From: Chloroflexota bacterium
GTDB taxonomy: Bacteria > Chloroflexota > UBA11872 > VXOZ01
NCBI GenBank assembly: GCA_026710945.1
Contig: JAPOQA010000070.1
Span: forward strand, 1 to 64,000
Reading direction: 5' to 3'
DNA: 64,000 nucleotides
Shown: positions 1 through 64,000 of the stretch, piece by piece
Position numbering within the stretch: the stretch's first letter is position 1
Layout of the letters: every line of letters begins with the position of its first letter
Made by a program: the position numbers and the translations under genes
The notes under the pieces: generated by a model
Database searches by the model: none
Told to the model about the DNA's origin: nothing
What the model saw: only the letters and a program-made list of their open reading frames with translations

Positions 1-147
1 AAGGTCGAGCATCCGTTCCTGTGGGTGAAGCGGCGCTTCGGTTACGCCACGGTGCGCTATCGGGGCTTGCACAAGAACACGCAACGGCTGGCGTTGCTGC
101 TGGGGCTGACCAATCTGGTGACGGCCGCACGCTACGTGACAGCGTGA
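1..147 (+). CDS. IS5-family transposase, C-terminal fragment (cut by window edge)
   Basis: Open from the first base and ending at TGA 145-147, giving 48 residues. They begin KVEHPFLWVKRRFGY and continue ATVRYRGLHKNTQRL. This matches the conserved C-terminal block of IS5-group DDE transposases (VEHPF..KR.FGY.K.RYRGL.KN), where the Glu is the last catalytic acid of the DDE triad. The fragment carries no other domain. Whether the full transposase is intact cannot be judged because its upstream part is missing. Confidence 0.75.
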   Translation, partial: KVEHPFLWVKRRFGYATVRYRGLHKNTQRLALLLGLTNLVTAARYVTA

Positions 148-284
148 CACGGCGGTAGTGCGCCCAGCACACGGGCAGGAGCGGAAAACGCTCCCAGCAA
201 TGCCGCAACAGGGACAAAACAACTCCCATCTAAACGCCAAAACACCCCCACATTCCCACCTCCACCAAAACGCACGAACTCATG

Positions 285-304
285 CCGACTTGTTCAGACC
301 TTTC
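285..304. repeat. candidate right terminal inverted repeat of the IS
   Basis: About 20 bases ending in GTTCAGACCTTTC lie 140 bases after the transposase stop. The reverse complement begins GAAAGGTCTGAACAAG, a shape familiar from IS5-group ends. CTAG (305-308) follows directly and could be the target-site side. The partner repeat is outside the window. Confidence 0.35.
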
Positions 305-306
305 CT

Positions 307-332
307 AGATTCCTCGCTGCGCTCGGAATGAC
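307..332. repeat. dispersed repeat, family B copy 1
   Basis: The sequence AGATTCCTCGCTGCGCTCGG and the following AATGAC is the reverse complement of the element at 5675-5702 (TCATTCCGAGCG...AGCGAGGAATCT). The core GCTGCGCTC/GAGCGCAGC is partly self-complementary. It is non-coding and abuts the proposed IS end. Confidence 0.6.
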
Positions 333-438
333 ATGAAACACAGTCCTGCAAAGCTATCGAGTCTAAGGCAACAAATCTCGGGCTTCACCGTCATCTATGT
401 CACGATTACTGGCAAGAATTCAGAGTGAAAGGGAAGGC

Positions 439-1368
439 ATGAGCAACTTTCATGGTGTGCTGGCGGTCCTTTGCACGCCGTTCTATCCGGATGAGGCCGT
501 GGACTACACCAGTTTGCGGCGCCTGGCCGACTATGTATTAGCAGAAGGAACGCACTCCATCGTGTGCTTGGGCCTTGCCAGCGAGACCAATCGTCTGAGC
601 GAGGCAGAGAAGCAGCGCATCGTGCAGGCCGTCGTGGCGCAAGTGGACGGCCGGGTGCCGGTGCTATCGGGTCTGCAAGCGGCGTCCACGGTTGAAGCCG
701 GGCGCATGGCACGGTGGCTTGTGGAAGCAGGCGTGGCCGGACTAATGGTATTGCCGCCGCCCGGCCCCGTAGACATGTTTGGTGTTCAGCAATTCTATGC
801 CGCTGTTGCCGAGGCCGTCGACGTGCCCATCATGGTGCAGGACTGCCCGCAGGTGGTGGGCTACGGCCTATCGGCCGGCGTGATCGCGCAGATGGCGGAG
901 CAGTGCCCGAACATCCAATACGTCAAGCTGGAGGCGCAGCCCGCCTGGCCGCTGATGGAAGCGCTCAAAGAGCAATGCGGCGCTCAGCTCAAAATGCTCG
1001 TGGGCTGGGGCGGCATCGGTTTCATCGAGGCGCTGGAGCGCGGCGCCGTCGGCTGCATGCCCGGCGCCGATGCCATAGGGCCGATGAGACAGGTGTACGA
1101 TCGCTACGTGGCCGGCGACATTGAGACTGCTCGCGCCATCTATGCCGCCATGCTGCCGGTGCTTGTGGCCAAGGGAGGCAACCTGCAGTCGTTCATCCAA
1201 TCCGCCAAGCACCTTCTCGTCCGTGCGGGCGCCATTGAGCATGCTACCGTGCGTCAGCCGGTCACGCCCATTGACGACCAGTCGCTGCACGAACTCGACA
1301 CGTGGTCGCGCTTGACAGACAAGGCGCTGGCTAAGTATGCTGCCCCTGTAAGTGTGTTTCAAGAGTAA
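439..1368 (+). CDS. dihydrodipicolinate synthase/N-acetylneuraminate lyase family protein
   Basis: A 309-residue class I (Schiff-base) aldolase of the DapA/NanA TIM-barrel superfamily, close to the usual length of about 300. The Schiff-base lysine is K163 in YVKLEAQ. The phosphate/keto-acid loop is GLASETNRLSE, where classic members have G(T/S)TGE. The barrel strand that usually carries YNxP reads QDCPQ, so the proton-relay tyrosine of true DapA is absent. That argues against dihydrodipicolinate synthase proper and for cleavage or condensation of another 2-keto acid. I chose ATG 439 over an upstream in-frame ATG at 397 because AAAGGGAAGG (428-437) precedes it. The next gene is a sugar-type binding protein 32 bases downstream, suggesting a catabolic operon. 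Substrate unknown. Confidence 0.85.
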   Translation: MSNFHGVLAVLCTPFYPDEAVDYTSLRRLADYVLAEGTHSIVCLGLASETNRLSEAEKQRIVQAVVAQVDGRVPVLSGLQAASTVEAGRMARWLVEAGVAGLMVLPPPGPVDMFGVQQFYAAVAEAVDVPIMVQDCPQVVGYGLSAGVIAQMAEQCPNIQYVKLEAQPAWPLMEALKEQCGAQLKMLVGWGGIGFIEALERGAVGCMPGADAIGPMRQVYDRYVAGDIETARAIYAAMLPVLVAKGGNLQSFIQSAKHLLVRAGAIEHATVRQPVTPIDDQSLHELDTWSRLTDKALAKYAAPVSVFQE

Positions 1369-1400
1369 ATCTTTCTAATCACACTGCTTGGAGGGTTCCC

Positions 1401-2777
1401 ATGACTGTTACTACACGACGCAAGCTACTGGCCCTGCTCGGCGCGACGAGCTTGGCGGTTCCTTTGGCTGCCTGCGGCACTGCCACCGTGCCGGCAGCGC
1501 CGGCGCAAGGCGAGGGAGAAGCCGAGGCCAAGCCGGCCGCCGAGGCCGCGCCCGAGCCGGAGACCGCTGAACTCAAGGGCATTACCCACGCGCAAGTGGT
1601 CGCCGACGACAATGACCGGGTCAACGAGGCGTATCGCGCCGAGTTCGGTGATCGCATCAACGTGACTACCGACATCACCCCCAATCAGACCGAGATGCAG
1701 AACAATCTGAAAATTGCGGCGGCCGCGGGCTCGATACCCTATGATCTGATGTGGATCAATGCCCACGGCATCATGTCCTTTGCCGCGCTGGGCATGCTCA
1801 CGGAGCTGGACCCGTACGTAGCCCGCGACGGCATCGACATGGGCGACCTGTTCGCTCCCTACGCGCTCAACATCTACACACTGTTCGGCAATTTTTGGGG
1901 CATGCCGAAGAACCAAGCGACCGTGGGCATGTTCTACAATGTCGACCACTTCGAACAGGCCGGCATAGACGTGCCTCAGGGCAACTGGAATTGGGAGGAC
2001 TGGCTCAGCCTCGCCGAACAGCTCACCGTTCGCCAGGGCGACAAGGTCGAGCGGTGGGGCACCCAGGTAGGGCCGTGGGGACAGACCCAGGGCTATAACT
2101 GGATCGTCATCAACGGCGGCGAAATCCTCAGCGAGGACAAGACCGCCTTTCGTTTCGGCGAGGCCCCCGGCCTCGATGCCATCAAGTGGGTGCACGATCT
2201 TGTCTACAAGTATCGGGTGGCGCCCACAAACGAGGAAGCATCGGCATTGGGCGGCGCCTTCCAGATGTTTACGACGGGTGCGCTGGCGCTCATGCCGAGC
2301 GGTTCCTTCCTCTTCGGCCGCCCGCAAATGGCGGAATTCCGTTGGCACGCCCAAGTGCTGCCGGTGAGCGTACAATCGGCCAGTGTGATTCATGCCGGCG
2401 CCATGGCGGTGCTGAACCCGATCGAGCATCCCGATGAGGCCTGGGAGTTCATCAAGCACTCCACGACGTCCGAAGCGGGCGAGCAGTCGACGGCAGTGTG
2501 GAATTTGCCCGCCACATGGCGCGGCGCGGCCAACTGGGCAAAACTTAGCGACTATCCCGAGCCCGCGAAGATATTCGTAGACTCCATGGAAATCGGCTAT
2601 CCGTATCCGTATTCGTTCTTCACGAATGAGTGGGTAGCGGCCGTCAGGAACGAGATCAACAAAGGCTGGCTAAACGAGGTCGGCATCGATGAAGCAGTGG
2701 CGACCGCGGTGAAGGCCGGCGATCTCGTGCTGGAGAAAGAGCAAGAAGAGCTGGCCCGGCTGGGAGTCTCAAAGTAG
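1401..2777 (+). CDS. extracellular solute-binding lipoprotein (carbohydrate ABC type)
   Basis: A 458-residue family 1 solute-binding protein. The N-terminus has twin arginines (TTRRKLLALLG), a hydrophobic stretch and a lipobox LAAC at about 22-25, so it should be a lipid-anchored protein outside the membrane, possibly exported by Tat. An Ala/Glu/Pro-rich linker follows, then a periplasmic-binding fold with sugar-binder features (YDLMWINAHG, GNFWGMPKN, ALMPSGSF). GGAGGG (1390-1395) lies five bases before ATG 1401. No permease or ATPase gene is nearby, so this is an orphan receptor unless its partners are elsewhere in the genome. It follows the aldolase gene closely and is probably cotranscribed with it. 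Confidence 0.88.
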   Translation: MTVTTRRKLLALLGATSLAVPLAACGTATVPAAPAQGEGEAEAKPAAEAAPEPETAELKGITHAQVVADDNDRVNEAYRAEFGDRINVTTDITPNQTEMQNNLKIAAAAGSIPYDLMWINAHGIMSFAALGMLTELDPYVARDGIDMGDLFAPYALNIYTLFGNFWGMPKNQATVGMFYNVDHFEQAGIDVPQGNWNWEDWLSLAEQLTVRQGDKVERWGTQVGPWGQTQGYNWIVINGGEILSEDKTAFRFGEAPGLDAIKWVHDLVYKYRVAPTNEEASALGGAFQMFTTGALALMPSGSFLFGRPQMAEFRWHAQVLPVSVQSASVIHAGAMAVLNPIEHPDEAWEFIKHSTTSEAGEQSTAVWNLPATWRGAANWAKLSDYPEPAKIFVDSMEIGYPYPYSFFTNEWVAAVRNEINKGWLNEVGIDEAVATAVKAGDLVLEKEQEELARLGVSK

Positions 2778-2941
2778 GAACTTGTGCCGGTCAGTGCGCC
2801 GGAAGAGCGCGTGTGCGGCTGACACGTTACGATTGGCCGCTCGCATTGGCGGCCCGGTTGAGCGGCATGCCCCGGCTGGCCATGGCGTGAGAAGTCTGGC
2901 CGAGTGCTGGAAAATACAATTGTCGCGCGGATTACATCGCA

Positions 2942-2976
2942 AACGCCGGATCTGCCCGCGACGCGGCTCCGGCGTT
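2942..2976. terminator. 9-bp inverted repeat, possible terminator or leader hairpin
   Basis: AACGCCGGA (2942-2950) and TCCGGCGTT (2968-2976) are perfect inverted repeats around a 17-base GC-rich loop. They sit between the binding-protein gene and the DUF3604 gene, 27 bases before the latter's start. No T-run follows, so a simple intrinsic terminator is uncertain. It could instead be an mRNA processing site or a leader structure. Confidence 0.4.
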
Positions 2977-3002
2977 CGTGATTCTTGAGAAAGGGAGCAC
3001 GC

Positions 3003-5306
3003 ATGAACGACCGCCGTTATCTGCTGTTCGAGCCAAATGAATTTGCCTACAGTGAGCAGAAGGTCGCCTTCCGGGGACAACACTACCAGCGCTCGGTTGC
3101 CGATCTCACGCTTCAGACCCGCGGCTGGCGGACGGATCGACCCTACGGCCTGTGGCTGGGCGTATCGCCCCATCCGGCGGAGGAACGCTACGTGGAAGTG
3201 GAGCTAGACGGCGCCAGCGGGCGCGTGCGCCTGGATCCCCAGGTGCGGCCCGAAACCGTCTGGACGCGGGTGGCCACGGTCACCGTGCGGCCGAACTTCC
3301 TGCAAATGCGCGTCTCCACGCCGGAAGCGACGCTGCGGGGATTTGACGGCGTCATTCTCAGCGACGATCTCGAATTGGAAGTGCCGCCGGCTGTGCGCAC
3401 CGAGTCCGATTTACATGCCCTGTTCAGCGATCCCAGTGGATTCAGCGAATTGACGCCGAACCGGGTGGTCTCTTGCTCCCGCCACGAGTTTCGCATGACC
3501 TACACCGTAGGCAAAGAGGGCATTGCCGTGGGCGGCGGCATCATGGCGTTTGTAGAAGGATCGCTGTGGCGTGAAACCCATACCCCACAGACCGCAGACC
3601 CAACCGCACCGGGTTACGTAACGGTTGCCCATGAGGGCAGTGGCCGCGTTGACGTAACCGAGATCGTCGAACCGGTAACCGGCCTGCACGATCGCGAGTA
3701 TGGCATTCGCGTCACCGTGTCCGAGGGGCCGCTGCGGCCGGGCGATACGATTACGCTCGTCTTTGGCGACCGCAGCGGGGGCGGTCCCGGCGCGCAGGCC
3801 AACGTCGTCGCCTGGACATATACCCACAACTACAAGCGCGCGTGGTGGCACCGCATGCCCGTGCTCACGGTCTGGGTGGACGCCCGCGCCACTGAGACGT
3901 TCTTGCCCCTTGAACGCGAACATGCCCACTCCTTTACGGTGGTTACCGATGAGCCTGCAAAGCTCGTTGTCACGGCCAAGGCCGATGCCCAAATCGGTGT
4001 CCCCCATGATCTGAACGTAGCAGTGGTGGACCGGTATCAGGCGCTCGCCCAGCCGGCGTACGCCGGGCGCGTGCGCTTTGCGTGCGACCGGGATGATGTA
4101 GACCTGCCTGGTCCAATTCACTTGGCTGAAGGCGACTGCGGCCACTGCCGCGTGACGTGGGTGCCGAAGGGCGAGGGCACGTATGTCATCATGGCCGAGA
4201 CTGATGATGGTTTGGTCGGTACGTCGAACCCGGTTGTAAGCGCTTCTGAAATGCCGGCACACCAGGTGTACTTTGGCGACATACATTCGCATTCTCTCTA
4301 CTCCGGTGACGCGGTGGGCGAAATCGAGGCCCAGTACGAGCACGGCCGCCACGTGGCGAATCTCGACTTCATGTGCGCCTCCGAGCACGCCGAGTACGAG
4401 ACCGACAACCAGTGGACTGCCAATCAGATCCTGGTGCAGCGGTACCACACGCCGGGAGAGTTCGTGCCGATCAGTGGCTTTGAGTGGGCGTATATGGATG
4501 CGGATGGCGAGGGACACGGCCTGGGTCACCGGAACGTGTACAGCGAAAACGACTACCATCAGATTCTCCGCGGCAGTGATGTCGCCACGGCAAATCTTGA
4601 ACGTATGTGGCACCACCTGGAAGGCCGCGAGGACGTGCTGGCGTTTGGACACCATCCTTTGATGGCGCTTCGCTGGCACCAGCACAATCCCAAATACGAG
4701 CGGCTGCTGGAGATGTACTCCGGTTGGGGCAACTCGGAGATTCGCGGCAACCCGCGCCAGCCGTGGCGAACACAGGGTGGCCTCTCATTGCAGGAAGTGC
4801 TGGCAACCGGCTCGCGCGTGGGCGTGATCGCCGGCAGCGACAACCACGACGCCCGTCCCGGCTACGCGGGCATCGGCGAACAGTTCAGCAAGTCCGTGGC
4901 CGACGCCATTTGGAAGCCATCGGGTCTGGCGGTGGTGTGGGCCACGGGCCTCACGCGCAAAGAGATCTTCGAGGCGTGGCGGGCGCGGCGCACCTATGCT
5001 ACCTCCGGCCAGCGCATTTTGCTCTCATTCAAGGTAAACGGCCATTGGATGGGGTCTGATCTTGCGCTTGGGTCCACCGATCCCCGTCGGCTGGTCGTGA
5101 ACGTCACTGGCACCGCGCCGCTTGGCACTGTGACGGTGATCAAGAACAATGAGGACGTGCATACGTGGCAGAATCCGTCGCATGGCGTTGACTTGGCGTG
5201 GGAAGATACCGCCGCAGCGCGCACGGGCGACTACTACTATGTGCGCGTGACGCAAGAGGATGAAGAAATGGCGTGGTCCAGCCCGGTGTGGTTAGATGTG
5301 ATGTAG
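3003..5306 (+). CDS. DUF3604 family protein (PHP-like metal-dependent hydrolase)
   Basis: A 767-residue protein. The first ~400 residues are beta-rich and lack motifs I recognise. The C-terminal half carries the DUF3604/PHP-like metal site: GDIHSHSLYSGD (about 425-436), CASEHAEYE (about 458), FGHHP (about 548) and GSDNHDARPGY (about 611). These His/Asp/Glu clusters are those expected of a multi-metal phosphoesterase-type hydrolase. No signal peptide is visible. AAGGGA (2991-2996) stands six bases before ATG 3003, which I prefer to an upstream in-frame TTG at 2985. The substrate of the family is not established. Its position after a sugar-binding protein and before a CBM9-like protein suggests a role in breaking down a complex organic substrate. 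Confidence 0.85.
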   Translation: MNDRRYLLFEPNEFAYSEQKVAFRGQHYQRSVADLTLQTRGWRTDRPYGLWLGVSPHPAEERYVEVELDGASGRVRLDPQVRPETVWTRVATVTVRPNFLQMRVSTPEATLRGFDGVILSDDLELEVPPAVRTESDLHALFSDPSGFSELTPNRVVSCSRHEFRMTYTVGKEGIAVGGGIMAFVEGSLWRETHTPQTADPTAPGYVTVAHEGSGRVDVTEIVEPVTGLHDREYGIRVTVSEGPLRPGDTITLVFGDRSGGGPGAQANVVAWTYTHNYKRAWWHRMPVLTVWVDARATETFLPLEREHAHSFTVVTDEPAKLVVTAKADAQIGVPHDLNVAVVDRYQALAQPAYAGRVRFACDRDDVDLPGPIHLAEGDCGHCRVTWVPKGEGTYVIMAETDDGLVGTSNPVVSASEMPAHQVYFGDIHSHSLYSGDAVGEIEAQYEHGRHVANLDFMCASEHAEYETDNQWTANQILVQRYHTPGEFVPISGFEWAYMDADGEGHGLGHRNVYSENDYHQILRGSDVATANLERMWHHLEGREDVLAFGHHPLMALRWHQHNPKYERLLEMYSGWGNSEIRGNPRQPWRTQGGLSLQEVLATGSRVGVIAGSDNHDARPGYAGIGEQFSKSVADAIWKPSGLAVVWATGLTRKEIFEAWRARRTYATSGQRILLSFKVNGHWMGSDLALGSTDPRRLVVNVTGTAPLGTVTVIKNNEDVHTWQNPSHGVDLAWEDTAAARTGDYYYVRVTQEDEEMAWSSPVWLDVM

Positions 5307-5437
5307 CCGGAAAGATAGCCTCGCCGCCGTTCTCTAGTGGAAGTAAGTCGGACCCATTACGGTGCTGGCTTGTGCTGTCGCTAGCTGACAGTTCTGACTA
5401 AACTCCTTCTCAGGAACACCGTAGCCTTTGGAGGAAT

Positions 5438-5477
5438 GCTCTTCGACAGGCCTGCGCTGAGCTTGCCGAAGTGCTCA
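5438..5477. repeat. dispersed repeat, family A (variant with expanded centre)
   Basis: CTCTTCGACAGGCCTGCGCT continues into GAGCTTGCCGAAGTGCTCA. This is a family A element in which the centre is expanded. Its ends can pair (CTTCG...CGAAG). Confidence 0.5.
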
Positions 5478-5609
5478 GATCCTGCCCCGACTCGATACGG
5501 GGGCGAATGGAAGAATGAGAACCCGCTGGCGCGAAAAGCTGATCAGAAAGAGGTTTTGGGTGAAAGGATCGAGTAGGGGGATCGGGATAGATATCTTGAA
5601 GCAATACAT

Positions 5610-5638
5610 CCGTTCGTGCTGAGCTTGTCGAAGCACGA
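5610..5638. repeat. dispersed repeat, family A
   Basis: CCGTTCGTGCTGAGCTTGTC continues GAAGCACGA. CGTGCT and AGCACG pair around the centre. It matches the copies at 9558, 9617 and 19223. Confidence 0.65.
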
Positions 5639-5674
5639 TTTTGCGAATTTAGACTAGGGTCTGTTTAATCTTAA

Positions 5675-5702
5675 TGTCATTCCGAGCGACAGCGAGGAAT
5701 CT
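5675..5702. repeat. dispersed repeat, family B copy 2
   Basis: TGTCATTCCGAGCGACAGCG followed by AGGAATCT. It is the inverted counterpart of 307-332, with one extra base in the centre. Confidence 0.6.
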
Positions 5703-5833
5703 CAAGGGTTTGGCGCAGAATTCTAGCGCGCTTTGCGCCGCAGAGTGCACGAAAACGGTTGACAAGCGCATTGTGTGCGTATGCGACCGCTTGTTTTCCC
5801 TGCATGCCGCCACAACCTGGTGCCTCTAGCAGA

Positions 5834-5861
5834 TGGATTCCCGCTTTCGCGGGAATGACGG
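5834..5861. repeat. dispersed repeat, family C (hairpin)
   Basis: ATTCCCGC-TTTC-GCGGGAAT forms an eight-base perfect stem with a four-base loop, flanked by TGG and GACGG. Weaker relatives occur at 14476-14498 and 46271-46299. Confidence 0.65.
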
Positions 5862-5923
5862 TCATAGTATAAACACACCCTAATTCAGTGACTGTTCTAC
5901 TCTCTAGCAAGAAAGAATGGCTA

Positions 5924-6601
5924 ATGACAACTCCAAGTCTTCCCCCACTCCCTTCCTACACCTGCCACCGGGCTACCTCGCCCATCACTGTCGACGGCGC
6001 GCTCGACGAACCGGCCTGGCAGCAAGCGGAGCCGATGCGCTTAGTGGAAACCGTCAGCGGGGATGCCCCGCGCTATCCCACGGTCGTGCGCGCGCTCTGG
6101 GACGATACGTACCTCTACGTCGGCTTTGAGGCAGAGGACCCCTACATTTGGGGCACGCTCAAGAATCGCGATGAGCCTTTGTGGGATGAAGAGGTGGTGG
6201 AGGTCTTCCTGGATGACGACAGCGATGAATGGTCGTTCCTCGAATTCGAGGTCAGCCCGAACAATGTGCTCGTGGACCTCGCCGTCTTCCGGCGCGGCGG
6301 CAAGAGTCATGAACTTTTGTGCTGGGACTGCCCCGACCTGCAGACGGCGGTGCAGGTGGACGGCAAGGTGAACTCCTTCGACGGCACGGATACCGCCTGG
6401 TCGACCGAGATTGCGATCCCCTTCGACCAGTGCATGACCGCGCCCCACATTCCGCCCCGCCACGGCGACCGCTGGCGCGCCAACTTCTACCGCATCGACC
6501 GCGCCCACGACGCCGATGAATACACCGCCTGGTCCCCCACCGGCGAAATCCAGTTCCATATGCCAAACCGGTTCGGATACGTGGTGTTTAGCGAGGAGTA
6601 G
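5924..6601 (+). CDS. carbohydrate-binding family 9-like domain protein
   Basis: A 225-residue stand-alone CBM9-like/DOMON-type beta-sandwich. It begins with the family pattern ITVDGALDEPAWQQAEP and continues with VRALWDDTYLYVGFEAEDP and the acidic DEEVVEVFLDDD. The end has the NFYRID and YTAWSPTG blocks common in this family. I see no signal peptide, so it may be cytoplasmic or exported by another route. Two in-frame starts exist upstream of the conserved region: a GTG at 5888 and ATG 5924, which I prefer. The ribosome site (GAAAGA, 5909-5914) is weak. It lies after the DUF3604 gene but across 600 bases of repeats, so it may have its own promoter. Confidence 0.8.
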   Translation: MTTPSLPPLPSYTCHRATSPITVDGALDEPAWQQAEPMRLVETVSGDAPRYPTVVRALWDDTYLYVGFEAEDPYIWGTLKNRDEPLWDEEVVEVFLDDDSDEWSFLEFEVSPNNVLVDLAVFRRGGKSHELLCWDCPDLQTAVQVDGKVNSFDGTDTAWSTEIAIPFDQCMTAPHIPPRHGDRWRANFYRIDRAHDADEYTAWSPTGEIQFHMPNRFGYVVFSEE

Positions 6602-6706
6602 TCTCCGGTGTTGCAAAGTGCTGCTGAAGATCTTGGATGCCCCCAGCCGTTAGAAATCATTGCGATCTATGCGCTCTATCAGACGCAGTAACTGAGGAAT
6701 TTGAAA

Positions 6707-8125
6707 GTGCGCATTCCATTGCATCGAGTACACGTGCGGTTGGTTGGGTTTCTCTTCTTGGCGTTGGCGGCGGGCCTCGCCGGCTGTGAGACAAACACCG
6801 CCGGCACCGGGGTTGATGTGAGCAGCGATAGGGATGTGAATCGGCGTGGGAGAGTTGTCAGAGAATATTACGGGTCTTGTGGTCCTCAGTTAGGTCCTGT
6901 TCAAGGCAAGTATCATTTCGAGCAGGTGATGCAATGGACGCCGGATGGCGGGCATCTCGTATTCGATCACCTCGGGACGATAAGTGTGGTTGATCGTGAA
7001 GGCACGCGGTTGCGAATGCTTGTAGATGCGGATCCTCGGCATCCCATATGGGAGCGCGAACTGCGGTTCAGTTTTCTGCACGGCTTCTACTTTAAACTGT
7101 CTCCGGACGGTACGCGCGTAGTCTACACGTCCTGCGAGTTCCCAGTGGCAGGGCCGAATGTAGATGAGGAGCGCCGGACCGACCATGAGTATGAATTCGC
7201 CGTTATCAATCTTGATGGCACCGGCAAGGAGCGGCTAACACGGAACAACGGATTTGAGCACTATCCGGCCTGGTCGCCGGATGGGACGAGCATCGCCTAC
7301 TGGGCTGGGGAGATCTACACGATGGCGGTTGACGGGTCCGATGTACAGGAGGGGACAGCGCTCACGACACTTTATATGGGGAAGGAGAGTACATACTTTG
7401 TCGCCATAGATGCAGACATGTCGGATGTGGAGCAGGGAGGTATAGCGACTGTCACGCCTACCCTGAAGGAGAAAACCTACTACGTATCTATAGTACAAGC
7501 GCCACAACTGTGGTCTCCGGACGGGGAGCGCTTGGCGTTTCTGGCCGCCTATGAGGGTGGATTCCTTTACACCATTCGGTCCGACGGCACGGAGTGGACG
7601 CGAGTAGCCGGCCCGGTTGTAATCGCAGTATCGGATCTAAGTGTGAAGTCCACGAAATACTACTGGAAGACACCGGTCTTACCGGCATGGTCGCCGGATG
7701 GAGAGCTTCTAGCTTTTGTGATGGCCGATGAGAAGGGCGAGCCAGTCGGCGTCTATACGGTGCGACCTGACGGTGCCGACATAACGCAGGTGCTGGCAGC
7801 GCAAGATCCTGAGTGGCGTGTCTCCAAGGTGTTGTGGTCGCCGGACGGATTGGAACTCTTGATTGGCTCTGACAGTCACTTCTTCATCGTCGGACGAGAC
7901 GGCAGCAACGCGCGTCGCGTGGAGCTTGCGAATCCTCTTGCCAAAGCCTGGCGCGTTGGAGCGTGGTCTCCCGATGGAGAGCGCATCGCTATCTATGTAC
8001 CGGGTGATTTCGACCTCCAAATACCACCCCACATCTACACAGTAGCCCGGGATGGAACGGAATTGCGCGCCTTGGTGAAAAGGGGAGAAGACGGCAATCT
8101 GGCACCTGCAAACCCGCCACAGTGA
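6707..8125 (+). CDS. TolB-like beta-propeller lipoprotein (PD40/WD40-like repeats)
   Basis: About 472 residues. A hydrophobic N-terminus ends in the lipobox LAGC, so the mature protein should be lipid-anchored outside the membrane. At least seven PD40-type blades follow, each marked by WSPDG or a close variant: WTPDGGHLVF, LSPDGTRVVY, WSPDGTSIAY, WSPDGERLAF, WSPDGELLAF, WSPDGLELLI and WSPDGERIAI. This matches the beta-propeller of TolB and related proteins. GAGGAA (6694-6699) is seven bases from GTG 6707 and only one from TTG 6701, so I chose the GTG. The TolB role in a Tol-Pal complex is unlikely without tol genes. A polysaccharide- or protein-binding surface role is an inference. Confidence 0.8.
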   Translation: MRIPLHRVHVRLVGFLFLALAAGLAGCETNTAGTGVDVSSDRDVNRRGRVVREYYGSCGPQLGPVQGKYHFEQVMQWTPDGGHLVFDHLGTISVVDREGTRLRMLVDADPRHPIWERELRFSFLHGFYFKLSPDGTRVVYTSCEFPVAGPNVDEERRTDHEYEFAVINLDGTGKERLTRNNGFEHYPAWSPDGTSIAYWAGEIYTMAVDGSDVQEGTALTTLYMGKESTYFVAIDADMSDVEQGGIATVTPTLKEKTYYVSIVQAPQLWSPDGERLAFLAAYEGGFLYTIRSDGTEWTRVAGPVVIAVSDLSVKSTKYYWKTPVLPAWSPDGELLAFVMADEKGEPVGVYTVRPDGADITQVLAAQDPEWRVSKVLWSPDGLELLIGSDSHFFIVGRDGSNARRVELANPLAKAWRVGAWSPDGERIAIYVPGDFDLQIPPHIYTVARDGTELRALVKRGEDGNLAPANPPQ

Positions 8126-8254
8126 GATCCGATAAGAGTGATTGCTGTACCTTGTGGAGCCTGAATGCGTAAGCCGGTGAATTTGCCAATACAATTACCA
8201 TGGCTGATAAGGCCTGTTTCAGCTGACGTGTGATGTTGCGTGAAGGAGTTAGCA

Positions 8255-9526
8255 ATGCTAGGCAAGCAGAATGAGCCTGCAATCCTTGGCGGCCCGCAGG
8301 TAGTAGGCGAGAGTGCCGTGCAGCCGTGGCCGCAGGTGGCGGAGGCGGACAAAGCCGCGGTGATGGGTGTGCTGGAGCGGGGTGTGCTGTGGGGTGCGGC
8401 GGCGCCGGAAGCCATGGCGTTGCAGGAGGAGTGGGCGGCGTACGTAGGCGCGCGGCACTGCCTGGTGACGAACAGCGGCACGGCGGCATTGCACATGGCC
8501 GTGGCCGCGGCGGGTGTGCAGCCGGGCGACGAGGTCATCACCACGCCCATGTCGTGGTCGTCTACGGCGACCAGCATCTTGCACCACAACGCGATCCCGG
8601 TCTTTGCCGACATCGATCCGGCAACTTACACGCTGGACCCCAAGCATGTCGAGGCCAAGATCACGCCGCGCACCCGCGCCATTCTGCCGGTGCACCTCTA
8701 CGGCCTGCCGGCCGACATGGACGGCATCATGGCGGTGGCGGCGAAGCATGGGTTGAAGGTGATCGAGGACTGTTGCCAGGCGCAGGCGGCGACGTACAAC
8801 GGGCAATCGGTCGGTACGCTCGGTCACATCGGCGCGTTCAGCTTCAACGGCAATAAGAACCTGCCCGGCGGGGAAGGCGGCGCGCTGGTCACCGACGACG
8901 AGGAAGCGTGGGACATGGCGGCGCGGGTGCAGCAGTTCGGCGAGCGGCGGCGCTCGGACGGCGAACGCGAGTACAACGTCTACGGCATGGGTTGGATGTA
9001 TCGCGGCACCGAAATGACCAACGCCTTCATCCGCTCGCAACTGACGCGCATTGACGAGACAACGGCGCACATCCAGGCGAACGCCAGCTATCTAAACGAG
9101 CATCTGGCAAACATCCCTGGACTCCGATTGCCGCACGTGCCCCCTAATCGCACCCACGTTTACTTCCGCTATGTGGCGGAGTTCGCGCCGGAGGAGGCGG
9201 GACTGGATGTCGAAGCGGGAACTGCGAGCGAGAAAGTGCGGGAGGCGCTGCGCGCGGAAGGCGTCGGCCTTGGGCGTGCGGAGTTCTTGTTGCCGCGCAT
9301 GACGCTCTTTCAGGAGCAGGAAGGCTACGGCCGCGGCTGCCCCTGGACGTGCTGCTACGACGGCTCGATAGAATATCGCCCGGAAGACTATCCGCATGCA
9401 TCCAACGCGGTGGATAGAGTGATTCCGCTTATGGGCCTGACCCCGCCTAACGATGAAACACTCATGGCGGGGTACGTACGAGCGTTCGAGAAGGTGTTTG
9501 GTCAGCTAGAGCGGGTCGTTGCGTGA
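8255..9526 (+). CDS. DegT/DnrJ/EryC1/StrS family aminotransferase
   Basis: A 423-residue PLP-dependent fold type I aminotransferase, within the normal range. The PLP lysine is K201 in FNGNKNLPGGEGG. Other family blocks are TNSGTAALHM (cofactor phosphate), PMSWSSTATSI, HLYGLPADMDGI and VIEDCCQAQAAT (Asp for the pyridine nitrogen). AAGGAG (8242-8247) lies seven bases before ATG 8255, which is better than the in-frame GTG at 8240. Relatives usually make amino sugars on nucleotide-sugars or act on scyllo-inosose-like ketocyclitols. The neighbouring Gfo/Idh/MocA dehydrogenases are common partners, which suggests sugar or cyclitol conversion. The precise substrate is unknown. Confidence 0.88.
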   Translation: MLGKQNEPAILGGPQVVGESAVQPWPQVAEADKAAVMGVLERGVLWGAAAPEAMALQEEWAAYVGARHCLVTNSGTAALHMAVAAAGVQPGDEVITTPMSWSSTATSILHHNAIPVFADIDPATYTLDPKHVEAKITPRTRAILPVHLYGLPADMDGIMAVAAKHGLKVIEDCCQAQAATYNGQSVGTLGHIGAFSFNGNKNLPGGEGGALVTDDEEAWDMAARVQQFGERRRSDGEREYNVYGMGWMYRGTEMTNAFIRSQLTRIDETTAHIQANASYLNEHLANIPGLRLPHVPPNRTHVYFRYVAEFAPEEAGLDVEAGTASEKVREALRAEGVGLGRAEFLLPRMTLFQEQEGYGRGCPWTCCYDGSIEYRPEDYPHASNAVDRVIPLMGLTPPNDETLMAGYVRAFEKVFGQLERVVA

Positions 9527-9557
9527 GCACAGGTGGCATGCAAGCGTCCGCTGAAGA

Positions 9558-9584
9558 GTGCTTCGACAGGCTCAGCACGAACGG
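9558..9584. repeat. dispersed repeat, family A
   Basis: GTGCTTCGACAGGCTCAGCA continues CGAACGG. GTGCT/AGCAC pair around TCGACAGGCTC. It lies in the convergent gap between the DegT gene and a minus-strand oxidoreductase. Confidence 0.65.
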
Positions 9585-9616
9585 ATAGCCGGTCTGGACC
9601 CGCTCTGACTTGGGAT

Positions 9617-9657
9617 GTGCTTCGACAAGGGCTTCGCGCAGCCCTCAGCACGAACGG
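9617..9657. repeat. dispersed repeat, family A with 14-base central insertion
   Basis: GTGCTTCGACAAGGGCTTCG continues CGCAGCCCTCAGCACGAACGG. It is the same element as 9558-9584 but with an internal mini-hairpin (GGGCT..AGCCC) inserted in the loop. The two copies stand 33 bases apart in direct orientation. Confidence 0.6.
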
Positions 9658-9732
9658 TAAGTGGTCCGCTGGTAGCTTGGAACACCTGACGATCCGCCTG
9701 ATGGACGAGAAGCAAAGAAGACCCCGTGAACG

Positions 9733-10743
9733 CTACGTGCCCGTTGCCAGGTTGACTGGCTTGCCGCTGGCGGCTGACCGCTGTGCCGCATCCACCACGC
9801 GCACTGCTTCATAGGCGTGCACTAGCTTTACCGCCGGTTCTTTGCCAGTGCGCACGCAGTCTACGAAGTGCTTGACCTCGTGGAAGATAGCGCCCACGTA
9901 GTTCTCGTCCAGCGTCGGGCCGTACCACGTGTCGTGGGTCTCGACCTGCTCTTGGCCTATCGTCATGCTCGTGGCGGGGGCGCAATCTATACGGATCATC
10001 CCCTCGGTACCGACGGCGTCGAGGCGCGCGTCCAGCGCCCGATACGTCTGACCGGGCAAGGTCCAGGCATGCTCGAAGCTGGCAACGGCGCCGGAGGCGA
10101 ATTTTACGAGCGTAAAGACCGCGTCATCGATGCCGAGTTTTGTCGCCAGCACCTGGTGCGACTCCGCGGTTACGCGCACCACCGGCTCGTCCACCATCGA
10201 GAGCACGTATTCGATGTCGTGAATGCCCAAGAACTGCAACACCGTGGTGTTGCCCTCGAACTTCTCGGCGCTGGTGATGGGATTATTGCGGCGGGCGAAG
10301 ACGTGAATGATGTCGCCGATTGCGCCGCGCCGGTAGTCTTCCAAAGGCATGGCGTAGCGGGGGTCGAAGTGGAGCGTGTGCCCCACCAGCAGCGTGATGC
10401 CGGTGCGCTCCACTGCGGCGACCATGTCGTCTGCATCGGCAACGTCAATGGCCAAAGGCTTTTCAAGCAATATGTGCTTGCCAGCCTCCGCTGCCGCAAT
10501 CACGGCGTCACGGTGGTCCCAGTCCGGCAGGCAGATGCTCACCGCCTGAATGTCGTCACGCGCAAGCAAGTCGTGCCAGTCGGTGTGGACGGCTGCGCCG
10601 GCCGGATCGGCGGCTGCGTGGGCGGCTTGCGCATTCAGGTCTGCTACCGCACGCAGCTCCACCTCGGGAAGTTGCCGGTAGACGTTGGCGTGCCGCTGCC
10701 CCATCTGTCCGGCGGCAATGACGCCGATGCCGATCTGGTTCAT
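9733..10743 (-). CDS. Gfo/Idh/MocA family oxidoreductase
   Basis: A 336-residue NAD(P)-dependent dehydrogenase. The N-terminal Rossmann fold starts IGVIAAGQMGQRHANVY, a GxxxAGxMG variant of the dinucleotide loop. The family signature KHILLEKPLA gives the catalytic lysine of the EKP motif. The C-terminal alpha/beta domain contains FLGIHDIEYVLSMV with the His expected near the substrate. I chose ATG 10743 over ATG 10758 because GGAG sits at a workable distance before the former. It is the last of a minus-strand series of related oxidoreductases (9733-14457), each sharing recognisable blocks but with low identity, so the series likely arose by divergence rather than recent duplication. Substrate unknown; a sugar or inositol derivative is plausible. 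Confidence 0.87.
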   Translation of the reverse strand: MNQIGIGVIAAGQMGQRHANVYRQLPEVELRAVADLNAQAAHAAADPAGAAVHTDWHDLLARDDIQAVSICLPDWDHRDAVIAAAEAGKHILLEKPLAIDVADADDMVAAVERTGITLLVGHTLHFDPRYAMPLEDYRRGAIGDIIHVFARRNNPITSAEKFEGNTTVLQFLGIHDIEYVLSMVDEPVVRVTAESHQVLATKLGIDDAVFTLVKFASGAVASFEHAWTLPGQTYRALDARLDAVGTEGMIRIDCAPATSMTIGQEQVETHDTWYGPTLDENYVGAIFHEVKHFVDCVRTGKEPAVKLVHAYEAVRVVDAAQRSAASGKPVNLATGT

Positions 10744-10970
10744 TTCCCCGTTCTCCATTTAGTAGACCTCGGTATCGGTGTGTGTGGCAGGTATTGTGAA
10801 GCTATGCTAAACTGGTGGAAATCGGCTTGATTGCGGCATCTTCCCCTTACCCCGGCCGTCTCCCCAGGAAGAGCGAGTGTCCTTGCAACGCTGACCAAGA
10901 CTGTGCAGTGGGTTCCTCAAGGAGTGTGTGCAATCTCGGGCAATCTCTCGGGGGCCGGCTGGTTACTTTC

Positions 10971-12002
10971 CTATATATGCTCCGCGATCAGGTCGGCCGG
11001 TCGCACCGGCTGGCCGGTGAGGATCGAGCGTTCGGCAGCTTCTATCATGGCGACTACGGCCAGGCCGTCCCGTGCCGGTATCGCCGGTTCGCCGCCGTCC
11101 AGCACGCAGTCCACCATGTTGCGCATGGAATTGCCCCAGGAGTGGTCAGTCTTGAAGTACGACCACATCTTGGGCCGTATCGTCAGTTGGCGGGACTCGG
11201 TATCCAAGGTGAAACCGCGATTCGAGCGATCAAGGGTAACCTTGCCCTTCGTCCCATACAGGGAGAGGTATTGTTCGACGATAGCAGGGTACCCTTCCGG
11301 CACAATCCAGGAAGTCTCAAAGGTGATTGTGCAATTCTCGAATTCCACCATGGCCTGCACGAAGTCATAGGCATCCACGCCCTTCTCAGGCAGCAGGCGC
11401 TTTTCGCCGCGGGCATAGACGCTGACCGCTTCTTGGCCGATGACCCAGCGCATGTAGTCCATGGTGTGAGGGAAGAGGAACCAGTGGGGTCCGGACTGAC
11501 TGCCCCACGAAAGCATCTGCGTGGGCACCCATATCGTGTCGGAGAGGCGCGAGAAGCCAAAAACCGGCTCGCCAATCTCGCCGCTTTGCACACAATCGCG
11601 CAGTTCTTGAATGTCGTTTACCCAGCGATTGCCAAGGCTCACGCTGAACAAGCGATTGTTGCGTTCGGCGGCTTGTACCATTGCCACGGCGTCGGCGACG
11701 GTGGTGGCCAGCGGCTTCTCGACGAGCACGTGCTTGCCGGCTTCCAGCATGGTAACGACCGCGTCGCGGTGGGCGAAATCGGGTGTAGCCACGCTTACGA
11801 GCGCTGCGTCTGAGGCTGCAATTGCCTCTAAGTTGGGGGCAACCTGGCAATCCAGGCGTTCTGCCACAGCCTGTGCGCGCTCGGGATTGGCGTCGTAAAC
11901 TTGCGAGAGATTCGACCGTTCATACGCGGCATAGACGTCGGCGTGCTGCTCCCCAATGAGTCCAACACCGACAACAGCGGTATTCAGGCGGTCACCCACC
12001 AT
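10971..12002 (-). CDS. Gfo/Idh/MocA family oxidoreductase
   Basis: A 343-residue protein with a typical Rossmann start (AVVGVGLIGEQHADVY), TPDFAHRDAV, and the KHVLVEKPLAT signature. The C-terminal domain has WVNDIQELRD and HTMDYMRWVIG. AAGGGG lies six bases before ATG 12002, so I prefer it to ATG 12008, which would leave no spacing. A 227-base gap separates it from the next oxidoreductase downstream, and a small lipoprotein gene lies 20 bases upstream, so it may be cotranscribed with that gene. NAD(P)-linked oxidation or reduction of a sugar-like compound is the expected activity. The substrate cannot be read from sequence. Confidence 0.87.
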   Translation of the reverse strand: MVGDRLNTAVVGVGLIGEQHADVYAAYERSNLSQVYDANPERAQAVAERLDCQVAPNLEAIAASDAALVSVATPDFAHRDAVVTMLEAGKHVLVEKPLATTVADAVAMVQAAERNNRLFSVSLGNRWVNDIQELRDCVQSGEIGEPVFGFSRLSDTIWVPTQMLSWGSQSGPHWFLFPHTMDYMRWVIGQEAVSVYARGEKRLLPEKGVDAYDFVQAMVEFENCTITFETSWIVPEGYPAIVEQYLSLYGTKGKVTLDRSNRGFTLDTESRQLTIRPKMWSYFKTDHSWGNSMRNMVDCVLDGGEPAIPARDGLAVVAMIEAAERSILTGQPVRPADLIAEHI

Positions 12003-12022
12003 GGCCATCCCCTTAGGCGACG

Positions 12023-12403
12023 CTACCTAACCTCGAATTCCTCAGTCCACGAAATCTCGCCTTCAGCAGCCACTGCCGTCACCACAATAGTGTACGTGCC
12101 GGGCTCAAGCGTTTCGGGCACGGTCCAGGTCCACCGCACATAACCGTCATCTCCCGCCATCTTGGATGTGAACTCCTCGATGGCTATGGTCTCCTCACCG
12201 CGCATCAGCGCAGGGGTGAGCTCGCTACCTTCTTTAGAAGCCGCGTGAAGAATTGCTTCTTTCCCACGGTGAACGATCTCGGAATACGTGAGGATGCGTA
12301 AGGGGATGAACTGCGCTTCTTCAGGCGGCGCTTCCCCAATGCCAAGCCTACAGGCGCTTAGAAGCGTGCCGCCAGCGACTACCAAGAAAAGACGTCTTCG
12401 CAT
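12023..12403 (-). CDS. small putative lipoprotein, unknown function
   Basis: 126 residues. The N-terminus MRRRLFLVVAGGTLLSAC is a short lipoprotein signal peptide with lipobox LSAC, so it is probably anchored outside the membrane. The C-terminal half (YVRWTWTVPETLEPGTYT then IVVTAV and SWTEEFEV) resembles an immunoglobulin-like or FixH-like beta-sandwich strand pattern, but I cannot assign a family. It stands between two oxidoreductase genes on the same strand, 20 bases from the downstream one. No homologue is recognised and the function is unknown. Confidence 0.65.
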   Translation of the reverse strand: MRRRLFLVVAGGTLLSACRLGIGEAPPEEAQFIPLRILTYSEIVHRGKEAILHAASKEGSELTPALMRGEETIAIEEFTSKMAGDDGYVRWTWTVPETLEPGTYTIVVTAVAAEGEISWTEEFEVR

Positions 12404-12492
12404 TACTTTCCTCCACTCAACGGAGCGATATTCATAGGTTCTCTATCACAATGACTACGTCTCCTAACCTTCGCGCAGCAGACCTCACCGTC

Positions 12493-12537
12493 CTTAGCCG
12501 CACCAGCGTCAGCCGCATCGGCATCAGCCGCATTGGC
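12493..12537. repeat. three tandem 15-bp units across an oxidoreductase stop codon
   Basis: CTTAGCCGCACCAGC, GTCAGCCGCATCGGC and ATCAGCCGCATTGGC are contiguous (12493-12507, 12508-12522, 12523-12537). The last unit covers the stop codon of the minus-strand gene at 12524. The length is a multiple of three, so slippage would keep frame. Confidence 0.75.
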
Positions 12538-13564
12538 GTGAGCCAATACGAATTGGTCGTCCTTCTTCAATGGACTGATATGCAGCGAGGATGGCTTCCA
12601 CCCCGGCGCGACCGTCTTCCCCTGTGACCAATGGAGAGCGTCCAGCGATAATTGCTTCGCAAAAATCCTTAAGCAAATAGTAATTCATTGACTCTGATGT
12701 ATCAATCGACGAGACAGAACCACTCTTCGCTTCAGTGCGCACCAGGGCTTGTCCCGTGATTTCAATTTCGATCATGCCCCTGGTTCCGAGCAGGCGAAGA
12801 TAGACGTTGCCCCACTTGGACCAGTTTTCCGGTCGATTCCATGAGGGGTCGGTGGAGGCCAGGATACCGCCTTCAAACGTCTCGACGAGGATTGCGACGT
12901 CATCCACGGCAATGTGCGGCCGCTTCAGCGTGTCTCCCTCGGCGTACACCTCCACAATTTCTTTACCCGTAAACCACCGCATCAGGTCGGTGACGTGTAC
13001 GATATGGTCGCGAATCGTGCCGCCGCCGGAGCGTTGCGGATCGATGAACCACCCTTCTGTAAACGGCCTGAGATGGTTCGTGCCGTGCATGGCGAGGATA
13101 TCGCCAATCTCCCCGTTTTCCACGCGCTGCTTGGCCTGCCACGCGACGGGCGCAAAGCGACAGGGGTAGGCGGTGGCCAAGTGCACACCGGCATCGCGGC
13201 AGGCGGCAATCATCGCGTCTGCTTCTTCCAGCGTGATGCAGAGCGGCTTCTCGCAGAGGACGTGCTTGCCGGCTTGCGCTGCATCGATGGTCATCTGCGC
13301 GTGGTCGGCGTTGGCAGAGCAGATCGAGACTGCTTCCACCTCGTCGAGCTCCAAGAGTTCGTGATAGTCGGAAAAGACTTTTACATCCGGCGCTGCCGGA
13401 TGGGCGGCGAGCATAGCATGCATGCTATTGAGCTGTTCGGGCACGGCATCGGCTGCGGCAACGAGATTTGCCGAAGGTAGTTCGAGCATGGCAGAAACGT
13501 ACCCGTTCTGATGGCCGTGGTCGAACGAAATGACGCCAATATTCAACGCGCGCGTTGCACTCAT
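12524..13564 (-). CDS. Gfo/Idh/MocA family oxidoreductase, atypical nucleotide loop
   Basis: A 346-residue member of the Gfo/Idh/MocA family. The EKP signature is clear (KHVLCEKPLCITLEEADAM), followed by YPCRFAP and a C-terminal domain with DHIVHVTDLMRWF and a GTRGMIEIE strand. The N-terminal loop reads IGVISFDHGHQNGY, so the usual GxGxxG is replaced. A different cofactor-binding geometry or strong substrate specialisation is possible. The start ATG overlaps the stop of the upstream gene by ATGA (13561-13564), which indicates translational coupling. The C-terminus ends within a tandem 15-bp repeat. Confidence 0.85.
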   Translation of the reverse strand: MSATRALNIGVISFDHGHQNGYVSAMLELPSANLVAAADAVPEQLNSMHAMLAAHPAAPDVKVFSDYHELLELDEVEAVSICSANADHAQMTIDAAQAGKHVLCEKPLCITLEEADAMIAACRDAGVHLATAYPCRFAPVAWQAKQRVENGEIGDILAMHGTNHLRPFTEGWFIDPQRSGGGTIRDHIVHVTDLMRWFTGKEIVEVYAEGDTLKRPHIAVDDVAILVETFEGGILASTDPSWNRPENWSKWGNVYLRLLGTRGMIEIEITGQALVRTEAKSGSVSSIDTSESMNYYLLKDFCEAIIAGRSPLVTGEDGRAGVEAILAAYQSIEEGRPIRIGSRQCG

Positions 13565-14457
13565 ATCGTCACTGCTTCATTTCTATCAATGCTCTCCATG
13601 GCTGCCCAGAAAGCGCGCAGCGCAGGCAAGGCATCAGGAAGGCTTGAGAGCTCCGCTTCTTCTGCTTGCCATGACTGCACGTAGGCGGCGGCCATTTTCT
13701 CATATGGCGTGCGGTGGTATGCCTCCGTGAGCGACACTCCGCCCTCGGACGCCATCCAGAAGCTCCGGGCATTGGAGTCGTATTCCACCATGCCATCGCG
13801 TCCGGTGACTTCGATTACTTCTTTGCTGTAGCTGCTGGGGTAGGCGGCGCTCATCTCGCCGTAAAGAATGGCACGGTTTGCATAGCGGCCGTTGCAGAAC
13901 ACGGTGTCGGTGTTCGCTGACTTCAGCGCGGCTGCTCTTGCATAGATTCTCTGCAAGGGGCCTCCCAACAATTCGAGTGATTCCATTAGGTGAAAAAGGC
14001 TCTGCTGCCACACCTGGGTAGGGGGAAATACACGGATGGCGCGCACGGTGATGATGTCACCGATTCCCGATTTTGCGGACTGAGCGGCGGTCTCGTACTT
14101 GTGGGTAAAGTGCACCGGCAGTGCGACGCGTACAGAGCCGCCGGCTGCTGCGAGAATAGCCTCTGCATTCGTATATGAATCGCCAAAAGGCGGATGGATG
14201 ATTGCCTGCCTGCCGCTTTCCAAGGCGCGGCGCAAGTTAATGGCTCTTGAGGTGACGTCACCGGCAATGTCCGCGAGCCCCTCGCTATGGCTCGGCCACT
14301 CATGTGCAACGGGAACGCCGAGAAACGTATTCCGACTGTCGCTGGTGCTATCGGGCTTGAGAATCGCTATAGCCTCCGGCGGCAGCAGGCGTTTGTACGC
14401 TTCCACACGTTCAGCGAGATTGTCCGCGCCCACGAGGATTACAGAGTCATTGCGCAT
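13561..14457 (-). CDS. divergent Gfo/Idh/MocA-like protein
   Basis: A 298-residue protein that is shorter than its neighbours. The N-terminus VILVGADNLAERVEAY has no GxGxxG, and the position of the EKP signature reads RQAIIHPPFGDSYTNAE, so the catalytic lysine motif is missing. The rest still follows the family layout: RVALPVHFTHKYETA, a variable linker, VIEVTGRDGMVEYDSNA and a C-terminal helix. It could be a non-catalytic partner subunit of the oxidoreductase encoded next to it, with which it shares a 4-base ATGA overlap. A cofactor-less enzyme or a pseudo-enzyme are alternatives. The frame is open throughout, so it is not a simple pseudogene. Confidence 0.6.
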   Translation of the reverse strand: MRNDSVILVGADNLAERVEAYKRLLPPEAIAILKPDSTSDSRNTFLGVPVAHEWPSHSEGLADIAGDVTSRAINLRRALESGRQAIIHPPFGDSYTNAEAILAAAGGSVRVALPVHFTHKYETAAQSAKSGIGDIITVRAIRVFPPTQVWQQSLFHLMESLELLGGPLQRIYARAAALKSANTDTVFCNGRYANRAILYGEMSAAYPSSYSKEVIEVTGRDGMVEYDSNARSFWMASEGGVSLTEAYHRTPYEKMAAAYVQSWQAEEAELSSLPDALPALRAFWAAMESIDRNEAVTI

Positions 14458-14475
14458 AGTTTGTTTCTTCTTGGC

Positions 14476-14498
14476 CTGGATTCCGGACTTCGCCGGAA
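14476..14498. repeat. dispersed repeat, family C (degenerate)
   Basis: CTGGATTCCGG-ACTT-CGCCGGAA is a TTCCGG/CCGGAA hairpin related to the copy at 5834-5861. It lies between the divergent oxidoreductase gene and the Nudix gene. Confidence 0.5.
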
Positions 14499-14521
14499 AA
14501 ACTGGTACGTGCCAGCAAACG

Positions 14522-15115
14522 TCATGTTGGCAGCCAGCCGCGTTGGGCGGCGCACAAGACGCTCACCGTCAGTGCTGCCTCCGGCTGCTTGCCGTCGAGA
14601 ACTTGCTGCAAGAGGTCCCTTGCGGGCACGAGCTCAACCTGCATGATCTCGAACTCATCACGCTTTGGTGCATGATAGTCAAGTTCGGTTGCGAAGTAAA
14701 GACGCATCGTGAGCGGCAGCAATGGTGCGCTGGGATGATACAGACCTAACGGTCTAATCTCTCTTGCCCGGTACCCCGTCTCCTCCTCCAACTCTCGCAG
14801 TGCGCCGGATGGGGGGTCTTCACCGGGATCGAGCGCGCCTGCAGGCACCTCGAGCGTGGTGCTACGCAACGGGTGGCGGTATTGCCGCACCAGCACGGCT
14901 TCGCCAGCGTCGGTAAGCGCCAAGATGGCAACCGCATCGCGGCGAATGTCCAGGTACGTGTAGAGCATGCGCCTGCCGTCAAGCTCCGCTTCCAGCACGT
15001 CTTCCCGCACCGGGAAGCGTCCACTGTAGGCCACTTTCGATTCAATTACCTTCCAACCCAGCGGCGGATCGGCGTCGTCGCCTGGACTATTACCCACGAT
15101 TATTCCTACTTCCAA
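14522..15115 (-). CDS. Nudix hydrolase, ADP-ribose pyrophosphatase type
   Basis: A 197-residue Nudix hydrolase. The Nudix box is complete: G at GALDPGEDPPSGALRELEEE with TGY after it (GX5EX7REXXEEXGX), which supplies the Mg2+-binding glutamates. The preceding VRQYRHPLRSTTLEVPAGA block is typical of the ADP-ribose pyrophosphatase group, which splits ADP-ribose into AMP and ribose 5-phosphate. The protein has the usual length of that group. The start ATG is 13 bases after the stop of recQ on the same strand, so the two genes may be cotranscribed. It is followed by the oxidoreductase series. Confidence 0.88.
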   Translation of the reverse strand: MEVGIIVGNSPGDDADPPLGWKVIESKVAYSGRFPVREDVLEAELDGRRMLYTYLDIRRDAVAILALTDAGEAVLVRQYRHPLRSTTLEVPAGALDPGEDPPSGALRELEEETGYRAREIRPLGLYHPSAPLLPLTMRLYFATELDYHAPKRDEFEIMQVELVPARDLLQQVLDGKQPEAALTVSVLCAAQRGWLPT

Positions 15116-15127
15116 AGGGGCTAATTA

Positions 15128-17524
15128 TTATGGACGCTCTCTCGTCGTTTGAAGCTGCCGCAGGTGCATGCGCACCATCCTTAACTCCTCATACGAATAG
15201 TCGTCACCGAGTTGCTCTTTGACCGGCGCTAGGCGATAATCGCTGTCAGCCTGGCGGAAGGCGTCCGCAATGTGCTTGCAACGGTCGGGCGGGGGGAGCA
15301 TGTGTATGACGTCGAGGGTTTCATTCGTCTCGGCGATGCGCTCTAGATGCGTAATCACCGTGCCGGGCGACAATTCGCGCCGTGCGGCGATTTCCTGGAC
15401 GTTGAGTCCTGCACGTGCCAGCTCCAGAGTGTGCTTCTCGGTTTCATTTAGGTGCAAGCGGCGTTCAGATGCAGTGCCGGACTGTCGCAGCCGCGATACT
15501 ACGGCGGAGGGTCGGCGGCCCAATTCTGACGCAATTTCATCAATTGAGCGTCCCGCTTTGTAGAGAGCGGTGAGCTGTTCGTCTTCTTCGTATGTCCACT
15601 TCTCGTAAGCACGGGGATGAGAATCTCGGACTTCCTCTGAGTCTGAATTGGCTCTCGCGTGCGTGGTTCCCTCTGAGGCAGGAGGCGGATTGGCGCCGCC
15701 ACACTCCTCTACGTGTTGACGGATTTCGCCGATGAACCGATCACCGAACTGGCGCAGTTTGTCTTCACCTACACCCTTGACCTGGAGCAGCGCCGCACGG
15801 TCGGTTGGGAGATATGCAGCCATCTGCCGCAGCGAGACATCGGGAAAGACTACGTAGGCTGGCACGGCTAACTCAGCGGCCAATTCCGCGCGCAGGGCGC
15901 GTAGCTTTTCGAATAAGGTTTTGTCGGGTTGCTGCTCCACTGATGGGTTCGGCGGAGGATGTCCAATGAGCGTCACAGACTCTCGGTTCTTGAGTAGGGC
16001 CTTCCCTTCTGAGGTTACGTAAAGCGTTGGGTAACTGCTGGTCGAGCTGCGCGCGATGAGGTCTTTGTCGATGAGCTGGTCGACGATGTCCTGCAGCTCT
16101 TCCTTGGTCATGTCTCGTGCGATGCCGTGGACCGGCAGCGTGTCGTGGTGAAATTGCAGAACCCGACGCGAGCGGCTGCCGCGCAGGACGTCAACGACGT
16201 GGTTCATCCCAAACCTCTCGCCCGTCCGTATGACTGCCGACAGCACCTTTTGCGCGATTTCAGTGCCGTCAAATGTGTGTGTGGCCTCCACTTGCCGCGT
16301 CTTGGCAAGGCAGACGTCGCAGCCACCGCAATTCTCTTCCCGCCACTCTTCCCCAAAGTAGTCCAGCAGGAATGCCCTCCGGCAGGTCTTCGCTTCGCTG
16401 TAGGCTACCATCCTGGCAAGTTTTTCCGCGGCATGCGCCCGCTCTGCGTCATCCTCGATCTGGTTAATGAAGTAATCTTGGTTGATCTTGTCGCCGTACG
16501 AGTAGAAAAGCACGCATGCGCTTGGCTGTCCGTCGCGCCCGGCGCGTCCGGTTTCTTGGTAGTAGCCCTCGATGGTCTTTGGCAGGTCATAGTGTGCAAC
16601 CAAACGCACGTTCGGCTTGTCCACCCCCATGCCGAACGCGATTGTCGCCACAATGATCGGGACGTCATCTCCCAGGAATCGCTCTTGAGTCTCCCGGCGC
16701 ACCGTGTCGTCCAAGCCGGCGTGATAGGGCAGTGCATTGAAGCCGTGACTGCATAGCTCGGCGGCAAGGCTCTCTGTATTCTGCCGGGAGAAGCGATAGA
16801 CGATGGCGGCGCCGCTGCGATGCTCGTCCAGCAATTTTACAAGCGCTGCAAAGCTCCGCCGCTTGGGTCTAACGTCATACGTCAGGTTTGGCCGGTTGAA
16901 GCTGGCGACGAATCGGGCGGCGTCGGGCATACGTAGTTGGTCGAGGATGTCCTGCCGCACGCGTTCCGTCGCAGTGGCTGTGAGCGCGATTACCGGCACC
17001 GCAGGGAAGTTATCCCGCAGCACTTGCAGCGTGCGGTAATCGGGCCGGAAATCGTGACCCCACTCGGAGATGCAGTGCGCCTCATCTATGGCGATCAGTG
17101 CGAGTTTCACAGCGTGAAGAAAGTCCCGAAACTGCTGCATGGCCAAGCGCTCGGGAGCAACGTACAGGATGTCGAGGCGGCCTTTGTAGGCGGCCACTTG
17201 CACGCGCCGCGCTTGCGCGGCGCTCATGGTGCTGTTGATAAAGTCGGCGGCAATGCCGCGGCTCTTCAGGGCATCAACTTGATCTTTCATCAACGCAATG
17301 AGCGGGGAAACGACTAACGTTAAGCCTTCGAGACAGAGCGCGGGCAATTGGTAGCATAAAGACTTACCGCTGCCTGTGGGCATCAATGCTAGAGAATCTT
17401 GACCATGCAAGACATGCTTGATGACGTTTTCCTGGAGTGGCAGAAAACTCTTGTGCCCGAACTTTGCTGCCAGCAAAGTCCCAAGATCGTTTGCGAGTTC
17501 AGGATTGATGCTTACACGTGCCAT
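15128..17524 (-). CDS. recQ: ATP-dependent DNA helicase RecQ with C-terminal extension
   Basis: A 798-residue superfamily 2 helicase, longer than E. coli RecQ (about 610). Walker A is PTGSGKS (49-55), the DEAH box is in AIDEAHCISEWGHDFRPDY, and motif VI is in YQETGRAGRDGQPS. A zinc-binding subdomain (CRRAFLLDYFGE, CGGCDVC), a winged helix and an HRDC domain (FEKLRALRAELA through QVKGVGEDKLRQFG) follow. After HRDC comes a SANT/Myb-like segment (KWTYEEDEQLTALYKAGRS) and a helix-turn-helix region (LNVQEIAARRELSPGTVITH) like the HTH module found at the end of Firmicutes-type RecQ. It unwinds DNA during recombination and repair. The extra SANT-like block is less common. Start ATG 17524; a HAD gene lies upstream. 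Confidence 0.95.
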   Translation of the reverse strand: MARVSINPELANDLGTLLAAKFGHKSFLPLQENVIKHVLHGQDSLALMPTGSGKSLCYQLPALCLEGLTLVVSPLIALMKDQVDALKSRGIAADFINSTMSAAQARRVQVAAYKGRLDILYVAPERLAMQQFRDFLHAVKLALIAIDEAHCISEWGHDFRPDYRTLQVLRDNFPAVPVIALTATATERVRQDILDQLRMPDAARFVASFNRPNLTYDVRPKRRSFAALVKLLDEHRSGAAIVYRFSRQNTESLAAELCSHGFNALPYHAGLDDTVRRETQERFLGDDVPIIVATIAFGMGVDKPNVRLVAHYDLPKTIEGYYQETGRAGRDGQPSACVLFYSYGDKINQDYFINQIEDDAERAHAAEKLARMVAYSEAKTCRRAFLLDYFGEEWREENCGGCDVCLAKTRQVEATHTFDGTEIAQKVLSAVIRTGERFGMNHVVDVLRGSRSRRVLQFHHDTLPVHGIARDMTKEELQDIVDQLIDKDLIARSSTSSYPTLYVTSEGKALLKNRESVTLIGHPPPNPSVEQQPDKTLFEKLRALRAELAAELAVPAYVVFPDVSLRQMAAYLPTDRAALLQVKGVGEDKLRQFGDRFIGEIRQHVEECGGANPPPASEGTTHARANSDSEEVRDSHPRAYEKWTYEEDEQLTALYKAGRSIDEIASELGRRPSAVVSRLRQSGTASERRLHLNETEKHTLELARAGLNVQEIAARRELSPGTVITHLERIAETNETLDVIHMLPPPDRCKHIADAFRQADSDYRLAPVKEQLGDDYSYEELRMVRMHLRQLQTTRERP

Positions 17525-17566
17525 TGATGTACCCCATTCCCTTCAGCCAGCGGTGCGAGCGTCTGC

Positions 17567-18283
17567 CTACGAGCAACGTATGGATTCATGGCTAAAGAGC
17601 TCGCGGAGGGACCGGATGGTCGAGGCGCCGCGGTCGCTGCGTTCGGCATGGCGGTCGATCAGGACTGCGCGCATACCGATCGCCAGGGCCGGCTCGATGT
17701 CGAACCGCACACTGTCGCCGACGTAGAGTGCGTGTTCGGGCGCGATATTGGCCTCTGCAAGCGCGAGCGTAAAGATGGCCGTATCCGGCTTTTCAAGGCC
17801 GACGCAGCCCGAAAGCACTTGCGTGGGGAAATACCGACTAATACCCAGGTACGGAATAAGCTCCATGCCCCAGGCTTCCCAATTGGAAATCAGTCCTAGA
17901 GTGTATCCCGCTCCCGCCAATTGCTCTAGCACCGGAATTGCGTCAGGATAGAGCGCGTAACCCTGCGGTCTGCTCAGTCTGTTATAGATGTGCAAGGCAT
18001 ATGTAGCGCGTTCAGTAGGTGAGATCTTGAGTTCTTGTAAGAGTTCAGTGTAGTAGCCAATCCAAAAGGCGTACGAGCGCTCATGCGATAGCGACCACCC
18101 TCGATTGCTGGGGTCATCGAAATCCGGTGAGACTATTGCGGCCGCGCTCGCAATCTCGCGATGCGGAATGGGATGTCCAAGATCGGCAAGGGTCTGAGAA
18201 ATGTGTTCCGTTACCGAAGGATATGCCGTCGCCAGGGTGCCGCCTAGATCGAAGAATATGCCCTTGAGCGTGTTCTGTCCCAT
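17567..18283 (-). CDS. HAD superfamily hydrolase
   Basis: About 238 residues. HAD motif I is FFDLGGTL near the N-terminus (first Asp is the nucleophile; the usual second Asp is replaced by Gly, DLGGT instead of DxDGT). Motif II is LISNWE, motif III lysine is in GLEKPDTAIF, and motif IV is YVGDSVRFDIEPA. The helical cap between motifs I and II is of the C1 type. DLGGT variants are common among HAD phosphatases of the REG-2 type, so activity is likely but the substrate is unknown. I chose ATG 18283 because the upstream alternative is a TTG with no ribosome site. The gene is divergent from pyrE. Confidence 0.82.
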   Translation of the reverse strand: MGQNTLKGIFFDLGGTLATAYPSVTEHISQTLADLGHPIPHREIASAAAIVSPDFDDPSNRGWSLSHERSYAFWIGYYTELLQELKISPTERATYALHIYNRLSRPQGYALYPDAIPVLEQLAGAGYTLGLISNWEAWGMELIPYLGISRYFPTQVLSGCVGLEKPDTAIFTLALAEANIAPEHALYVGDSVRFDIEPALAIGMRAVLIDRHAERSDRGASTIRSLRELFSHESIRCS

Positions 18284-18508
18284 GGTTTCTTGCGGAGCGA
18301 GAGCCAAGTATAGGCTATGTGGTTCAGCTTCGTGGATAGCTTGTATTGTCCGTGGGTGAGTCGGGATGTGTCAACCGTGCCTCCGGGCATTCAAGTTATC
18401 CAACTGTAGTCTGCTACAGGTTGCTGGGTGGATCGACGTAGGTTAGTAGCTGATTTTCTGCATGCAGTCTCGTTGCAGAACGTAACTGCGACCGTAGTGC
18501 CATAGCTC

Positions 18509-18537
18509 TGGTCAGGGCAACTTCGGCTGGCTAAAAT
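18509..18537 (+). promoter_or_regulatory. candidate sigma-70-type promoter of pyrE
   Basis: TGGTCA (18509-18514) and TAAAAT (18532-18537) are separated by 17 bases and lie 40 bases before the pyrE start. The -35 matches the consensus in four of six positions and the -10 in five of six. Confidence 0.45.
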
Positions 18538-18576
18538 TTGGAGTGTTGCAGGATCTTGCTAAGGAAGGGAATCTCC

Positions 18577-19140
18577 GTGGATGTTGAACGAGAGCGGTTG
18601 CGTGAGTTATTGCAGAAGGAAGCGATCAAAGAAGGTGACTTCATCTTGAGCTCCGGTCAGCGGGCGAGCTACTACATTGATTGCCGCCTCGTTACGTTGT
18701 CGGCTGAAGGAGCTTTCCTGACAGGTCGCGTGATGCTCAGGGCGCTGGGCGAACCCCTGCCGGATGCTGTGGCCGGTATGTCGGTGGCTGCGGACCCCGT
18801 GGTGACGGCCGTTGCAGTTGCCAGCTTTACCGCAGGCGCGTCTGTCCCGGCGCTGATTGTGCGCAGCCGCGCCAAGGAGCACGGCACCGGAAAACAAGTG
18901 GAAGGGCCTCTGCAGCCCGGAATGCGCGTGGCGATTCTAGAGGATACGGTGACAACGGGCGGTTCGGTGTTGCGTGCTGCGGAGGCGGTTAAGGACGCGG
19001 GTGCTTGCGTAACTGGCATCTGGACTCTGGTGGATCGACTGCAGGGCGGCGCGGTGGAAATAGCGGCGGCTGGCTACAGATATGGGCACATATTCACGAT
19101 CGAGGACCTGGGAGTTGAGCCAACGATGAACGAGAGTTGA
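18577..19140 (+). CDS. pyrE: orotate phosphoribosyltransferase
   Basis: 187 residues, near the usual ~200 for PyrE. It adds orotate to PRPP to form orotidine 5'-phosphate in pyrimidine synthesis. Visible motifs are FILSSGQRASYYIDCR (orotate/phosphate side), VAGMSVAADPVVTAVA, the RSRAKEHGTGKQVEG flexible loop with catalytic Lys/His, and the PRPP motif VAILEDTVTTGGS. The chosen start is GTG 18577, eight bases after AAGGAAGG (18561-18568). An upstream in-frame TTG at 18538 overlaps the promoter candidate and is less likely. No other pyr genes are adjacent. Confidence 0.93.
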   Translation: MDVERERLRELLQKEAIKEGDFILSSGQRASYYIDCRLVTLSAEGAFLTGRVMLRALGEPLPDAVAGMSVAADPVVTAVAVASFTAGASVPALIVRSRAKEHGTGKQVEGPLQPGMRVAILEDTVTTGGSVLRAAEAVKDAGACVTGIWTLVDRLQGGAVEIAAAGYRYGHIFTIEDLGVEPTMNES

Positions 19141-19222
19141 CGTTGGATTGCGTTTATACGATTCAAGACCAGCAGTATCTGTAGACGTTTGTGCGCTTTC
19201 CCGCTGACCGAAGAACGCCGTT

Positions 19223-19257
19223 TCCGTTCGTGCTGAGCCTGTCGAAGCACGAACGGA
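19223..19257. repeat. dispersed repeat, family A, 11-bp perfect hairpin
   Basis: TCCGTTCGTGC (19223-19233) and GCACGAACGGA (19247-19257) are perfect inverted repeats around TGAGCCTGTCGAA. It lies between pyrE and mnmE and could also weaken transcription from pyrE. Confidence 0.7.
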
Positions 19258-19351
19258 GATGTTTGCTGTACAGCAACCGGGAAAAGGAACTTGGCTAAAT
19301 CGGAACTAATGGTCAAAACCCCGCTTGGGACTACATAATCCAAGCTCGAGG

Positions 19352-20755
19352 ATGGCGCGAGTGAACCTTGAGGATACCATTGCCGCTGTGGCTACGCCGC
19401 CGGGAGAGGGCGCCATCGGGATTGTCCGCTTGAGCGGCCGTGAAGCCTTGGCGATCGGCAGGCATTGCTTTCGGCGGCAGAATCCCGGCAAGTGGCAGAG
19501 CCACCGGTCGTATGTCGGGCTCGTGTTCGATTCGGTACGTGACGAGCGCGTGGACCAGGCCCTCTGCACCTACATGCGTGGGCCGCACTCGTACACGGGT
19601 GAGGATGTATTCGAATTTTCTTGCCACGGCAGCCCGGCGGTACTGCGGCGGACGCTTGGAATGCTCTTGGATCACGGCGCGCGTCTGGCTCAACCGGGCG
19701 AATTTACGCTGCGGGCCTTTCTCAACGGCAAACTCGATCTGGCGCAAGCCGAAGCGGTAATGGACGTCGTGCAAGCACGCACGGGCAAGGGGCTCTCATT
19801 TGCGCTCGACCAACTGGAAGGCCGTTTGTCGCGTCAGGTGCAGGAGTTGCGCCAGCAGGTACTCGGCTTGCTCGCACGCCTGGAAGCGAACATCGACTTC
19901 AGTGAAGACGACGTGCCGGCGGTCCCTTCCCACGAGGTGGCAGCGTCCGTAGCACTCATGCTTTCCGGCGTGAATCAACTGCTAGCCACTGCTCCCAGCG
20001 GCGCCGTGGTGCGTGATGGCGTGCCCGCCGTGCTGGTAGGTCGCCCCAATGTCGGTAAGTCGAGCTTGTTGAATGCGTTCTTGTCGGCAGACCGAGCTAT
20101 TGTGACGGATATTCCCGGCACAACACGCGACGTGCTCGAGGAAACCGTTGACGTTGGCGGCATACCGCTGCTGTTGGCCGACACCGCGGGTATTGCGGAG
20201 ACGCAGGATGTGGTCGAGCAAATTGGTGTGGCACGGAGCCGCGCGTCGTTGGCGGCGGCCCGCCTGATCATCGTGGTCTTGGATAGCAGCATGCCGCTCC
20301 AACCTACCGACCGTAGGGTAATCGCGGATGTCAAGGATGCTCAGGAAGGAGACCCCGAGCGGCAGGCGATAATTGCATTGAACAAGGCCGACAAGCCGCA
20401 GGTACTGTTTCCAAGGGACGTAATGGACCTGCTGCCAGGCTGCTCGATTGTGCTGACTTCCGCAGTCTCCAGCGACGGCCTCGACGCACTGCGAGCTGAA
20501 ATCGGCCGGAATTTGCTGCAAGAAGGGCTGCAGACGGAAAGCGCCATTATCACCTCGGCCCGCCACCAGGCGGTATTGCTGGAAGCGCAAACTACGCTTG
20601 AGGAGGCGCGTTGCGCGGCAGCAGACGGCCTCCCGGAAGACTTTGTCTGCATCGGATTGCGCGCGGCACTCAATGCGCTGGGCGAGCTAACGGGCGAAAG
20701 CGCGTCAGAGGACCTGCTCGACCGCATTTTCGGCGAATTCTGTATTGGTAAGTAG
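19352..20755 (+). CDS. mnmE: tRNA uridine-5-carboxymethylaminomethyl modification GTPase
   Basis: 467 residues, typical for MnmE/TrmE, which with MnmG modifies wobble uridine 34 of several tRNAs. The N-terminal formyl-THF-binding domain starts DTIAAVATPPGEGAIGIVRL. The G domain has GRPNVGKSSLLN (P-loop), DIPGTTRD (G2/K-loop), LADTAG (G3) and NKADKPQ (G4). The protein ends in FCIGK, the conserved cysteine-containing terminus. The start is uncertain: ATG 19352 fits homologues, with GTG 19361 as an alternative. mnmG is not in the window. It converges with the VanZ-like gene 22 bases downstream. Confidence 0.95.
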   Translation: MARVNLEDTIAAVATPPGEGAIGIVRLSGREALAIGRHCFRRQNPGKWQSHRSYVGLVFDSVRDERVDQALCTYMRGPHSYTGEDVFEFSCHGSPAVLRRTLGMLLDHGARLAQPGEFTLRAFLNGKLDLAQAEAVMDVVQARTGKGLSFALDQLEGRLSRQVQELRQQVLGLLARLEANIDFSEDDVPAVPSHEVAASVALMLSGVNQLLATAPSGAVVRDGVPAVLVGRPNVGKSSLLNAFLSADRAIVTDIPGTTRDVLEETVDVGGIPLLLADTAGIAETQDVVEQIGVARSRASLAAARLIIVVLDSSMPLQPTDRRVIADVKDAQEGDPERQAIIALNKADKPQVLFPRDVMDLLPGCSIVLTSAVSSDGLDALRAEIGRNLLQEGLQTESAIITSARHQAVLLEAQTTLEEARCAAADGLPEDFVCIGLRAALNALGELTGESASEDLLDRIFGEFCIGK

Positions 20756-20777
20756 GCAGAATGCCGGACTAGCGATT

Positions 20778-21176
20778 TTACCGGTGCTCTTCCTGCGAAT
20801 TGTTGAGGCGATTCCACAACTGTTGCGCGGCATTCCAAAGTAAGAGGGCGCACGCGCCGCCGAGCAGATCGACCGCCACGTCCTGCCACGTGGCGCTTCT
20901 CCCTGGCACAAAGGACTGGTGAAACTCATCGCTCAGGGCGTAGATGGCGACAATGACGAATGCCAAAGGCTGGATGATGGGGTGGGAGAAACGGGAATAT
21001 ATGGCCCGATACCAGAGCAGGGCCAGCACGGCGTATTCAACAAAGTGAGCGCCATACTTTAGGAGTTGGTCCAACAGACTATGCGAGAGCGACGGCAGTG
21101 TAGGTTGGGCGGAGCCGTAGTAGATGAGGGCCATCCAGAGTAGTGGAGGCGCCCAGAAGAACAGGAAATTGCGCAT
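20778..21176 (-). CDS. VanZ-like family membrane protein
   Basis: 132 residues with four predicted transmembrane segments. Family blocks visible are WMALIYYGSAQP, KYGAHFVEYAVLALLWYRA, IYALSDEFHQSFVPGRSATW and VDLLGGACALLLW. The conserved H..EY and DE.HQ...P.R.....D residues are all present. VanZ relatives are common small membrane proteins; the namesake confers weak teicoplanin resistance, but for most the function is unknown. It is convergent with mnmE and lies downstream of nrdR on the same strand, 122 bases away. Confidence 0.85.
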   Translation of the reverse strand: MRNFLFFWAPPLLWMALIYYGSAQPTLPSLSHSLLDQLLKYGAHFVEYAVLALLWYRAIYSRFSHPIIQPLAFVIVAIYALSDEFHQSFVPGRSATWQDVAVDLLGGACALLLWNAAQQLWNRLNNSQEEHR

Positions 21177-21298
21177 GCGGCCAGGAAACTCGCTAGACAG
21201 CTACGCTATGTCGTTGGGAAGGTTTGCAAAGATTAGCCTCCGCTGGACGCCGGGCAGCGCCACTAGCCTTAAACGTTTAAGTGAATGCCAGCGATTTA

Positions 21299-21937
21299 TC
21301 AGGAGACCGGAGACTCTTCCGGCAGGAGAGCAATCTGATCGGGCTGGGCGCGGCTGCGCTTCCACTCTTGGTACTCGGCAATCTCTTCAGCAATGCTGTC
21401 GATGTCTTCAAAGTGGCGGTAGACTGAGGCGAACCGCACGTAGGCAACTTCATCGAGAATGCGCAGGCGCTGCATCACTTTGTCGCCAATGACCGTGGAC
21501 TCTACTTCGGGTTCACCTAGCTCAAGCAAGTCGCGTTCGATGCGGTCCACAATCTGCCCAATGTGCTCCGAACTCACCGGGCGCTTCCAGCACGCCGTGC
21601 TTAATTTGTCGCGCAGCTTCCCACGGTTAAACTCTTCCCGCCGCCCGTCACGTTTCACCACCGTCAACGGCACGGGATCCACCCGCTCGGTGGTCGTGAA
21701 CTCTCTCCCGCAGCGCAGGCACTCGCGGAAGCGCCGCGCACCGGCCCTGAGCAGTTGGTATGTGGCGACGCGGGATTCGATAGATTCACAGTGTGGGCAA
21801 GCCAGCACTTCCAAGCGCTCATACGTGGTGTACCTGTGACCGCAATTCCCACACTCACGACGGCGGCGAATGCTCATTTCTTCCGGTCGACTGTCAACCA
21901 CTCGGGTATCATGCTTGGCGCACTGTGGGCATCGCAT
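21299..21937 (-). CDS. nrdR: NrdR-type transcriptional repressor with two zinc ribbons
   Basis: 212 residues against about 150-160 in ordinary NrdR, the ATP/dATP-sensing repressor of ribonucleotide reductase genes. The first zinc ribbon has C3, C6, C29 and C32 (MRCPQC ... ECGNCGHRYTTYERLE). A second, with the same spacing, has C47, C50, C73 and C76 (LACPHC ... ECLRCGREFTTTERVD). The ATP-cone follows from about residue 90 (LTVVKRDGRREEFNRGKL) to about 180 (YVRFASVYRHFED). A polar tail of about 30 residues ends the protein. ATG 21937 is chosen because GCGGAGG precedes it at normal distance. No ribonucleotide reductase gene is adjacent. The tandem ribbon is the unusual feature. Confidence 0.9.
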   Translation of the reverse strand: MRCPQCAKHDTRVVDSRPEEMSIRRRRECGNCGHRYTTYERLEVLACPHCESIESRVATYQLLRAGARRFRECLRCGREFTTTERVDPVPLTVVKRDGRREEFNRGKLRDKLSTACWKRPVSSEHIGQIVDRIERDLLELGEPEVESTVIGDKVMQRLRILDEVAYVRFASVYRHFEDIDSIAEEIAEYQEWKRSRAQPDQIALLPEESPVS

Positions 21938-22044
21938 GGGCATACCTCCGCCGTCTTTTGACGACTCGTCCGTGCAAACGGGACGTCCGAGCAAACAAAC
22001 TCAACCGTGCCGAGCACCAAAGCACTCTAGCACTAATACAGTCA

Positions 22045-22064
22045 ACACTATAGCACACTATGTA
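22045..22064 (-). promoter_or_regulatory. tandem 10-bp direct repeat upstream of nrdR
   Basis: ACACTATAGC and ACACTATGTA stand head to tail about 110 bases before the nrdR start. Each begins ACACTAT, similar to the half-site of the NrdR box (aCaCwAtAT). A 10-bp period puts both on one DNA face. NrdR boxes are usually 16-bp palindromes in pairs, so this match is only partial. Confidence 0.3.
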
Positions 22065-22097
22065 GTTTCCATAAAGTCTTAAACATGCAAGATGTTG

Positions 22098-22856
22098 TCA
22101 GGAGCGTGGTGAGAGGATGTAGTCTGGGTTCGTCGTCAATGTCTCACAAGACACGTCGACGTTTTCGCGGGCATTGATGACGTATGTACGACTCTCTCCG
22201 ATTACGGTCCGCTTCAAAAGACCGCGCTCGCGGAACACCGGCTCCATGTTGCCAAGATGCCGAGTAATCCCGCGATCGAAGCAGTCGTAGCGACGGGCAG
22301 TTACGGTGCGGCTGCGGCCGTCTGCGTCTACTACAACTGCGTCTTCAATCGTTGCGAAGCCCAAGTAAGCGGGACGCGCGATCTCCTCAGCGCAGTGAAA
22401 GACCGTATTCGAGCCGAGCGACGCACCAAAGAAAACGACCTTGCCGCCAAGCTCGTAAAGGCGGAAGTATGGTGAATCCGGGCCACAGGGAGTATCGCGA
22501 TGATCGGCAGTCAGGTAGGCCGCATCGGGTCCAATGGCGGCGGCTGAAGAGACGGGATGTCGGCTGCGCAGCGCGTTCTTCCGCTGGCGAAACGTCTCGG
22601 TGATCAGACCGGACGATGATGGCGAATTTCTCACTGAGAAGCGATGCGGCAAGGACTTCAGGACTGAGAAGGTCAACGTAGGCACAAGGACCGTGCCGCC
22701 GTCGCCAACCGTCTCCAGGAGCGCATCGATAACTGTATTGGCGCCGCCTTGCACGTAACCGAAGCTGCGCAGCGAACTGTGGACAAGAAGCAGGTCGCCG
22801 GTCATGATGCCAAGCTCTTTAAGTCCCGCGCGAATGTCACTTTTATCAACGGTCAT
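22098..22856 (-). CDS. AAC(3)-family N-acetyltransferase
   Basis: 252 residues of the antibiotic_NAT (AAC(3)/YokD) family, which transfers acetyl from acetyl-CoA to an amine. Visible family blocks are LLLVHSSLRSFGYVQGGA at the N-terminus, GGTVLVPTLTF, RHPVSSAAAIGPDA with the conserved His-Pro, and VVFFGASLGSNTVFHCAEE. The length is normal (about 260). Chromosomal members of this family often do not confer aminoglycoside resistance, so a metabolic substrate is equally possible. No resistance-gene or mobile context is visible. It is on the same strand as nrdR, with a 103-base gap from the nrdR leader. Confidence 0.82.
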   Translation of the reverse strand: MTVDKSDIRAGLKELGIMTGDLLLVHSSLRSFGYVQGGANTVIDALLETVGDGGTVLVPTLTFSVLKSLPHRFSVRNSPSSSGLITETFRQRKNALRSRHPVSSAAAIGPDAAYLTADHRDTPCGPDSPYFRLYELGGKVVFFGASLGSNTVFHCAEEIARPAYLGFATIEDAVVVDADGRSRTVTARRYDCFDRGITRHLGNMEPVFRERGLLKRTVIGESRTYVINARENVDVSCETLTTNPDYILSPRS

Positions 22857-23323
22857 AGTTTATTTTCTCTCTGGGTGGACTGCTTCCGTCCCTGAACGAT
22901 TGGCCCGGTTCCGAGCCAAACGTGGTTGCTCTGGCGGCGCATGGCAGGAATCGGCTCCCGAAGACCTGATTGCGATGCAGATCGGTTGCCGGATTCCCGA
23001 CTGTGTTCTCGCAATGCATCCCGTTCGTGCAAGCTTTGGCGTCAGGATGGCGAGAGCTGTTCCCCAATAGACAGTCTCGCAGGAGCAGAGGAACCCGCAA
23101 GCCGGCAATGTAATATTCCTTACCGTAAGCGGAAGACTCTTATACAATTCTTAAGGTTGTCTAGAACCTAGTGACAATCGCCATAATACTGCATGCTATA
23201 ATGGGTAGCAGTTGCTACTGGGATCGCTCGCACGGTGTAGGAGCGCAGGAGTCTTGCGAATAGAGCAGAGTGGTACGGTATCAGTAAACAATCGTCCTTT
23301 AGTTTGGAAGGCACGGTGAAACT
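22857..23323. other. 467-base divergent intergenic region
   Basis: It separates the acetyltransferase gene (minus) from the FtsH-like gene (plus). I see no gene. The right part carries the extended -10 promoter described separately at 23172-23202. The left part is GC-rich and featureless. Confidence 0.5.
23172..23202 (+). promoter_or_regulatory. extended -10 promoter candidate for the FtsH-like gene
   Basis: TGCTATAAT includes a perfect TATAAT (23197-23202) preceded by TG, an extended -10. A -35-like TGACAA lies at 23172-23177 with a long 19-base spacer. It is 122 bases before the start codon of the FtsH-like gene. Confidence 0.5.
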
Positions 23324-25153
23324 ATGATAGGGGGAGTCCTGGGGTTCATCGGTCGACACTGGCGCGGTATCCTGCTATGGGTGCTGGTTGCGATCGGTTT
23401 TTGGTGGTCTGTTGCCACCTTCGGCGCAGGCAACGTTCTGCAGATTCTGTTTCTCATCTTCGCCACGCTCTTCCAGCTTGCCTTTGCAATCCTCTTTGTC
23501 CTCATTCAATTCGTGGCGTTGTTCTGGTTCCTCGGCCGCGGACGTGTGTACTGGATCATGCCCGGGGGCGAGACCGGAATCTCCTTCAAAGATTATCGCG
23601 GAAACGAGCAAGTGCTGGAAGTTTCAGCGCGGATCGTGACTTTGCTGCGTGGTGTACGCGACTTCAAGCGTATGGGCGGCGAGGTTTCACGCGGCTTGCT
23701 ACTTATTGGACCGCCAGGTACTGGTAAGACGTACTTAGCGCAGGCAATTGCTACCGAAGCAGGCGTGCCCTTTGCCTATGCGTCTGCGCCCGGCTTTCAG
23801 AACATGTTCATGGGTGTCGGTAACCTGCGTATCACGATGCTTTACGCAAAGGCGCGGCGGCTGGCGCGGCGCTATGGTTCCGCCATTATCTTCATCGATG
23901 AGATCGATGCCGTCGGCACAGCGCGTACCTCGCAAATGGGCGGAGGCGCGGGCATGATGGGCGGCATGTTTGGCGGCGGTGGGATGGGTATGCTCAATAC
24001 GCTGCTTCTTGAGATGGATCCTCCCAATGTGGATACGAGTTGGAAGGCACGGATTTTGCGTCGCCTCGGTCTGCGTAGAGGGCGAATGGTGCAACCCGTA
24101 GTGTTAACTATTGGTGCGACGAACATATCTGAAGTGCTGGACCAGGCGCTGTTGCGACCGGGACGTTTCGACCGCAAGATTACGATTGACCCGCCCGATT
24201 TCGATGGTCGGAAAGACGTCATCCAATACTACGTGGATAAGGTACGTCACGACCCGAATATCGACCTTGACAAGATTGCCGCCGACACGGTGGGTTATAC
24301 GCCTGTCAGCATCAAGTACCTGATCAACGAAGCGGCAGTCGTGGCGCACTTTGAAGGTCGCGACTACATTTCCTATCAGGACTTCAGCCAAGCGCGGGAG
24401 ACGAATGAATGGGGCCTGCGCCAGCCTATCCGCAGCATGAGCGATAAGGAACGGCGGCGACTGGCGTACCATGAGACCGGACACGCCATATCGATGGCCT
24501 TATTGCAGCCTGAGAATAAGCTCTATAAGGTGACGATCATTCGCTATGGACGTGCGCTGGGTCTTGCTGCCAGTACGCCCCTCGAAGAGCGTTATACGCA
24601 GACCCGCGAAGAAATTCTGTCGGAAATCAAGGTTGCCCTCGCTAGTCGCGCCGCAGAGGAGTTGTTCCTGGGAACCGGCCTCACCGGGGTGACCTCAGAC
24701 TTGCAACAGGCTACGCGCCTGGCGATGGGGTACTTTGGCTTCTATGGCATGGGCAACAGCTTCTACTCGTATCTTGCCATGCCCAGCGGCCTTGGCGGCA
24801 TTGACCCGGATACCAAGCGCCGCATCGAGGCGTTGCTCGATGAGCAGTACCGCGAGGTAAAGCAACTGCTGGCCGAGCATGCCGATGAGGTGCATATCAT
24901 TGCTGAGCGGCTCCTGGAGGAATTGGAACTGCACGGTGAGGATGTCAAGGACATCCTTGAGGCGCAGCGATCCCAGCGTGAGCCCGTGGGCGCCGGAGTC
25001 GCCGCACTGACCGGCTACGCAGGCGGCCTGGCATTGGGCCAAGAGAGTAATGGCCCCTCGGATTCGCCTGGACCAAATGGTAACCCGGTTGTATCGAACG
25101 ATAGCCAAGCGGAATCAAGCGAGGAAACGGACAAGGAACCTGATTCCCAATAA
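23324..25153 (+). CDS. FtsH-like AAA+ membrane zinc protease
   Basis: 609 residues. Two or three hydrophobic segments in the first ~80 residues anchor it in the membrane. The AAA+ module has Walker A GPPGTGKT (about 129-136), the pore motif FMGVG, Walker B IIFIDEIDA and arginine-finger region LRPGRFDRK. The protease zinc site is HETGH (383-387), with a third-ligand region GVTSDLQQATRLA. It therefore looks catalytically competent, like FtsH. It differs from standard FtsH by a Gly/Met-rich insert (MGGGAGMMGGMFGGGGMGM, about residues 205-223) after Walker B and by a basic insert before VLTIGATN. The C-terminus is a long acidic tail. UPF0182 follows, so the pair may function together in membrane protein quality control. 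Confidence 0.88.
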   Translation: MIGGVLGFIGRHWRGILLWVLVAIGFWWSVATFGAGNVLQILFLIFATLFQLAFAILFVLIQFVALFWFLGRGRVYWIMPGGETGISFKDYRGNEQVLEVSARIVTLLRGVRDFKRMGGEVSRGLLLIGPPGTGKTYLAQAIATEAGVPFAYASAPGFQNMFMGVGNLRITMLYAKARRLARRYGSAIIFIDEIDAVGTARTSQMGGGAGMMGGMFGGGGMGMLNTLLLEMDPPNVDTSWKARILRRLGLRRGRMVQPVVLTIGATNISEVLDQALLRPGRFDRKITIDPPDFDGRKDVIQYYVDKVRHDPNIDLDKIAADTVGYTPVSIKYLINEAAVVAHFEGRDYISYQDFSQARETNEWGLRQPIRSMSDKERRRLAYHETGHAISMALLQPENKLYKVTIIRYGRALGLAASTPLEERYTQTREEILSEIKVALASRAAEELFLGTGLTGVTSDLQQATRLAMGYFGFYGMGNSFYSYLAMPSGLGGIDPDTKRRIEALLDEQYREVKQLLAEHADEVHIIAERLLEELELHGEDVKDILEAQRSQREPVGAGVAALTGYAGGLALGQESNGPSDSPGPNGNPVVSNDSQAESSEETDKEPDSQ

Positions 25154-25187
25154 CAGACCGGGAAAGGCTGATTACGCTTGGTTCGTG

Positions 25188-25262
25188 GCGATTTCGTCAT
25201 TGGCGACGGCTTCGTCAAAGACGACGGCTTCGTCGCAGACTGCGACTTTGTCGAAAGCGGCG
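25188..25262. repeat. four short direct repeats, about 18-19 bp period
   Basis: Related units stand in a row: GCGATTTCGTCATT, GCGACGGCTTCGTCAAAGA, CGACGGCTTCGTCGCAGACT and GCGACTTTGTCGAAAGC. They lie in the 224-base gap between the FtsH-like and UPF0182 genes. GACGACGGCTTCGTC is also nearly self-complementary, so some hairpin potential exists. Confidence 0.6.
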
Positions 25263-25377
25263 CACTATCAGCGTGCTGAGAGTAGCATGGGGGTAGTGCG
25301 CTCTTTTTCTCCGCTCGTTACGCACGTTTAGTGGAACATCGTATCAACGGCGCACGATGTAAACTGAGAGGATGTCC

Positions 25378-28254
25378 ATGCAGCGCAACACCGTGATTGG
25401 TACAGTATTCGTCAGCATCGTCGTGCTCATCGCGCTTGTGCTTGTAGTGCCGAACATCATCGCTGATTGGCTCTGGTATCAAAGCCTTGGGCGCACCGAT
25501 GTCTTTTCCAGAATCATTTCACTGCAAATAGGCCTTTTCGCCACCGGGCTGGTCGTCTTTGGCTCCTTGTACTTTGGCAACATGACGCTGGTCCGCAAGA
25601 TTGTTGCGCGGCAGGCGTACAGTACGGGCGAAGACTTCCTCTCGAATTCAGCGCGGCGGACCGAGCAAGCGTCACGGATTATATCCGGAATAGTCGGTGT
25701 AATTGCTTCCGTAATCTTCGGCCTGCTGGCCTCCGGACAATGGAATACAGTTCTCCGCGCTCAGAACCTCATTGAATTCGGCACCACGGATCCGCTCTTC
25801 GAAAGAGACCTCTCGTTCTTTGTCTTCACGCTTCCGCTTTTGGAGTTTGTGCAAGGCTGGCTCTTCCGAGCGATTTTGATGGTGCTGGTAGTCGCGGTCT
25901 TTGCGTACGGATTCCGCCTTGTGTTGCCATACATGATCTCGCCGGAAGACGACGAGGGTGAAAGGCGTGAAATCCCCCGCAACATCATTGCCGGAGCGCC
26001 CATTCGCGTTCATCTTTCCGTGCTGGGTTTCGTGCTGATGCTGCTGGTGGGCTGGGCCCATTGGCTCAGTCTGCACACGCTGGAATTTTCCACACGGGGC
26101 GCCGCCTATGGCGCAAGCTACATTGACGCCAACATCATGCAGCCCGTGCAGCAAGTGCTCATTGTACTGGCTGTAGTGGCCGCAATTGGACTCGTCCTTG
26201 GCGGCATATTCAATAAGCAGTGGCTGCCGGTCGGCGGCATTGGATTGTGGTTGCTCGTGCTGATTGTGGGCGGGTGGGCATACCCAGGCTTGGCGCATCG
26301 CCTGGAGGTGCAGCCGAATGAGTTGGAACGTGAGCGTCCCTATATTGAGAACAACATAGATTTCACGCGCGAGGCCTACGGCCTCAACCGTATCGTCGAG
26401 ATGGAGCACCCGGGCGAGCCCGCGGTAACGCAAGAAGAGCTGGTGGGTAATCCCCTGACGGTACGCAACTTCCGGCTATGGGACCCCGAACCGCTGCTGA
26501 TTACGTACAACCAGGTGCAGAGCATCCGTCTGTATTACGATATTCTCGACGCGGACGTGGATCGCTATTACGTCGATGGCGAGTATCGCCAGGTGATGGT
26601 CGGCGCGCGGGAGCTCTCACCGGAGAAGCTACCGGGCTCGGCGCAAACTTGGGTCAACCGCAGGCTGCAGTTTACCCACGGCTACGGCGTTGTAATGAGT
26701 CCCGTCAACGAGGTCTCGCCCGAGGGGTTGCCGTCATTCTTCCTCAAGGACGTGCCGCCCACCGGGATCATGGACATTGAACGACCGGAAATCTACTACG
26801 GTGAGAAGACGTTTGACTATGTAATCGTCAACGCTCGCATTGCGGAGATTGATTATCCGAGCGGTGAGGACAACGCACGATCGTTCTACCAGTCGCGTAC
26901 GGGAGTGGGCATCGGTACGTATCTTCGCAAGTTACTGTATGCCTGGTACCTCAAAGACGTGAACATCCTGCTCTCTGACGAGTTGGAACCCGATAGCCAG
27001 ATCCTCTATCGCCGCCACGTGCGGGAGCGTGTGGCAACGGTGGCGCCGTTTCTCGTCGTAGACCAGGATCCGTATATTGTCGTAGCCGACGGCCAGCTCT
27101 TCTGGATCGTTGACGCATATACGTTCACCGACCGTTACCCTTATTCACAACCATTGGCCGGCGCTTTCAACTATATCCGTAACAGCGTGAAGGCCACCGT
27201 GAACGCGTATGACGGCACCGTGCGCCTGTACGCCGTGGAGGAAGATGAACCGATTTTGCAGGCGTACTCGCAGGCATTTCCCGACCTCTTCCACCCTTTG
27301 AGCGAGATGCCTCCGTCACTTCTCCAGCATATTCGCTATCCTGCGTTTCTCTTCCAGGTGCAGGTCGAACTGTACTCCCTCTACCACATGCAAAAAGCGG
27401 ACATCTTCTACAATCGCGAAGATGCGTTTTCGCGGCCGCGAGAACTCTATGGCGGCGGTCAGGTGCCCGTGCGGCCCTACTACGTGATCATGCGGCTTCC
27501 CGAATTCCCACGTGAAGAATTCATCCTCATCATGCCCTATACGCCAATCCAGAAGGACAATATGGTGGCCTGGCTGGCGGCACGGTCGGATCCGGAGGGC
27601 TATGGATCGCTCTTTGCGTTCAAATATCCCAAGGATAAGCTCATTTTCGGCCCGATGCAGATTGAAGCCCGCGCCGATCAAGACACCACGATCTCTCAGC
27701 AATTCACTCTCTGGGGGCAGGGCGGTTCACGCGTAATTCGTGGCAATCTCTTGGTCGTGCCCATTGGGCAATCGAATCTGTACGTAGAGCCGATCTACCT
27801 GCAATCCGAGCAAGGCCAGCTACCTGAGCTCAAGCGGGTGATTATTGCCAACGGTTCAAACATCGTGATGACAGAAACCGTATTGCAGGGACTGCAGCAG
27901 TTGTTCGGTGAGGGGGTAGAGGGAATCTTCACTGAAACTGCCGCGGCGTCGGGAAGCAGTGGGGCTCAAAGCGGTTCAAGTACGACTACCGCGCCTTCGC
28001 CCACGCCTGCGCCTGTAATCCTGCCAACGCCCACTGCGTCAGCACAGCCGACGGCACAGCCACAGGTGACACCCCAGGTAGGGGCAACGCCATCGCCGAG
28101 TCAGCTTACGCCACCGGCAACCACGACACCTGGGACTGACACCTCGATTCAGGATCTGCTCGATGCGCTTAAGCGACAGAATGAGCTAATCCAGCAGCAA
28201 CTCGAGCTGAATCAGCAACTCCTCGATGAGTTGGAGAATCAGATCGAAGAGTAG
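25378..28254 (+). CDS. UPF0182 family membrane protein
   Basis: 958 residues of the UPF0182 family, of unknown function but widespread in Actinobacteria, Cyanobacteria and Chloroflexota. The N-terminal ~310 residues contain about seven transmembrane segments (first: VFVSIVVLIALVLVVPNI). The large extracytoplasmic part has family blocks such as ENNIDFTREAYGL, NRRLQFTHGYGVVMSPVNEV, FWIVDAYTFTDRYPYS and VPIGQSNLYVEPIYLQ. A Pro/Thr/Ser/Ala-rich linker of about 65 residues leads to a terminal coiled-coil-like helix rich in Gln, Leu and Asn (ELIQQQLELNQQLLDELENQ). I chose ATG 25378 over ATG 25372 because GAGG needs that spacing. A perfect palindrome lies 37 bases after the stop. Confidence 0.93.
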   Translation: MQRNTVIGTVFVSIVVLIALVLVVPNIIADWLWYQSLGRTDVFSRIISLQIGLFATGLVVFGSLYFGNMTLVRKIVARQAYSTGEDFLSNSARRTEQASRIISGIVGVIASVIFGLLASGQWNTVLRAQNLIEFGTTDPLFERDLSFFVFTLPLLEFVQGWLFRAILMVLVVAVFAYGFRLVLPYMISPEDDEGERREIPRNIIAGAPIRVHLSVLGFVLMLLVGWAHWLSLHTLEFSTRGAAYGASYIDANIMQPVQQVLIVLAVVAAIGLVLGGIFNKQWLPVGGIGLWLLVLIVGGWAYPGLAHRLEVQPNELERERPYIENNIDFTREAYGLNRIVEMEHPGEPAVTQEELVGNPLTVRNFRLWDPEPLLITYNQVQSIRLYYDILDADVDRYYVDGEYRQVMVGARELSPEKLPGSAQTWVNRRLQFTHGYGVVMSPVNEVSPEGLPSFFLKDVPPTGIMDIERPEIYYGEKTFDYVIVNARIAEIDYPSGEDNARSFYQSRTGVGIGTYLRKLLYAWYLKDVNILLSDELEPDSQILYRRHVRERVATVAPFLVVDQDPYIVVADGQLFWIVDAYTFTDRYPYSQPLAGAFNYIRNSVKATVNAYDGTVRLYAVEEDEPILQAYSQAFPDLFHPLSEMPPSLLQHIRYPAFLFQVQVELYSLYHMQKADIFYNREDAFSRPRELYGGGQVPVRPYYVIMRLPEFPREEFILIMPYTPIQKDNMVAWLAARSDPEGYGSLFAFKYPKDKLIFGPMQIEARADQDTTISQQFTLWGQGGSRVIRGNLLVVPIGQSNLYVEPIYLQSEQGQLPELKRVIIANGSNIVMTETVLQGLQQLFGEGVEGIFTETAAASGSSGAQSGSSTTTAPSPTPAPVILPTPTASAQPTAQPQVTPQVGATPSPSQLTPPATTTPGTDTSIQDLLDALKRQNELIQQQLELNQQLLDELENQIEE

Positions 28255-28290
28255 TGCTCCGGCTGGTTGCATAGAGAGTATGACGATAGG

Positions 28291-28332
28291 ATAGTGCCCT
28301 GACTTGGCGCATGCGCCAAGTCAGGGCACTAT
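28291..28332. terminator. perfect 42-bp palindrome (terminator-like)
   Basis: The left arm ATAGTGCCCTGACTTGGCGC is followed by A (28291-28311), and the right arm is its exact reverse complement (28312-28332). There is no spacer and no mismatch. It lies 37 bases after the UPF0182 stop. No T-run follows on either strand, so a standard intrinsic terminator is not complete. Its 3' edge overlaps the last in-frame stop of the decayed fibronectin III remnant on the minus strand. Confidence 0.75.
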
Positions 28333-28679
28333 CGCATTGATAGAGCGGCCTTCGCTGTATCTTGGCGACTATACCTCCACCTCGGAGTAGGCACCTCATC
28401 GGGCGCCGCCGGCAGATTGGCATCCAAAGTACTGCCTTGCGGGCTGAGACCGCCGGCATCCCGTGCCTTTACCCGGTACACTTAGCGCCTCCCCGCCTCC
28501 ACCTCGGAGCCCACGTAGCATGTTTCCGCGGTCTCCGGGTCCTCCTGCAGCTCAATGTATTCTCCGGTCGCGAGTAACGACCTGTCCTGGTGGAGTATCT
28601 GGTAGCCGGCGACGCTGCTGTCTGCCGGATCGTCCCAACTCAGGGAAACCGACTCATGAGTGATCGTGTGAGGCCCCAT
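28329..28679 (-). pseudogene. remnant of a fibronectin type III domain, interrupted by a stop
   Basis: Read on the minus strand, ESVSLSWDDPADSSVAGYQI continues to YVGSEVEAGRR, then a TAA at 28482-28484, then in the same frame VYRVKARDAGGLSPQGS. FnIII domains usually have ...AGTRYVYRVKA.NA.GLSP at this point, so the TAA occupies the conserved tyrosine position (TAC/TAT to TAA). The frame reaches a terminal stop at 28329-28331. There is no signal peptide or neighbouring domain, so it is probably the fragment of a larger surface protein. FnIII domains in bacteria are mainly in secreted or surface proteins. Confidence 0.65.
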
Positions 28680-29272
28680 TGTCTTTCATGACTGGGAGGC
28701 GGCAAGCGCCATCTTTGCCACCGCTCTAATTCTCAATTTCACAGACAGCATAGATTGGCGAATTGCGCGTCCCTGGAGATCCGGCATATCGGTGACGAAT
28801 TCTTGCGTAGTATTGGTACCCGCGGTGATTGGGTTGTTGTACACTTTCTAACATTGAGAGAGAGTCATGCTGAATTCAGTGAAGGTCAATTTCGAGCTTG
28901 CAGCCTTTTCCCCAGGCCCGAATACGTAGAGTTGAAGGCCCGTCGCATTTGTCCGATTGGCACAAAGGCCGGTTGCCGATTTTAGATCTGCGGCAACTCT
29001 CTTAGCTCACGCTATCCAACTCTTGCCCTGGGTGTTCCTCTATCTCAATTTAGGATACAAAGCCTTGGAGAGCTGCGATAGGATCTCTTGTTCGATTCTC
29101 GGCCAAAGTCATTGGAGCTGAAGAGACCTATAGACACCTCAGTTTGGTGGGATTTGATCTTGAAATCCGCGAGCATTGGACGTAGTTTACTTGCAGTGTC
29201 GACCAGCACGTCCTGCGATCAATTGCCAAAGGGTCGTAGGCTTGCCGTGCTTCAGACGAGCGTGACACGTGT
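28680..29272. other. 593-base region without recognisable gene
   Basis: Lies between the fibronectin III remnant and the sensor kinase. It looks less GC-rich than its surroundings, and the few open frames are short and unlike known proteins. A sequence near 29090 (GTTCGATTC) looks like a tRNA T-loop but its stem does not pair. It probably belongs to the same decayed stretch. Confidence 0.5.
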
Positions 29273-30574
29273 GTGTTCTCGCCAAAGGGCGAAGTGCGTG
29301 TCATTTCCTGTACTCGTTATGCTAGGTGGCGCCAATTGTCAAGATTGTTAAATTGGGACCCTGAGTTCTTAAATACCAAAACATGTGGCGTGCAGGACCG
29401 GGTTTGGCAAGCGATTTGGGCCGATCCTGGGGAGCTGCGGTATGCCGCGACAGTTGCCGTCTGGGGTCGCTGGTTCATAAGTGCCGTCTGCTGCTTTTAC
29501 TTGCTTTTTCGACCAATACCAATGGAGCAGGCGTTGTACGTTACATTCCTGCTGATATTGCTGCTGTTTGTGATGTACAACGGTTACATACACTATCTGC
29601 TCAGGTCTAATCGAACTATGACATGGCATTGGATTATCGCTTTCTGCACGATAGACATCCTCTTCGCTACGTTAGTTGTCGCTGTCGACGGTGGATTCAC
29701 CACTTTCTACCCCTATTTGATGTATTTCCCCGCGCTGGCCTACTTTGCGGCCATATTTACTTCGTTCACGCTGAACGTCGTATGGGTAACTATGGTAACG
29801 ACCATCTACACGGCCGTGAGCTTAGCCTTCGGCGGGGGGCTTGATTTCGAAGCAAGAGAAGACAAGACCCTGTTTGCCAGGATTGCATTCATGTTTGCAG
29901 TAGTCCTGGTGGTCAACTTGATCTCGAGATTCCAGCGTATGCGGAGATGGGAGGTAATGGAGCGGGAACACGTGCTACAGCAGGAGCGCATTGAGCATTC
30001 GCAATCTATTCACGACACGACCGCGCAGGCGGCATACATGATTGGATTGGGCATAGACACAGCCATGGAGTTGGCTGGTGAATCCAACAAGGAGCTGACC
30101 GCCTCGCTCCAGGCGACATCCGCGCTCGCAAAGTCCGCAATGTGGGAGTTGAGGCGCCCCATTGATGCAGGTCGAATATTCGAGGGCAAGGAATTGGGGC
30201 GGGTGCTACGGTCACACACTTCGACATTTCGGGACATAACGTCAGTTCCAGCCGAGATGGTTCAGTACGGCATCGAGCCGAATCTCTCGGCAGAGATTCG
30301 GACGGGGCTCTTTGCTATCGCACACAACGCACTCACGAATGCTTTTCGGCACGCCCATGCGGGGAAGGTCGAGGTCCGCCTGGACTTCGATGACGATTGC
30401 ATTCGACTTTCTATCGTGGACGACGGGATTGGTCTCCCTGACGACTACCTTAATCGTGGTCATGGTTTTGACAGCATGAGGGCGGATGCAGAACGAATGG
30501 GCGGCACGCTCGTCGTGGATACAGGCAGTAACGGAAAAGGCACGACTGTAGCCTGCGTGATTCCGTTTGGATAA
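29273..30574 (+). CDS. NarL-type sensor histidine kinase
   Basis: Up to 433 residues. Five or six hydrophobic segments (such as QALYVTFLLILLLFVMYNGY and WIIAFCTIDILFATLVVAV) form a membrane sensor without a recognisable periplasmic domain. A coiled stretch (EREHVLQQERIEHSQS) leads to the phosphoacceptor His 247 in SIHDTTAQAAYMI, of the HisKA_3-like class. The ATPase domain has the N-box AHNALTNAFRHAHAG, DDGIGLP and GHGFDSMRADAERMGG. The start is uncertain: the open frame begins at GTG 29273, but GTG 29390 gives a more natural N-terminus. The expected response regulator follows directly but is broken, so the kinase is an orphan or in decay. Confidence 0.82.
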   Translation: MFSPKGEVRVISCTRYARWRQLSRLLNWDPEFLNTKTCGVQDRVWQAIWADPGELRYAATVAVWGRWFISAVCCFYLLFRPIPMEQALYVTFLLILLLFVMYNGYIHYLLRSNRTMTWHWIIAFCTIDILFATLVVAVDGGFTTFYPYLMYFPALAYFAAIFTSFTLNVVWVTMVTTIYTAVSLAFGGGLDFEAREDKTLFARIAFMFAVVLVVNLISRFQRMRRWEVMEREHVLQQERIEHSQSIHDTTAQAAYMIGLGIDTAMELAGESNKELTASLQATSALAKSAMWELRRPIDAGRIFEGKELGRVLRSHTSTFRDITSVPAEMVQYGIEPNLSAEIRTGLFAIAHNALTNAFRHAHAGKVEVRLDFDDDCIRLSIVDDGIGLPDDYLNRGHGFDSMRADAERMGGTLVVDTGSNGKGTTVACVIPFG

Positions 30575-30593
30575 TTTGGAAACAGAAGCCGAT

Positions 30594-30945
30594 GTGTATT
30601 CAGCCAGAAAGTTCAAGGCGATGCTGGTGGACGACCACTCCATCGTCAGGGACAGCCTAAGAGAAATTTCAGATTGATTGGGTGAATTCGCGGTCGTGGG
30701 TCGAGCGGGAGATGGCGTAGCGGCAGAAACTCGCGCATAAGATTGGATGCCGGACATCGTCGTCATGGGCGTTGTGATGCCGCGGTAAGACAGCGTTGAG
30801 TCTTGGAGGGACATTGAGGATCTGCTGGCAGACACGCGGATTCTCATGCTGACGGCTTCGACATAGGAGAATGTAGTTAACGAAGCGGTCGCGGCCGGTG
30901 CGGCGGAGTATCTACAGTTGTGGCGATGGTCCTGGTCTGTACGGT
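30594..30945 (+). pseudogene. response regulator receiver domain, inactivated by in-frame stops
   Basis: In one frame the sequence reads AMLVDDHSIVRDSLREISD, stop, LGEFAVVGRAGDGVAAETRA, stop, DWMPDIVVMGVVMPR, stop, DSVESWRDIEDLLADTRILM then LTAST, stop, ENVVNEAVAAGAAEYLQL. This follows the NarL-class receiver from beta-1 to beta-5. Stops occur at 30675 (TGA), 30738 (TAA), 30786 (TAA) and 30864 (TAG). The phosphoacceptor Asp is a Gly (VMGVVMP, expected VMDVVMP). No HTH domain is recognisable after it. The reading frame is unbroken by indels, so decay here is by substitutions only. It begins 20 bases after the kinase stop. Confidence 0.85.
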
Positions 30946-31057
30946 AGACTGAAAGCAAGCAAGGCTCGTGCCGCCGGGCAAGAAGCTGTGCGGTTGGTCA
31001 GGGCCTTGAGTTTCAGGAGTCTTGTTCGATCGGAATCTTGCCGAGGTCTCCTTTGCA

Positions 31058-31309
31058 ATGACCATAGCGCGAATTTACATTACCTATAAACCCACGGTTC
31101 TTGATCCGCAAGGAAACACCATCCGTGAAGCGTTGCATCACCTTGGCTTTGAGGATGTGAATTCCGTGCGGATGGGCAAGTACCTGGAAGTTGAACTGGG
31201 CACGGACGACACATCCAAGGCTCACGCAGAGGTTGAGGCAATGTGCCAGCAACTGTTGGCAAATCCCGTTATCGAAAGCTATCGCTTTGATTTAGAGACC
31301 GATCGATGA
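31058..31309 (+). CDS. purS: phosphoribosylformylglycinamidine synthase subunit PurS
   Basis: 83 residues, the normal PurS length. PurS bridges PurQ and PurL in the three-subunit FGAM synthase that converts formylglycinamide ribonucleotide to FGAM. It shows the compact family pattern [38 protein letters not shown] and ending with [13 protein letters not shown] start it at ATG 31058 rather than the upstream in-frame ATG at 31022, because the family begins at this residue. It overlaps purQ by four bases (ATGA, 31306-31309). Confidence 0.93.
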
Positions 31310-32013
31310 AGTTTGGCATTGTCCAGTTCCCTGGTTCCAATTGCGATAACGACTGTCTACACGTCGCAAGATCCGTGCTCCAACAGCAGGCAGACCTAGT
31401 CTGGCATGAGGAGACAAGCCTTGCCGGATTTGATGCGCTCGTGTTGCCGGGCGGTTTCTCCTATGGGGACTACCTGCGTTCGGGGTCCATAGCGCGGTTT
31501 TCTCCCGTAATGCGTGCGGTGACCGCCTTTGCCAATGCCGGAGGGCTCGTGCTGGGTATCTGCAACGGCTTTCAGATTCTTACCGAGGCGGGATTGCTGC
31601 CGGGCGCGCTGCTCAGGAATAACTCGATGGAATTCCACTGTGGCTGGGTGAACGTGCGGGTGCAAGGCATGGAGTCACCGTTCATGGCCACCTATCAACC
31701 CGGCCAGGTGCTGCGCATGCCGATTGCCCACGGCGACGGCAACTACGTGGTTGATCCGGAGACGCTTAATCGCATGCGTGAGAACGGACAGATATTGCTG
31801 CGCTATTGCGATGCGAAGGGCGACGTTGCGCAGGACGCAAACCCGAACGGCTCCGTGGACAATATAGCTGGCATATGCAATGAGGCCGGGAACGTATTTG
31901 CCCTCATGCCGCATCCGGAACGTTGCGCGGAGGCTGCGCTGGGAGGTTCCGACGGCTTGGGCATTTGGCAGGCAATGGTTCTGGCGCTTGCAGCCGCTCC
32001 TTTGCGAGCGTGA
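31306..32013 (+). CDS. purQ: phosphoribosylformylglycinamidine synthase glutaminase subunit PurQ
   Basis: 235 residues, typical. A class I glutamine amidotransferase that supplies ammonia to PurL. The catalytic nucleophile Cys is in [11 protein letters not shown], and the His/Glu pair is in [11 protein letters not shown]. The N-terminal [15 protein letters not shown] and [20 protein letters not shown] are family hallmarks. Its start overlaps purS by four bases, so the two are translationally coupled. A 265-base gap containing a hairpin-like repeat separates it from purL. Confidence 0.95.
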
Positions 32014-32278
32014 ATGCTTCCTGGTATGAACAACAGTGCAACGCCACTACCTGGCTGCTAGTAGTCTAACAACATTGTAGTGATGGACAATTGTCTTTGG
32101 CGTCACTGGCCGGCAACGTGGGAAGCGGGCGCAGGTTGCAAACCTACGCTACCGGCGTTCCTACCCGTCAATACGAGCGTGTCGAACCACTAGATACCAC
32201 TCGATCTCATTGCCCTATGGGGGTCGGACGCCTGCGAGGGATGGAGCCTGCAGATGATTTTCAGGAGTAAGTAACAGC
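32014..32278. other. gap between purQ and purL with a palindromic repeat
   Basis: A 265-base non-coding stretch inside an otherwise close-packed operon. It contains GCGCAGGTTGCAAACCTACGC (32129-32149), a near-perfect palindrome, and a strong ribosome site AGGAG before purL. Nothing else is recognised. Confidence 0.5.
32129..32149. repeat. near-perfect 21-bp palindrome between purQ and purL
   Basis: GCGCAGGTTGC then AAACCTACGC pairs AGGTT with AACCT and GCG with CGC, with one mismatch. Possibly another dispersed hairpin repeat. Confidence 0.5.
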
Positions 32279-34489
32279 GTGCCTCAAATTGAGTCTGCCG
32301 TAACTGATGCTGAATTGAGAGAAGTCTCGCTCACTCGTAGTGAGTACGATCGCATTTGCTCCCAACTTGGCCGTGCGCCAAATCGTGTTGAGGTAGGCAT
32401 GTTCGGCGCGATGTGGAGTGAGCACTGCGGCTATAAGAACTCGCGACCGCTGCTGAAACTGCTGCCAACCGCCGGGAGGCACGTCCTCATCGGCGCGGGA
32501 GAGGAAAACGCCGGTGCCGTCGACATCGGTCACGGGCTGGCAGTGGTCTTCAAAGTGGAGAGCCACAACCATCCCAGCGCCGTGGAGCCGTTCCAAGGAG
32601 CGGCGACCGGTGTGGGCGGCATCGTGCGGGACATCTTTACCATGGGCGCCCGCCCCATCGCGCTACTCAATTCACTGCGCTTTGGCCCCTTGAGTGATGC
32701 GCGCAACCGCTATCTGTTCAATGGCGTTGTCGGCGGCATTAGCCATTACGGCAACTGTGTGGGCATCCCCGACGTGGGTGGTGAAGTAAATTTTGCGTCT
32801 TCCTATGCCGGCAACCCTCTCGTCAACGCCATGTGCGTCGGTCTCATTCGGCAGGATAAGCTCATACGCGCTCGCGCCCACGGCGCCGGGAACACATTAA
32901 TGCTCGTGGGAGCGGCGACCGGCCGCGACGGCATTCACGGCGCTTCATTCGCTTCCCTGGATGATCCTGAGCTGTCCCATCGCGGCGTGGTGCAGGTTGG
33001 CGATCCCTTCATGGAAAAGTTGCTTATCGAAGCGTGTCTGGAGCTGGGTGAAACCGATTACCTGGTGGGATTGCAGGACCTCGGTGCGGCTGGGCTGACA
33101 AGCTCTTCCGTGGAGGCGGCGCACAAGGGTGAGAGTGGTGTTGAAATTGACGTGAGCCGTGTGCCGTGCCGGGAAGAGGGGATGACCCCCTACGAAATGA
33201 TGCTCAGTGAGAGCCAGGAGCGCATGCTTGCAATTGTGCGCCGGGGCGCGGAGGAGAACGTAGCCGAGATCTTCTCGCGATGGGGGCTTCACTCGAACGT
33301 AATCGGTCAGGTTACCGCCGACGGCATGGTGCGGGTTCGCAACGGTGAGGAGTTGGTAGCTGACATCCCAGCGCACCTGCTGGCGGACGCGCCGACGTAC
33401 GAGAGGGAAGGCACCCCACCGGCCTACCTACAGGAAACGCACGCCTTTCGGCAAGAGACCTTGCCCGAGCCACAGGACTACAATGATGTCTTTCTCAAGT
33501 TGCTCGCAAGCCCCAACATCGCGAGCAAAGAGTGCGTCTTTCAGCAATATGACTACAGCGTCCAGGTCAACACCGTGCAAGGCCCCGGCGGGGACGCGGC
33601 GGTGCTGCGGGTCAAGGGAACGCCGATAGGGCTTGCCGTCACGATAGATGGCAATGGGCAGTACTGCCAGCTTGATCCATTTGCAGGCGGCGCTATCGCG
33701 GTAGCGGAAGCCGCACGCAATTTGGCGTGTGTGGGCGCCGAGCCGCTCGCGCTCACCAACTGCCTCAACTTCGGCAACCCGGAAAAGAGCGACGTCTACT
33801 ACCAGTTGGAAAAGGTGATACGCGGCATGGCCGCAGCCTGCGAGGCGCTCGACGTGCCGGTGGTGAGCGGGAATGTCAGTCTTTACAATGAAACGCGCGG
33901 TCAGCCCATTTACCCCACGCCGATGATAGGCATGGTCGGCAAGTTGGATGTTGTAGAGCAGAGTGTCACAATGGCATTCCAAAATGAAGAAGACGTGATT
34001 GTGCTTCTCGGCCCGCAAAGCGATCACTGCGGTGGTAGTGAGTATCTGGCTTCAATTCACAGTCGTGTGTCAGGTAAGGCGCCTCCCATCGACCTCGGCA
34101 TGGAAGTGCGTGTGCAGTCCGTCTGCCGTCAGATTATTCGCGCCGGCGTGATAAACAGCGCGCACGACTGCTCTCAAGGGGGCCTCGCCGTAGCCCTGGC
34201 GGAGAGCGCCATTGCAGGTGGCATTGGGTTTCAGGTGGACCTGCCGGGCGAGGGTCGAGCGGACGCTCTCTTGTTTGGCGAGGGACAATCACGAATTGTC
34301 GTTAGTGTGCCGGAAAAGGAGATGGCGGCGGTGAGCGTGGCAGCCGAAGAAAACGGTGTGCCGTGCACAGCGATCGGGCGTGTCTGGGGCGACGCGCTCG
34401 TGCTGGGTGACAGGCTGTCGGTTTCACTGGCATCTGCACGGCGGGCGTGGCAGAATGGAGTTGCGGAGGCACTGGCTGGGGAAGGGTAA
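32279..34489 (+). CDS. purL: phosphoribosylformylglycinamidine synthase catalytic subunit PurL
   Basis: 736 residues, the short (PurS/PurQ-dependent) PurL. It uses ATP and ammonia from PurQ to make FGAM. Visible blocks include GRAPNRVEVGMFGAMWSEHC, VFKVESHNHPSAVEPFQGA (ATP/substrate), GIPDVGGEVNF, GLTSSSVEAA and NCLNFGNPEKSDVYYQ, and HDCSQGGLAVALAESA. The start is GTG 32279, after AGGAG at 32263-32267; this gives the conserved N-terminus (VSLTRSEYDRIC). It is downstream of purQ in the same operon and precedes purF. Confidence 0.95.
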   Translation: MPQIESAVTDAELREVSLTRSEYDRICSQLGRAPNRVEVGMFGAMWSEHCGYKNSRPLLKLLPTAGRHVLIGAGEENAGAVDIGHGLAVVFKVESHNHPSAVEPFQGAATGVGGIVRDIFTMGARPIALLNSLRFGPLSDARNRYLFNGVVGGISHYGNCVGIPDVGGEVNFASSYAGNPLVNAMCVGLIRQDKLIRARAHGAGNTLMLVGAATGRDGIHGASFASLDDPELSHRGVVQVGDPFMEKLLIEACLELGETDYLVGLQDLGAAGLTSSSVEAAHKGESGVEIDVSRVPCREEGMTPYEMMLSESQERMLAIVRRGAEENVAEIFSRWGLHSNVIGQVTADGMVRVRNGEELVADIPAHLLADAPTYEREGTPPAYLQETHAFRQETLPEPQDYNDVFLKLLASPNIASKECVFQQYDYSVQVNTVQGPGGDAAVLRVKGTPIGLAVTIDGNGQYCQLDPFAGGAIAVAEAARNLACVGAEPLALTNCLNFGNPEKSDVYYQLEKVIRGMAAACEALDVPVVSGNVSLYNETRGQPIYPTPMIGMVGKLDVVEQSVTMAFQNEEDVIVLLGPQSDHCGGSEYLASIHSRVSGKAPPIDLGMEVRVQSVCRQIIRAGVINSAHDCSQGGLAVALAESAIAGGIGFQVDLPGEGRADALLFGEGQSRIVVSVPEKEMAAVSVAAEENGVPCTAIGRVWGDALVLGDRLSVSLASARRAWQNGVAEALAGEG

Positions 34490-34523
34490 TGAGCACGCAG
34501 ATTCAAAGAGGGGCGCGTACGCT

Positions 34524-35978
34524 ATGGATGGGACTCCACCTACCACCGACACAGATTCCCCGCGTGAAGCGTGCGGCGTGTTTGGCATATACGGTCGCGA
34601 CCTCGATGTAGCCAAACTGACCTATTTCGGCTTGCACGCGCTCCAGCACCGCGGCCAAGAGAGCGCCGGCATCGCCAGCGCCGACGGCAAGCAAATGCAG
34701 GTCTACCGCAAAATGGGGCTGGTTTCTCACGTATTCTCGGAAGAGATCTTGGAGGACCTGCAGGGAATCCTGGCAATAGGACACACGCGCTATTCCACGA
34801 AGGGATCAAGTAGAGAAGACAATTCCCAGCCCATTTACGTCGAAGGTCCGCTCGGGCCGCTGGCGCTAGCCCACAATGGAAATCTCGTTAACGCCGATCA
34901 ATTGTTAGACGATTTGGAAGAACTAGGCGTTCGCCCGAAGTCCTCCACGGACAGTGAGATTGCCGCCTGGCTCATTGCCCTCGCGCCGGGAAGCACCTGG
35001 CCTGAAAAATTGCAGCACACGCTGCCCCGCCTGGTGGGTTCGTATACCTTTGTGATGGCGACGACAGACCAGGTATTGGCGGCGCGCGACCCGCTGGGGA
35101 ACCGACCCCTTTGCTTGGGATCGGTCGATGACACCTGGGTGGTGGCTTCCGAGAGTTGCGCGCTCAATACGGTTGGCGCGGAGTTTGTCCGCGAAGTGGA
35201 GCCGGGTGAGCTGGTTACGGTGGGTGAAGACGGGCTTCGTTCATACCGCATGCAGCCGGTCCAGAAGCGGGCCGTCTGCATGTTCGAGTTTATGTACCTT
35301 GCGCGGCCGGACTCGTACATCGAAGACACGCTCCTCTATCATGCCCGGCGCGAGATGGGCCGCCAGCTTGCACGGGAACGCCCAACGCCGGGCGCCGACC
35401 TGGTGATGGGTGTGCCGGAATGCGCCATAGCCGCGGCTCAGGGATACGCCGAAGAAAGCGGCCTGCCGCTCCGCGACGGCTTGGTGCGCAACCGCTACAT
35501 TCACCGCACCTTTATCCAGCCGACCGATCAATTACGGCGCGAGGGCGTGCACATGAAGTACAACACGATGCCGGAGGTGCTGGAGGGCCAGCGCGTGGTC
35601 GTAGTAGACGACTCCATAGTGCGCGGTACGAATACGCTCCCTATTGTGAAGATGCTGCGTCAGGCCGGCGCCGAGGAGGTGCACGTCCGCATTGCTGCCC
35701 CGCCGATCCGTCACCCGTGCTTTCTGGGCGTTGACATGCCGACCCGGGACGAGATAATTGCCTCCGCATTCCAGTCGCGAGAGGAAGCCGAAATGGCCGT
35801 TGGTGCGGCTATACAGGCGGACAGCCTGGGCTACCTGAGTATCGATGGCATCGTAGAGGCCGTTGACTTGCCCTACAACCACTTCTGCCTCGCTTGCTTC
35901 AATGGCGATTACCCGGTGCCTGTGCAGATGGAATTCGATAAGCTCTCGTTAGAGCAAGTGCGAGCAACAGTTTCATGA
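34524..35978 (+). CDS. purF: amidophosphoribosyltransferase PurF
   Basis: 484 residues. PurF makes 5-phosphoribosylamine from PRPP and glutamine, the first committed purine step. A short N-terminal propeptide (MDGTPPTTDTDSPREA) precedes CGVFGIY, and its Cys becomes the N-terminal nucleophile after cleavage. The glutaminase part has RGQESAGIAS and SAA.NGNL-type residues, and the PRPP loop is VVVVDDSIVRGTNT. Cysteines in MFEFMYLARP and CLACFNGDYPV fit the Fe-S-containing Bacillus-type enzyme. Although an in-frame start exists inside purL, ATG 34524 is correct because it gives the propeptide. An 83-codon ORF begins at its stop. Confidence 0.95.
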   Translation: MDGTPPTTDTDSPREACGVFGIYGRDLDVAKLTYFGLHALQHRGQESAGIASADGKQMQVYRKMGLVSHVFSEEILEDLQGILAIGHTRYSTKGSSREDNSQPIYVEGPLGPLALAHNGNLVNADQLLDDLEELGVRPKSSTDSEIAAWLIALAPGSTWPEKLQHTLPRLVGSYTFVMATTDQVLAARDPLGNRPLCLGSVDDTWVVASESCALNTVGAEFVREVEPGELVTVGEDGLRSYRMQPVQKRAVCMFEFMYLARPDSYIEDTLLYHARREMGRQLARERPTPGADLVMGVPECAIAAAQGYAEESGLPLRDGLVRNRYIHRTFIQPTDQLRREGVHMKYNTMPEVLEGQRVVVVDDSIVRGTNTLPIVKMLRQAGAEEVHVRIAAPPIRHPCFLGVDMPTRDEIIASAFQSREEAEMAVGAAIQADSLGYLSIDGIVEAVDLPYNHFCLACFNGDYPVPVQMEFDKLSLEQVRATVS

Positions 35979-36226
35979 ACGCGATGGAGTGCATTGAGAC
36001 CGGGACCGGGCGCTGTAGCAAGTCGATTTCTAACGGAACGGCGACTTTGCTACCAAAGTCTACAGAGGACCGTACGGATGCATTGCAACGCCCTCTTCGC
36101 AAGAGGCAGTGGGCCCAGAGAACTCCTGCCATGTGGGATGTGAGCGATCGGGTGTTTGCCCGCGTAGCGTTTAAGTCCATTCCGGCCGCACTACTCGTTG
36201 ATCGGAATCTTAAGGTTCATGCGTGA
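35975..36226 (+). CDS. 83-codon ORF bridging purF and purM (uncertain)
   Basis: The ATG overlaps the purF stop in an ATGA (35975-35978), and the ORF runs past the proposed purM start (36219) by eight bases. The 83-residue product (MNAMECIETGTGRCSKSISN at the start) has no recognisable motif and no membrane segment. Exact filling of the gap with overlaps on both sides is what a real operon gene would do, but the gap could equally be non-coding. No obvious ribosome site precedes it, so only translational coupling could explain expression. Confidence 0.3.
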   Translation: MNAMECIETGTGRCSKSISNGTATLLPKSTEDRTDALQRPLRKRQWAQRTPAMWDVSDRVFARVAFKSIPAALLVDRNLKVHA

Positions 36227-37250
36227 CTCTCCGCATCCCCCTTTGACCTATCAGCAAGCCGGCGTAGACATCGACGCCGGGGCTGAGGCCGTTCGACTCT
36301 TCAAGTCTCAGGTGGAAGCCACTCACGGACCAGAGGTGCTTACCGGTATCGGCAGCTTTGGCGGACTCTTTCAGTTTCCCACAGGCTACGTTGAACCGGT
36401 GCTTGTAGCCAGTACCGATAGCGTCGGCAGCAAGATTAAGCTGGCGACACAGTTAGAGCGCTACGACACGGTCGGTCAGGACATCGTAAATCACTGCATC
36501 AATGACATTCTCACTCTGGGAGCGCGACCGCTCTTCTTTCTCGATTACGTCGGGGTGGGCAGGCTTGTGCCTGAAGTAATGAGGGATGTCGTCTCCGGAG
36601 CGGCAGTGGCGTGCAAAGATGCCGGGTGCGCGCTGCTGGGCGGTGAATTGGCGGAGATACCCGACCTGTACGCCGCAGGCGACTTAGACTTTGCCGGAAC
36701 AATCGTAGGAGTTGTAGAACGCGCCAAGATCGTCAGTGGCGAGCGCATTGAGAACGGTGACGCGGTGCTAGCCTTTCCCAGCAACGGTTTGCATACGAAT
36801 GGGTATTCGTTGGCGCGCCGTGTCTTTGCTGCTGATGCGTTTGAGGTGACGGCGCCAACGCTGGGAGCGACGCTGGCGGATGCCTTGCTCGCTGTGCACA
36901 CGTGCTATCTGCACGCCGTGCAGCGTCTGTGCTCAAAACTCGACATAAAGGGAATGGCGCACATAACCGGCGGCGGACTGTGGGACAACATTCCAAGAGT
37001 CCTGCCCCAGGGAACACAGGTCCGCCTGCACTGGGGATCGTGGCCGGTGCCGCCAATCTTTCCGCTTTTACAGCAGCGTGGGGGAGTAGAGTTCGATGAG
37101 ATGTGCCGAGTCTTCAATATGGGCGTCGGATATGTAGTGATCTGTGATGAGGGAGAGGCGGCAGAAGCCCTGCGACTTGACCCCACGCTTCACCGCATTG
37201 GAGTGGTTGAAAGCCACACGGGCGATCCGCGTGTGGTGATATCGCGATGA
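36219..37250 (+). CDS. purM: phosphoribosylformylglycinamidine cyclo-ligase PurM
   Basis: 343 residues, the normal length. PurM closes the imidazole ring of FGAM to AIR with ATP. Family blocks are YQQAGVDIDAGAEAVRLFK, ASTDSVGSKIKLA (phosphate/ATP site), HCINDILTLGARPLFFLDY, LLGGELAEIPDLY and AHITGGGLWDNIPRVLP. The start ATG 36219 has AAGG a few bases before it and gives the conserved N-terminus. purN follows after 32 bases. Confidence 0.94.
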   Translation: MRDSPHPPLTYQQAGVDIDAGAEAVRLFKSQVEATHGPEVLTGIGSFGGLFQFPTGYVEPVLVASTDSVGSKIKLATQLERYDTVGQDIVNHCINDILTLGARPLFFLDYVGVGRLVPEVMRDVVSGAAVACKDAGCALLGGELAEIPDLYAAGDLDFAGTIVGVVERAKIVSGERIENGDAVLAFPSNGLHTNGYSLARRVFAADAFEVTAPTLGATLADALLAVHTCYLHAVQRLCSKLDIKGMAHITGGGLWDNIPRVLPQGTQVRLHWGSWPVPPIFPLLQQRGGVEFDEMCRVFNMGVGYVVICDEGEAAEALRLDPTLHRIGVVESHTGDPRVVISR

Positions 37251-37282
37251 TTTTGTAGCAGAAGAAGGGCAACTGGTCGAAA

Positions 37283-37942
37283 TTGGATGCGGAGACCGCT
37301 CTGCGCGTGGCAGTGCTCATTTCGGGACGAGGCAGTAACTTACAAGCGCTCATTGATGCGATCGATGAAGGTCGCCTTGACGCCGAGATTGTCACAGTCA
37401 TCTGCAATCACCGAAACGCGCCGGGCATGCAAAAGGCTCACGCTGCCGGCATCGCCGCGCATGTCATTCTGCGGCGTGACTATGCTTCCCGCGAAGCACA
37501 GCACGAGGCAATGTTGGCATGTGCGCAGCAGCATGGAGCGGAGCTAATCGTGCTCGGCGGCTTTGACCGAGTTCTATCAACCGCGTGGATGGGGGCCTAT
37601 CACAATCGGATCATCAACATTCATCCATCGCTCTTGCCAGCCTTTGCGGGAGGCATGAATCCGCAGCCGCAACAGGATGCCCTGGAGGCCGGGGTTAAGA
37701 TTGCCGGATGTACGGTGCATATTGCCACAGATGAGGTGGACGCCGGCCCAATCATTGCTCAAGCTGCGGTGCCCGTGCTTGCGGACGATACCGTAGAAAC
37801 CCTCGCAATCCGCATCTTGGCACAGGAACATCGACTGCTGCCTCAAGTCGTAAGCTGGTTTGCCGAGGATAGAGTGCACGTCGAAGGAAATTGCGTGAGA
37901 ATTGCCGGGGTGATACCGTCCCGCTGGTGGAGCGACGCCTAA
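37283..37942 (+). CDS. purN: phosphoribosylglycinamide formyltransferase PurN
   Basis: 219 residues. PurN transfers the formyl group from 10-formyl-tetrahydrofolate to glycinamide ribonucleotide. Substrate loop: VAVLISGRGSNLQALID. Catalytic Asn/His are in RIINIHPSLLPAF and the catalytic Asp is in ATDEVDAGPIIAQ. Compared with Bacillus PurN there is a slightly longer loop after LLPAF (AGGMNPQPQQDA). The start is TTG 37283 with only a distant GAAGGG; a GTG a few codons in (37309) is a weaker option. It overlaps the FchA-like gene at its stop (TAATG, 37940-37944). Confidence 0.93.
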   Translation: MDAETALRVAVLISGRGSNLQALIDAIDEGRLDAEIVTVICNHRNAPGMQKAHAAGIAAHVILRRDYASREAQHEAMLACAQQHGAELIVLGGFDRVLSTAWMGAYHNRIINIHPSLLPAFAGGMNPQPQQDALEAGVKIAGCTVHIATDEVDAGPIIAQAAVPVLADDTVETLAIRILAQEHRLLPQVVSWFAEDRVHVEGNCVRIAGVIPSRWWSDA

Positions 37943-38583
37943 TGAGCGGCACTAATGAGAGTCCGGGCGCGGTGGTTACCAATCAAAGCATCCATGCATA
38001 TCTGGAGGCGCTCTCTGCGCGGGAGCCGACGCCCGGTGGAGGCAGTGTGGCGGCATTGGTAGGCGCGCTTGGCGCGGGTCTGGCTGCCATGGTGGCCAAT
38101 TTCACTCGGGGCAGAAAAAAGTATGCGGCGGTCGCTCCCGAGGTGGAAGAGCGGCTCGCCCAATTGAGCCAATCCTTGCGCGCGCTCGAGGAATTGGTAC
38201 AGGAAGATATCGAGGCCTACGGGGTAGTTGGAGCGGGATTCGCGATGCCGCGCGGCTCCGATGAAGAGCAAGCAGCGCGGTCCGTGCATATCCAGCAGGC
38301 ATCGATTCAGGCTACGGAAGTACTCTTTGCCATCGCTGACGGGTGCGTACAGGTGAGCGATCATGCCTTGTGGCTAGCGAAGCATGGGAATAGCAATCTA
38401 CTTGCGGACGCCGTAATGGCGGTCCTCCTATCGGAGGCGGCACTGCAAGGGACGGTTGTCACAATTCGCTCAAGCCTCGGCTTTATCAAGGACGATACGG
38501 TGGTTGCTGCGATGGGAGAGCGGTTGGTCTCCTACGACAAGATGACGGAGGCGCGGGAAGAGGCACTGTCGTGCGCCCAGTAG
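37942..38583 (+). CDS. fchA: cyclodeaminase/cyclohydrolase family protein (FchA/FTCD-C type)
   Basis: 213 residues, the size of the all-helical formiminotetrahydrofolate cyclodeaminase domain and of FchA, the methenyl-tetrahydrofolate cyclohydrolase of acetogens. The signature is near the N-terminus: REPTPGGGSVAALVGALGAG, and the later GNSNLLADAVMAVLLSE is the second folate-site block. It begins inside the purN stop (TAATG), so it is coupled to PurN, a 10-formyl-THF consumer. No formiminotransferase or histidine-degradation genes are near, which favours the cyclohydrolase role over cyclodeamination. The next gene, folD, has lost its own cyclohydrolase residues. The precise activity is an inference from context. 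Confidence 0.85.
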   Translation: MSGTNESPGAVVTNQSIHAYLEALSAREPTPGGGSVAALVGALGAGLAAMVANFTRGRKKYAAVAPEVEERLAQLSQSLRALEELVQEDIEAYGVVGAGFAMPRGSDEEQAARSVHIQQASIQATEVLFAIADGCVQVSDHALWLAKHGNSNLLADAVMAVLLSEAALQGTVVTIRSSLGFIKDDTVVAAMGERLVSYDKMTEAREEALSCAQ

Positions 38584-38715
38584 CGTAGCGTTGGCGGGAA
38601 TTCGCCGAGAGATAGAGACGATTGGACCAAAGGAATTGTGACTGGGCCGCAAGCTGTGAGTCCAACGAGGCCAAGAGCGAGAATTTCGGAGAGATTGAAG
38701 AGGGGACGGAGCGAA

Positions 38716-39582
38716 ATGGCACTAGTGCTTGACGGTCGTCGCATCGCCCGTACTTTGAGTTGGAGACACCGAGACGAGCTTGCAGATATTCAAAGACGCT
38801 TGGGACATCCTCTGACGCTGGCGGTTGTGCGCGCAGGTGATGACAAGGCTTCGGCGAGCTACATTCGCCAAATTGAAAAGCTCTGTCAGCGTGTGGGTAT
38901 GGAGTTTCAAGAGCACGTGCTTTCTTCGACCGACCGCGAGCAATTCATTGGTCGTATATGCAGCCTGAACGTCGATCCGCGTGTAACCGGCATCATGCTT
39001 AGCTGGCCTTTGCCGGAGGACTGGGACCAAGAGTTAGTCGCCATGACCTTGGACCCCCGCAAAGATGTCGATGGTTTGCATCCCTTGAATGCCGGACGCG
39101 TGTTTTTGGGTGGTCAATTCCTGGGTATGGAGGCGTTCGTGCCGAATACGCCTGCGAGTGTAATATACTTGCTGCGACATTACGAGATTCCCTTGCGCGG
39201 CAAACATGCCGTGCTCATAGGCCGCAGCAACGTGGTGGGACGGCCTTTGGCAGCACTACTCATTGCCCATGACGCCACCGTAACCGTGACGCACAGCCGC
39301 ACGGCCGATCTTGCCGGTCACACCAGGCAGGCCGACATCCTCCTTGTGGCGATGGGAAGACCCAACTTTGTCTCGCCCGACATGGTGAAACCGGGGGCGG
39401 TCGTGGTGGATGTTGGCATCAACGTAACTCCCGACGGCCTCGCCGGAGATGTTCAATACGACGCTGTGAGTGAAGTGGCAAGCGCGATTACACCGGTACC
39501 CGGCGGCGTTGGCTCCGTGACGAACGCGATGCTCATCGCGAATACGATACGGGCCGCCCGCTTGCAGTCCACTTTGGCCTGA
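38716..39582 (+). CDS. folD: FolD-type methylenetetrahydrofolate dehydrogenase lacking cyclohydrolase residues
   Basis: 288 residues, the normal FolD length. The NADP site (GRSNVVGRPLAALL), KDVDGLHPLN, VDVGIN and ITPVPGGVGSVTNAML are intact. Against E. coli FolD, the lysine four residues after the conserved Tyr is replaced: SASYIRQIEK (Y49, I53) versus IYVASKRK (K54). The glutamine of VQLPLP is also gone, replaced by S96 in LSWPLP. The Lys-Gln pair is needed for the cyclohydrolase step, so this protein is probably a dehydrogenase only, with the upstream FchA-like protein supplying the missing activity. I chose ATG 38716, after a GGAG about six bases upstream. Confidence 0.9.
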   Translation: MALVLDGRRIARTLSWRHRDELADIQRRLGHPLTLAVVRAGDDKASASYIRQIEKLCQRVGMEFQEHVLSSTDREQFIGRICSLNVDPRVTGIMLSWPLPEDWDQELVAMTLDPRKDVDGLHPLNAGRVFLGGQFLGMEAFVPNTPASVIYLLRHYEIPLRGKHAVLIGRSNVVGRPLAALLIAHDATVTVTHSRTADLAGHTRQADILLVAMGRPNFVSPDMVKPGAVVVDVGINVTPDGLAGDVQYDAVSEVASAITPVPGGVGSVTNAMLIANTIRAARLQSTLA

Positions 39583-39590
39583 GCCGCTAA

Positions 39591-40892
<1,302 letters not shown>

Positions 40893-41156
40893 ACCTGCAC
40901 GACCGAAGAGTGCCGTGATCGCGGCTGTGCTCAAGTCGGTATGTGACCTTGGGGTGTCCAGCCGGGGAGCTGGATATTACTCGCAAATTCTGTTCCCGAA
41001 ACTCGCTTGCCCGCTTAGGCAATTGCTTTGTAGATGCGTTGCGCCTCTGGCACACGACGGCCTGCGCTACAATAGTCGTTGCGGCGAGTGACGCAAGTAT
41101 CGCCACATTGTTGCTTGGTAAAGTGATTGAACGCACTGGAGTCTGGTGTTCCCCTG

Positions 41157-41939
41157 ATGGACACAAACACATTACGCGCGCTGCTCACGGACTTGCAACG
41201 TGGGACCGCAGACATAGAGCAGGTGGTACGCCGGATACGGTTGGCTCCCTACGAGGATTTGGGTTTCGCCAAGGTAGACGCGCAACGCCAACTGCGGGTA
41301 GGCTTCCCGGAGGTTATCTACTGTCCGGGCAAGACTTCGGCACAAGTCATCGGCATTGCCGAGGAGTTGCTCGCCCATGATCAGACCGTCCTGGCCACAC
41401 GCGCAACACCGGAACTCTTTGCGGACGTGAACGCGCGGATTCCGGCTGCCGAGTACCATGAAGACGCCCACGCCATCGTCGTCCGCCGCGAATTGCAGCA
41501 CCTGGCAGAGGGACGGGTAGCGGTAGTCGCTGCAGGCACGGCTGACTTGCCGGTAGCTGCTGAAGCCAGCTTAACGGCGGAACTGATGGGGTGCCGGGTT
41601 GATCGATTGACAGACGTGGGTGTGGCAGGGCTGCACCGGCTTTTGCTCAACCTTGAAACCGTGCAGCAGGCCCGCGCCGTGGTCGCCGTGGCTGGCATGG
41701 AGGGCGCGCTGCCGAGTGTGCTTGCCGGTCTGATCGATCGACCCGTCATTGCCGTGCCGACGAGTGTGGGGTACGGGGCCTCGCTCGGTGGCCTGACGCC
41801 GCTCCTCACCATGCTCAATAGCTGTGCGGCCGGACTCGCCGTCGTGAACATCGATAATGGCTTTGGCGCAGGATACATGGCCGGCATGATTTGCCGCATG
41901 GCGGAAGTAGGCAGTGTCCAGGATGCGTCATGCGAATAG
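41157..41939 (+). CDS. larB: nickel-pincer cofactor synthesis carboxylase LarB
   Basis: 260 residues, typical LarB. LarB carboxylates the pyridine ring of nicotinic acid adenine dinucleotide and hydrolyses it in the first step of making the nickel-pincer nucleotide cofactor. The C-terminal half is the AIR carboxylase/PurE-like fold: RVAVVAAGTADLPVAAEA, VVVAVAGMEGALPSVLAGL and AVPTSVGYGASLGGLTPLLT. N-terminal DLGFAKVDAQRQLRVGFPEV is the usual LarB signature. Start ATG 41157 fits better than the upstream TTG 41127. larC overlaps its end by ten bases. larE and larA are not in the window. Confidence 0.9.
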   Translation: MDTNTLRALLTDLQRGTADIEQVVRRIRLAPYEDLGFAKVDAQRQLRVGFPEVIYCPGKTSAQVIGIAEELLAHDQTVLATRATPELFADVNARIPAAEYHEDAHAIVVRRELQHLAEGRVAVVAAGTADLPVAAEASLTAELMGCRVDRLTDVGVAGLHRLLLNLETVQQARAVVAVAGMEGALPSVLAGLIDRPVIAVPTSVGYGASLGGLTPLLTMLNSCAAGLAVVNIDNGFGAGYMAGMICRMAEVGSVQDASCE

Positions 41940-43096
41940 CCTATTTCGACTGCTTTGCCGGCGCCTCGGGCGATATGATGCTTGGCGCTCTGGTAGATGG
42001 CGGGTGGGCGCTGGAAGATCTCAAGGCGACCTTTGCCAAGATCCCGCTCGGCGGCTACGAAGTTCGGGCGGAAGAGGTGCGCAAGGGTTTGCTCCGTGCT
42101 CTGCAAGTTCACATCGACATCGATGCACACGAGCACAAGGTAGAACGTAATCTTGGCGATATCGTGCAACTGCTCAAGACGAGTAATCTGGAAGACGACG
42201 TTGCTGTTACGAGCGAGAGGCTCTTTGTCCGGTTAGCAGAAGTAGAGGGCCGTATGCACGGAGTTGCGCCGGAGGCGGTGCATTTTCATGAAGTCGGCGC
42301 GGTGGATTCTATACTTGATATCGTTGGTGTGGTCGCGGGACTGAAGGCGCTCGGCGTTGAGCGCGTTGTTTGCTCGCCCGTGAATGTTGGCGGCAGCCCC
42401 CCTATTCAAACCCGTCACGGCTGGTGGCCGATTCCGGGTCCGGCGACGCTGGACCTCATGAAGGAGAAGCCAATCTATGCCACACCGGACATGGGCGAGA
42501 CGCTCACTCCCACCGGGGCGCTCGTGCTCAGCGAGTTAGCGGACACATTCGGCCCCATACCAACAATGCAGGTGGACCGCATTGGCTACGGCGCGGGTAT
42601 GCGCGACACTGACATCCCCAACGTCTTACGCCTCATCATCGGGGAGGAGTCTGTTGGTAACGCTACTGGCATGGCGACTGTGATCGAAACCACCATCGAC
42701 GATATGAATCCGCAGTTGTATGGACATGTTGCCGCGCTCTTGTTTGCAGCCGGCGCGCTGGATGTGACGCTGACCCCGGTCCAAATGAAGAAAGGACGGC
42801 CCGGGCATGTGCTCAGTGTGCTCACGGAGGCCGCAGACCATGCGCCTCTCCTGGACATAATCTTTCGAGAGACAACGACGATTGGCGTGCGGCTGCATCG
42901 GGTCGAGCGGATCAAGCTTGAACGGCAGGTAGAGCACGTGGATACACCGTGGGGCACGGTGCGCCGCAAGGTGGCGCATTGGCGCGGCAAGGTTGTGAAT
43001 CGTAGCCCCGAGTACGAGGACTGCCTGCGGGTCGCTACGGCGGCGCAGGTGCCGGTAAAAGAGGTAATGGACTTCGTGCGGACAGCGGGACAGTAG
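41930..43096 (+). CDS. larC: nickel insertion protein LarC
   Basis: 388 residues. LarC inserts nickel into the dithio-dicarboxylated pyridine nucleotide using CTP. It starts RIAYFDCFAGASGDMMLGAL, and the HFHEVGAVDSILDIVGVV and PGPATLDLMK blocks are present, followed by the C-terminal half ETTIDDMNPQLYGHVAALLF and the RRKVAHWRGKV region. In Lactobacillus plantarum LarC is assembled from two frames by ribosomal frameshift, whereas here it is one continuous frame. The start ATG 41930 lies inside larB, ten bases before its stop, which suggests coupling. Confidence 0.93.
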   Translation: MRIAYFDCFAGASGDMMLGALVDGGWALEDLKATFAKIPLGGYEVRAEEVRKGLLRALQVHIDIDAHEHKVERNLGDIVQLLKTSNLEDDVAVTSERLFVRLAEVEGRMHGVAPEAVHFHEVGAVDSILDIVGVVAGLKALGVERVVCSPVNVGGSPPIQTRHGWWPIPGPATLDLMKEKPIYATPDMGETLTPTGALVLSELADTFGPIPTMQVDRIGYGAGMRDTDIPNVLRLIIGEESVGNATGMATVIETTIDDMNPQLYGHVAALLFAAGALDVTLTPVQMKKGRPGHVLSVLTEAADHAPLLDIIFRETTTIGVRLHRVERIKLERQVEHVDTPWGTVRRKVAHWRGKVVNRSPEYEDCLRVATAAQVPVKEVMDFVRTAGQ

Positions 43097-43210
43097 CGCC
43101 GGATCACTTTGCCACTATGCGGGGCTGTTATCATAGAATGTGAGGGGCGCGCTGCTACGAACGGCACGTGCCGGGGCGAAAGCAACCGTTGAGCAGAAGG
43201 GGTGCCGAAT

Positions 43211-43711
43211 ATGGGGTCTTCTGAGGTGCGGCCGGAACAGGCGCCGGCAGGCAATGACGTTTCGGAAGACGCTTCTCAAGAAGCAATGAGTGACGGCGAT
43301 CAACAGGCTGCCGGAGACGCTTCGGAAGTTGACGAACGCTTTCAGATCACAAACAGTCTCGTGCGGCACGTGGTCGCCGATGATATCGACATGCAGAACA
43401 CGGCTACCGGCGTCGTGCAGGCGGAGGCTGCGTCGCTGCAACAAGGGCTGACAGGGATCGCTGCCGGCCACGAAGTCAGCGTAACCGAAGGGGCAACATG
43501 GCTGGTGGTTGGCGGCAGCGTGGATACGAACTACTCCGTGTCGCAGTGGATCGTCGGCGGGCAGATCGAGGCGGAGCAGGTTGCCAGCGTGGTGGTGGTC
43601 GGCGGTCGCGTTAATGGCAACGTCAACACGCTTCTCGATACGCGCGGCGCGGCGATCTGCGGTCTCGTAATCGGACTCTGCTACGTGCTCTTTCGTCTCA
43701 TTCGCCGCTGA
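43211..43711 (+). CDS. predicted beta-solenoid-like tail-anchored protein, unknown function
   Basis: 166 residues with no family I recognise. Residues after about 40 repeat a pattern of short hydrophobic strands and polar turns: IDMQNTATGVVQAEAASLQQ, HEVSVTEGATWLVVGGSV, VSQWIVGGQIEAEQVASVVV, VGGRVNGNVNTLL. This resembles small right-handed beta-helix proteins such as bactofilins, which carry similar VxGxVxGNV steps. The last ~20 residues (AAICGLVIGLCYVLFRLIRR) form a single transmembrane segment followed by basic residues, so it is probably tail-anchored with the solenoid in the cytoplasm. ATG 43211 is nine bases after AAGGGG (43196-43201). Function not assigned. Confidence 0.7.
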   Translation: MGSSEVRPEQAPAGNDVSEDASQEAMSDGDQQAAGDASEVDERFQITNSLVRHVVADDIDMQNTATGVVQAEAASLQQGLTGIAAGHEVSVTEGATWLVVGGSVDTNYSVSQWIVGGQIEAEQVASVVVVGGRVNGNVNTLLDTRGAAICGLVIGLCYVLFRLIRR

Positions 43712-43931
43712 GCGACACTTGGACGGGAGCCTCGTGTTCCAGGTGCGGGACAAGCTCTGCAGTACCTGGGTTAGCAAGTGGCATTGTGCTCTCCCATTCA
43801 GAGGCTCATGCACGACTTGGGCCTGAGATTGAACTGACCCCCTCTCCTTGAAACAGATCTGAATCGCTCAGGCCTGAAGCCGATTGGTTCGCAATCAAAC
43901 GCCAAGGCACCCGCTAGAAAGGGATTGTCTC

Positions 43932-44729
43932 ATGCAGCTCACGGATACCGTTCATCTCGTTGGTAGCGGCCAGAACGGCTTCAGCCTTACCCACCCGTTG
44001 GATTGCCATGTGTATCTGCTGGACGGCGGTACGGAGCTGGCAATCATTGACACCGGCGTGGGCAGAGACGTGCCGGCGATTGTGGGCCAGATAGAGGCGG
44101 CAGGCTTTCGGCCCAGCGACATTACGAAGATTCTCATCACGCACCTGCACCTCGATCATGCCGGCGGCGCGGCGGAATTGCAGCAACTATGTGGTGCCGA
44201 AATAGTCGCTTCCCAGGACGTGGCAGGTTGGCTTGAGACGGGTGATGAGGAGGCCGCGAGCCTGGTGGCCGCGCGTCAGACGGGAATGTATCCGGTAGAA
44301 AACCGCCTGCGGCCGGTTTCCTCCGCCACCGGAGCTTCAGGTGGCGACGTAATTCGTGTGGGTTCCCTCGCTGTAACGGTAGTGAAAGCCGATGGGCATA
44401 GCCAGGGTCACCTGGCATTTCTGGTTGACGAGCGCGCCGCAAGCGACGACTGTGCGGAACGTGCAGACTGCACGGAATACAACGACTGCGTTCGCCGTGC
44501 CCTCTTTTGCGGCGACGCCCTCTTCTTTGGCGGGCGCATCCTGCTCCAGAACATTTGGGATTGCTCGCTTGAGGAGTCCATCGCCACCGTAAGGCGCTTT
44601 GCCAAACTGGAATTCACGCAGTTCTTCCCCGGCCACGTGGGCTTCAGCTTGCAAGACGGCAAGCGCCACGTCGACGCCGCCATGGCGCACATCAACCAAC
44701 TTCTCCCTCCCCCACAGCTTGAAGCGTAG
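43932..44729 (+). CDS. metallo-beta-lactamase fold hydrolase with cysteine-rich insert
   Basis: 265 residues. The metallo-hydrolase signature HLHLDHAGG (THLHLDHAG) supplies the zinc ligands, an ADGHSQGHLAF block has the next His, LFCGDALFF the bridging Asp, and FFPGHVGF the last His. The GHSQGHL and CGDALF blocks are normally close; here about 20 extra residues rich in Asp and Cys (DDCAERADCTEYNDCVRRAL) lie between them. The fold is glyoxalase II/quorum-lactonase-like, so the substrate could be a thioester or lactone. AAAGGGA (43918-43924) is well placed for ATG 43932, better than the in-frame upstream start at 43884. It is convergent with the M20 gene. Confidence 0.88.
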   Translation: MQLTDTVHLVGSGQNGFSLTHPLDCHVYLLDGGTELAIIDTGVGRDVPAIVGQIEAAGFRPSDITKILITHLHLDHAGGAAELQQLCGAEIVASQDVAGWLETGDEEAASLVAARQTGMYPVENRLRPVSSATGASGGDVIRVGSLAVTVVKADGHSQGHLAFLVDERAASDDCAERADCTEYNDCVRRALFCGDALFFGGRILLQNIWDCSLEESIATVRRFAKLEFTQFFPGHVGFSLQDGKRHVDAAMAHINQLLPPPQLEA

Positions 44730-44848
44730 TTGGGAGCGCGGAAACGCCTCACGCTAGGAGCATGTTCCGCCGAAGGGCTGGTGGGTTGTATCTCCGTGTC
44801 TACTAGTGCTAAGGGCAACTGCGTCAATGAGCGAGGTCACCCCATAGC

Positions 44849-44869
44849 AGCAATCCAAGACGGATTGCT
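44849..44869. terminator. 8-bp stem-loop after the M20 peptidase gene
   Basis: AGCAATCC (44849-44856) and GGATTGCT (44862-44869) are perfect inverted repeats around a five-base loop, three bases past the minus-strand stop codon at 44872. No T-tract follows on either strand, so termination is only possible, not shown. Confidence 0.4.
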
Positions 44870-44871
44870 CG

Positions 44872-46050
44872 CTAGGGCTTGAACTCGCGGGCGATTTGGG
44901 CGTAGATGTCGGCGCTTTGAGCGACTTCGGTGAGGTCGACGCGTTCGTGGTCGGTGTGGGCGTAGCCGATGTCGCCGGGGCCATAGACGATGCAGGGCAC
45001 ACCGCTCTTGACTTGCAGTTTGCTGGCGTCGGTGCCGTAGGTCACGCCCTGCGGCTCCGGCGGGAGGTTGTGTGCCCGCAGCGCGCGCATAGCGGCCTGC
45101 ACGATCTCCTCGTCTTCAGCCGTATCCAGCGGCCAATCGGCGAGGTCGCGCGAGGCGACACTGGGATGCAAGTCCGGCTTGGTTGCAGCGAGTTGCTCCA
45201 TGGCCTCTTCGAATTCCCGGATTGACCCCTCCGAAGTCTCACCTGGAATGATGCGGCGGTCTACCACCACCTCGCAGGTCTCCGGAATCACATTGGCCGC
45301 GTGGCCGCCGTGGATGATACCGATGGCCCAGGTGGGATACCCCACCAGCGCATGCGAGCGCGCCGCAAAGCGCGGGTCCAGCGTTTCGCGCAAGTGGTGA
45401 ATGACGTCGACCATTTGGTAAATCGCGTTGTTACCCCGTTCAGGCTGGCTGCTATGGGCGGGCCTGCCCTTGGTTTGCAGCGTGAAGCGCACCGCGCCTT
45501 TCGTGGCGGTCACCAGCTCTAGCCTTGTTGGTTCGCCAATCACTGCTGCTGTTACTTCAATCCCTTGCTCTATGAATCCGACGATGCCGCGAAAGCGGTA
45601 CTCTTCATCAACGACGCCGAGCAATCCTATGTCATAGTCAAGGTCTTCCGGGTGCTTTGCCAGTTCGCGGATTGCCAGTATCATGCCCGCCAGGCAGCCC
45701 TTGGCATCGCAGGAGCCCCGCCCGTGCAGCGTGGTCCCCTCCACCCGTGGCTCCAAGGCTTCCGGCCCCCACGTATCTACGCCGACCGTATCCATGTGGC
45801 ACTCGAAGAGCAAAAGACCCTTGGAGTTGGGCACGCGCAGCCGGCCGAAGACGTTAGACCGCCCCGGCAGCACCTCGTGTTGCTGAGTCTCCATGCCGAG
45901 GTCCTGTAGCTGAGACTCGACGAAGTCGGCAAGCCCGCTTTCGCCGCCGGAGCCATCGGCCATAAAGGCCGGGTTCATGCTCGGAATGCTTACGAGGGCG
46001 GAAAGTAGCTCGGCAGTTGCTTGTATGCGGCTGGCATCGACGGCGCTCAT
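44872..46050 (-). CDS. M20 family metallopeptidase (ArgE/DapE-like)
   Basis: 392 residues. The zinc-peptidase motifs are LFECHMDTV (first His and Asp), GRGSCDAKGC (bridging Asp), GVVDEEYRFRG (catalytic Glu) and IGEPT. A dimerisation domain with GRPAHSSQPERG and the conserved His in the last third follow. Such enzymes hydrolyse N-acyl amino acids, dipeptides or N-succinyl-diaminopimelate; the exact substrate is not clear from sequence. It has the usual ArgE/DapE length. There are no arg or dap genes nearby, so a catabolic amidohydrolase role is more likely. Confidence 0.88.
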   Translation of the reverse strand: MSAVDASRIQATAELLSALVSIPSMNPAFMADGSGGESGLADFVESQLQDLGMETQQHEVLPGRSNVFGRLRVPNSKGLLLFECHMDTVGVDTWGPEALEPRVEGTTLHGRGSCDAKGCLAGMILAIRELAKHPEDLDYDIGLLGVVDEEYRFRGIVGFIEQGIEVTAAVIGEPTRLELVTATKGAVRFTLQTKGRPAHSSQPERGNNAIYQMVDVIHHLRETLDPRFAARSHALVGYPTWAIGIIHGGHAANVIPETCEVVVDRRIIPGETSEGSIREFEEAMEQLAATKPDLHPSVASRDLADWPLDTAEDEEIVQAAMRALRAHNLPPEPQGVTYGTDASKLQVKSGVPCIVYGPGDIGYAHTDHERVDLTEVAQSADIYAQIAREFKP

Positions 46051-46412
46051 AGAAGTCCTAATTCCTATCGTTTTGGGGTGTGCTCTATACAGGCTTTCGC
46101 TTCATGGTAGCAGATTCGATGATAGCGGGAGGGGTGCCTGTTTTCATGAAAACGGGATAGCTACACTCCCAATTGAGACCTTTACGAATTGCTTTCCCTT
46201 GAGGGAGAGAGATCGGGATTGGGGTGAAGAACGGCTTGAAGGCGAGCAATGCCAAGCCATCCACTCCCCCTGAATTCCGGCTAAAGCCGGAATGACGGGG
46301 TGATTTGCGGGTTTCCCCATAGAGGGAACCGGCATCCGCACCGGGGTCTTCACTCGCCTGTGGAGGGCACGAGTAACCGCCAGTTTCGTCCGAGCGCCTC
46401 TCAAACGGGTGG
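46051..46412. other. 362-base intergenic region with one family C repeat
   Basis: Separates the M20 gene and the antiporter gene, both minus strand. It contains the hairpin repeat at 46271-46299. I see no other gene or clear promoter. A GC-rich stretch follows toward the antiporter stop. Confidence 0.5.
46271..46299. repeat. dispersed repeat, family C
   Basis: ATTCCGGCT-AA-AGCCGGAAT is a perfect nine-base stem with a two-base loop, flanked by TGA and GACGGG. It matches 5834-5861 in its outer bases. Confidence 0.65.
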
Positions 46413-48035
46413 CTAGTGCGCCCCGCGGGCTTCCAGCGTTATGAGATCCACAACGTCCTGCCGGGAAACCACTCCGAGAAACTTCCCACTGTCCTCTTCC
46501 ACCACCGGAATGACTGTTAGTGAGTTTTCCATCATGCGTTGGAGCACGTCTTCTATCGGCTCGTCGGGTCGGGCCATTGGTGTCTTGCGGCGCACGACTT
46601 TCTCCAACTGAGTCGTGGGCCATGCTTCCTTCGGCAAGTAGCGCAGCATGCCCAATGAAACAATTCCGGAGATGTTCCCATTATCCGCGATCACATAGTC
46701 GTGTTGCTGGGGGATGAGCCACTGATCCACGAACTTTCGCACCGAAATCTGCGGTTCAGGATAGCTACGCGTGCGGTCAAGTATGTCGTTGACGGTAATG
46801 TCGTCGAGGGCAAAGCGCGCCAGAGATGCCGGAATTGAATCGGGCAGCGTTGTATGTTCCGAAGGCTTGGCGCGGTTTACGGCATAGTTGATCACCGACG
46901 GCGCCAGCAAGATGTACGCAAACATGATGAGCACGAGGAGTGAAAAGATGTCATCCCCGATAATGCCGGTTTCCAGGAGCACCAAGAGCAATGCAATTTC
47001 CGCTACGCCCTTTGCCATCAGCCCCGTCGCGAGGGCGAACGGCATTTCCAGCCGCGATACAAAGGCGCCGACGAGAGAACCGGCGAATTTGCCCACGAGC
47101 GGAACACTCACCAGCGCGATAATAGTCTCAATCGGCAACTCCGTGAATGAGAGACTGAGATGCAGTCCCGCCGAGGCGAAGAAGAGGGGCACGAACAACC
47201 CTTCGGCAGCGCTCCGCATGCCCGGTACGATGTCCTGGCGCAGTTGGTAAGGCAGACCGGAGAGGGCGGCGCCAAAGAGCAATGCCCCCAGTGAGCCGTG
47301 GGTGCCCACAGCTTCGGAGATTCCAACCACTACAAAGAGCCCGCCGATGAGTAAGCCGAATGAGAGTTGGGGCACGTGCAACGTACGTTTCAAGAGTACG
47401 ATCAAAGGCGGGATCACGCGACTGGAGAGAATCCACGTAACGAGCGTGAAGCCGACGATCTTCGCCAGGAGAATGAGGATGCTCTGCACGTTGATTTCCG
47501 CCACGTGCTCGCCAATAGTAAACCCCACAATGAGCAGCGCGATCAATTCCGCAATCAGAACGGTGACGAAAATCTGGATGCCGATTGGCTTGCGCAGATG
47601 ACCTTCATCGGCGAGAACTTTGCTTACCAAACCAAGGCTGGAAAGCGACAGGATCCCTGACAATGCCAGCGCTTCCGTGAAGTCCAGGCCCAGTCCGAAG
47701 TCAAAGAAAATATCGGAGGTAACGCCAAGCGCCAGCAGGAGAGAAATCATGACCGATAGGGTCGCGGCCACAAAGAAACGACCGCGGATTGTGGCTATAA
47801 AGCCGGAAATATCAATCTCATCGAGGCCAATGAGAAAGAAGAAGAGAAAGATGCCGATGCCGAGCAGTACCTGCAATTCTTCCGTCGGCTCGATGACGCC
47901 GGCAATTGGGCCTAACGCCACGCCCGCCGCAGTAAATGCCACGATAGAGTTAAGTCGAAACCGCCGGAGCACACCCTCCAAGAGCTTGGCGACGACGATT
48001 AGCAGCCCAATTGAGAGTATGACATCGAAAGCCAC
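46413..48035 (-). CDS. CPA2-type cation:proton antiporter with C-terminal CBS pair
   Basis: 540 residues. The N-terminal ~390 residues form a dozen membrane segments of the CPA2 (KefB/Nha-like) fold: RFRLNSIVAFTAAGVALGPI, ALALSGILSLSSLGLVSKVL (helix with the family's TD/SS break), and VPLFFASAGLHLSLS. The C-terminal half has a cytoplasmic CBS pair (ITVNDILDRTRSY, SGIVSLGMLRYLP; ARPDEPIEDVLQRMM, FLGVVSRQDVVDLI) instead of the RCK/TrkA-N domain of KefB. CBS domains usually bind adenosyl ligands, so regulation by nucleotide level is plausible. The transported cation cannot be read from sequence. Confidence 0.9.
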   Translation of the reverse strand: MAFDVILSIGLLIVVAKLLEGVLRRFRLNSIVAFTAAGVALGPIAGVIEPTEELQVLLGIGIFLFFFLIGLDEIDISGFIATIRGRFFVAATLSVMISLLLALGVTSDIFFDFGLGLDFTEALALSGILSLSSLGLVSKVLADEGHLRKPIGIQIFVTVLIAELIALLIVGFTIGEHVAEINVQSILILLAKIVGFTLVTWILSSRVIPPLIVLLKRTLHVPQLSFGLLIGGLFVVVGISEAVGTHGSLGALLFGAALSGLPYQLRQDIVPGMRSAAEGLFVPLFFASAGLHLSLSFTELPIETIIALVSVPLVGKFAGSLVGAFVSRLEMPFALATGLMAKGVAEIALLLVLLETGIIGDDIFSLLVLIMFAYILLAPSVINYAVNRAKPSEHTTLPDSIPASLARFALDDITVNDILDRTRSYPEPQISVRKFVDQWLIPQQHDYVIADNGNISGIVSLGMLRYLPKEAWPTTQLEKVVRRKTPMARPDEPIEDVLQRMMENSLTVIPVVEEDSGKFLGVVSRQDVVDLITLEARGAH

Positions 48036-48265
48036 AATAAGACTTCCTTTAGTTGGTACTCGGTCTAACTCTAACTATGCAATAATGCGAAATCTTGACT
48101 AGCATACTATCAAATGAAGTGCTGGATGCAAAGTCAGGTCTCCCACCCACGTTCTTTCTCACGGAAAGCATACGTGACTTAGTCTGGAATACGCTAGAAT
48201 GGAGAACGCTGCGCTCGGTTGCCGGGGCGCACGTGCAACAGTCCAGTGTGAGAGAGGTAGCCGTT

Positions 48266-49309
48266 ATGAAATCGCATTTCCCCAGCTTGCGCGTGGGTGT
48301 TGTTGGACTCGGAGTAGGCCGGAGATTCGTTGAAGCGTTCGCTGCGCATCCCCACGCGACGGTCACCGCCATTTGCGGTAAGGAGCGAGACGTGCTTGCG
48401 GCGGTCAGTCAAGAGCATGCAAATGTGCGCTGCTACACGGACTTCGCCGAGATTGTGGCCGATCCGGACATCGAGCTCTTGGTAATTGCGACACCCCACG
48501 CGCTTCATGCCTCCATGGCGGTGCAGGCTCTGCACGCCGGCAAGCACGTCATTGTGGAGAAGCCGATGTGCATTTCGCTCCAGGAGTGCGAGGCAATGAT
48601 TCGGGCGGTGGAGGAATCTGGGAAGCTGCTGGCGGTCGATCAGGTCTTGCGGTTCTATCCCTACTACCAGTCAATCAAGGAACACCTTGTCGGTGGGGGA
48701 TTGGGAGACATCTACTATGCCGAGGCCGACTACCTTCACAACACTGCCCGGCTAATTCGCGAACGGACTGTATGGCGCGGTTCCGCCGAACACTCGCATT
48801 ACCCCATACTTGGCGGTGGCTCGCATTCTCTCGATATGCTGCGCTGGCTCGTCGGTGAAGTAGACCGAGTCCATTGCGAGGCAGCGGGACGAGCTCTGCC
48901 GGACTTTCCCTTCCCGGACTGTATGATTGCGAATTTGCACTTTGTAAACGGCGCCGTAGGGAAGTGCACTACCTCATACGGCCTGGTGCGAGAGACAATG
49001 CACAACCTGGTACTCTTCGGTACCGACGGCACGATCGAGCGCGCGCGAGGGCAGCAGGATCGCGACAAACAGTTTGTCTCTTCAGCAAATCACGCGTTTG
49101 ATGAAGAAGCATGGCCTGTGCCGTTTCAACCCCCAGGCGGAAAACCCATTGCCGCCGTGGTCGATCACGTATACCAGTGTGTGGTCAAGAACGAAACTCC
49201 CCTCACCAACGTGTGGGAGGGGGCCAACACGGTCGCCGTGGCGCTTGCCGCGATTGAATCTTGGCAGACCGGTATGCCGGTTCAACCTGCACACTTCAGG
49301 CCGGCATGA
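48266..49309 (+). CDS. Gfo/Idh/MocA family oxidoreductase coupled to an EamA transporter
   Basis: 347 residues. Rossmann start VGVVGLGVGRRFVEAF (GxGxGxxF), catalytic signature KHVIVEKPMCISLQECEAM, then a C-terminal domain with YHRTARLIR-like and GGGSHSLDMLRWLVG blocks. An NAD(P)-dependent sugar- or cyclitol-type dehydrogenase. The chosen start ATG 48266 has AGAGAGG (48251-48257) nine bases upstream; the open frame begins at TTG 48095, but the region before 48266 is unlike the family. Its stop overlaps the EamA transporter start (ATGA, 49306-49309), so the two are almost certainly translated together. Confidence 0.87.
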   Translation: MKSHFPSLRVGVVGLGVGRRFVEAFAAHPHATVTAICGKERDVLAAVSQEHANVRCYTDFAEIVADPDIELLVIATPHALHASMAVQALHAGKHVIVEKPMCISLQECEAMIRAVEESGKLLAVDQVLRFYPYYQSIKEHLVGGGLGDIYYAEADYLHNTARLIRERTVWRGSAEHSHYPILGGGSHSLDMLRWLVGEVDRVHCEAAGRALPDFPFPDCMIANLHFVNGAVGKCTTSYGLVRETMHNLVLFGTDGTIERARGQQDRDKQFVSSANHAFDEEAWPVPFQPPGGKPIAAVVDHVYQCVVKNETPLTNVWEGANTVAVALAAIESWQTGMPVQPAHFRPA

Positions 49310-50181
49310 TATTCATTGCCGGTCAAGTCTTCGGCAACTTTGTGTTTGCCATGTCACTGCGCCTGGCGCGGGGCAAGCAGTACCACTATTTGACCGTAGG
49401 AACTATCAACTATGCGGTAGCGGCGCTGCTGGCTGTCACCTGGGCGGTGCTGAACGGTATTCCCGACCTGGACGTGCGCGTAATTGTCTTGGGAGCTATC
49501 AACGGACTCCAATACCAGATCAGCCTGGCGGTGCTGTTTACGGTAGTAGAGCTCGTCGGTATTGGTGTAACGTTTGGCATCATTCGTCTTTCAATCGCGT
49601 TGCCAACGCTGGCGTCGGTCTTTTTGTGGGGGGAGCAGCCGGCCGCGCTCCAAGTGGTCGGTCTCGCGCTCGCGTTCGTAGCTTTGCCGCTGTTGGGCGC
49701 GGACGCGCACCAGGCAGCGCGTAACGGACGCGGGCACTCGCTGCGGACGTGGAGCGTGTTGCTGGTGGTGCTAGTTCTGTCCGGCGTGGGATTTACCGCG
49801 GCAAAAGCGTTTGCCGTGTGGAGTACACCGGAGTATCAACCACTGTATACTGCTTCCGTGTTCGTGACCGCGACCTTAGGCGCCGCGTTTGTCTGGCCCT
49901 TGCGCAAGCGTTTCCGCTTGCCGGAATGGAGGACCGCTTCGCTGCGGCACAACATCGGCTTGGGTGTGTTGATGGGTGCAGCCAATCTCTTTCAAATTGC
50001 CATGCTGCTCCGTGCGCTGGAGGTCCTCCCCGGCACGATCGTGTTTCCGCTGGCTGCAACCGTGGGCTTGGCAACGACCTTGATCGGTGGCATGGTGCTG
50101 TTTGGCGAGCGGTTTGGACGACTCACCGCCACCGGCATTGTATTGGGGATGTTTGCCATTGTCTTTATCAACGCGCGTTAG
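49306..50181 (+). CDS. EamA/DMT family transporter
   Basis: 291 residues with about ten transmembrane segments in two EamA repeats. The first half contains QVFGNFVFAMSLRLARG and FGIIRLSIALPTLASVFLWG, the second GVLMGAANLFQIAMLLRALE and ATTLIGGMVLFGERFG. DMT transporters export amino acids, metabolites or sugars. The start ATG at 49306 lies within the previous oxidoreductase's stop codon (ATGA), and no other start nearby fits. A partner role for the oxidoreductase product is likely, e.g. exporting a compound it makes or importing its substrate. Direction not readable. Confidence 0.85.
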   Translation: MIFIAGQVFGNFVFAMSLRLARGKQYHYLTVGTINYAVAALLAVTWAVLNGIPDLDVRVIVLGAINGLQYQISLAVLFTVVELVGIGVTFGIIRLSIALPTLASVFLWGEQPAALQVVGLALAFVALPLLGADAHQAARNGRGHSLRTWSVLLVVLVLSGVGFTAAKAFAVWSTPEYQPLYTASVFVTATLGAAFVWPLRKRFRLPEWRTASLRHNIGLGVLMGAANLFQIAMLLRALEVLPGTIVFPLAATVGLATTLIGGMVLFGERFGRLTATGIVLGMFAIVFINAR

Positions 50182-50196
50182 TCAGGGGGTCGAGCA

Positions 50197-50970
50197 ATGC
50201 TTGGCGCAATAGCTGGTGATGTGATCGGCTCGGTACACGAGTATACTGCTACCAAGACGAAAGACTTTCCGTTAATTGACCCCAAGTGCTTCTTTACCGA
50301 TGACTCAGTGTTGACTATCGCGTTGGCCGACGCGTTGCTGCACGATCTCGACTATGCTGTCACGCTCAAGGAGTACTATGGGCGCTATCCCGGTGCCGGA
50401 TATGGTACGAGTTTTCACGTCTGGGCAACGTCCGACTCGTTCGCGCCCTACAACAGTTGGGGCAACGGGTCGGCCATGCGAGTTAGCCCGGTAGCTTACG
50501 CTGCAAACAACCTCGAGGAGGCATTGGATCTGGCGGAACGCAGTGCTGCGGTTACGCATAACCATCCGGAGGGCATACGAGGCGCACAGGCCACTGCCGC
50601 CGCAGTTTTCCTTGCAAAGACCGGCCACGACAAGACCGAGATTAAAGAATTCGTGGAATCCTCGTGCGGTTACGACTTGCGGCAAACATTGGATGAAATC
50701 CGACCCTCATACAGCTTTGACGAATCGTGCCAGGGAACAGTGCCGCAGGCGATTACGGCTTTCTTGGAAGCAGAGGACTTCGAAGATACTATCCGCAACG
50801 CCATTTCACTTGGCGGCGATGCGGACACCCTGGCCTGTATTGCCGGGTCCATTGCGGAACCCTATTTTGGCGGCGTGCCGCCGGACATACGCGAGGAAGT
50901 CTTGCAACGGCTCGATGACCACTTGCTGGCAGTCGTCACCGAGTTTGAGCAGCGTGTGATGAATAGCTAG
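50197..50970 (+). CDS. ADP-ribosylglycohydrolase family protein
   Basis: 257 residues, the small form of the family. The Mg-binding acids are in GDVIGSVHEY and CFFTDDSVLTIALADAL, and in the C-terminal motif SLGGDADTLACIAGSIAEP. These are the di-metal sites of ADP-ribosylhydrolases such as DraG and ARH, which remove ADP-ribose from proteins. The N-terminal GAIAGD and SWGNGSAMRVSPVAY blocks are also typical. No ADP-ribosyltransferase is nearby. AGGGGG lies a few bases before ATG 50197. The gene converges with a VanW gene across a bidirectional terminator-like hairpin. Confidence 0.88.
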   Translation: MLGAIAGDVIGSVHEYTATKTKDFPLIDPKCFFTDDSVLTIALADALLHDLDYAVTLKEYYGRYPGAGYGTSFHVWATSDSFAPYNSWGNGSAMRVSPVAYAANNLEEALDLAERSAAVTHNHPEGIRGAQATAAAVFLAKTGHDKTEIKEFVESSCGYDLRQTLDEIRPSYSFDESCQGTVPQAITAFLEAEDFEDTIRNAISLGGDADTLACIAGSIAEPYFGGVPPDIREEVLQRLDDHLLAVVTEFEQRVMNS

Positions 50971-51027
50971 TGGCGGCGGTGGACGTTCTTGATTCTGCGT
51001 TACAAAATCCTCTGTCTTAAATGAAAC

Positions 51028-51066
51028 AGACCTGCCTCAGATTGTTCAGCATTCTGAGGCAGGTCT
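51028..51066. terminator. 14-bp stem-loop, likely bidirectional terminator
   Basis: AGACCTGCCTCAGA (51028-51041) and TCTGAGGCAGGTCT (51053-51066) pair perfectly with an 11-base loop, in the convergent gap between the ADP-ribosylglycohydrolase gene and the VanW gene. T-rich bases follow the arm on the minus side (TGTTTCATTT), and CTTGCTTT follows on the plus side. Confidence 0.8.
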
Positions 51067-51189
51067 CTTGCTTTCACGGTCGCCAGTGAGCGGATCGCCT
51101 GTTCCGCGTCTAGGCTGGCTGGAGGATTGGGCTCAGGCTGTTTCGATAAGGGATTACACCGCCGACTGTCGTTGCTTATTCCAATCTCG

Positions 51190-52701
51190 TTATCTCGCCC
51201 TACCCACTACCCAGCGTTCCCGCCAGGGAGTGAACTCGCTGCGGAACTCATCAGTACGAGTATCCTCTCCTTGCACCACCTGCCTTTGAATCACAGTATC
51301 TACGCCCTCTACGGCCCACTCGACTTGCAGGCGTACGCCCCATGGAAGACTGGGATCCGGCGTGTCCGGCAGCGGCGGCCCCGGAGCCTCGACGTTCGTC
51401 TCGATGACCGGCAGCATCTCTACAGTGCGGTTGAGCTCCCTGCCGCGCAACGTGATTGTAAGTTCCATGTCATGTGGGTCAACGTGCGCCTGTATCAGAA
51501 TGGGATGCTCGGAGTCGTTGACGAATTTGAGGTCCAGGCCCGGATTGTAGACTGAGGCATCGAAGCCGGGAGGGCTGCCGTCTAGCTCGTAATAGCTCAC
51601 ACGATACGAGTGCTGGTTTCGTTCCGTAATTGGCAAGCCGGCCCAGAAGGCAGCGCGGAACACCGTAGTTGACACCTGACAGACGCCGCCGCCAACACCC
51701 CAAATGGTTTGATCTCCCCAGATCAAGAGACCGGTGTGATACCCGGCGCTAAGGGTAATAGGACCAAGTGCCTTCAGGAAGGAAAAGGTCTCACCGGGCT
51801 GGATGACGTTGCCATGAATCCTCGACGCAGCCAAAACAATGTTGTGTACGCGCGATCGGGAGGAACCAGTGAATTCTGAGTTGCCTTCGGCAATGATGTT
51901 TGCGAAACGCTTCTCTTCCTGCAATGTGCTGACATTGATTGGAGAGGGACGTTCGTAGCTCATGTGCGGCAGCTTTGCTTCAAGCGGCAGCAGGTCGAAC
52001 TCCTTCAAGAGGTCTCCACCGAGAATCGTCTTTACGTCACCTCTTGTCGCAACACCGGGAATGTCCTCTATCCAGTACTGGAGCGTGATGCGTTGGAAGC
52101 GCTGGGTAACGAACGGACCAAACGCTTGTGGCTTTGACATGGGAAGACCGAAGAGATTGATTGCCCTTTCCTCGCCGCCCACGCTCAAATAATGTTGTTT
52201 GATGGCGTCGTTTGTCAGCCAACTGAGACGCGTCTGCTTCGCTTTTGCAAAGTCCCCGTTTGAGCCGTCATCGACAATAGACATGGGGATACCGCGGGCA
52301 TAGAGGAGGTCATTCAAGCCGGCTCTCTCGAGGATTTCGAAGGTGTTGGCAAGGAGCACCTGACGCAGCTTGGGGTCATACTGAAGCAGCGCGCCCTGGG
52401 TTACCAGATAGATGAAGCCGTCTTCTTCAAACCGCCGCGAGGCCGGATAGCCAAGCGTTCTCACGCCGCCAAGCTGGCGGAACACACTGTAGAATGCAGG
52501 GCCACCAGGCTCATCCCAGATCAGGAATCCCCGGTCGCCTTGGCCACCGAATCCGTTGGCTTGCCGATAGAAGTGCCCGCCGCTGATTGCATGATCCATA
52601 GAATCAGCAGCGTAGAGAGGCAGAGTAGAGGAAAGCAGACTGAGGGTGATACCTAAAACTAGAGAGGTAGCCAGTCTGCCGAGTTTAAGATGCACGGGCA
52701 T
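51190..52701 (-). CDS. VanW family protein, secreted
   Basis: About 503 residues. After a signal peptide (RLATSLVLGITLSLLSSTLP) comes a 200-residue segment with short FxxYR-like repeats (GGHFYRQANGFGGQGDRGFL; ALLQYDPKLRQVLLANTFEI) unlike VanW, then the VanW domain: VIQPGETFSFLKALGP, GGGVCQVSTTVFRAAFWAGL, ITERNQHSYRVSYY and VYNPGLDLKF. A G5-like domain ends the protein (VEWAVEGVDTVIQRQVVQGE). VanW itself is an accessory gene in some vancomycin-resistance clusters; its molecular role is unknown. ATG 52701 fits a promoter 47 bases upstream and is preferred to TTG 52734. Confidence 0.87.
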   Translation of the reverse strand: MPVHLKLGRLATSLVLGITLSLLSSTLPLYAADSMDHAISGGHFYRQANGFGGQGDRGFLIWDEPGGPAFYSVFRQLGGVRTLGYPASRRFEEDGFIYLVTQGALLQYDPKLRQVLLANTFEILERAGLNDLLYARGIPMSIVDDGSNGDFAKAKQTRLSWLTNDAIKQHYLSVGGEERAINLFGLPMSKPQAFGPFVTQRFQRITLQYWIEDIPGVATRGDVKTILGGDLLKEFDLLPLEAKLPHMSYERPSPINVSTLQEEKRFANIIAEGNSEFTGSSRSRVHNIVLAASRIHGNVIQPGETFSFLKALGPITLSAGYHTGLLIWGDQTIWGVGGGVCQVSTTVFRAAFWAGLPITERNQHSYRVSYYELDGSPPGFDASVYNPGLDLKFVNDSEHPILIQAHVDPHDMELTITLRGRELNRTVEMLPVIETNVEAPGPPLPDTPDPSLPWGVRLQVEWAVEGVDTVIQRQVVQGEDTRTDEFRSEFTPWRERWVVGRAR

Positions 52702-52734
52702 TCGTCGTTGATCCCGCTCGGCTGGATTGAGCAA

Positions 52735-53082
52735 ACTGTCTGTGTCAATAATACACTACCCCGTCGATCACTGCAAAATGACAGTCTAAGACTGAGAGAT
52801 CTGCGCTGGAGAATGGGTTGGAAGCCTTGGTGGGTCTACGCTCACGAGAACGGCATTGCAGGAGAAACTGAGAAGCTCGTCGTTGTGGGGAGACAAACTG
52901 AAAGCCATAGCAATCTACGCTTCAACCATTGAAAGCGCTGGGAAATAGCGGACCCCTGTGAGTAAGAAGTGCCGAAACGGTCGAACGACCGAACACATGT
53001 AAGGTCTATTTGACATACGCCTTGCAGCCCCAATGACTCACGTCTGAGCCTGCAACAGGCGTTGTTCGGCTTCTCTGAACCC
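52735..53082. other. 348-base intergenic region
   Basis: Between the VanW gene and the amidohydrolase gene, both minus strand. Apart from the promoter candidate at 52748-52776, I see nothing recognisable in it. Confidence 0.5.
52748..52776 (-). promoter_or_regulatory. sigma-70-type promoter candidate of the VanW gene
   Basis: On the minus strand, -35 TTGCAG (52771-52776) and -10 TATTAT (52748-52753) are separated by exactly 17 bases. They sit 47 bases before ATG 52701. Confidence 0.6.
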
Positions 53083-53919
53083 TTACGTGGCGAAGCCCCA
53101 GAGTCTCAGAGCAGTCCCGCCGAGAACCCATTCGAGATCAGCTTCGCTAAAGAACGGCATTTCATCGCGGACTGCGGTCAAGCGGGGTAGGTATCCGGCT
53201 TTGTCAAGCAACATCGGCCAGTCAGTGCCCCACATGAGGCGTTGCGGCCCCCACGCGTCTCTTGCCTTGCGGAAGAAGGGATGGGTATCCGCGAAAGGAT
53301 ACGCCTCGGCGCTATAGTGCAGCATGCCCGAGACTTTGGCATACGTGCGGGGGAAGTCCGCGAGCGCAAGAAAGCGAGTGAAAACGGGATATGGCGGTTG
53401 TTCCGAAACATCAATGCGACCCATGTGGTCGAGAACGACATCTACCTGAGGAAAGCGCTGCAGCATCACTTCAACCATTGGGGCATGCTCTAAGTCCAAG
53501 AGTAAGCAGATTGGGATGCCAAGGTCTGCAGCTTTTCGCCAGATGCGGTCGGTTTGTGCGGTCGTGAACCAACTGGCGCTGTCGGGTCGAACCGCGTGGA
53601 GCCGCACGCCGTGAAAATTGCGTTCCGTGACCCAGTACTCAAGCTGCTCCGGCGCTTTGTCGTCCAAGGGATCTACTAGGCAGACCCCGGCAAGCTGCTG
53701 AGGATAGCGGTCTATGCTATCTGCAAGGTAGCGGTTATCCCAGCCGTATGTGCTCGGCTGGACGAGAACAACGTGATCGACGCCTGCTTGGCCCGTTTCT
53801 TCCAGCAGCAATTCGGCAGTGGCAGACGTCGTCGGCACAGGCACATCCGGCAATGTGGGAGAGAAGGGATACTTCTTGTCCTGGGTCCAGATGTGAACGT
53901 GAGATTCGACGATTGGCAT
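53083..53919 (-). CDS. amidohydrolase family 2 protein (TIM-barrel lactonase/decarboxylase type)
   Basis: 278 residues. The metal-binding N-terminal HxH is IVESHVHIW, then VVLVQPSTYGWDNRY, GVRLHAVRP, VVLDHMGRID (conserved His/Asp) and LMWGTDWPML (catalytic Asp). This layout fits the amidohydrolase-2 superfamily that includes L-fuconolactonase and 2-pyrone-4,6-dicarboxylate lactonase. The context, upstream of another Gfo/Idh/MocA dehydrogenase on the same strand, agrees with a sugar-lactone hydrolysis step after sugar oxidation. The start ATG 53919 is 249 bases from the upstream oxidoreductase stop. Confidence 0.85.
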   Translation of the reverse strand: MPIVESHVHIWTQDKKYPFSPTLPDVPVPTTSATAELLLEETGQAGVDHVVLVQPSTYGWDNRYLADSIDRYPQQLAGVCLVDPLDDKAPEQLEYWVTERNFHGVRLHAVRPDSASWFTTAQTDRIWRKAADLGIPICLLLDLEHAPMVEVMLQRFPQVDVVLDHMGRIDVSEQPPYPVFTRFLALADFPRTYAKVSGMLHYSAEAYPFADTHPFFRKARDAWGPQRLMWGTDWPMLLDKAGYLPRLTAVRDEMPFFSEADLEWVLGGTALRLWGFAT

Positions 53920-53985
53920 GGTTGCGCTTCACCTCGCTTAGTGGGTGTTGCAATGGGGCGTAGGGCTACGTTTTCCATTCGCCCC

Positions 53986-54026
53986 CGTATCGTCCGATAC
54001 GCTGTATCGTGCGATACGAAGTATCG
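53986..54026. repeat. cluster of GTATCG inverted and direct repeats
   Basis: CGTATCG-TC-CGATACG (53986-54001) forms a seven-base perfect stem. The next unit, GTATCGTGCGATAC (54004-54017), forms a second, followed by a third GTATCG half-site (54021-54026). A family A-like element (GCCGTTCATGGTTC...ACCACGAACGG) occupies about 54057-54104. The cluster lies between two minus-strand genes and might be an operator array. Confidence 0.65.
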
Positions 54027-54168
54027 CGTACGGGGCAAGCTCTGAGCTTGTGGAAGGGCCGTTCATGGTTCAAACGGTGCTGCGCGCAGCAATCACCACG
54101 AACGGCTTCTGCAAGTTCGGAAACTTCAGCCTGCGAAATCCTGTGACACCACAAACACGCTCTTCGAC

Positions 54169-55197
54169 TCAACCGACAAGGGGCAACGCGACGGGGCGTC
54201 CTTCCGCGGCCGAAATATCGGCGGCAAAACACGCTTCATGTGTATTTACCGAGTCGAAGATGTCGGCGAAAGAGTCCTCATCGTTCAGAATGCAATCAAC
54301 TATGTGATCGATCTCCCCCTGGAACGGATGATGGGCCACGTCCCCTGAATCCGGCGGTACAGTTGGAATTTCCATGAATCCGGTGGTGCCGGGAAAGGCA
54401 GAGGAATAAAAGAGATTGTTTCGTGCCGTGCCCTGATCGCCTTGCAAAGACATGTGGAAGACGTAGGGCATGTGGGCCTCCATGGTGGCGGTTACACGGC
54501 CGACGACGCCATCCTCCATCTGCAGCACTGCCGCTGTGGTGAGCGGAAAGTCGAAGCCCTTTTCCTCCAAGCGCACCGGTGTGGCATAGGCAGACACCGA
54601 TTCCACGTTCTTGCCGGTCAACCAGCGGATGCAGTCCATCGCGTGGCTGCCGCCGGAGAGCATTGCGCTGCCCACGTTCTTCTTATAGCGGCCCCAGTGG
54701 CCGGGTGGACGCAAGTAGCCCACTTCGTGCATATAGTCTGCTTCAGCATAGATGAGGTGCCCAAAGTCGCCTGCTTCCCGCCGGTGGTGCAGCGTTTGGA
54801 CTAACGGGTTCCAGCGCAGCACAAAGCTCACGACGCTCTTGACGCCGGCTTTCCTTACCGCCGTTACCAAACGCTCTAGTTGCTCCGCTGAGATTGCGAT
54901 GGGTTTCTCGATGACGAGATGCTTATTTGCTTCCGCTGCCAGGGCGCCCTGTTCAGCGTGGGCGAAGTTGGGCGTGCAGATGGAAACTATGTCAACGTTG
55001 GGATCGGCGAGCATCTTTTCGTAGTCGGTATAGGGCTTGGCGTCAAGCCCAAACTCGTCAATCGCCGCCTGCGCGCGGGCCTTGTCCCGGCTGCAAACTG
55101 CCACCATTCGCGTATGCGGGTTCTTATTGAAAGCGCGAATGTGCTCGCTGGCTACCCACCCGGGGCCAATCAAGCCAACTCCCATAACGTCTGCCAT
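54169..55197 (-). CDS. Gfo/Idh/MocA family oxidoreductase
   Basis: 342 residues. Rossmann start GVGLIGPGWVASEHIRAF, TPNFAHAEQGAL, signature KHLVIEKPIAISAEQLERL, then GGSHAMDCIRWLTG in the C-terminal domain. Start ATG 55197 follows AAAGGAGAAGG at normal distance. The amidohydrolase downstream (53083) is on the same strand and may act on its lactone product, though a 249-base repeat-bearing gap separates them. Likely an NAD(P)-dependent sugar dehydrogenase. Confidence 0.87.
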   Translation of the reverse strand: MADVMGVGLIGPGWVASEHIRAFNKNPHTRMVAVCSRDKARAQAAIDEFGLDAKPYTDYEKMLADPNVDIVSICTPNFAHAEQGALAAEANKHLVIEKPIAISAEQLERLVTAVRKAGVKSVVSFVLRWNPLVQTLHHRREAGDFGHLIYAEADYMHEVGYLRPPGHWGRYKKNVGSAMLSGGSHAMDCIRWLTGKNVESVSAYATPVRLEEKGFDFPLTTAAVLQMEDGVVGRVTATMEAHMPYVFHMSLQGDQGTARNNLFYSSAFPGTTGFMEIPTVPPDSGDVAHHPFQGEIDHIVDCILNDEDSFADIFDSVNTHEACFAADISAAEGRPVALPLVG

Positions 55198-55444
55198 GCT
55201 GCCTTCTCCTTTGGTAAACTGTGTGCCCGGACCGGCGCCTCGTCTGCTACGCACTACCGCACGGTAGTGGTCTTGCCACCGTCTAGTGAAAATGGGCCTG
55301 TTTTCGGCTCCCTTGGAGCGATGAAAGCCCAGTCTCTTGAGCCTTACCGGCAGTCTGAACTGTCACACTCTGGGCGCTAAGTCCCTGTGGTCTACTTGGC
55401 GCTAGAGTACGCTACTACACTAGTGAATGCAAACGAGAAACGAG

Positions 55445-56542
55445 CTAGGAATCGCGCTCCAGGACGAAGTCGGCAATCGCGTGCAGGAGTTGGCGATGGG
55501 GCTGCTGCGGTATGGGCGCGAGGTTGCTGTGTGCCCGGTCAATGTAGGCTTGGGCGAGCGCATGCGCGTGGGCAACGCCACCCAAATCCAGCAGCAGTCG
55601 CGTCACGACTTGGACCTGCTCGTTGCTGGCTGTGCGGTTGCCGAGGGTATTGAGTATCTGTTTGTGCTGTGCGGCAGAAGCATTGCGCAGTGCCTCTTTC
55701 ACGATGAGTGTCCGTTTACCTTCTCTAATGTCCGCGCCGACCGGCTTGCCTGTGGCAGCGGAATCCCCGACTACGCCAAGCACGTCGTCCTGCAGTTGAA
55801 AGGCGATGCCACAGTTGGTGGCAAAGGCTGTCAGCGCTGAGACCGTAGAGTCTTCCGGCCGCCAGGCGTTCAGGCCGATACAAGCTCCGGCGGTGGCAGC
55901 AAACGCGTAGAGAACGCCGGTCTTCTTTTGCATCATGTCAAGAACTTCTGCCTCAGTAATCTCCGTGATATCTTGTAAGCTGAACTGCACGTCGAGCGCC
56001 TCGCCGTCTACGAGACGCGCCTCTACCGAGCCGAAGAGCTCAGCAATGAGATTAAGGACAAGAGTTGCATCTACGCCTCGCTCTGTTGTGGATTTCGTGA
56101 GCAGCATAGCGGACCAACCTTGCTGCAGGTCGCCGGCCAGCAAGGCTTGCGTACGTCCATAGTGGGCGGCGTCAGCACCGGTCAAGTGCAGCTCTTGCTT
56201 GGCTCGTTCCGCAAAGTCTGCATGAACCGTCGGTCTGCCTCGGCGCAGGTCGTCCTGGTCGATAATGTCGTCATGCACTAGCGTCCAGATGTGGAAGAGT
56301 TCTACTGCGGCGGCGGCGGGAACTGCGCGTTCTTCTGCGCCGCCGGTGGCGCCGCAGCACAAGAGGAGGATGCTTGACCGCAGCCCTTTGCCCGGCTGTT
56401 GCAGGTAGCTGGCCACTGCCTCGCCGAGGTGGAGCGAACGCAGAGCGTTAGGGTCAATTCCTGTTTGAAGGTAGCCATAGACGCGTTCACGGCGAGAGGT
56501 AAGCTCCGCAAGCAACTGAGCGCGCGCAATCCCAGGGCTCAC
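55445..56542 (-). CDS. polyprenyl synthetase family protein (GGPP/FPP synthase)
   Basis: 365 residues. The first aspartate-rich motif and flanks are LVHDDIIDQDDLRRGRPTVH, the second is QLQDDVLGVVGD with the K..G.D block (GKPVGADIREGKRTL). These bind the allylic diphosphate and Mg2+, so this is a trans-isoprenyl diphosphate synthase, making farnesyl, geranylgeranyl or longer chains. The length-determining residues before the first motif (VAVELFHIWTLVHDD, with a small/medium residue at -5) cannot be settled by eye. The start GTG 56542 overlaps the galU stop (GTGA, 56539-56542). Confidence 0.9.
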   Translation of the reverse strand: MSPGIARAQLLAELTSRRERVYGYLQTGIDPNALRSLHLGEAVASYLQQPGKGLRSSILLLCCGATGGAEERAVPAAAAVELFHIWTLVHDDIIDQDDLRRGRPTVHADFAERAKQELHLTGADAAHYGRTQALLAGDLQQGWSAMLLTKSTTERGVDATLVLNLIAELFGSVEARLVDGEALDVQFSLQDITEITEAEVLDMMQKKTGVLYAFAATAGACIGLNAWRPEDSTVSALTAFATNCGIAFQLQDDVLGVVGDSAATGKPVGADIREGKRTLIVKEALRNASAAQHKQILNTLGNRTASNEQVQVVTRLLLDLGGVAHAHALAQAYIDRAHSNLAPIPQQPHRQLLHAIADFVLERDS

Positions 56543-57423
56543 GTTGCGGTGTCCAGATGGTCGAGATCGAGACTGCGCAGATAGGCGAGCAGCCCGGGCC
56601 TAAGGTCAGGCCGCTTGAGGGCAAGGTCGATAGAGGCGCTCAAGTAGCCTACTTTGTCGCCCATGTCGTAGCGCTTGCCCGTAAACTCGCACGAGTAGAC
56701 AGAACCTGCTTGGGCAAGGGAGTTTATAGCGTCCGTGATCTGAACTTCGCCACCGGAGCCAACGGGGATTCGGTCGATGAAATCGAATATTGCCGGCGTA
56801 AAGACGTAGCGACCGACAATGGCCAGGTTAGACGGCGCTTCGTCTGCCGGCGGCTTCTCGATGAGACGGTGCAGCCGCTGAATGCCTGCCGCAACGTGTG
56901 TGCCTTCCACGATGCCGTACCGGTCGACGTGGGCATGCGGCACAGGCATCACGGCAACGACTTCTCCTCCGTAGGTTTCATGCGCGTCGATGAGCTGCTT
57001 GATGGCAGGAGGATTGCCGTCAATAACGTCATCCGGGAGAAAAACCGCGAAGGGTTCATCGCCGACGACGCTGCGGGCCGTGCGTACGGCGTCGCCGGTG
57101 CCGAGCGGCGCATGCTGGCGTACGCCAATGACCGTTGCCATTTCCTTGAGCGCTTGCAACTCCGCCAGTTCCGTGCGCTTGCCTCTCGCGGCAAGACTCT
57201 CTTCAAGACGGTAGGCGGTATCGAAGTAGTCCTCGACAGCTTGATTGCCGGTAGCCGTGACAAGAATGACTTGCTCGATGCCTGCTGCCACGGCCTCTTC
57301 AACCACGTACTGGATTGCCGGCTTGTCGGCAAGCGGTAGCATAACTTTCGGGACTGATTTTGCCGCGGGGAGTGTGCGGGTGCCCAGTCCGGCAACCAGA
57401 AAGACCCCTTTACGTACCTTCAT
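56539..57423 (-). CDS. galU: UTP-glucose-1-phosphate uridylyltransferase
   Basis: 294 residues, typical GalU. It makes UDP-glucose from UTP and glucose 1-phosphate. The N-terminal nucleotide motif reads GVFLVAGLGTRTLPAAKSVP, followed by KVMLPLADKPAIQY (the usual KEML is KVML). APLGTGDAVRTARSV, FLPDDVIDG and IEKPPADEAPSNLAIVGRYV are conserved. It is coupled to the polyprenyl synthase through a four-base overlap, a pairing that suggests glycolipid or glycan carrier synthesis. A weak promoter candidate (TTCACT-18-TAGAAT, 57448-57477) precedes it. Confidence 0.93.
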   Translation of the reverse strand: MKVRKGVFLVAGLGTRTLPAAKSVPKVMLPLADKPAIQYVVEEAVAAGIEQVILVTATGNQAVEDYFDTAYRLEESLAARGKRTELAELQALKEMATVIGVRQHAPLGTGDAVRTARSVVGDEPFAVFLPDDVIDGNPPAIKQLIDAHETYGGEVVAVMPVPHAHVDRYGIVEGTHVAAGIQRLHRLIEKPPADEAPSNLAIVGRYVFTPAIFDFIDRIPVGSGGEVQITDAINSLAQAGSVYSCEFTGKRYDMGDKVGYLSASIDLALKRPDLRPGLLAYLRSLDLDHLDTAT

Positions 57424-57797
57424 GTGGTTGACCTAGCGTGCAGAGCAATTCTATGCAGTTCTCAAAGAAGCAGTGAAAGGGTCGTTGCCCAACAGTGGTA
57501 GGGTAAGATCCGCGTCCATCGTTTAACATGAGGGACGCATACCAGCTAGACTGCCCAAGAAACGAGACATCACCACGGACAAGTCTTGCCCGCATTAGGC
57601 AACCCTATTTCACAGCGATTATACTTTTGTCGTGCGGCACGTGACAAGGGATTGCTTTGGGCATTGAATGTGCGGCTAGGTGTCAACTTCATTTCTCGTG
57701 CTCTTCAGAGGACAACCCGTTACCTCGAAGACGGCGATCAGGACGCGAGTTAATGACGGCAGCCGTGTGGGTAGCCTGCCTCAATCTGGAGTAAGAG
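57424..57797. other. 374-base divergent intergenic region
   Basis: Between galU (minus) and thpR (plus). It contains a weak minus-strand promoter candidate TTCACT (57472-57477)/TAGAAT (57448-57453) with an 18-base spacer and a CTGGAG ribosome site before thpR. I see no gene. Confidence 0.45.
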
Positions 57798-58391
57798 TTG
57801 CGTAGCCTAGTGGATACAGAGAGACTGTTTCTGGCCATTGCCCTGCCCGGTAGCGCCCGAAATTGCATGGCAGAGAGAGTGCGATTAGTGGCCAAGCACG
57901 CTGACAGAGTACGCTGGGTGCCGATTGAGAATGTGCACATCACGCTCAAGTTCTTTGGTGAAACACCTGCGGCACAGAGAAGCACAATTGAGGCCACAAT
58001 GGAGCGGGTCGTTGCGAGCGTGCCTCCGCTGGAACTTGCCATCACGGGTGTAAAGGTTGTGCGCCGAGGCAGAAGGCCGCAGATGGTCTGGGCAACGGTG
58101 GCAGATACGGACGGGCGGTTGCAGCGGTTGCATGATAGAACGGAGCGCCTGCTGGAAAGTGAAGGATTCGCACGAGAAGTACGGTCGTTCTCTCCCCACA
58201 GCACGCTTGCGCGTGTGCGTGACGGTGTCGCTCAGTGGGAGCAGGAATCGCTTGAGAATTGGGCGGCGACGCAGCGCGAAATGCCACCGATCCCCTTTCA
58301 GGTAGCAGAAGTCTTGCTAATGAAAAGCGAGTTGAAGCCGCAAGGAGCCGAATACACGGTCTGCAGGCGATTTGGGTTGCGGGGAACGTGA
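57798..58391 (+). CDS. thpR: RNA 2',3'-cyclic phosphodiesterase ThpR
   Basis: 197 residues, near the usual 180-190 of ThpR (LigT-type 2H phosphoesterases). The two catalytic HxTx motifs are VHITLKF and PHSTLARV. It begins RLFLAIALPGSARN, and RWVPIENVHITL is typical. It hydrolyses RNA 2',3'-cyclic ends or ligates tRNA half-molecules in vitro. The start is TTG 57798, with CTGGAG (57786-57791) well placed. folK follows 216 bases downstream. Confidence 0.9.
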   Translation: MRSLVDTERLFLAIALPGSARNCMAERVRLVAKHADRVRWVPIENVHITLKFFGETPAAQRSTIEATMERVVASVPPLELAITGVKVVRRGRRPQMVWATVADTDGRLQRLHDRTERLLESEGFAREVRSFSPHSTLARVRDGVAQWEQESLENWAATQREMPPIPFQVAEVLLMKSELKPQGAEYTVCRRFGLRGT

Positions 58392-58607
58392 CCGCCACTT
58401 GGTCTCAGGCGTTAGCTGCAGGGGTGAGCAATCGCAATCGGCGGATGAACCGGGAAGCTCCGGGCACGTCCTGCGGCATTTGACTTAGAGTCTTGTTGAA
58501 GGCGCAAGACATCTGCCTTTGCCATCGCCGCCCATGAGATGTGGTCAATTGCCCATTGGTGGCGGCAGTGCTAGCGTCGATGACCGCAAGGAACTGGGGA
58601 ACAGGCT

Positions 58608-59129
58608 ATGCCGGTTGTTTACTTAGGTCTTGGGAGCAATCGCGGCGACAGACTCGCGAACTTGCGCGGCGCCGCGCAGCGGCTACACGCAAGAGTCATG
58701 CTTACGCAGGTTTCCTCAGTCTACGAAACCGAACCGGTCGGCCACGCCGAGCAGCCGTGGTTTCTCAACGCCGTGCTTGAGGGAGATACGGAACTGAGCG
58801 CTGAAGCGCTGCTCAAGTTGGCATTGGAAACAGAAGTAGCACTCGGGCGCGTGCGGTCCTTTCCGAATGCGCCGCGCACGTTGGATGTAGACATCCTGTT
58901 CTATGGCGAACTGAAGATTGCTTCCGCAGCCCTCACGATTCCACACCCGCGCCTAACTGAGCGGGGATTTACTCTCTGCCCGCTCACGGAAATCGCCCCG
59001 CACCTAGAACATCCCGTCTCAGGACATACGATGGAGGCCATATTGGCGACGGCAACCGGCTTGGAGGAGACCCGCCACTTTGCCGATCAGAACTGGTATG
59101 CCGAGGCCGCGCCGGACATGTTGCTCTAG
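58608..59129 (+). CDS. folK: 2-amino-4-hydroxy-6-hydroxymethyldihydropteridine diphosphokinase
   Basis: 173 residues, the normal FolK length. It transfers pyrophosphate from ATP to the folate precursor. Motifs are VYLGLGSNRGDRLANLRGA, VSSVYETEPVGHAEQPWFLN, and the signature ATP/Mg site RTLDVDILFYG with the HPRL.ERGF block (IPHPRLTERGFTLCPL). Other folate synthesis genes (folP, folB) are not adjacent. Start ATG 58608 has GGGGAA shortly upstream. It could add to the folate supply for the purine/FolD module, though the loci are 20 kb apart. Confidence 0.93.
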   Translation: MPVVYLGLGSNRGDRLANLRGAAQRLHARVMLTQVSSVYETEPVGHAEQPWFLNAVLEGDTELSAEALLKLALETEVALGRVRSFPNAPRTLDVDILFYGELKIASAALTIPHPRLTERGFTLCPLTEIAPHLEHPVSGHTMEAILATATGLEETRHFADQNWYAEAAPDMLL

Positions 59130-59404
59130 AGCCTCGAGCGAGTTCAAGACGGTTTGGTGTCGTGCGTGTGTCAGGTGCGCGAGTCGCATCCGGCGCGGGC
59201 AGGAGACCTCAACCCAGAGACCGGGTGGCATGCCAGCCGTACCTGAGTTTCTGCAGCGCGAAGGGAATGCGCACCTCGCGATTCAACGCAGTTCGCCGCA
59301 CGCTCGCGGTGCGCCAAGAGCATGCTTGGGAGCACCGCACCTCTACATAATTGCAGCATTTGGCAACCAAGTTTTGCTGGCAAAGCGAGGGAGAATCAGC
59401 CGGT

Positions 59405-59791
59405 TCACGCGTCGTTCCGTTCGAGTAACTCTATTTCGTACCCGTCGGGATCGTCGATGAACCCCATCTTTCTACCCTCGGCGAACGTTTCCCGCCAGCC
59501 GTCAGGCCAAATCTCAATGCCTTTACCTTCTAGCTCGGCGCAGAATGCAATCAGGTCGGGCACGCCGATGGCGAAGTGCATGAGGTCCTCGGGGACGTTG
59601 AGGTCGTAGTCGTCAGAGTATGTAAGCTCCAGAGTATGCAGGTTACCGGGCAGCTCGAGATGGGCAATTTGGTTGCCGTCCGGTGAGCGCTCGCTCCGGC
59701 TGATCACCTTGAAGCCGAGGTGTTCGCAGTAGAAATTGATCGAGTTATCCAGGTCGCTCACGCGTACGCGTGTGTGCAAGAATACGGCCAT
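59405..59791 (-). CDS. VOC family (glyoxalase I-like) protein
   Basis: 128 residues with the paired beta-alpha-beta-beta-beta modules of the vicinal oxygen chelate superfamily. The starting HTRVRVSDLDNSINFYCEHL and the end MGFIDDPDGYEIELLE match the glyoxalase I pattern, including the His-5 and Glu metal ligand (EIELLE) and MHFAIGV central block. Closest in style to lactoylglutathione lyase, which detoxifies methylglyoxal, but bacteria like this may use another thiol. The start ATG 59791 is good. Confidence 0.85.
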   Translation of the reverse strand: MAVFLHTRVRVSDLDNSINFYCEHLGFKVISRSERSPDGNQIAHLELPGNLHTLELTYSDDYDLNVPEDLMHFAIGVPDLIAFCAELEGKGIEIWPDGWRETFAEGRKMGFIDDPDGYEIELLERNDA

Positions 59792-59886
59792 TGGTTTCTC
59801 CTTCTAGTTTGTCGTTGCAATACACATGGACTGTGCTTATCTCTACTTGGCAGAGTTGCTTCCGCTACACTCCTCCTTAATTTCCA

Positions 59887-60381
59887 CTACGTGCCATTGT
59901 CCTGTATTTCCAAGAACTCCTCGCTGTCTAAGTCGAAGGGCGGGACGTGGATGAGCAGGAGTCTCGCAGGATTTCCACTTTCGTTGTAATAGCTGAACCA
60001 CTCGTTCATGGGGATGTGTAAGACATCCAGAGTACCTAGCTCAATCTCTCGGTCCCGGACGACGAATGAAAGCGGGCCTTCGAGACAAACGTAGAGCTTT
60101 TCACTGCTGCTCGAGCGTGCCGTGCGATGCCGGGCACCGGGAGGAACGTCGATGGTGGCAATTGAGGCTGATTGTAGGCTGCGAGGAGTGAGTTCCCGGA
60201 TAGACAACCCGTCAAAGTCAAAGGGCACAGCCCTGTCATAGTCTGTACGCACGAGTGTGAACCTCTCCTCGAAAACTCTGATCAGCGCTGGTTGGCGCGT
60301 CTCTGCAGGCCATAGTAACAATCTGAAGGAATCTGAACAAACTCGCTGCGGTGGGCTTTGGAGCCGGTAGAGGGCATACAA
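59887..60381 (-). CDS. cupin domain protein
   Basis: Up to 164 residues. The C-terminal part is a cupin: PPGARHRTARSSSSEKLYVC, EGPLSFVVRDREIELGTLDV and HIPMNEWFSYYNESGNPARL. The first motif has His and Glu-like positions (H, E) and the second has HIP, but the third metal His is not obvious (His of the second motif present). A sensor, isomerase or oxygenase role cannot be told. The start is uncertain: TTG 60381 or a GTG further in; the N-terminal 50 residues are not typical. Neighbour of the VOC gene on the same strand, 95 bases away. Confidence 0.7.
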   Translation of the reverse strand: MYALYRLQSPPQRVCSDSFRLLLWPAETRQPALIRVFEERFTLVRTDYDRAVPFDFDGLSIRELTPRSLQSASIATIDVPPGARHRTARSSSSEKLYVCLEGPLSFVVRDREIELGTLDVLHIPMNEWFSYYNESGNPARLLLIHVPPFDLDSEEFLEIQDNGT

Positions 60382-60721
60382 ACTGAAGGCAAATTGCTTG
60401 CGTGGATGCTCATTTCACGAGTTGCTTTCATCTCATGTCTCTCCCTTTGAACCGTACATATCGGGGAGAAGAAAACCGGATGATCGGCAAGAAGGGTTGG
60501 GCGCGACTTTGATCTTAGCCCAGGAAGCTACGAATTGGAGAAAGATGGGGCCAAGGTCCGCCGGTGGGTGTCAAATGGGGATTGCTCAGCCGTTAGGTTG
60601 GCAGCACTTCCGCCCCCAGGACTTCGGTTGACCATACACTGATCTCCCCGGAGCCCACCCTCTGTATGTTCGAAGCCGTTTCTGGTACTCCCTCTCGGCG
60701 ATTCGTGGCTCCCGAATTCTC
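60382..60721. other. 340-base intergenic region
   Basis: Between the cupin and ankyrin genes, both minus strand. No gene, repeat or convincing promoter is visible. Confidence 0.4.
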
Positions 60722-61468
60722 CTATTCCTTGGCGCCTGCGCCAACCAGGATCTGTACGGATTCAGGCGTGCCCTGAAAACTCGCCGCCGCCAGGAGAGAA
60801 CGGCCATCGGCCAATCTGGCATTTACGTCCGCGCCGGCAGCGACGAGTATGCGTAGCGCTTCGATATTGTCCCATTGAATCGCAGCGTACAGCATCGGAT
60901 TGTTGTTGTGGTCGCGCGCGTTTATATCTGCACCGGCGTCGACCAGAATGCGCAGTGCTTCGTCTCTTTTACGCCAAATCGCGGTGTAAATCATTGGATC
61001 ATTATTGCTATCGCGCGCATTGACATCTGCACCGGCGTCCACGAGAATCTTTAATTTCTCTGGGGAGGCCCGCCAGATCGCGGTGGATAGGTACGGATCA
61101 CCCTGTTCGTTACTGACGTTCACTTCTCTGCCTTCATCGACGAGAGCCTGCAATCTCTCCGCATCGCTGGTACTCCGCCAGATCGCACCGTAGAGCTCGG
61201 GGTCGCCGGCAGGATAAGGCGTGGCTTTCGGCACAGGCGGCAGCGTAGGTAGCGGCTCGACTGTCGGCGCTGGGGTTGGGCTAGCGGATCGGGACGCCTC
61301 CGCCGGCCGGGGATTCGATGGTGTAGAGTCGGCGCCGCGATTCGCAGTGTCAGGAGAGTCCACGGGGCGTGATGCGGGTGACTCCAGGTCGTACAAGACG
61401 ACAACCGCGACGACGCCTGCGGTGACGATGACGACCGTAAGTATGAAACCCAACACATAGCGGAGCAT
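60722..61468 (-). CDS. membrane-anchored ankyrin repeat protein
   Basis: 248 residues. A single N-terminal transmembrane helix (VLGFILTVVIVTAGVVAVVV) works as a signal anchor, followed by a Pro/Ser/Ala/Thr-rich linker of about 60 residues that places the rest outside the membrane. Five ankyrin repeats of about 33 residues close the protein; the middle ones share DPMIYTAIWRKRDEALRILV and LVDAGADINARDHNNNP. The AIWR element at the first helix is unusual for ankyrins. Bacterial ankyrin proteins often bind other proteins and are over-represented in host-associated species, so a surface binding role is possible. TTGGAGG lies eight bases before ATG 61468. Confidence 0.85.
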   Translation of the reverse strand: MLRYVLGFILTVVIVTAGVVAVVVLYDLESPASRPVDSPDTANRGADSTPSNPRPAEASRSASPTPAPTVEPLPTLPPVPKATPYPAGDPELYGAIWRSTSDAERLQALVDEGREVNVSNEQGDPYLSTAIWRASPEKLKILVDAGADVNARDSNNDPMIYTAIWRKRDEALRILVDAGADINARDHNNNPMLYAAIQWDNIEALRILVAAGADVNARLADGRSLLAAASFQGTPESVQILVGAGAKE

Positions 61469-61719
61469 GGCAACTGCCTCCAAAGTCAGCGGCGTGTAGA
61501 GCCTGCAATGTCAACACTGGCGACCATTTCAATGTGCACCGCTTCTCGCATTCGAGTAGATTCTTAGGGTTAGCGGTGCTGCGCAGAGAGGGTTGCACAA
61601 AGCCAGCCATTCACAAAGCCGCACGGTATGTCTTATACTACTGGATGTCAGCACTACAAGCCATTTGTTGCAGATGGCAAATAGGCTCTGGGCCGGATAG
61701 TAGGCAAGAAGGTGGCCGC

Positions 61720-62991
61720 ATGGAACGCATTGGTAAATTCTGCACAAACTGTGGCAGCGCGTTGAGTGAAGGCGCCAAATTCTGTGGGCAATGCGGCGCG
61801 CCGACGCAACCGCATGAGGCTCGGGCGGCGGAAGCCGAGCCTACGCGGCAACCGCGCGGCGAAGATGCCCAGGTGACGCCCAGCCAGACCGGAAGGCCAC
61901 CGCGTGAGGATCCAAGTATGGCGGCGGTGAGCGGCGCAGCGAGCCAGACGCGTAAGGATAGTGCCCCGGTGGCGCCAAGAGAGGCCGCCACGCAGCCCCC
62001 AAGCGACGATACTTCCGAGACGGTGGAAGCAGCCGGTACCCAGCCGCGCGTGCGGGATGCTGCGGTGGCCCCAGGCAAGTCGCTGGGCGGATACAAGCGT
62101 TTCCTGCGTATAGACCCTTCCGGCGGTTTCTTGGCAGTTGTCACGCCGCTTTTCATTTGGATTGCCGCTGCGGGCATCCTCGCGTGGGCAGTCCTCGGAC
62201 TGATTTCGCTCCGGTTCGATCTCTCGTTCTTGAACCTCGAAGACCTGTTTTTCACCATGTTGATCATAATAGGCATCATGCTCAGTGTGGTTGCCAATGC
62301 CTATCTCGCCCTCAGCTACCGTGACCGGGCAGGCGCACTGTGGCAGGCTCTGTCATTCCTGCCGGTGCTATGGGCGGCCTTCTTATGTGTGGGGTTGTCC
62401 ATCATGATTTGGCAGGTATGGACCGACTTCGCGGGCGGCCCCAACGAGCTGCGGCGGGCAATGTTTTCATTGGTCGGCGTTGGAATCTGTGGGATGTATG
62501 GCGGCTATTTGTCCCTTGTCGTCATCGGCCCGGCCCGAATCTATCAGGCAGTGCGTCGGGTCGTTTACGTCCTCATCGCTCTAGTCGCTGTGGAGATTCT
62601 GGACGCGCTCTGGTGGGGGGCCAGGGACGTGCCTGGTATAGAGATGTGGGAGCACTTCTTGCGGGCCGGTTTGACCGCAGTCTCTTGCGCTATCGTGTAC
62701 GCCATCATAGCGTTCTTCATGGCTCAAGCTCGATCTAAGGGATCGCAGACCAGTATGCTCGTCGCGTACGTCATCCTTGGAGTCTTCGGTTTCACGATAG
62801 CCGTAGGGGCACTGTGGGACACGTTTCCTCCGGGCGCGATCCGATTCGTTCACGGTGCGATCGTCATAGTGATCGTTGCGACAATCGGACTGCTGGTGGT
62901 CCAGCACTTTGAGAAGAAGAAGGTCGCCGGGAATCCGCCCGCAGGGAGCGCGCCTTCCCCTCGCGATCCCAGGCAGGCTACTGTCTCCTGA
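61720..62991 (+). CDS. zinc-ribbon multi-pass membrane protein
   Basis: 423 residues. The N-terminus holds a zinc ribbon, FCTNCGSALSEGAKFCGQCG (two CxxC pairs), then an Ala/Pro/Glu-rich linker of about 110 residues. The rest contains about eight hydrophobic segments, such as LFIWIAAAGILAWAVLGLI and GVGICGMYGGYLSLVVIGPA. The layout of ribbon plus linker plus membrane part is common in small regulators but no family is recognised. AAGG stands seven bases before ATG 61720. The function is unknown; a cytoplasmic ribbon could bind protein or nucleic acid. Confidence 0.78.
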   Translation: MERIGKFCTNCGSALSEGAKFCGQCGAPTQPHEARAAEAEPTRQPRGEDAQVTPSQTGRPPREDPSMAAVSGAASQTRKDSAPVAPREAATQPPSDDTSETVEAAGTQPRVRDAAVAPGKSLGGYKRFLRIDPSGGFLAVVTPLFIWIAAAGILAWAVLGLISLRFDLSFLNLEDLFFTMLIIIGIMLSVVANAYLALSYRDRAGALWQALSFLPVLWAAFLCVGLSIMIWQVWTDFAGGPNELRRAMFSLVGVGICGMYGGYLSLVVIGPARIYQAVRRVVYVLIALVAVEILDALWWGARDVPGIEMWEHFLRAGLTAVSCAIVYAIIAFFMAQARSKGSQTSMLVAYVILGVFGFTIAVGALWDTFPPGAIRFVHGAIVIVIVATIGLLVVQHFEKKKVAGNPPAGSAPSPRDPRQATVS

Positions 62992-63089
62992 CCAAAGACC
63001 TCCTGGCGAGTTGGGGCATTGAGAGTGCACCTCCAGAGCTGGACCAACTGCAGTCCAGTAGGCTACGCCTGCAGCACTTGCGTTGACGC

Positions 63090-64000
63090 TCAGCGGGATG
63101 AAACAGACACAGGAGTTGTCATCCCAGACTCCAGCGCGGTCATGAGCCTTACACAGACTTCATTTGCAAGAAAATAGCCGTTTGAAGTGAGACGAATACT
63201 GTTCTTGTCGACGCAAATCAGGTTGGCGCGGGTCAAGTCCTCCACTACTTCTCCAAAAAGAATGACGGGATCGACGCCAAAGCGAGCTGCGAACTCTTGA
63301 CGCAGGATGCCCCGCTGCAACAGACGCAAGTTGAGGAAGACGGTCTCTTCCATAGCGGTGGCTTGCGAGATGTCTTCTTGATGCAGCACAGTCGATTCTC
63401 CACTGAACGCACGTTCAATGTACGTACGCGGCGCACGAATCTCTTCGGTACGCACGCTGTCAAGGTAGCCGTGCGCACCGGCCCCGAGGCCCAAGTACGG
63501 TTCATAGCGCCAGTAGATTGAGTTGTGCTCGCCTGCCTTGTCCGGCAAGGCCCAGTTGGAAATTTCGTAGTGTTCGTAGCCGGCGCCCGCCAAGCGCTCG
63601 CGCGCAGAGGCGTACATGTCAGCGGCAATGTCATCGGCAGGGAGTTTGATCCGGCCGTTGGCTACCCAGCGTGCATAGGGCGTGGTGGGTTCCACGGTGA
63701 GGCAGTAGAGCGACAGGTGCTCCGGCGCAAGCGCAAGGGCTTGTTCAACGTCGTGTTGCCAGTCGGCGAGCGATTGATTCGGCACGGCGTACATCAGATC
63801 GAGGCTGACGTTCTCAAAGCCGGCTTGTCGTGCAATGAGTAGGCCGCGTTTCGCTTGCTCGGCACTATGGTCGCGACCGAGCACCTTCAGCAGACGGTCG
63901 TTCAAACTCTGTACGCCGAACGAAAGGCGATTGACCCCGGCGGCGCGAAATCCGGCAAAGCGCTCGGCATCCGCCGTTACCGGATTGGCTTCGAGCGTAA
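63090..64000 (-). CDS. hemW: HemW-like radical SAM protein (5' end outside the window)
   Basis: The reading frame runs to the window edge. The visible part, about 302 residues, begins in the radical SAM barrel: EANPVTADAERFAGFRAAGV and NRLSFGVQSLNDRLLKVLGR, then VSLDLMYAVPNQSLADWQHD and PEHLSLYCLTVEPTTPYARW, and ending with the HemW C-terminal domain (YEHYEISNWALPDKAGEHNS, YLGLGAGAHGY). The CxxxCxxC cluster motif is beyond the edge. HemW is a heme chaperone related to oxygen-independent coproporphyrinogen III oxidase HemN; the shorter HemW layout fits. Confidence 0.9.
   Translation of the reverse strand, partial: TLEANPVTADAERFAGFRAAGVNRLSFGVQSLNDRLLKVLGRDHSAEQAKRGLLIARQAGFENVSLDLMYAVPNQSLADWQHDVEQALALAPEHLSLYCLTVEPTTPYARWVANGRIKLPADDIAADMYASARERLAGAGYEHYEISNWALPDKAGEHNSIYWRYEPYLGLGAGAHGYLDSVRTEEIRAPRTYIERAFSGESTVLHQEDISQATAMEETVFLNLRLLQRGILRQEFAARFGVDPVILFGEVVEDLTRANLICVDKNSIRLTSNGYFLANEVCVRLMTALESGMTTPVSVSSR

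Follow-up and report, generated by a model that had tools for sequence, protein, structure and literature searches.

A FolD without the cyclohydrolase lysine encoded beside a stand-alone FchA-like protein: a probable division of the methylene-THF dehydrogenase/cyclohydrolase reaction in Chloroflexota

In the genome segment analysed here (the window, 64,000 nucleotides of a Chloroflexota bacterium), folD encodes a protein with isoleucine at the position of Lys54 of E. coli FolD, and its gene adjoins that of a stand-alone protein of the FTCD_C family. Judged by sequence comparison, FolD and the FchA-like protein very likely share between them the two steps that a single bifunctional FolD carries out in E. 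coli, the former probably being a dehydrogenase only and the latter its cyclohydrolase. The pair is a clear new example of an arrangement known from gut clostridia, and this arrangement runs through most of the Chloroflexota. The relevant features of the window are the following.

37283 to 37942, plus strand: purN, glycinamide ribonucleotide formyltransferase, a user of 10-formyl-THF (open reading frame; named by the sequence-only reading and from its pur-cluster context)
37942 to 38583, plus strand: fchA, predicted stand-alone methenyl-THF cyclohydrolase of the FTCD_C family, 213 residues (Pfam, NCBIfam, solved structure and tree)
38716 to 39582, plus strand: folD, predicted methylene-THF dehydrogenase without the cyclohydrolase lysine, 288 residues (Pfam domains and residue alignment)
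38872 to 38874, plus strand: Ile53 codon (ATT), aligned with E. coli Lys54 (alignment; codon computed from the start at 38716)
39001 to 39003, plus strand: Ser96 codon (AGC), aligned with E. coli Gln98 (alignment; codon computed from the start at 38716)

These genes belong to a plus-strand series composed of purL, purF, purM, purN, the FTCD_C-family gene, folD and eno, in which pur and eno genes are named from their sequences without a search. The last A of the purN stop codon (TAA, 37940–37942) is the first base of the fchA ATG; this TAATG coupling of purN to the FchA-like gene, pointed out in the sequence-only reading, was confirmed by reading the sequence. A spacing of 132 bases follows between fchA and folD, the start codon of the latter being the ATG at 38716.

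The window FolD carries both Pfam domains of the family above their cut-offs, THF_DHG_CYH with an E-value of 5.9e-25 (88.2 bits, cut-off 32.8) and THF_DHG_CYH_C with 2.9e-61 (205.9 bits, cut-off 27), and it matches solved FolD structures with E-values down to 1.2e-66. Its top NCBIfam matches are all "bifunctional" models, each scoring below its own cut-off. In the alignment with FolD of E. coli K-12 (NC_000913), to which it is 38% identical, the Y50-xxx-54 helix is free of gaps. Tyr50 is kept (Y49 in the window), as are Asp121 within KDVDG and K56 beside the site, whereas the position of Lys54 is taken by I53 and that of Gln98 by S96. Hence the two residues that mark a bifunctional FolD, namely K54 of the YxxxK motif and Q98, are I and S here, and the residues and coordinates originally reported for folD, including the intact KDVDG, were right. 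The five genomes of the genus all have isoleucine at position 54, with serine at position 98 in four and glycine in one.

The assembly is 98.4% complete. A genome-wide search with both FolD Pfam domains found no second FolD, the remainder being four weak NAD(P)-binding domain matches below the cut-off; another FolD with the Lys/Gln pair, which according to the sequence-only reading would refute a divided reaction, is thus absent. The single FTCD_C protein of the genome is the one encoded next to folD, so that a FolD without K54, present as the sole FolD, is paired with an adjacent FchA gene. The genome furthermore contains one gene for formate-THF ligase (Fhs), and the formiminotransferase domain PF02971 was matched neither as a fusion nor elsewhere in it.

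In the proposed scheme, FolD would oxidise 5,10-methylene-THF to 5,10-methenyl-THF with NAD(P)+ and would be unable to open the methenyl ring, since isoleucine takes the place of the lysine acting as acid/base; FchA would then hydrolyse methenyl-THF to 10-formyl-THF, or catalyse the reverse. We infer in this way the loss of the cyclohydrolase activity of FolD, the activity of FchA and the direction of flux. In the cyclohydrolase step the lysine has been described as general acid/base and the glutamine as the residue positioning it (PMC3338484), and a possible role in proton transfer has also been described (PMC3368264). E. coli FolD and human MTHFD1 and MTHFD2 share fold, family, Tyr50 and Asp121 with the window FolD, but retain both the lysine and the glutamine and do not depend on an FchA. 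An E. coli FolD with the K54S exchange, according to Sah and Varshney (2015), reportedly loses cyclohydrolase and keeps dehydrogenase activity.

A set of 301 Chloroflexota genomes was surveyed, with FolD located in 285 and FTCD_C in 219 of them, and the folD genes of 241 genomes were aligned (275 sequences including E. coli). Residue 54 is lysine in 82 sequences (81 from Chloroflexota and that of E. coli), isoleucine, leucine or valine in 191 and another residue in two. As the five genus genomes agree in Ile54 and such residues predominate in the alignment, the change at Lys54 is not a sequencing slip. In the 161 genomes with only Lys-less FolD, FchA is encoded adjacent to folD in 131, elsewhere in 22 and not at all in eight, four of which belong to the very divergent family f43 and three of which are drafts of 87–89% completeness. 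Among the 80 genomes with a Lys54 FolD, FchA adjoins folD in none; 49 lack FTCD_C, 19 have it within a long frame typical of formiminotransferase fusions, and the remaining 12 match the FTCD_C profile elsewhere, with any FTCD_C type included. The co-occurrence for which the sequence-only reading asked a count is nearly exclusive (131 of 161 against 0 of 80), but these are counts of genomes that are not independent trials, the FolD tree showing only three switches between Lys and non-Lys in the Chloroflexota set and four in a wider set. The phylum accordingly holds two main FolD lineages, and co-occurrence within it was dropped as a statistical test because of the small number of independent pairs.

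Contrary to the original suggestion that Lys and Gln form a joint signature, the two types are distinguished by position 54 alone. Gln98 is retained in most Lys-less Chloroflexota FolDs, and its loss was consequently rejected as a general marker. Besides position 54, by which the groups are defined, the differences between them, among the positions of interest, are greatest at R234, V268, F123 and M266, R234 being part of the reported substrate site (PMC6443876). This suggests that the FolD pocket was remodelled along with the change of Lys54, a pattern to which shared ancestry alone could also give rise.

Several unusual FolDs were observed in the same survey. A second FolD, likewise without Lys54 and mostly with leucine at Gln98, is present at loci L179, L096, L094 and L133 and in relatives (families f19, f34, f37 and f12); these second copies form one clade and are not located beside FchA. 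Tandem folD pairs, in which one copy has Lys54 and the other Ile54, are found at positions 511–2370 of L064 (genome G106) and 2511–4328 of L221 (G050), both in small genomes without FchA, where the two copies may divide the labour between them. The FolD-like protein of family f43 (L153, L205, L206 and L207, from genomes G127, G135, G253 and G143) has Phe at Tyr50, Leu at Lys54 and Val at Gln98, and is extended at its C-terminus by about 150 residues including a DPAGGAAAAAITGALAAAL stretch similar to the beginning of FchA. A FolD-FchA fusion, suggested by eye, was unsupported (hmm E-values of 1.2 or above; hhalign probability 11.5%). Finally, the Chloroflexota genome G150, which comprises two contigs and is 99% complete, has FTCD_C in a frame of 520 residues and no FolD match at all.

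Outside the phylum, a scan of named genomes with the FchA profile yielded 80 loci. In about 20 genomes of Bacillota, Coriobacteriia and Spirochaetota with fchA just upstream of folD, among them Blautia, Robinsoniella, Raoultibacter, Treponema and others, residue 54 is alanine and once valine, and position 98 is Phe, Leu or Met in these loci of Clostridia, Coriobacteriia and Spirochaetota; the FolD of a Clostridium MAG has Val54 and Phe98. The FolD encoded just after fchA is nearly always the sole FolD of the genome. Lys54 and Gln98 are the usual residues in genomes with histidine-type FTCD_C, and Methylorubrum and Methylocystis combine FchA with MtdA and have no FolD. Counterexamples exist in both directions. 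Four Peptococcaceae-type genomes (loci L347, L356, L305 and L367, of Desulfosporosinus, Peptococcaceae and relatives) encode a FolD with Lys54 and Glu98 just upstream of an FchA-like gene, from which it follows that the presence of FchA does not force the loss of the lysine. Conversely, Eisenbacteria, two further MAGs and a Cloacimonadota MAG have a Lys-less FolD with only histidine-type FTCD_C.

The closest known system is that of Clostridium perfringens, a member of a different phylum, which is said to resemble the window in having a FolD annotated as "bifunctional" and a separate FchA. Aluri et al. (2016, Microbiology 162:145) are said to have found that this FolD is a dehydrogenase only, that FchA supplies the cyclohydrolase and that E. 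coli FolD can be replaced only by the two together. To our knowledge, no coupling of this pair to purN has been described. In Blautia hansenii and another Blautia, a sole Lys-less FolD is encoded directly after fchA as in the window, but with Ala54 and Phe or Leu98 instead of Ile and Ser. The NADP-dependent methylene-THF dehydrogenase of Peptostreptococcus productus, i.e. Blautia producta, has been reported to be monofunctional (PMC6443876), the comparison with the sequences above being one by genus and not with the B. producta sequence. In Methylobacterium and its relatives a dehydrogenase and FchA are likewise separate neighbours, the dehydrogenase being MtdA and not FolD. A literature search found no account of a FolD/FchA split in Chloroflexota, which is not proof that none exists. 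The proposal that the reaction is divided over two proteins is well supported by comparison, namely by the missing second FolD, the near-exclusive co-occurrence in Chloroflexota, the pairing in Bacillota and the reportedly monofunctional enzyme from the genus Blautia, the activities themselves being predicted.

The further claim that the pair is dedicated to purine synthesis is weak. The gene purN precedes fchA in five of five genomes of the genus but in none of the 126 other fchA-folD pairs of Chloroflexota; fchA-folD is hence the conserved unit and the purine coupling a local one, for which reason the split is supported and the dedication is not. Owing to formate-THF ligase, moreover, the pair is not the sole route to 10-formyl-THF. 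Since it is encoded with purine genes in this genus, PurN and PurH are probably one outlet, and the pair is better seen as a general link between methylene- and 10-formyl-THF. Such a link could also run mainly in the reductive direction, with Fhs producing 10-formyl-THF from formate, FchA and FolD reducing it to methylene-THF, from which serine, thymidylate and methionine would be supplied, and an incidental location among purine genes. This is a serious possibility, albeit on the doubtful side. It agrees with the Fhs encoded in the genome, with the restriction of the purN coupling to the genus and with several Bacillota loci that combine fhs with fchA-folD, as is the case in relatives of acetogens that oxidise acetate (PMC3584212), but the overlap of fchA with purN inside the pur cluster of the genus argues against it, and the direction of flux is not readable from sequence. 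Its probability overlaps with that of the divided reaction, because it would alter only what the split is used for.

A FolD that is still bifunctional, with another residue or an ordered water molecule in place of Lys54 and FchA as a redundant helper, appears improbable. In its favour, K56 beside the site is kept, and Lys-less FolDs do occur where no clear FchA is encoded (Eisenbacteria, Cloacimonadota and G284); a simulation of human MTHFD2, too, did not identify the catalytic base and left the role of the lysine unproved (PMC9173628). However, FchA is kept beside folD in most Lys-less Chloroflexota families and never beside a Lys54 FolD of this phylum, further positions of the substrate site have changed along with Lys54, and a Blautia species enzyme is reported to be monofunctional in a genus with the Lys-less type.

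FchA, the predicted cyclohydrolase, is a stand-alone protein with one domain, matched by Pfam FTCD_C with an E-value of 2.4e-49. Its sole NCBIfam match is the FchA model (1.4e-43), for which it scores 148.8 bits, below the cut-off of 275; the protein is therefore said to work like FchA and to belong to FTCD_C, and is not called an NCBIfam equivalog, and the FchA model may be narrow. The best structural match is the solved methenyl-THF cyclohydrolase 7vg4 (1.8e-31), ahead of 1o5h and of the FTCD protein 1tt9, and the folds of both window proteins are fixed by relatives with solved structures. In a tree of 109 FTCD_C proteins, many branches of which are weak, the window FchA lies among the Chloroflexota genes adjacent to folD, and genes next to formiminotransferase or hutI stand apart. 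With respect to the positions conserved across 209 FTCD_C proteins, GGG32-34, D89 and D156 are kept, whereas P128 is replaced by L and N178 by S; both are 97% conserved in the family, and both departures are shared throughout the five genus genomes. A formiminotetrahydrofolate cyclodeaminase acting in the breakdown of histidine or purines, an assignment left room by the two activities covered by FTCD_C, by the NCBIfam score and by these two departures, is very improbable given the cyclohydrolase as best solved relative, the distance from histidine-type genes on the tree and the position between purN and folD; as the genome has no formiminotransferase domain, the protein is not a histidine cyclodeaminase, and a role in histidine degradation was rejected.

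The Lys-less FolD and FchA may represent a single folate module of two proteins and of ancient date, which most Chloroflexota classes, Clostridia, Coriobacteriia and some Spirochaetota would have inherited, or exchanged among one another, as a whole. This view is put forward tentatively, as one with a chance somewhat short of even. A single origin of the Lys-less FolDs of Chloroflexota and Bacillota is neither rejected nor shown (p-AU 0.496). On the module view, the annotation "bifunctional FolD" would be attached to hundreds of proteins that are dehydrogenases only, recognisable from residue 54.

The principle of a FolD/FchA split is already known from Clostridium and Blautia. If the reading given here is right, the annotation "bifunctional FolD" would be mistaken for the majority of FolDs in this survey of Chloroflexota, and residue 54 would tell which genomes need FchA to obtain 10-formyl-THF from serine. 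FchA would be predicted to be essential in these genomes unless Fhs supplies 10-formyl-THF, and metabolic models of this abundant and mostly uncultured phylum would be affected.
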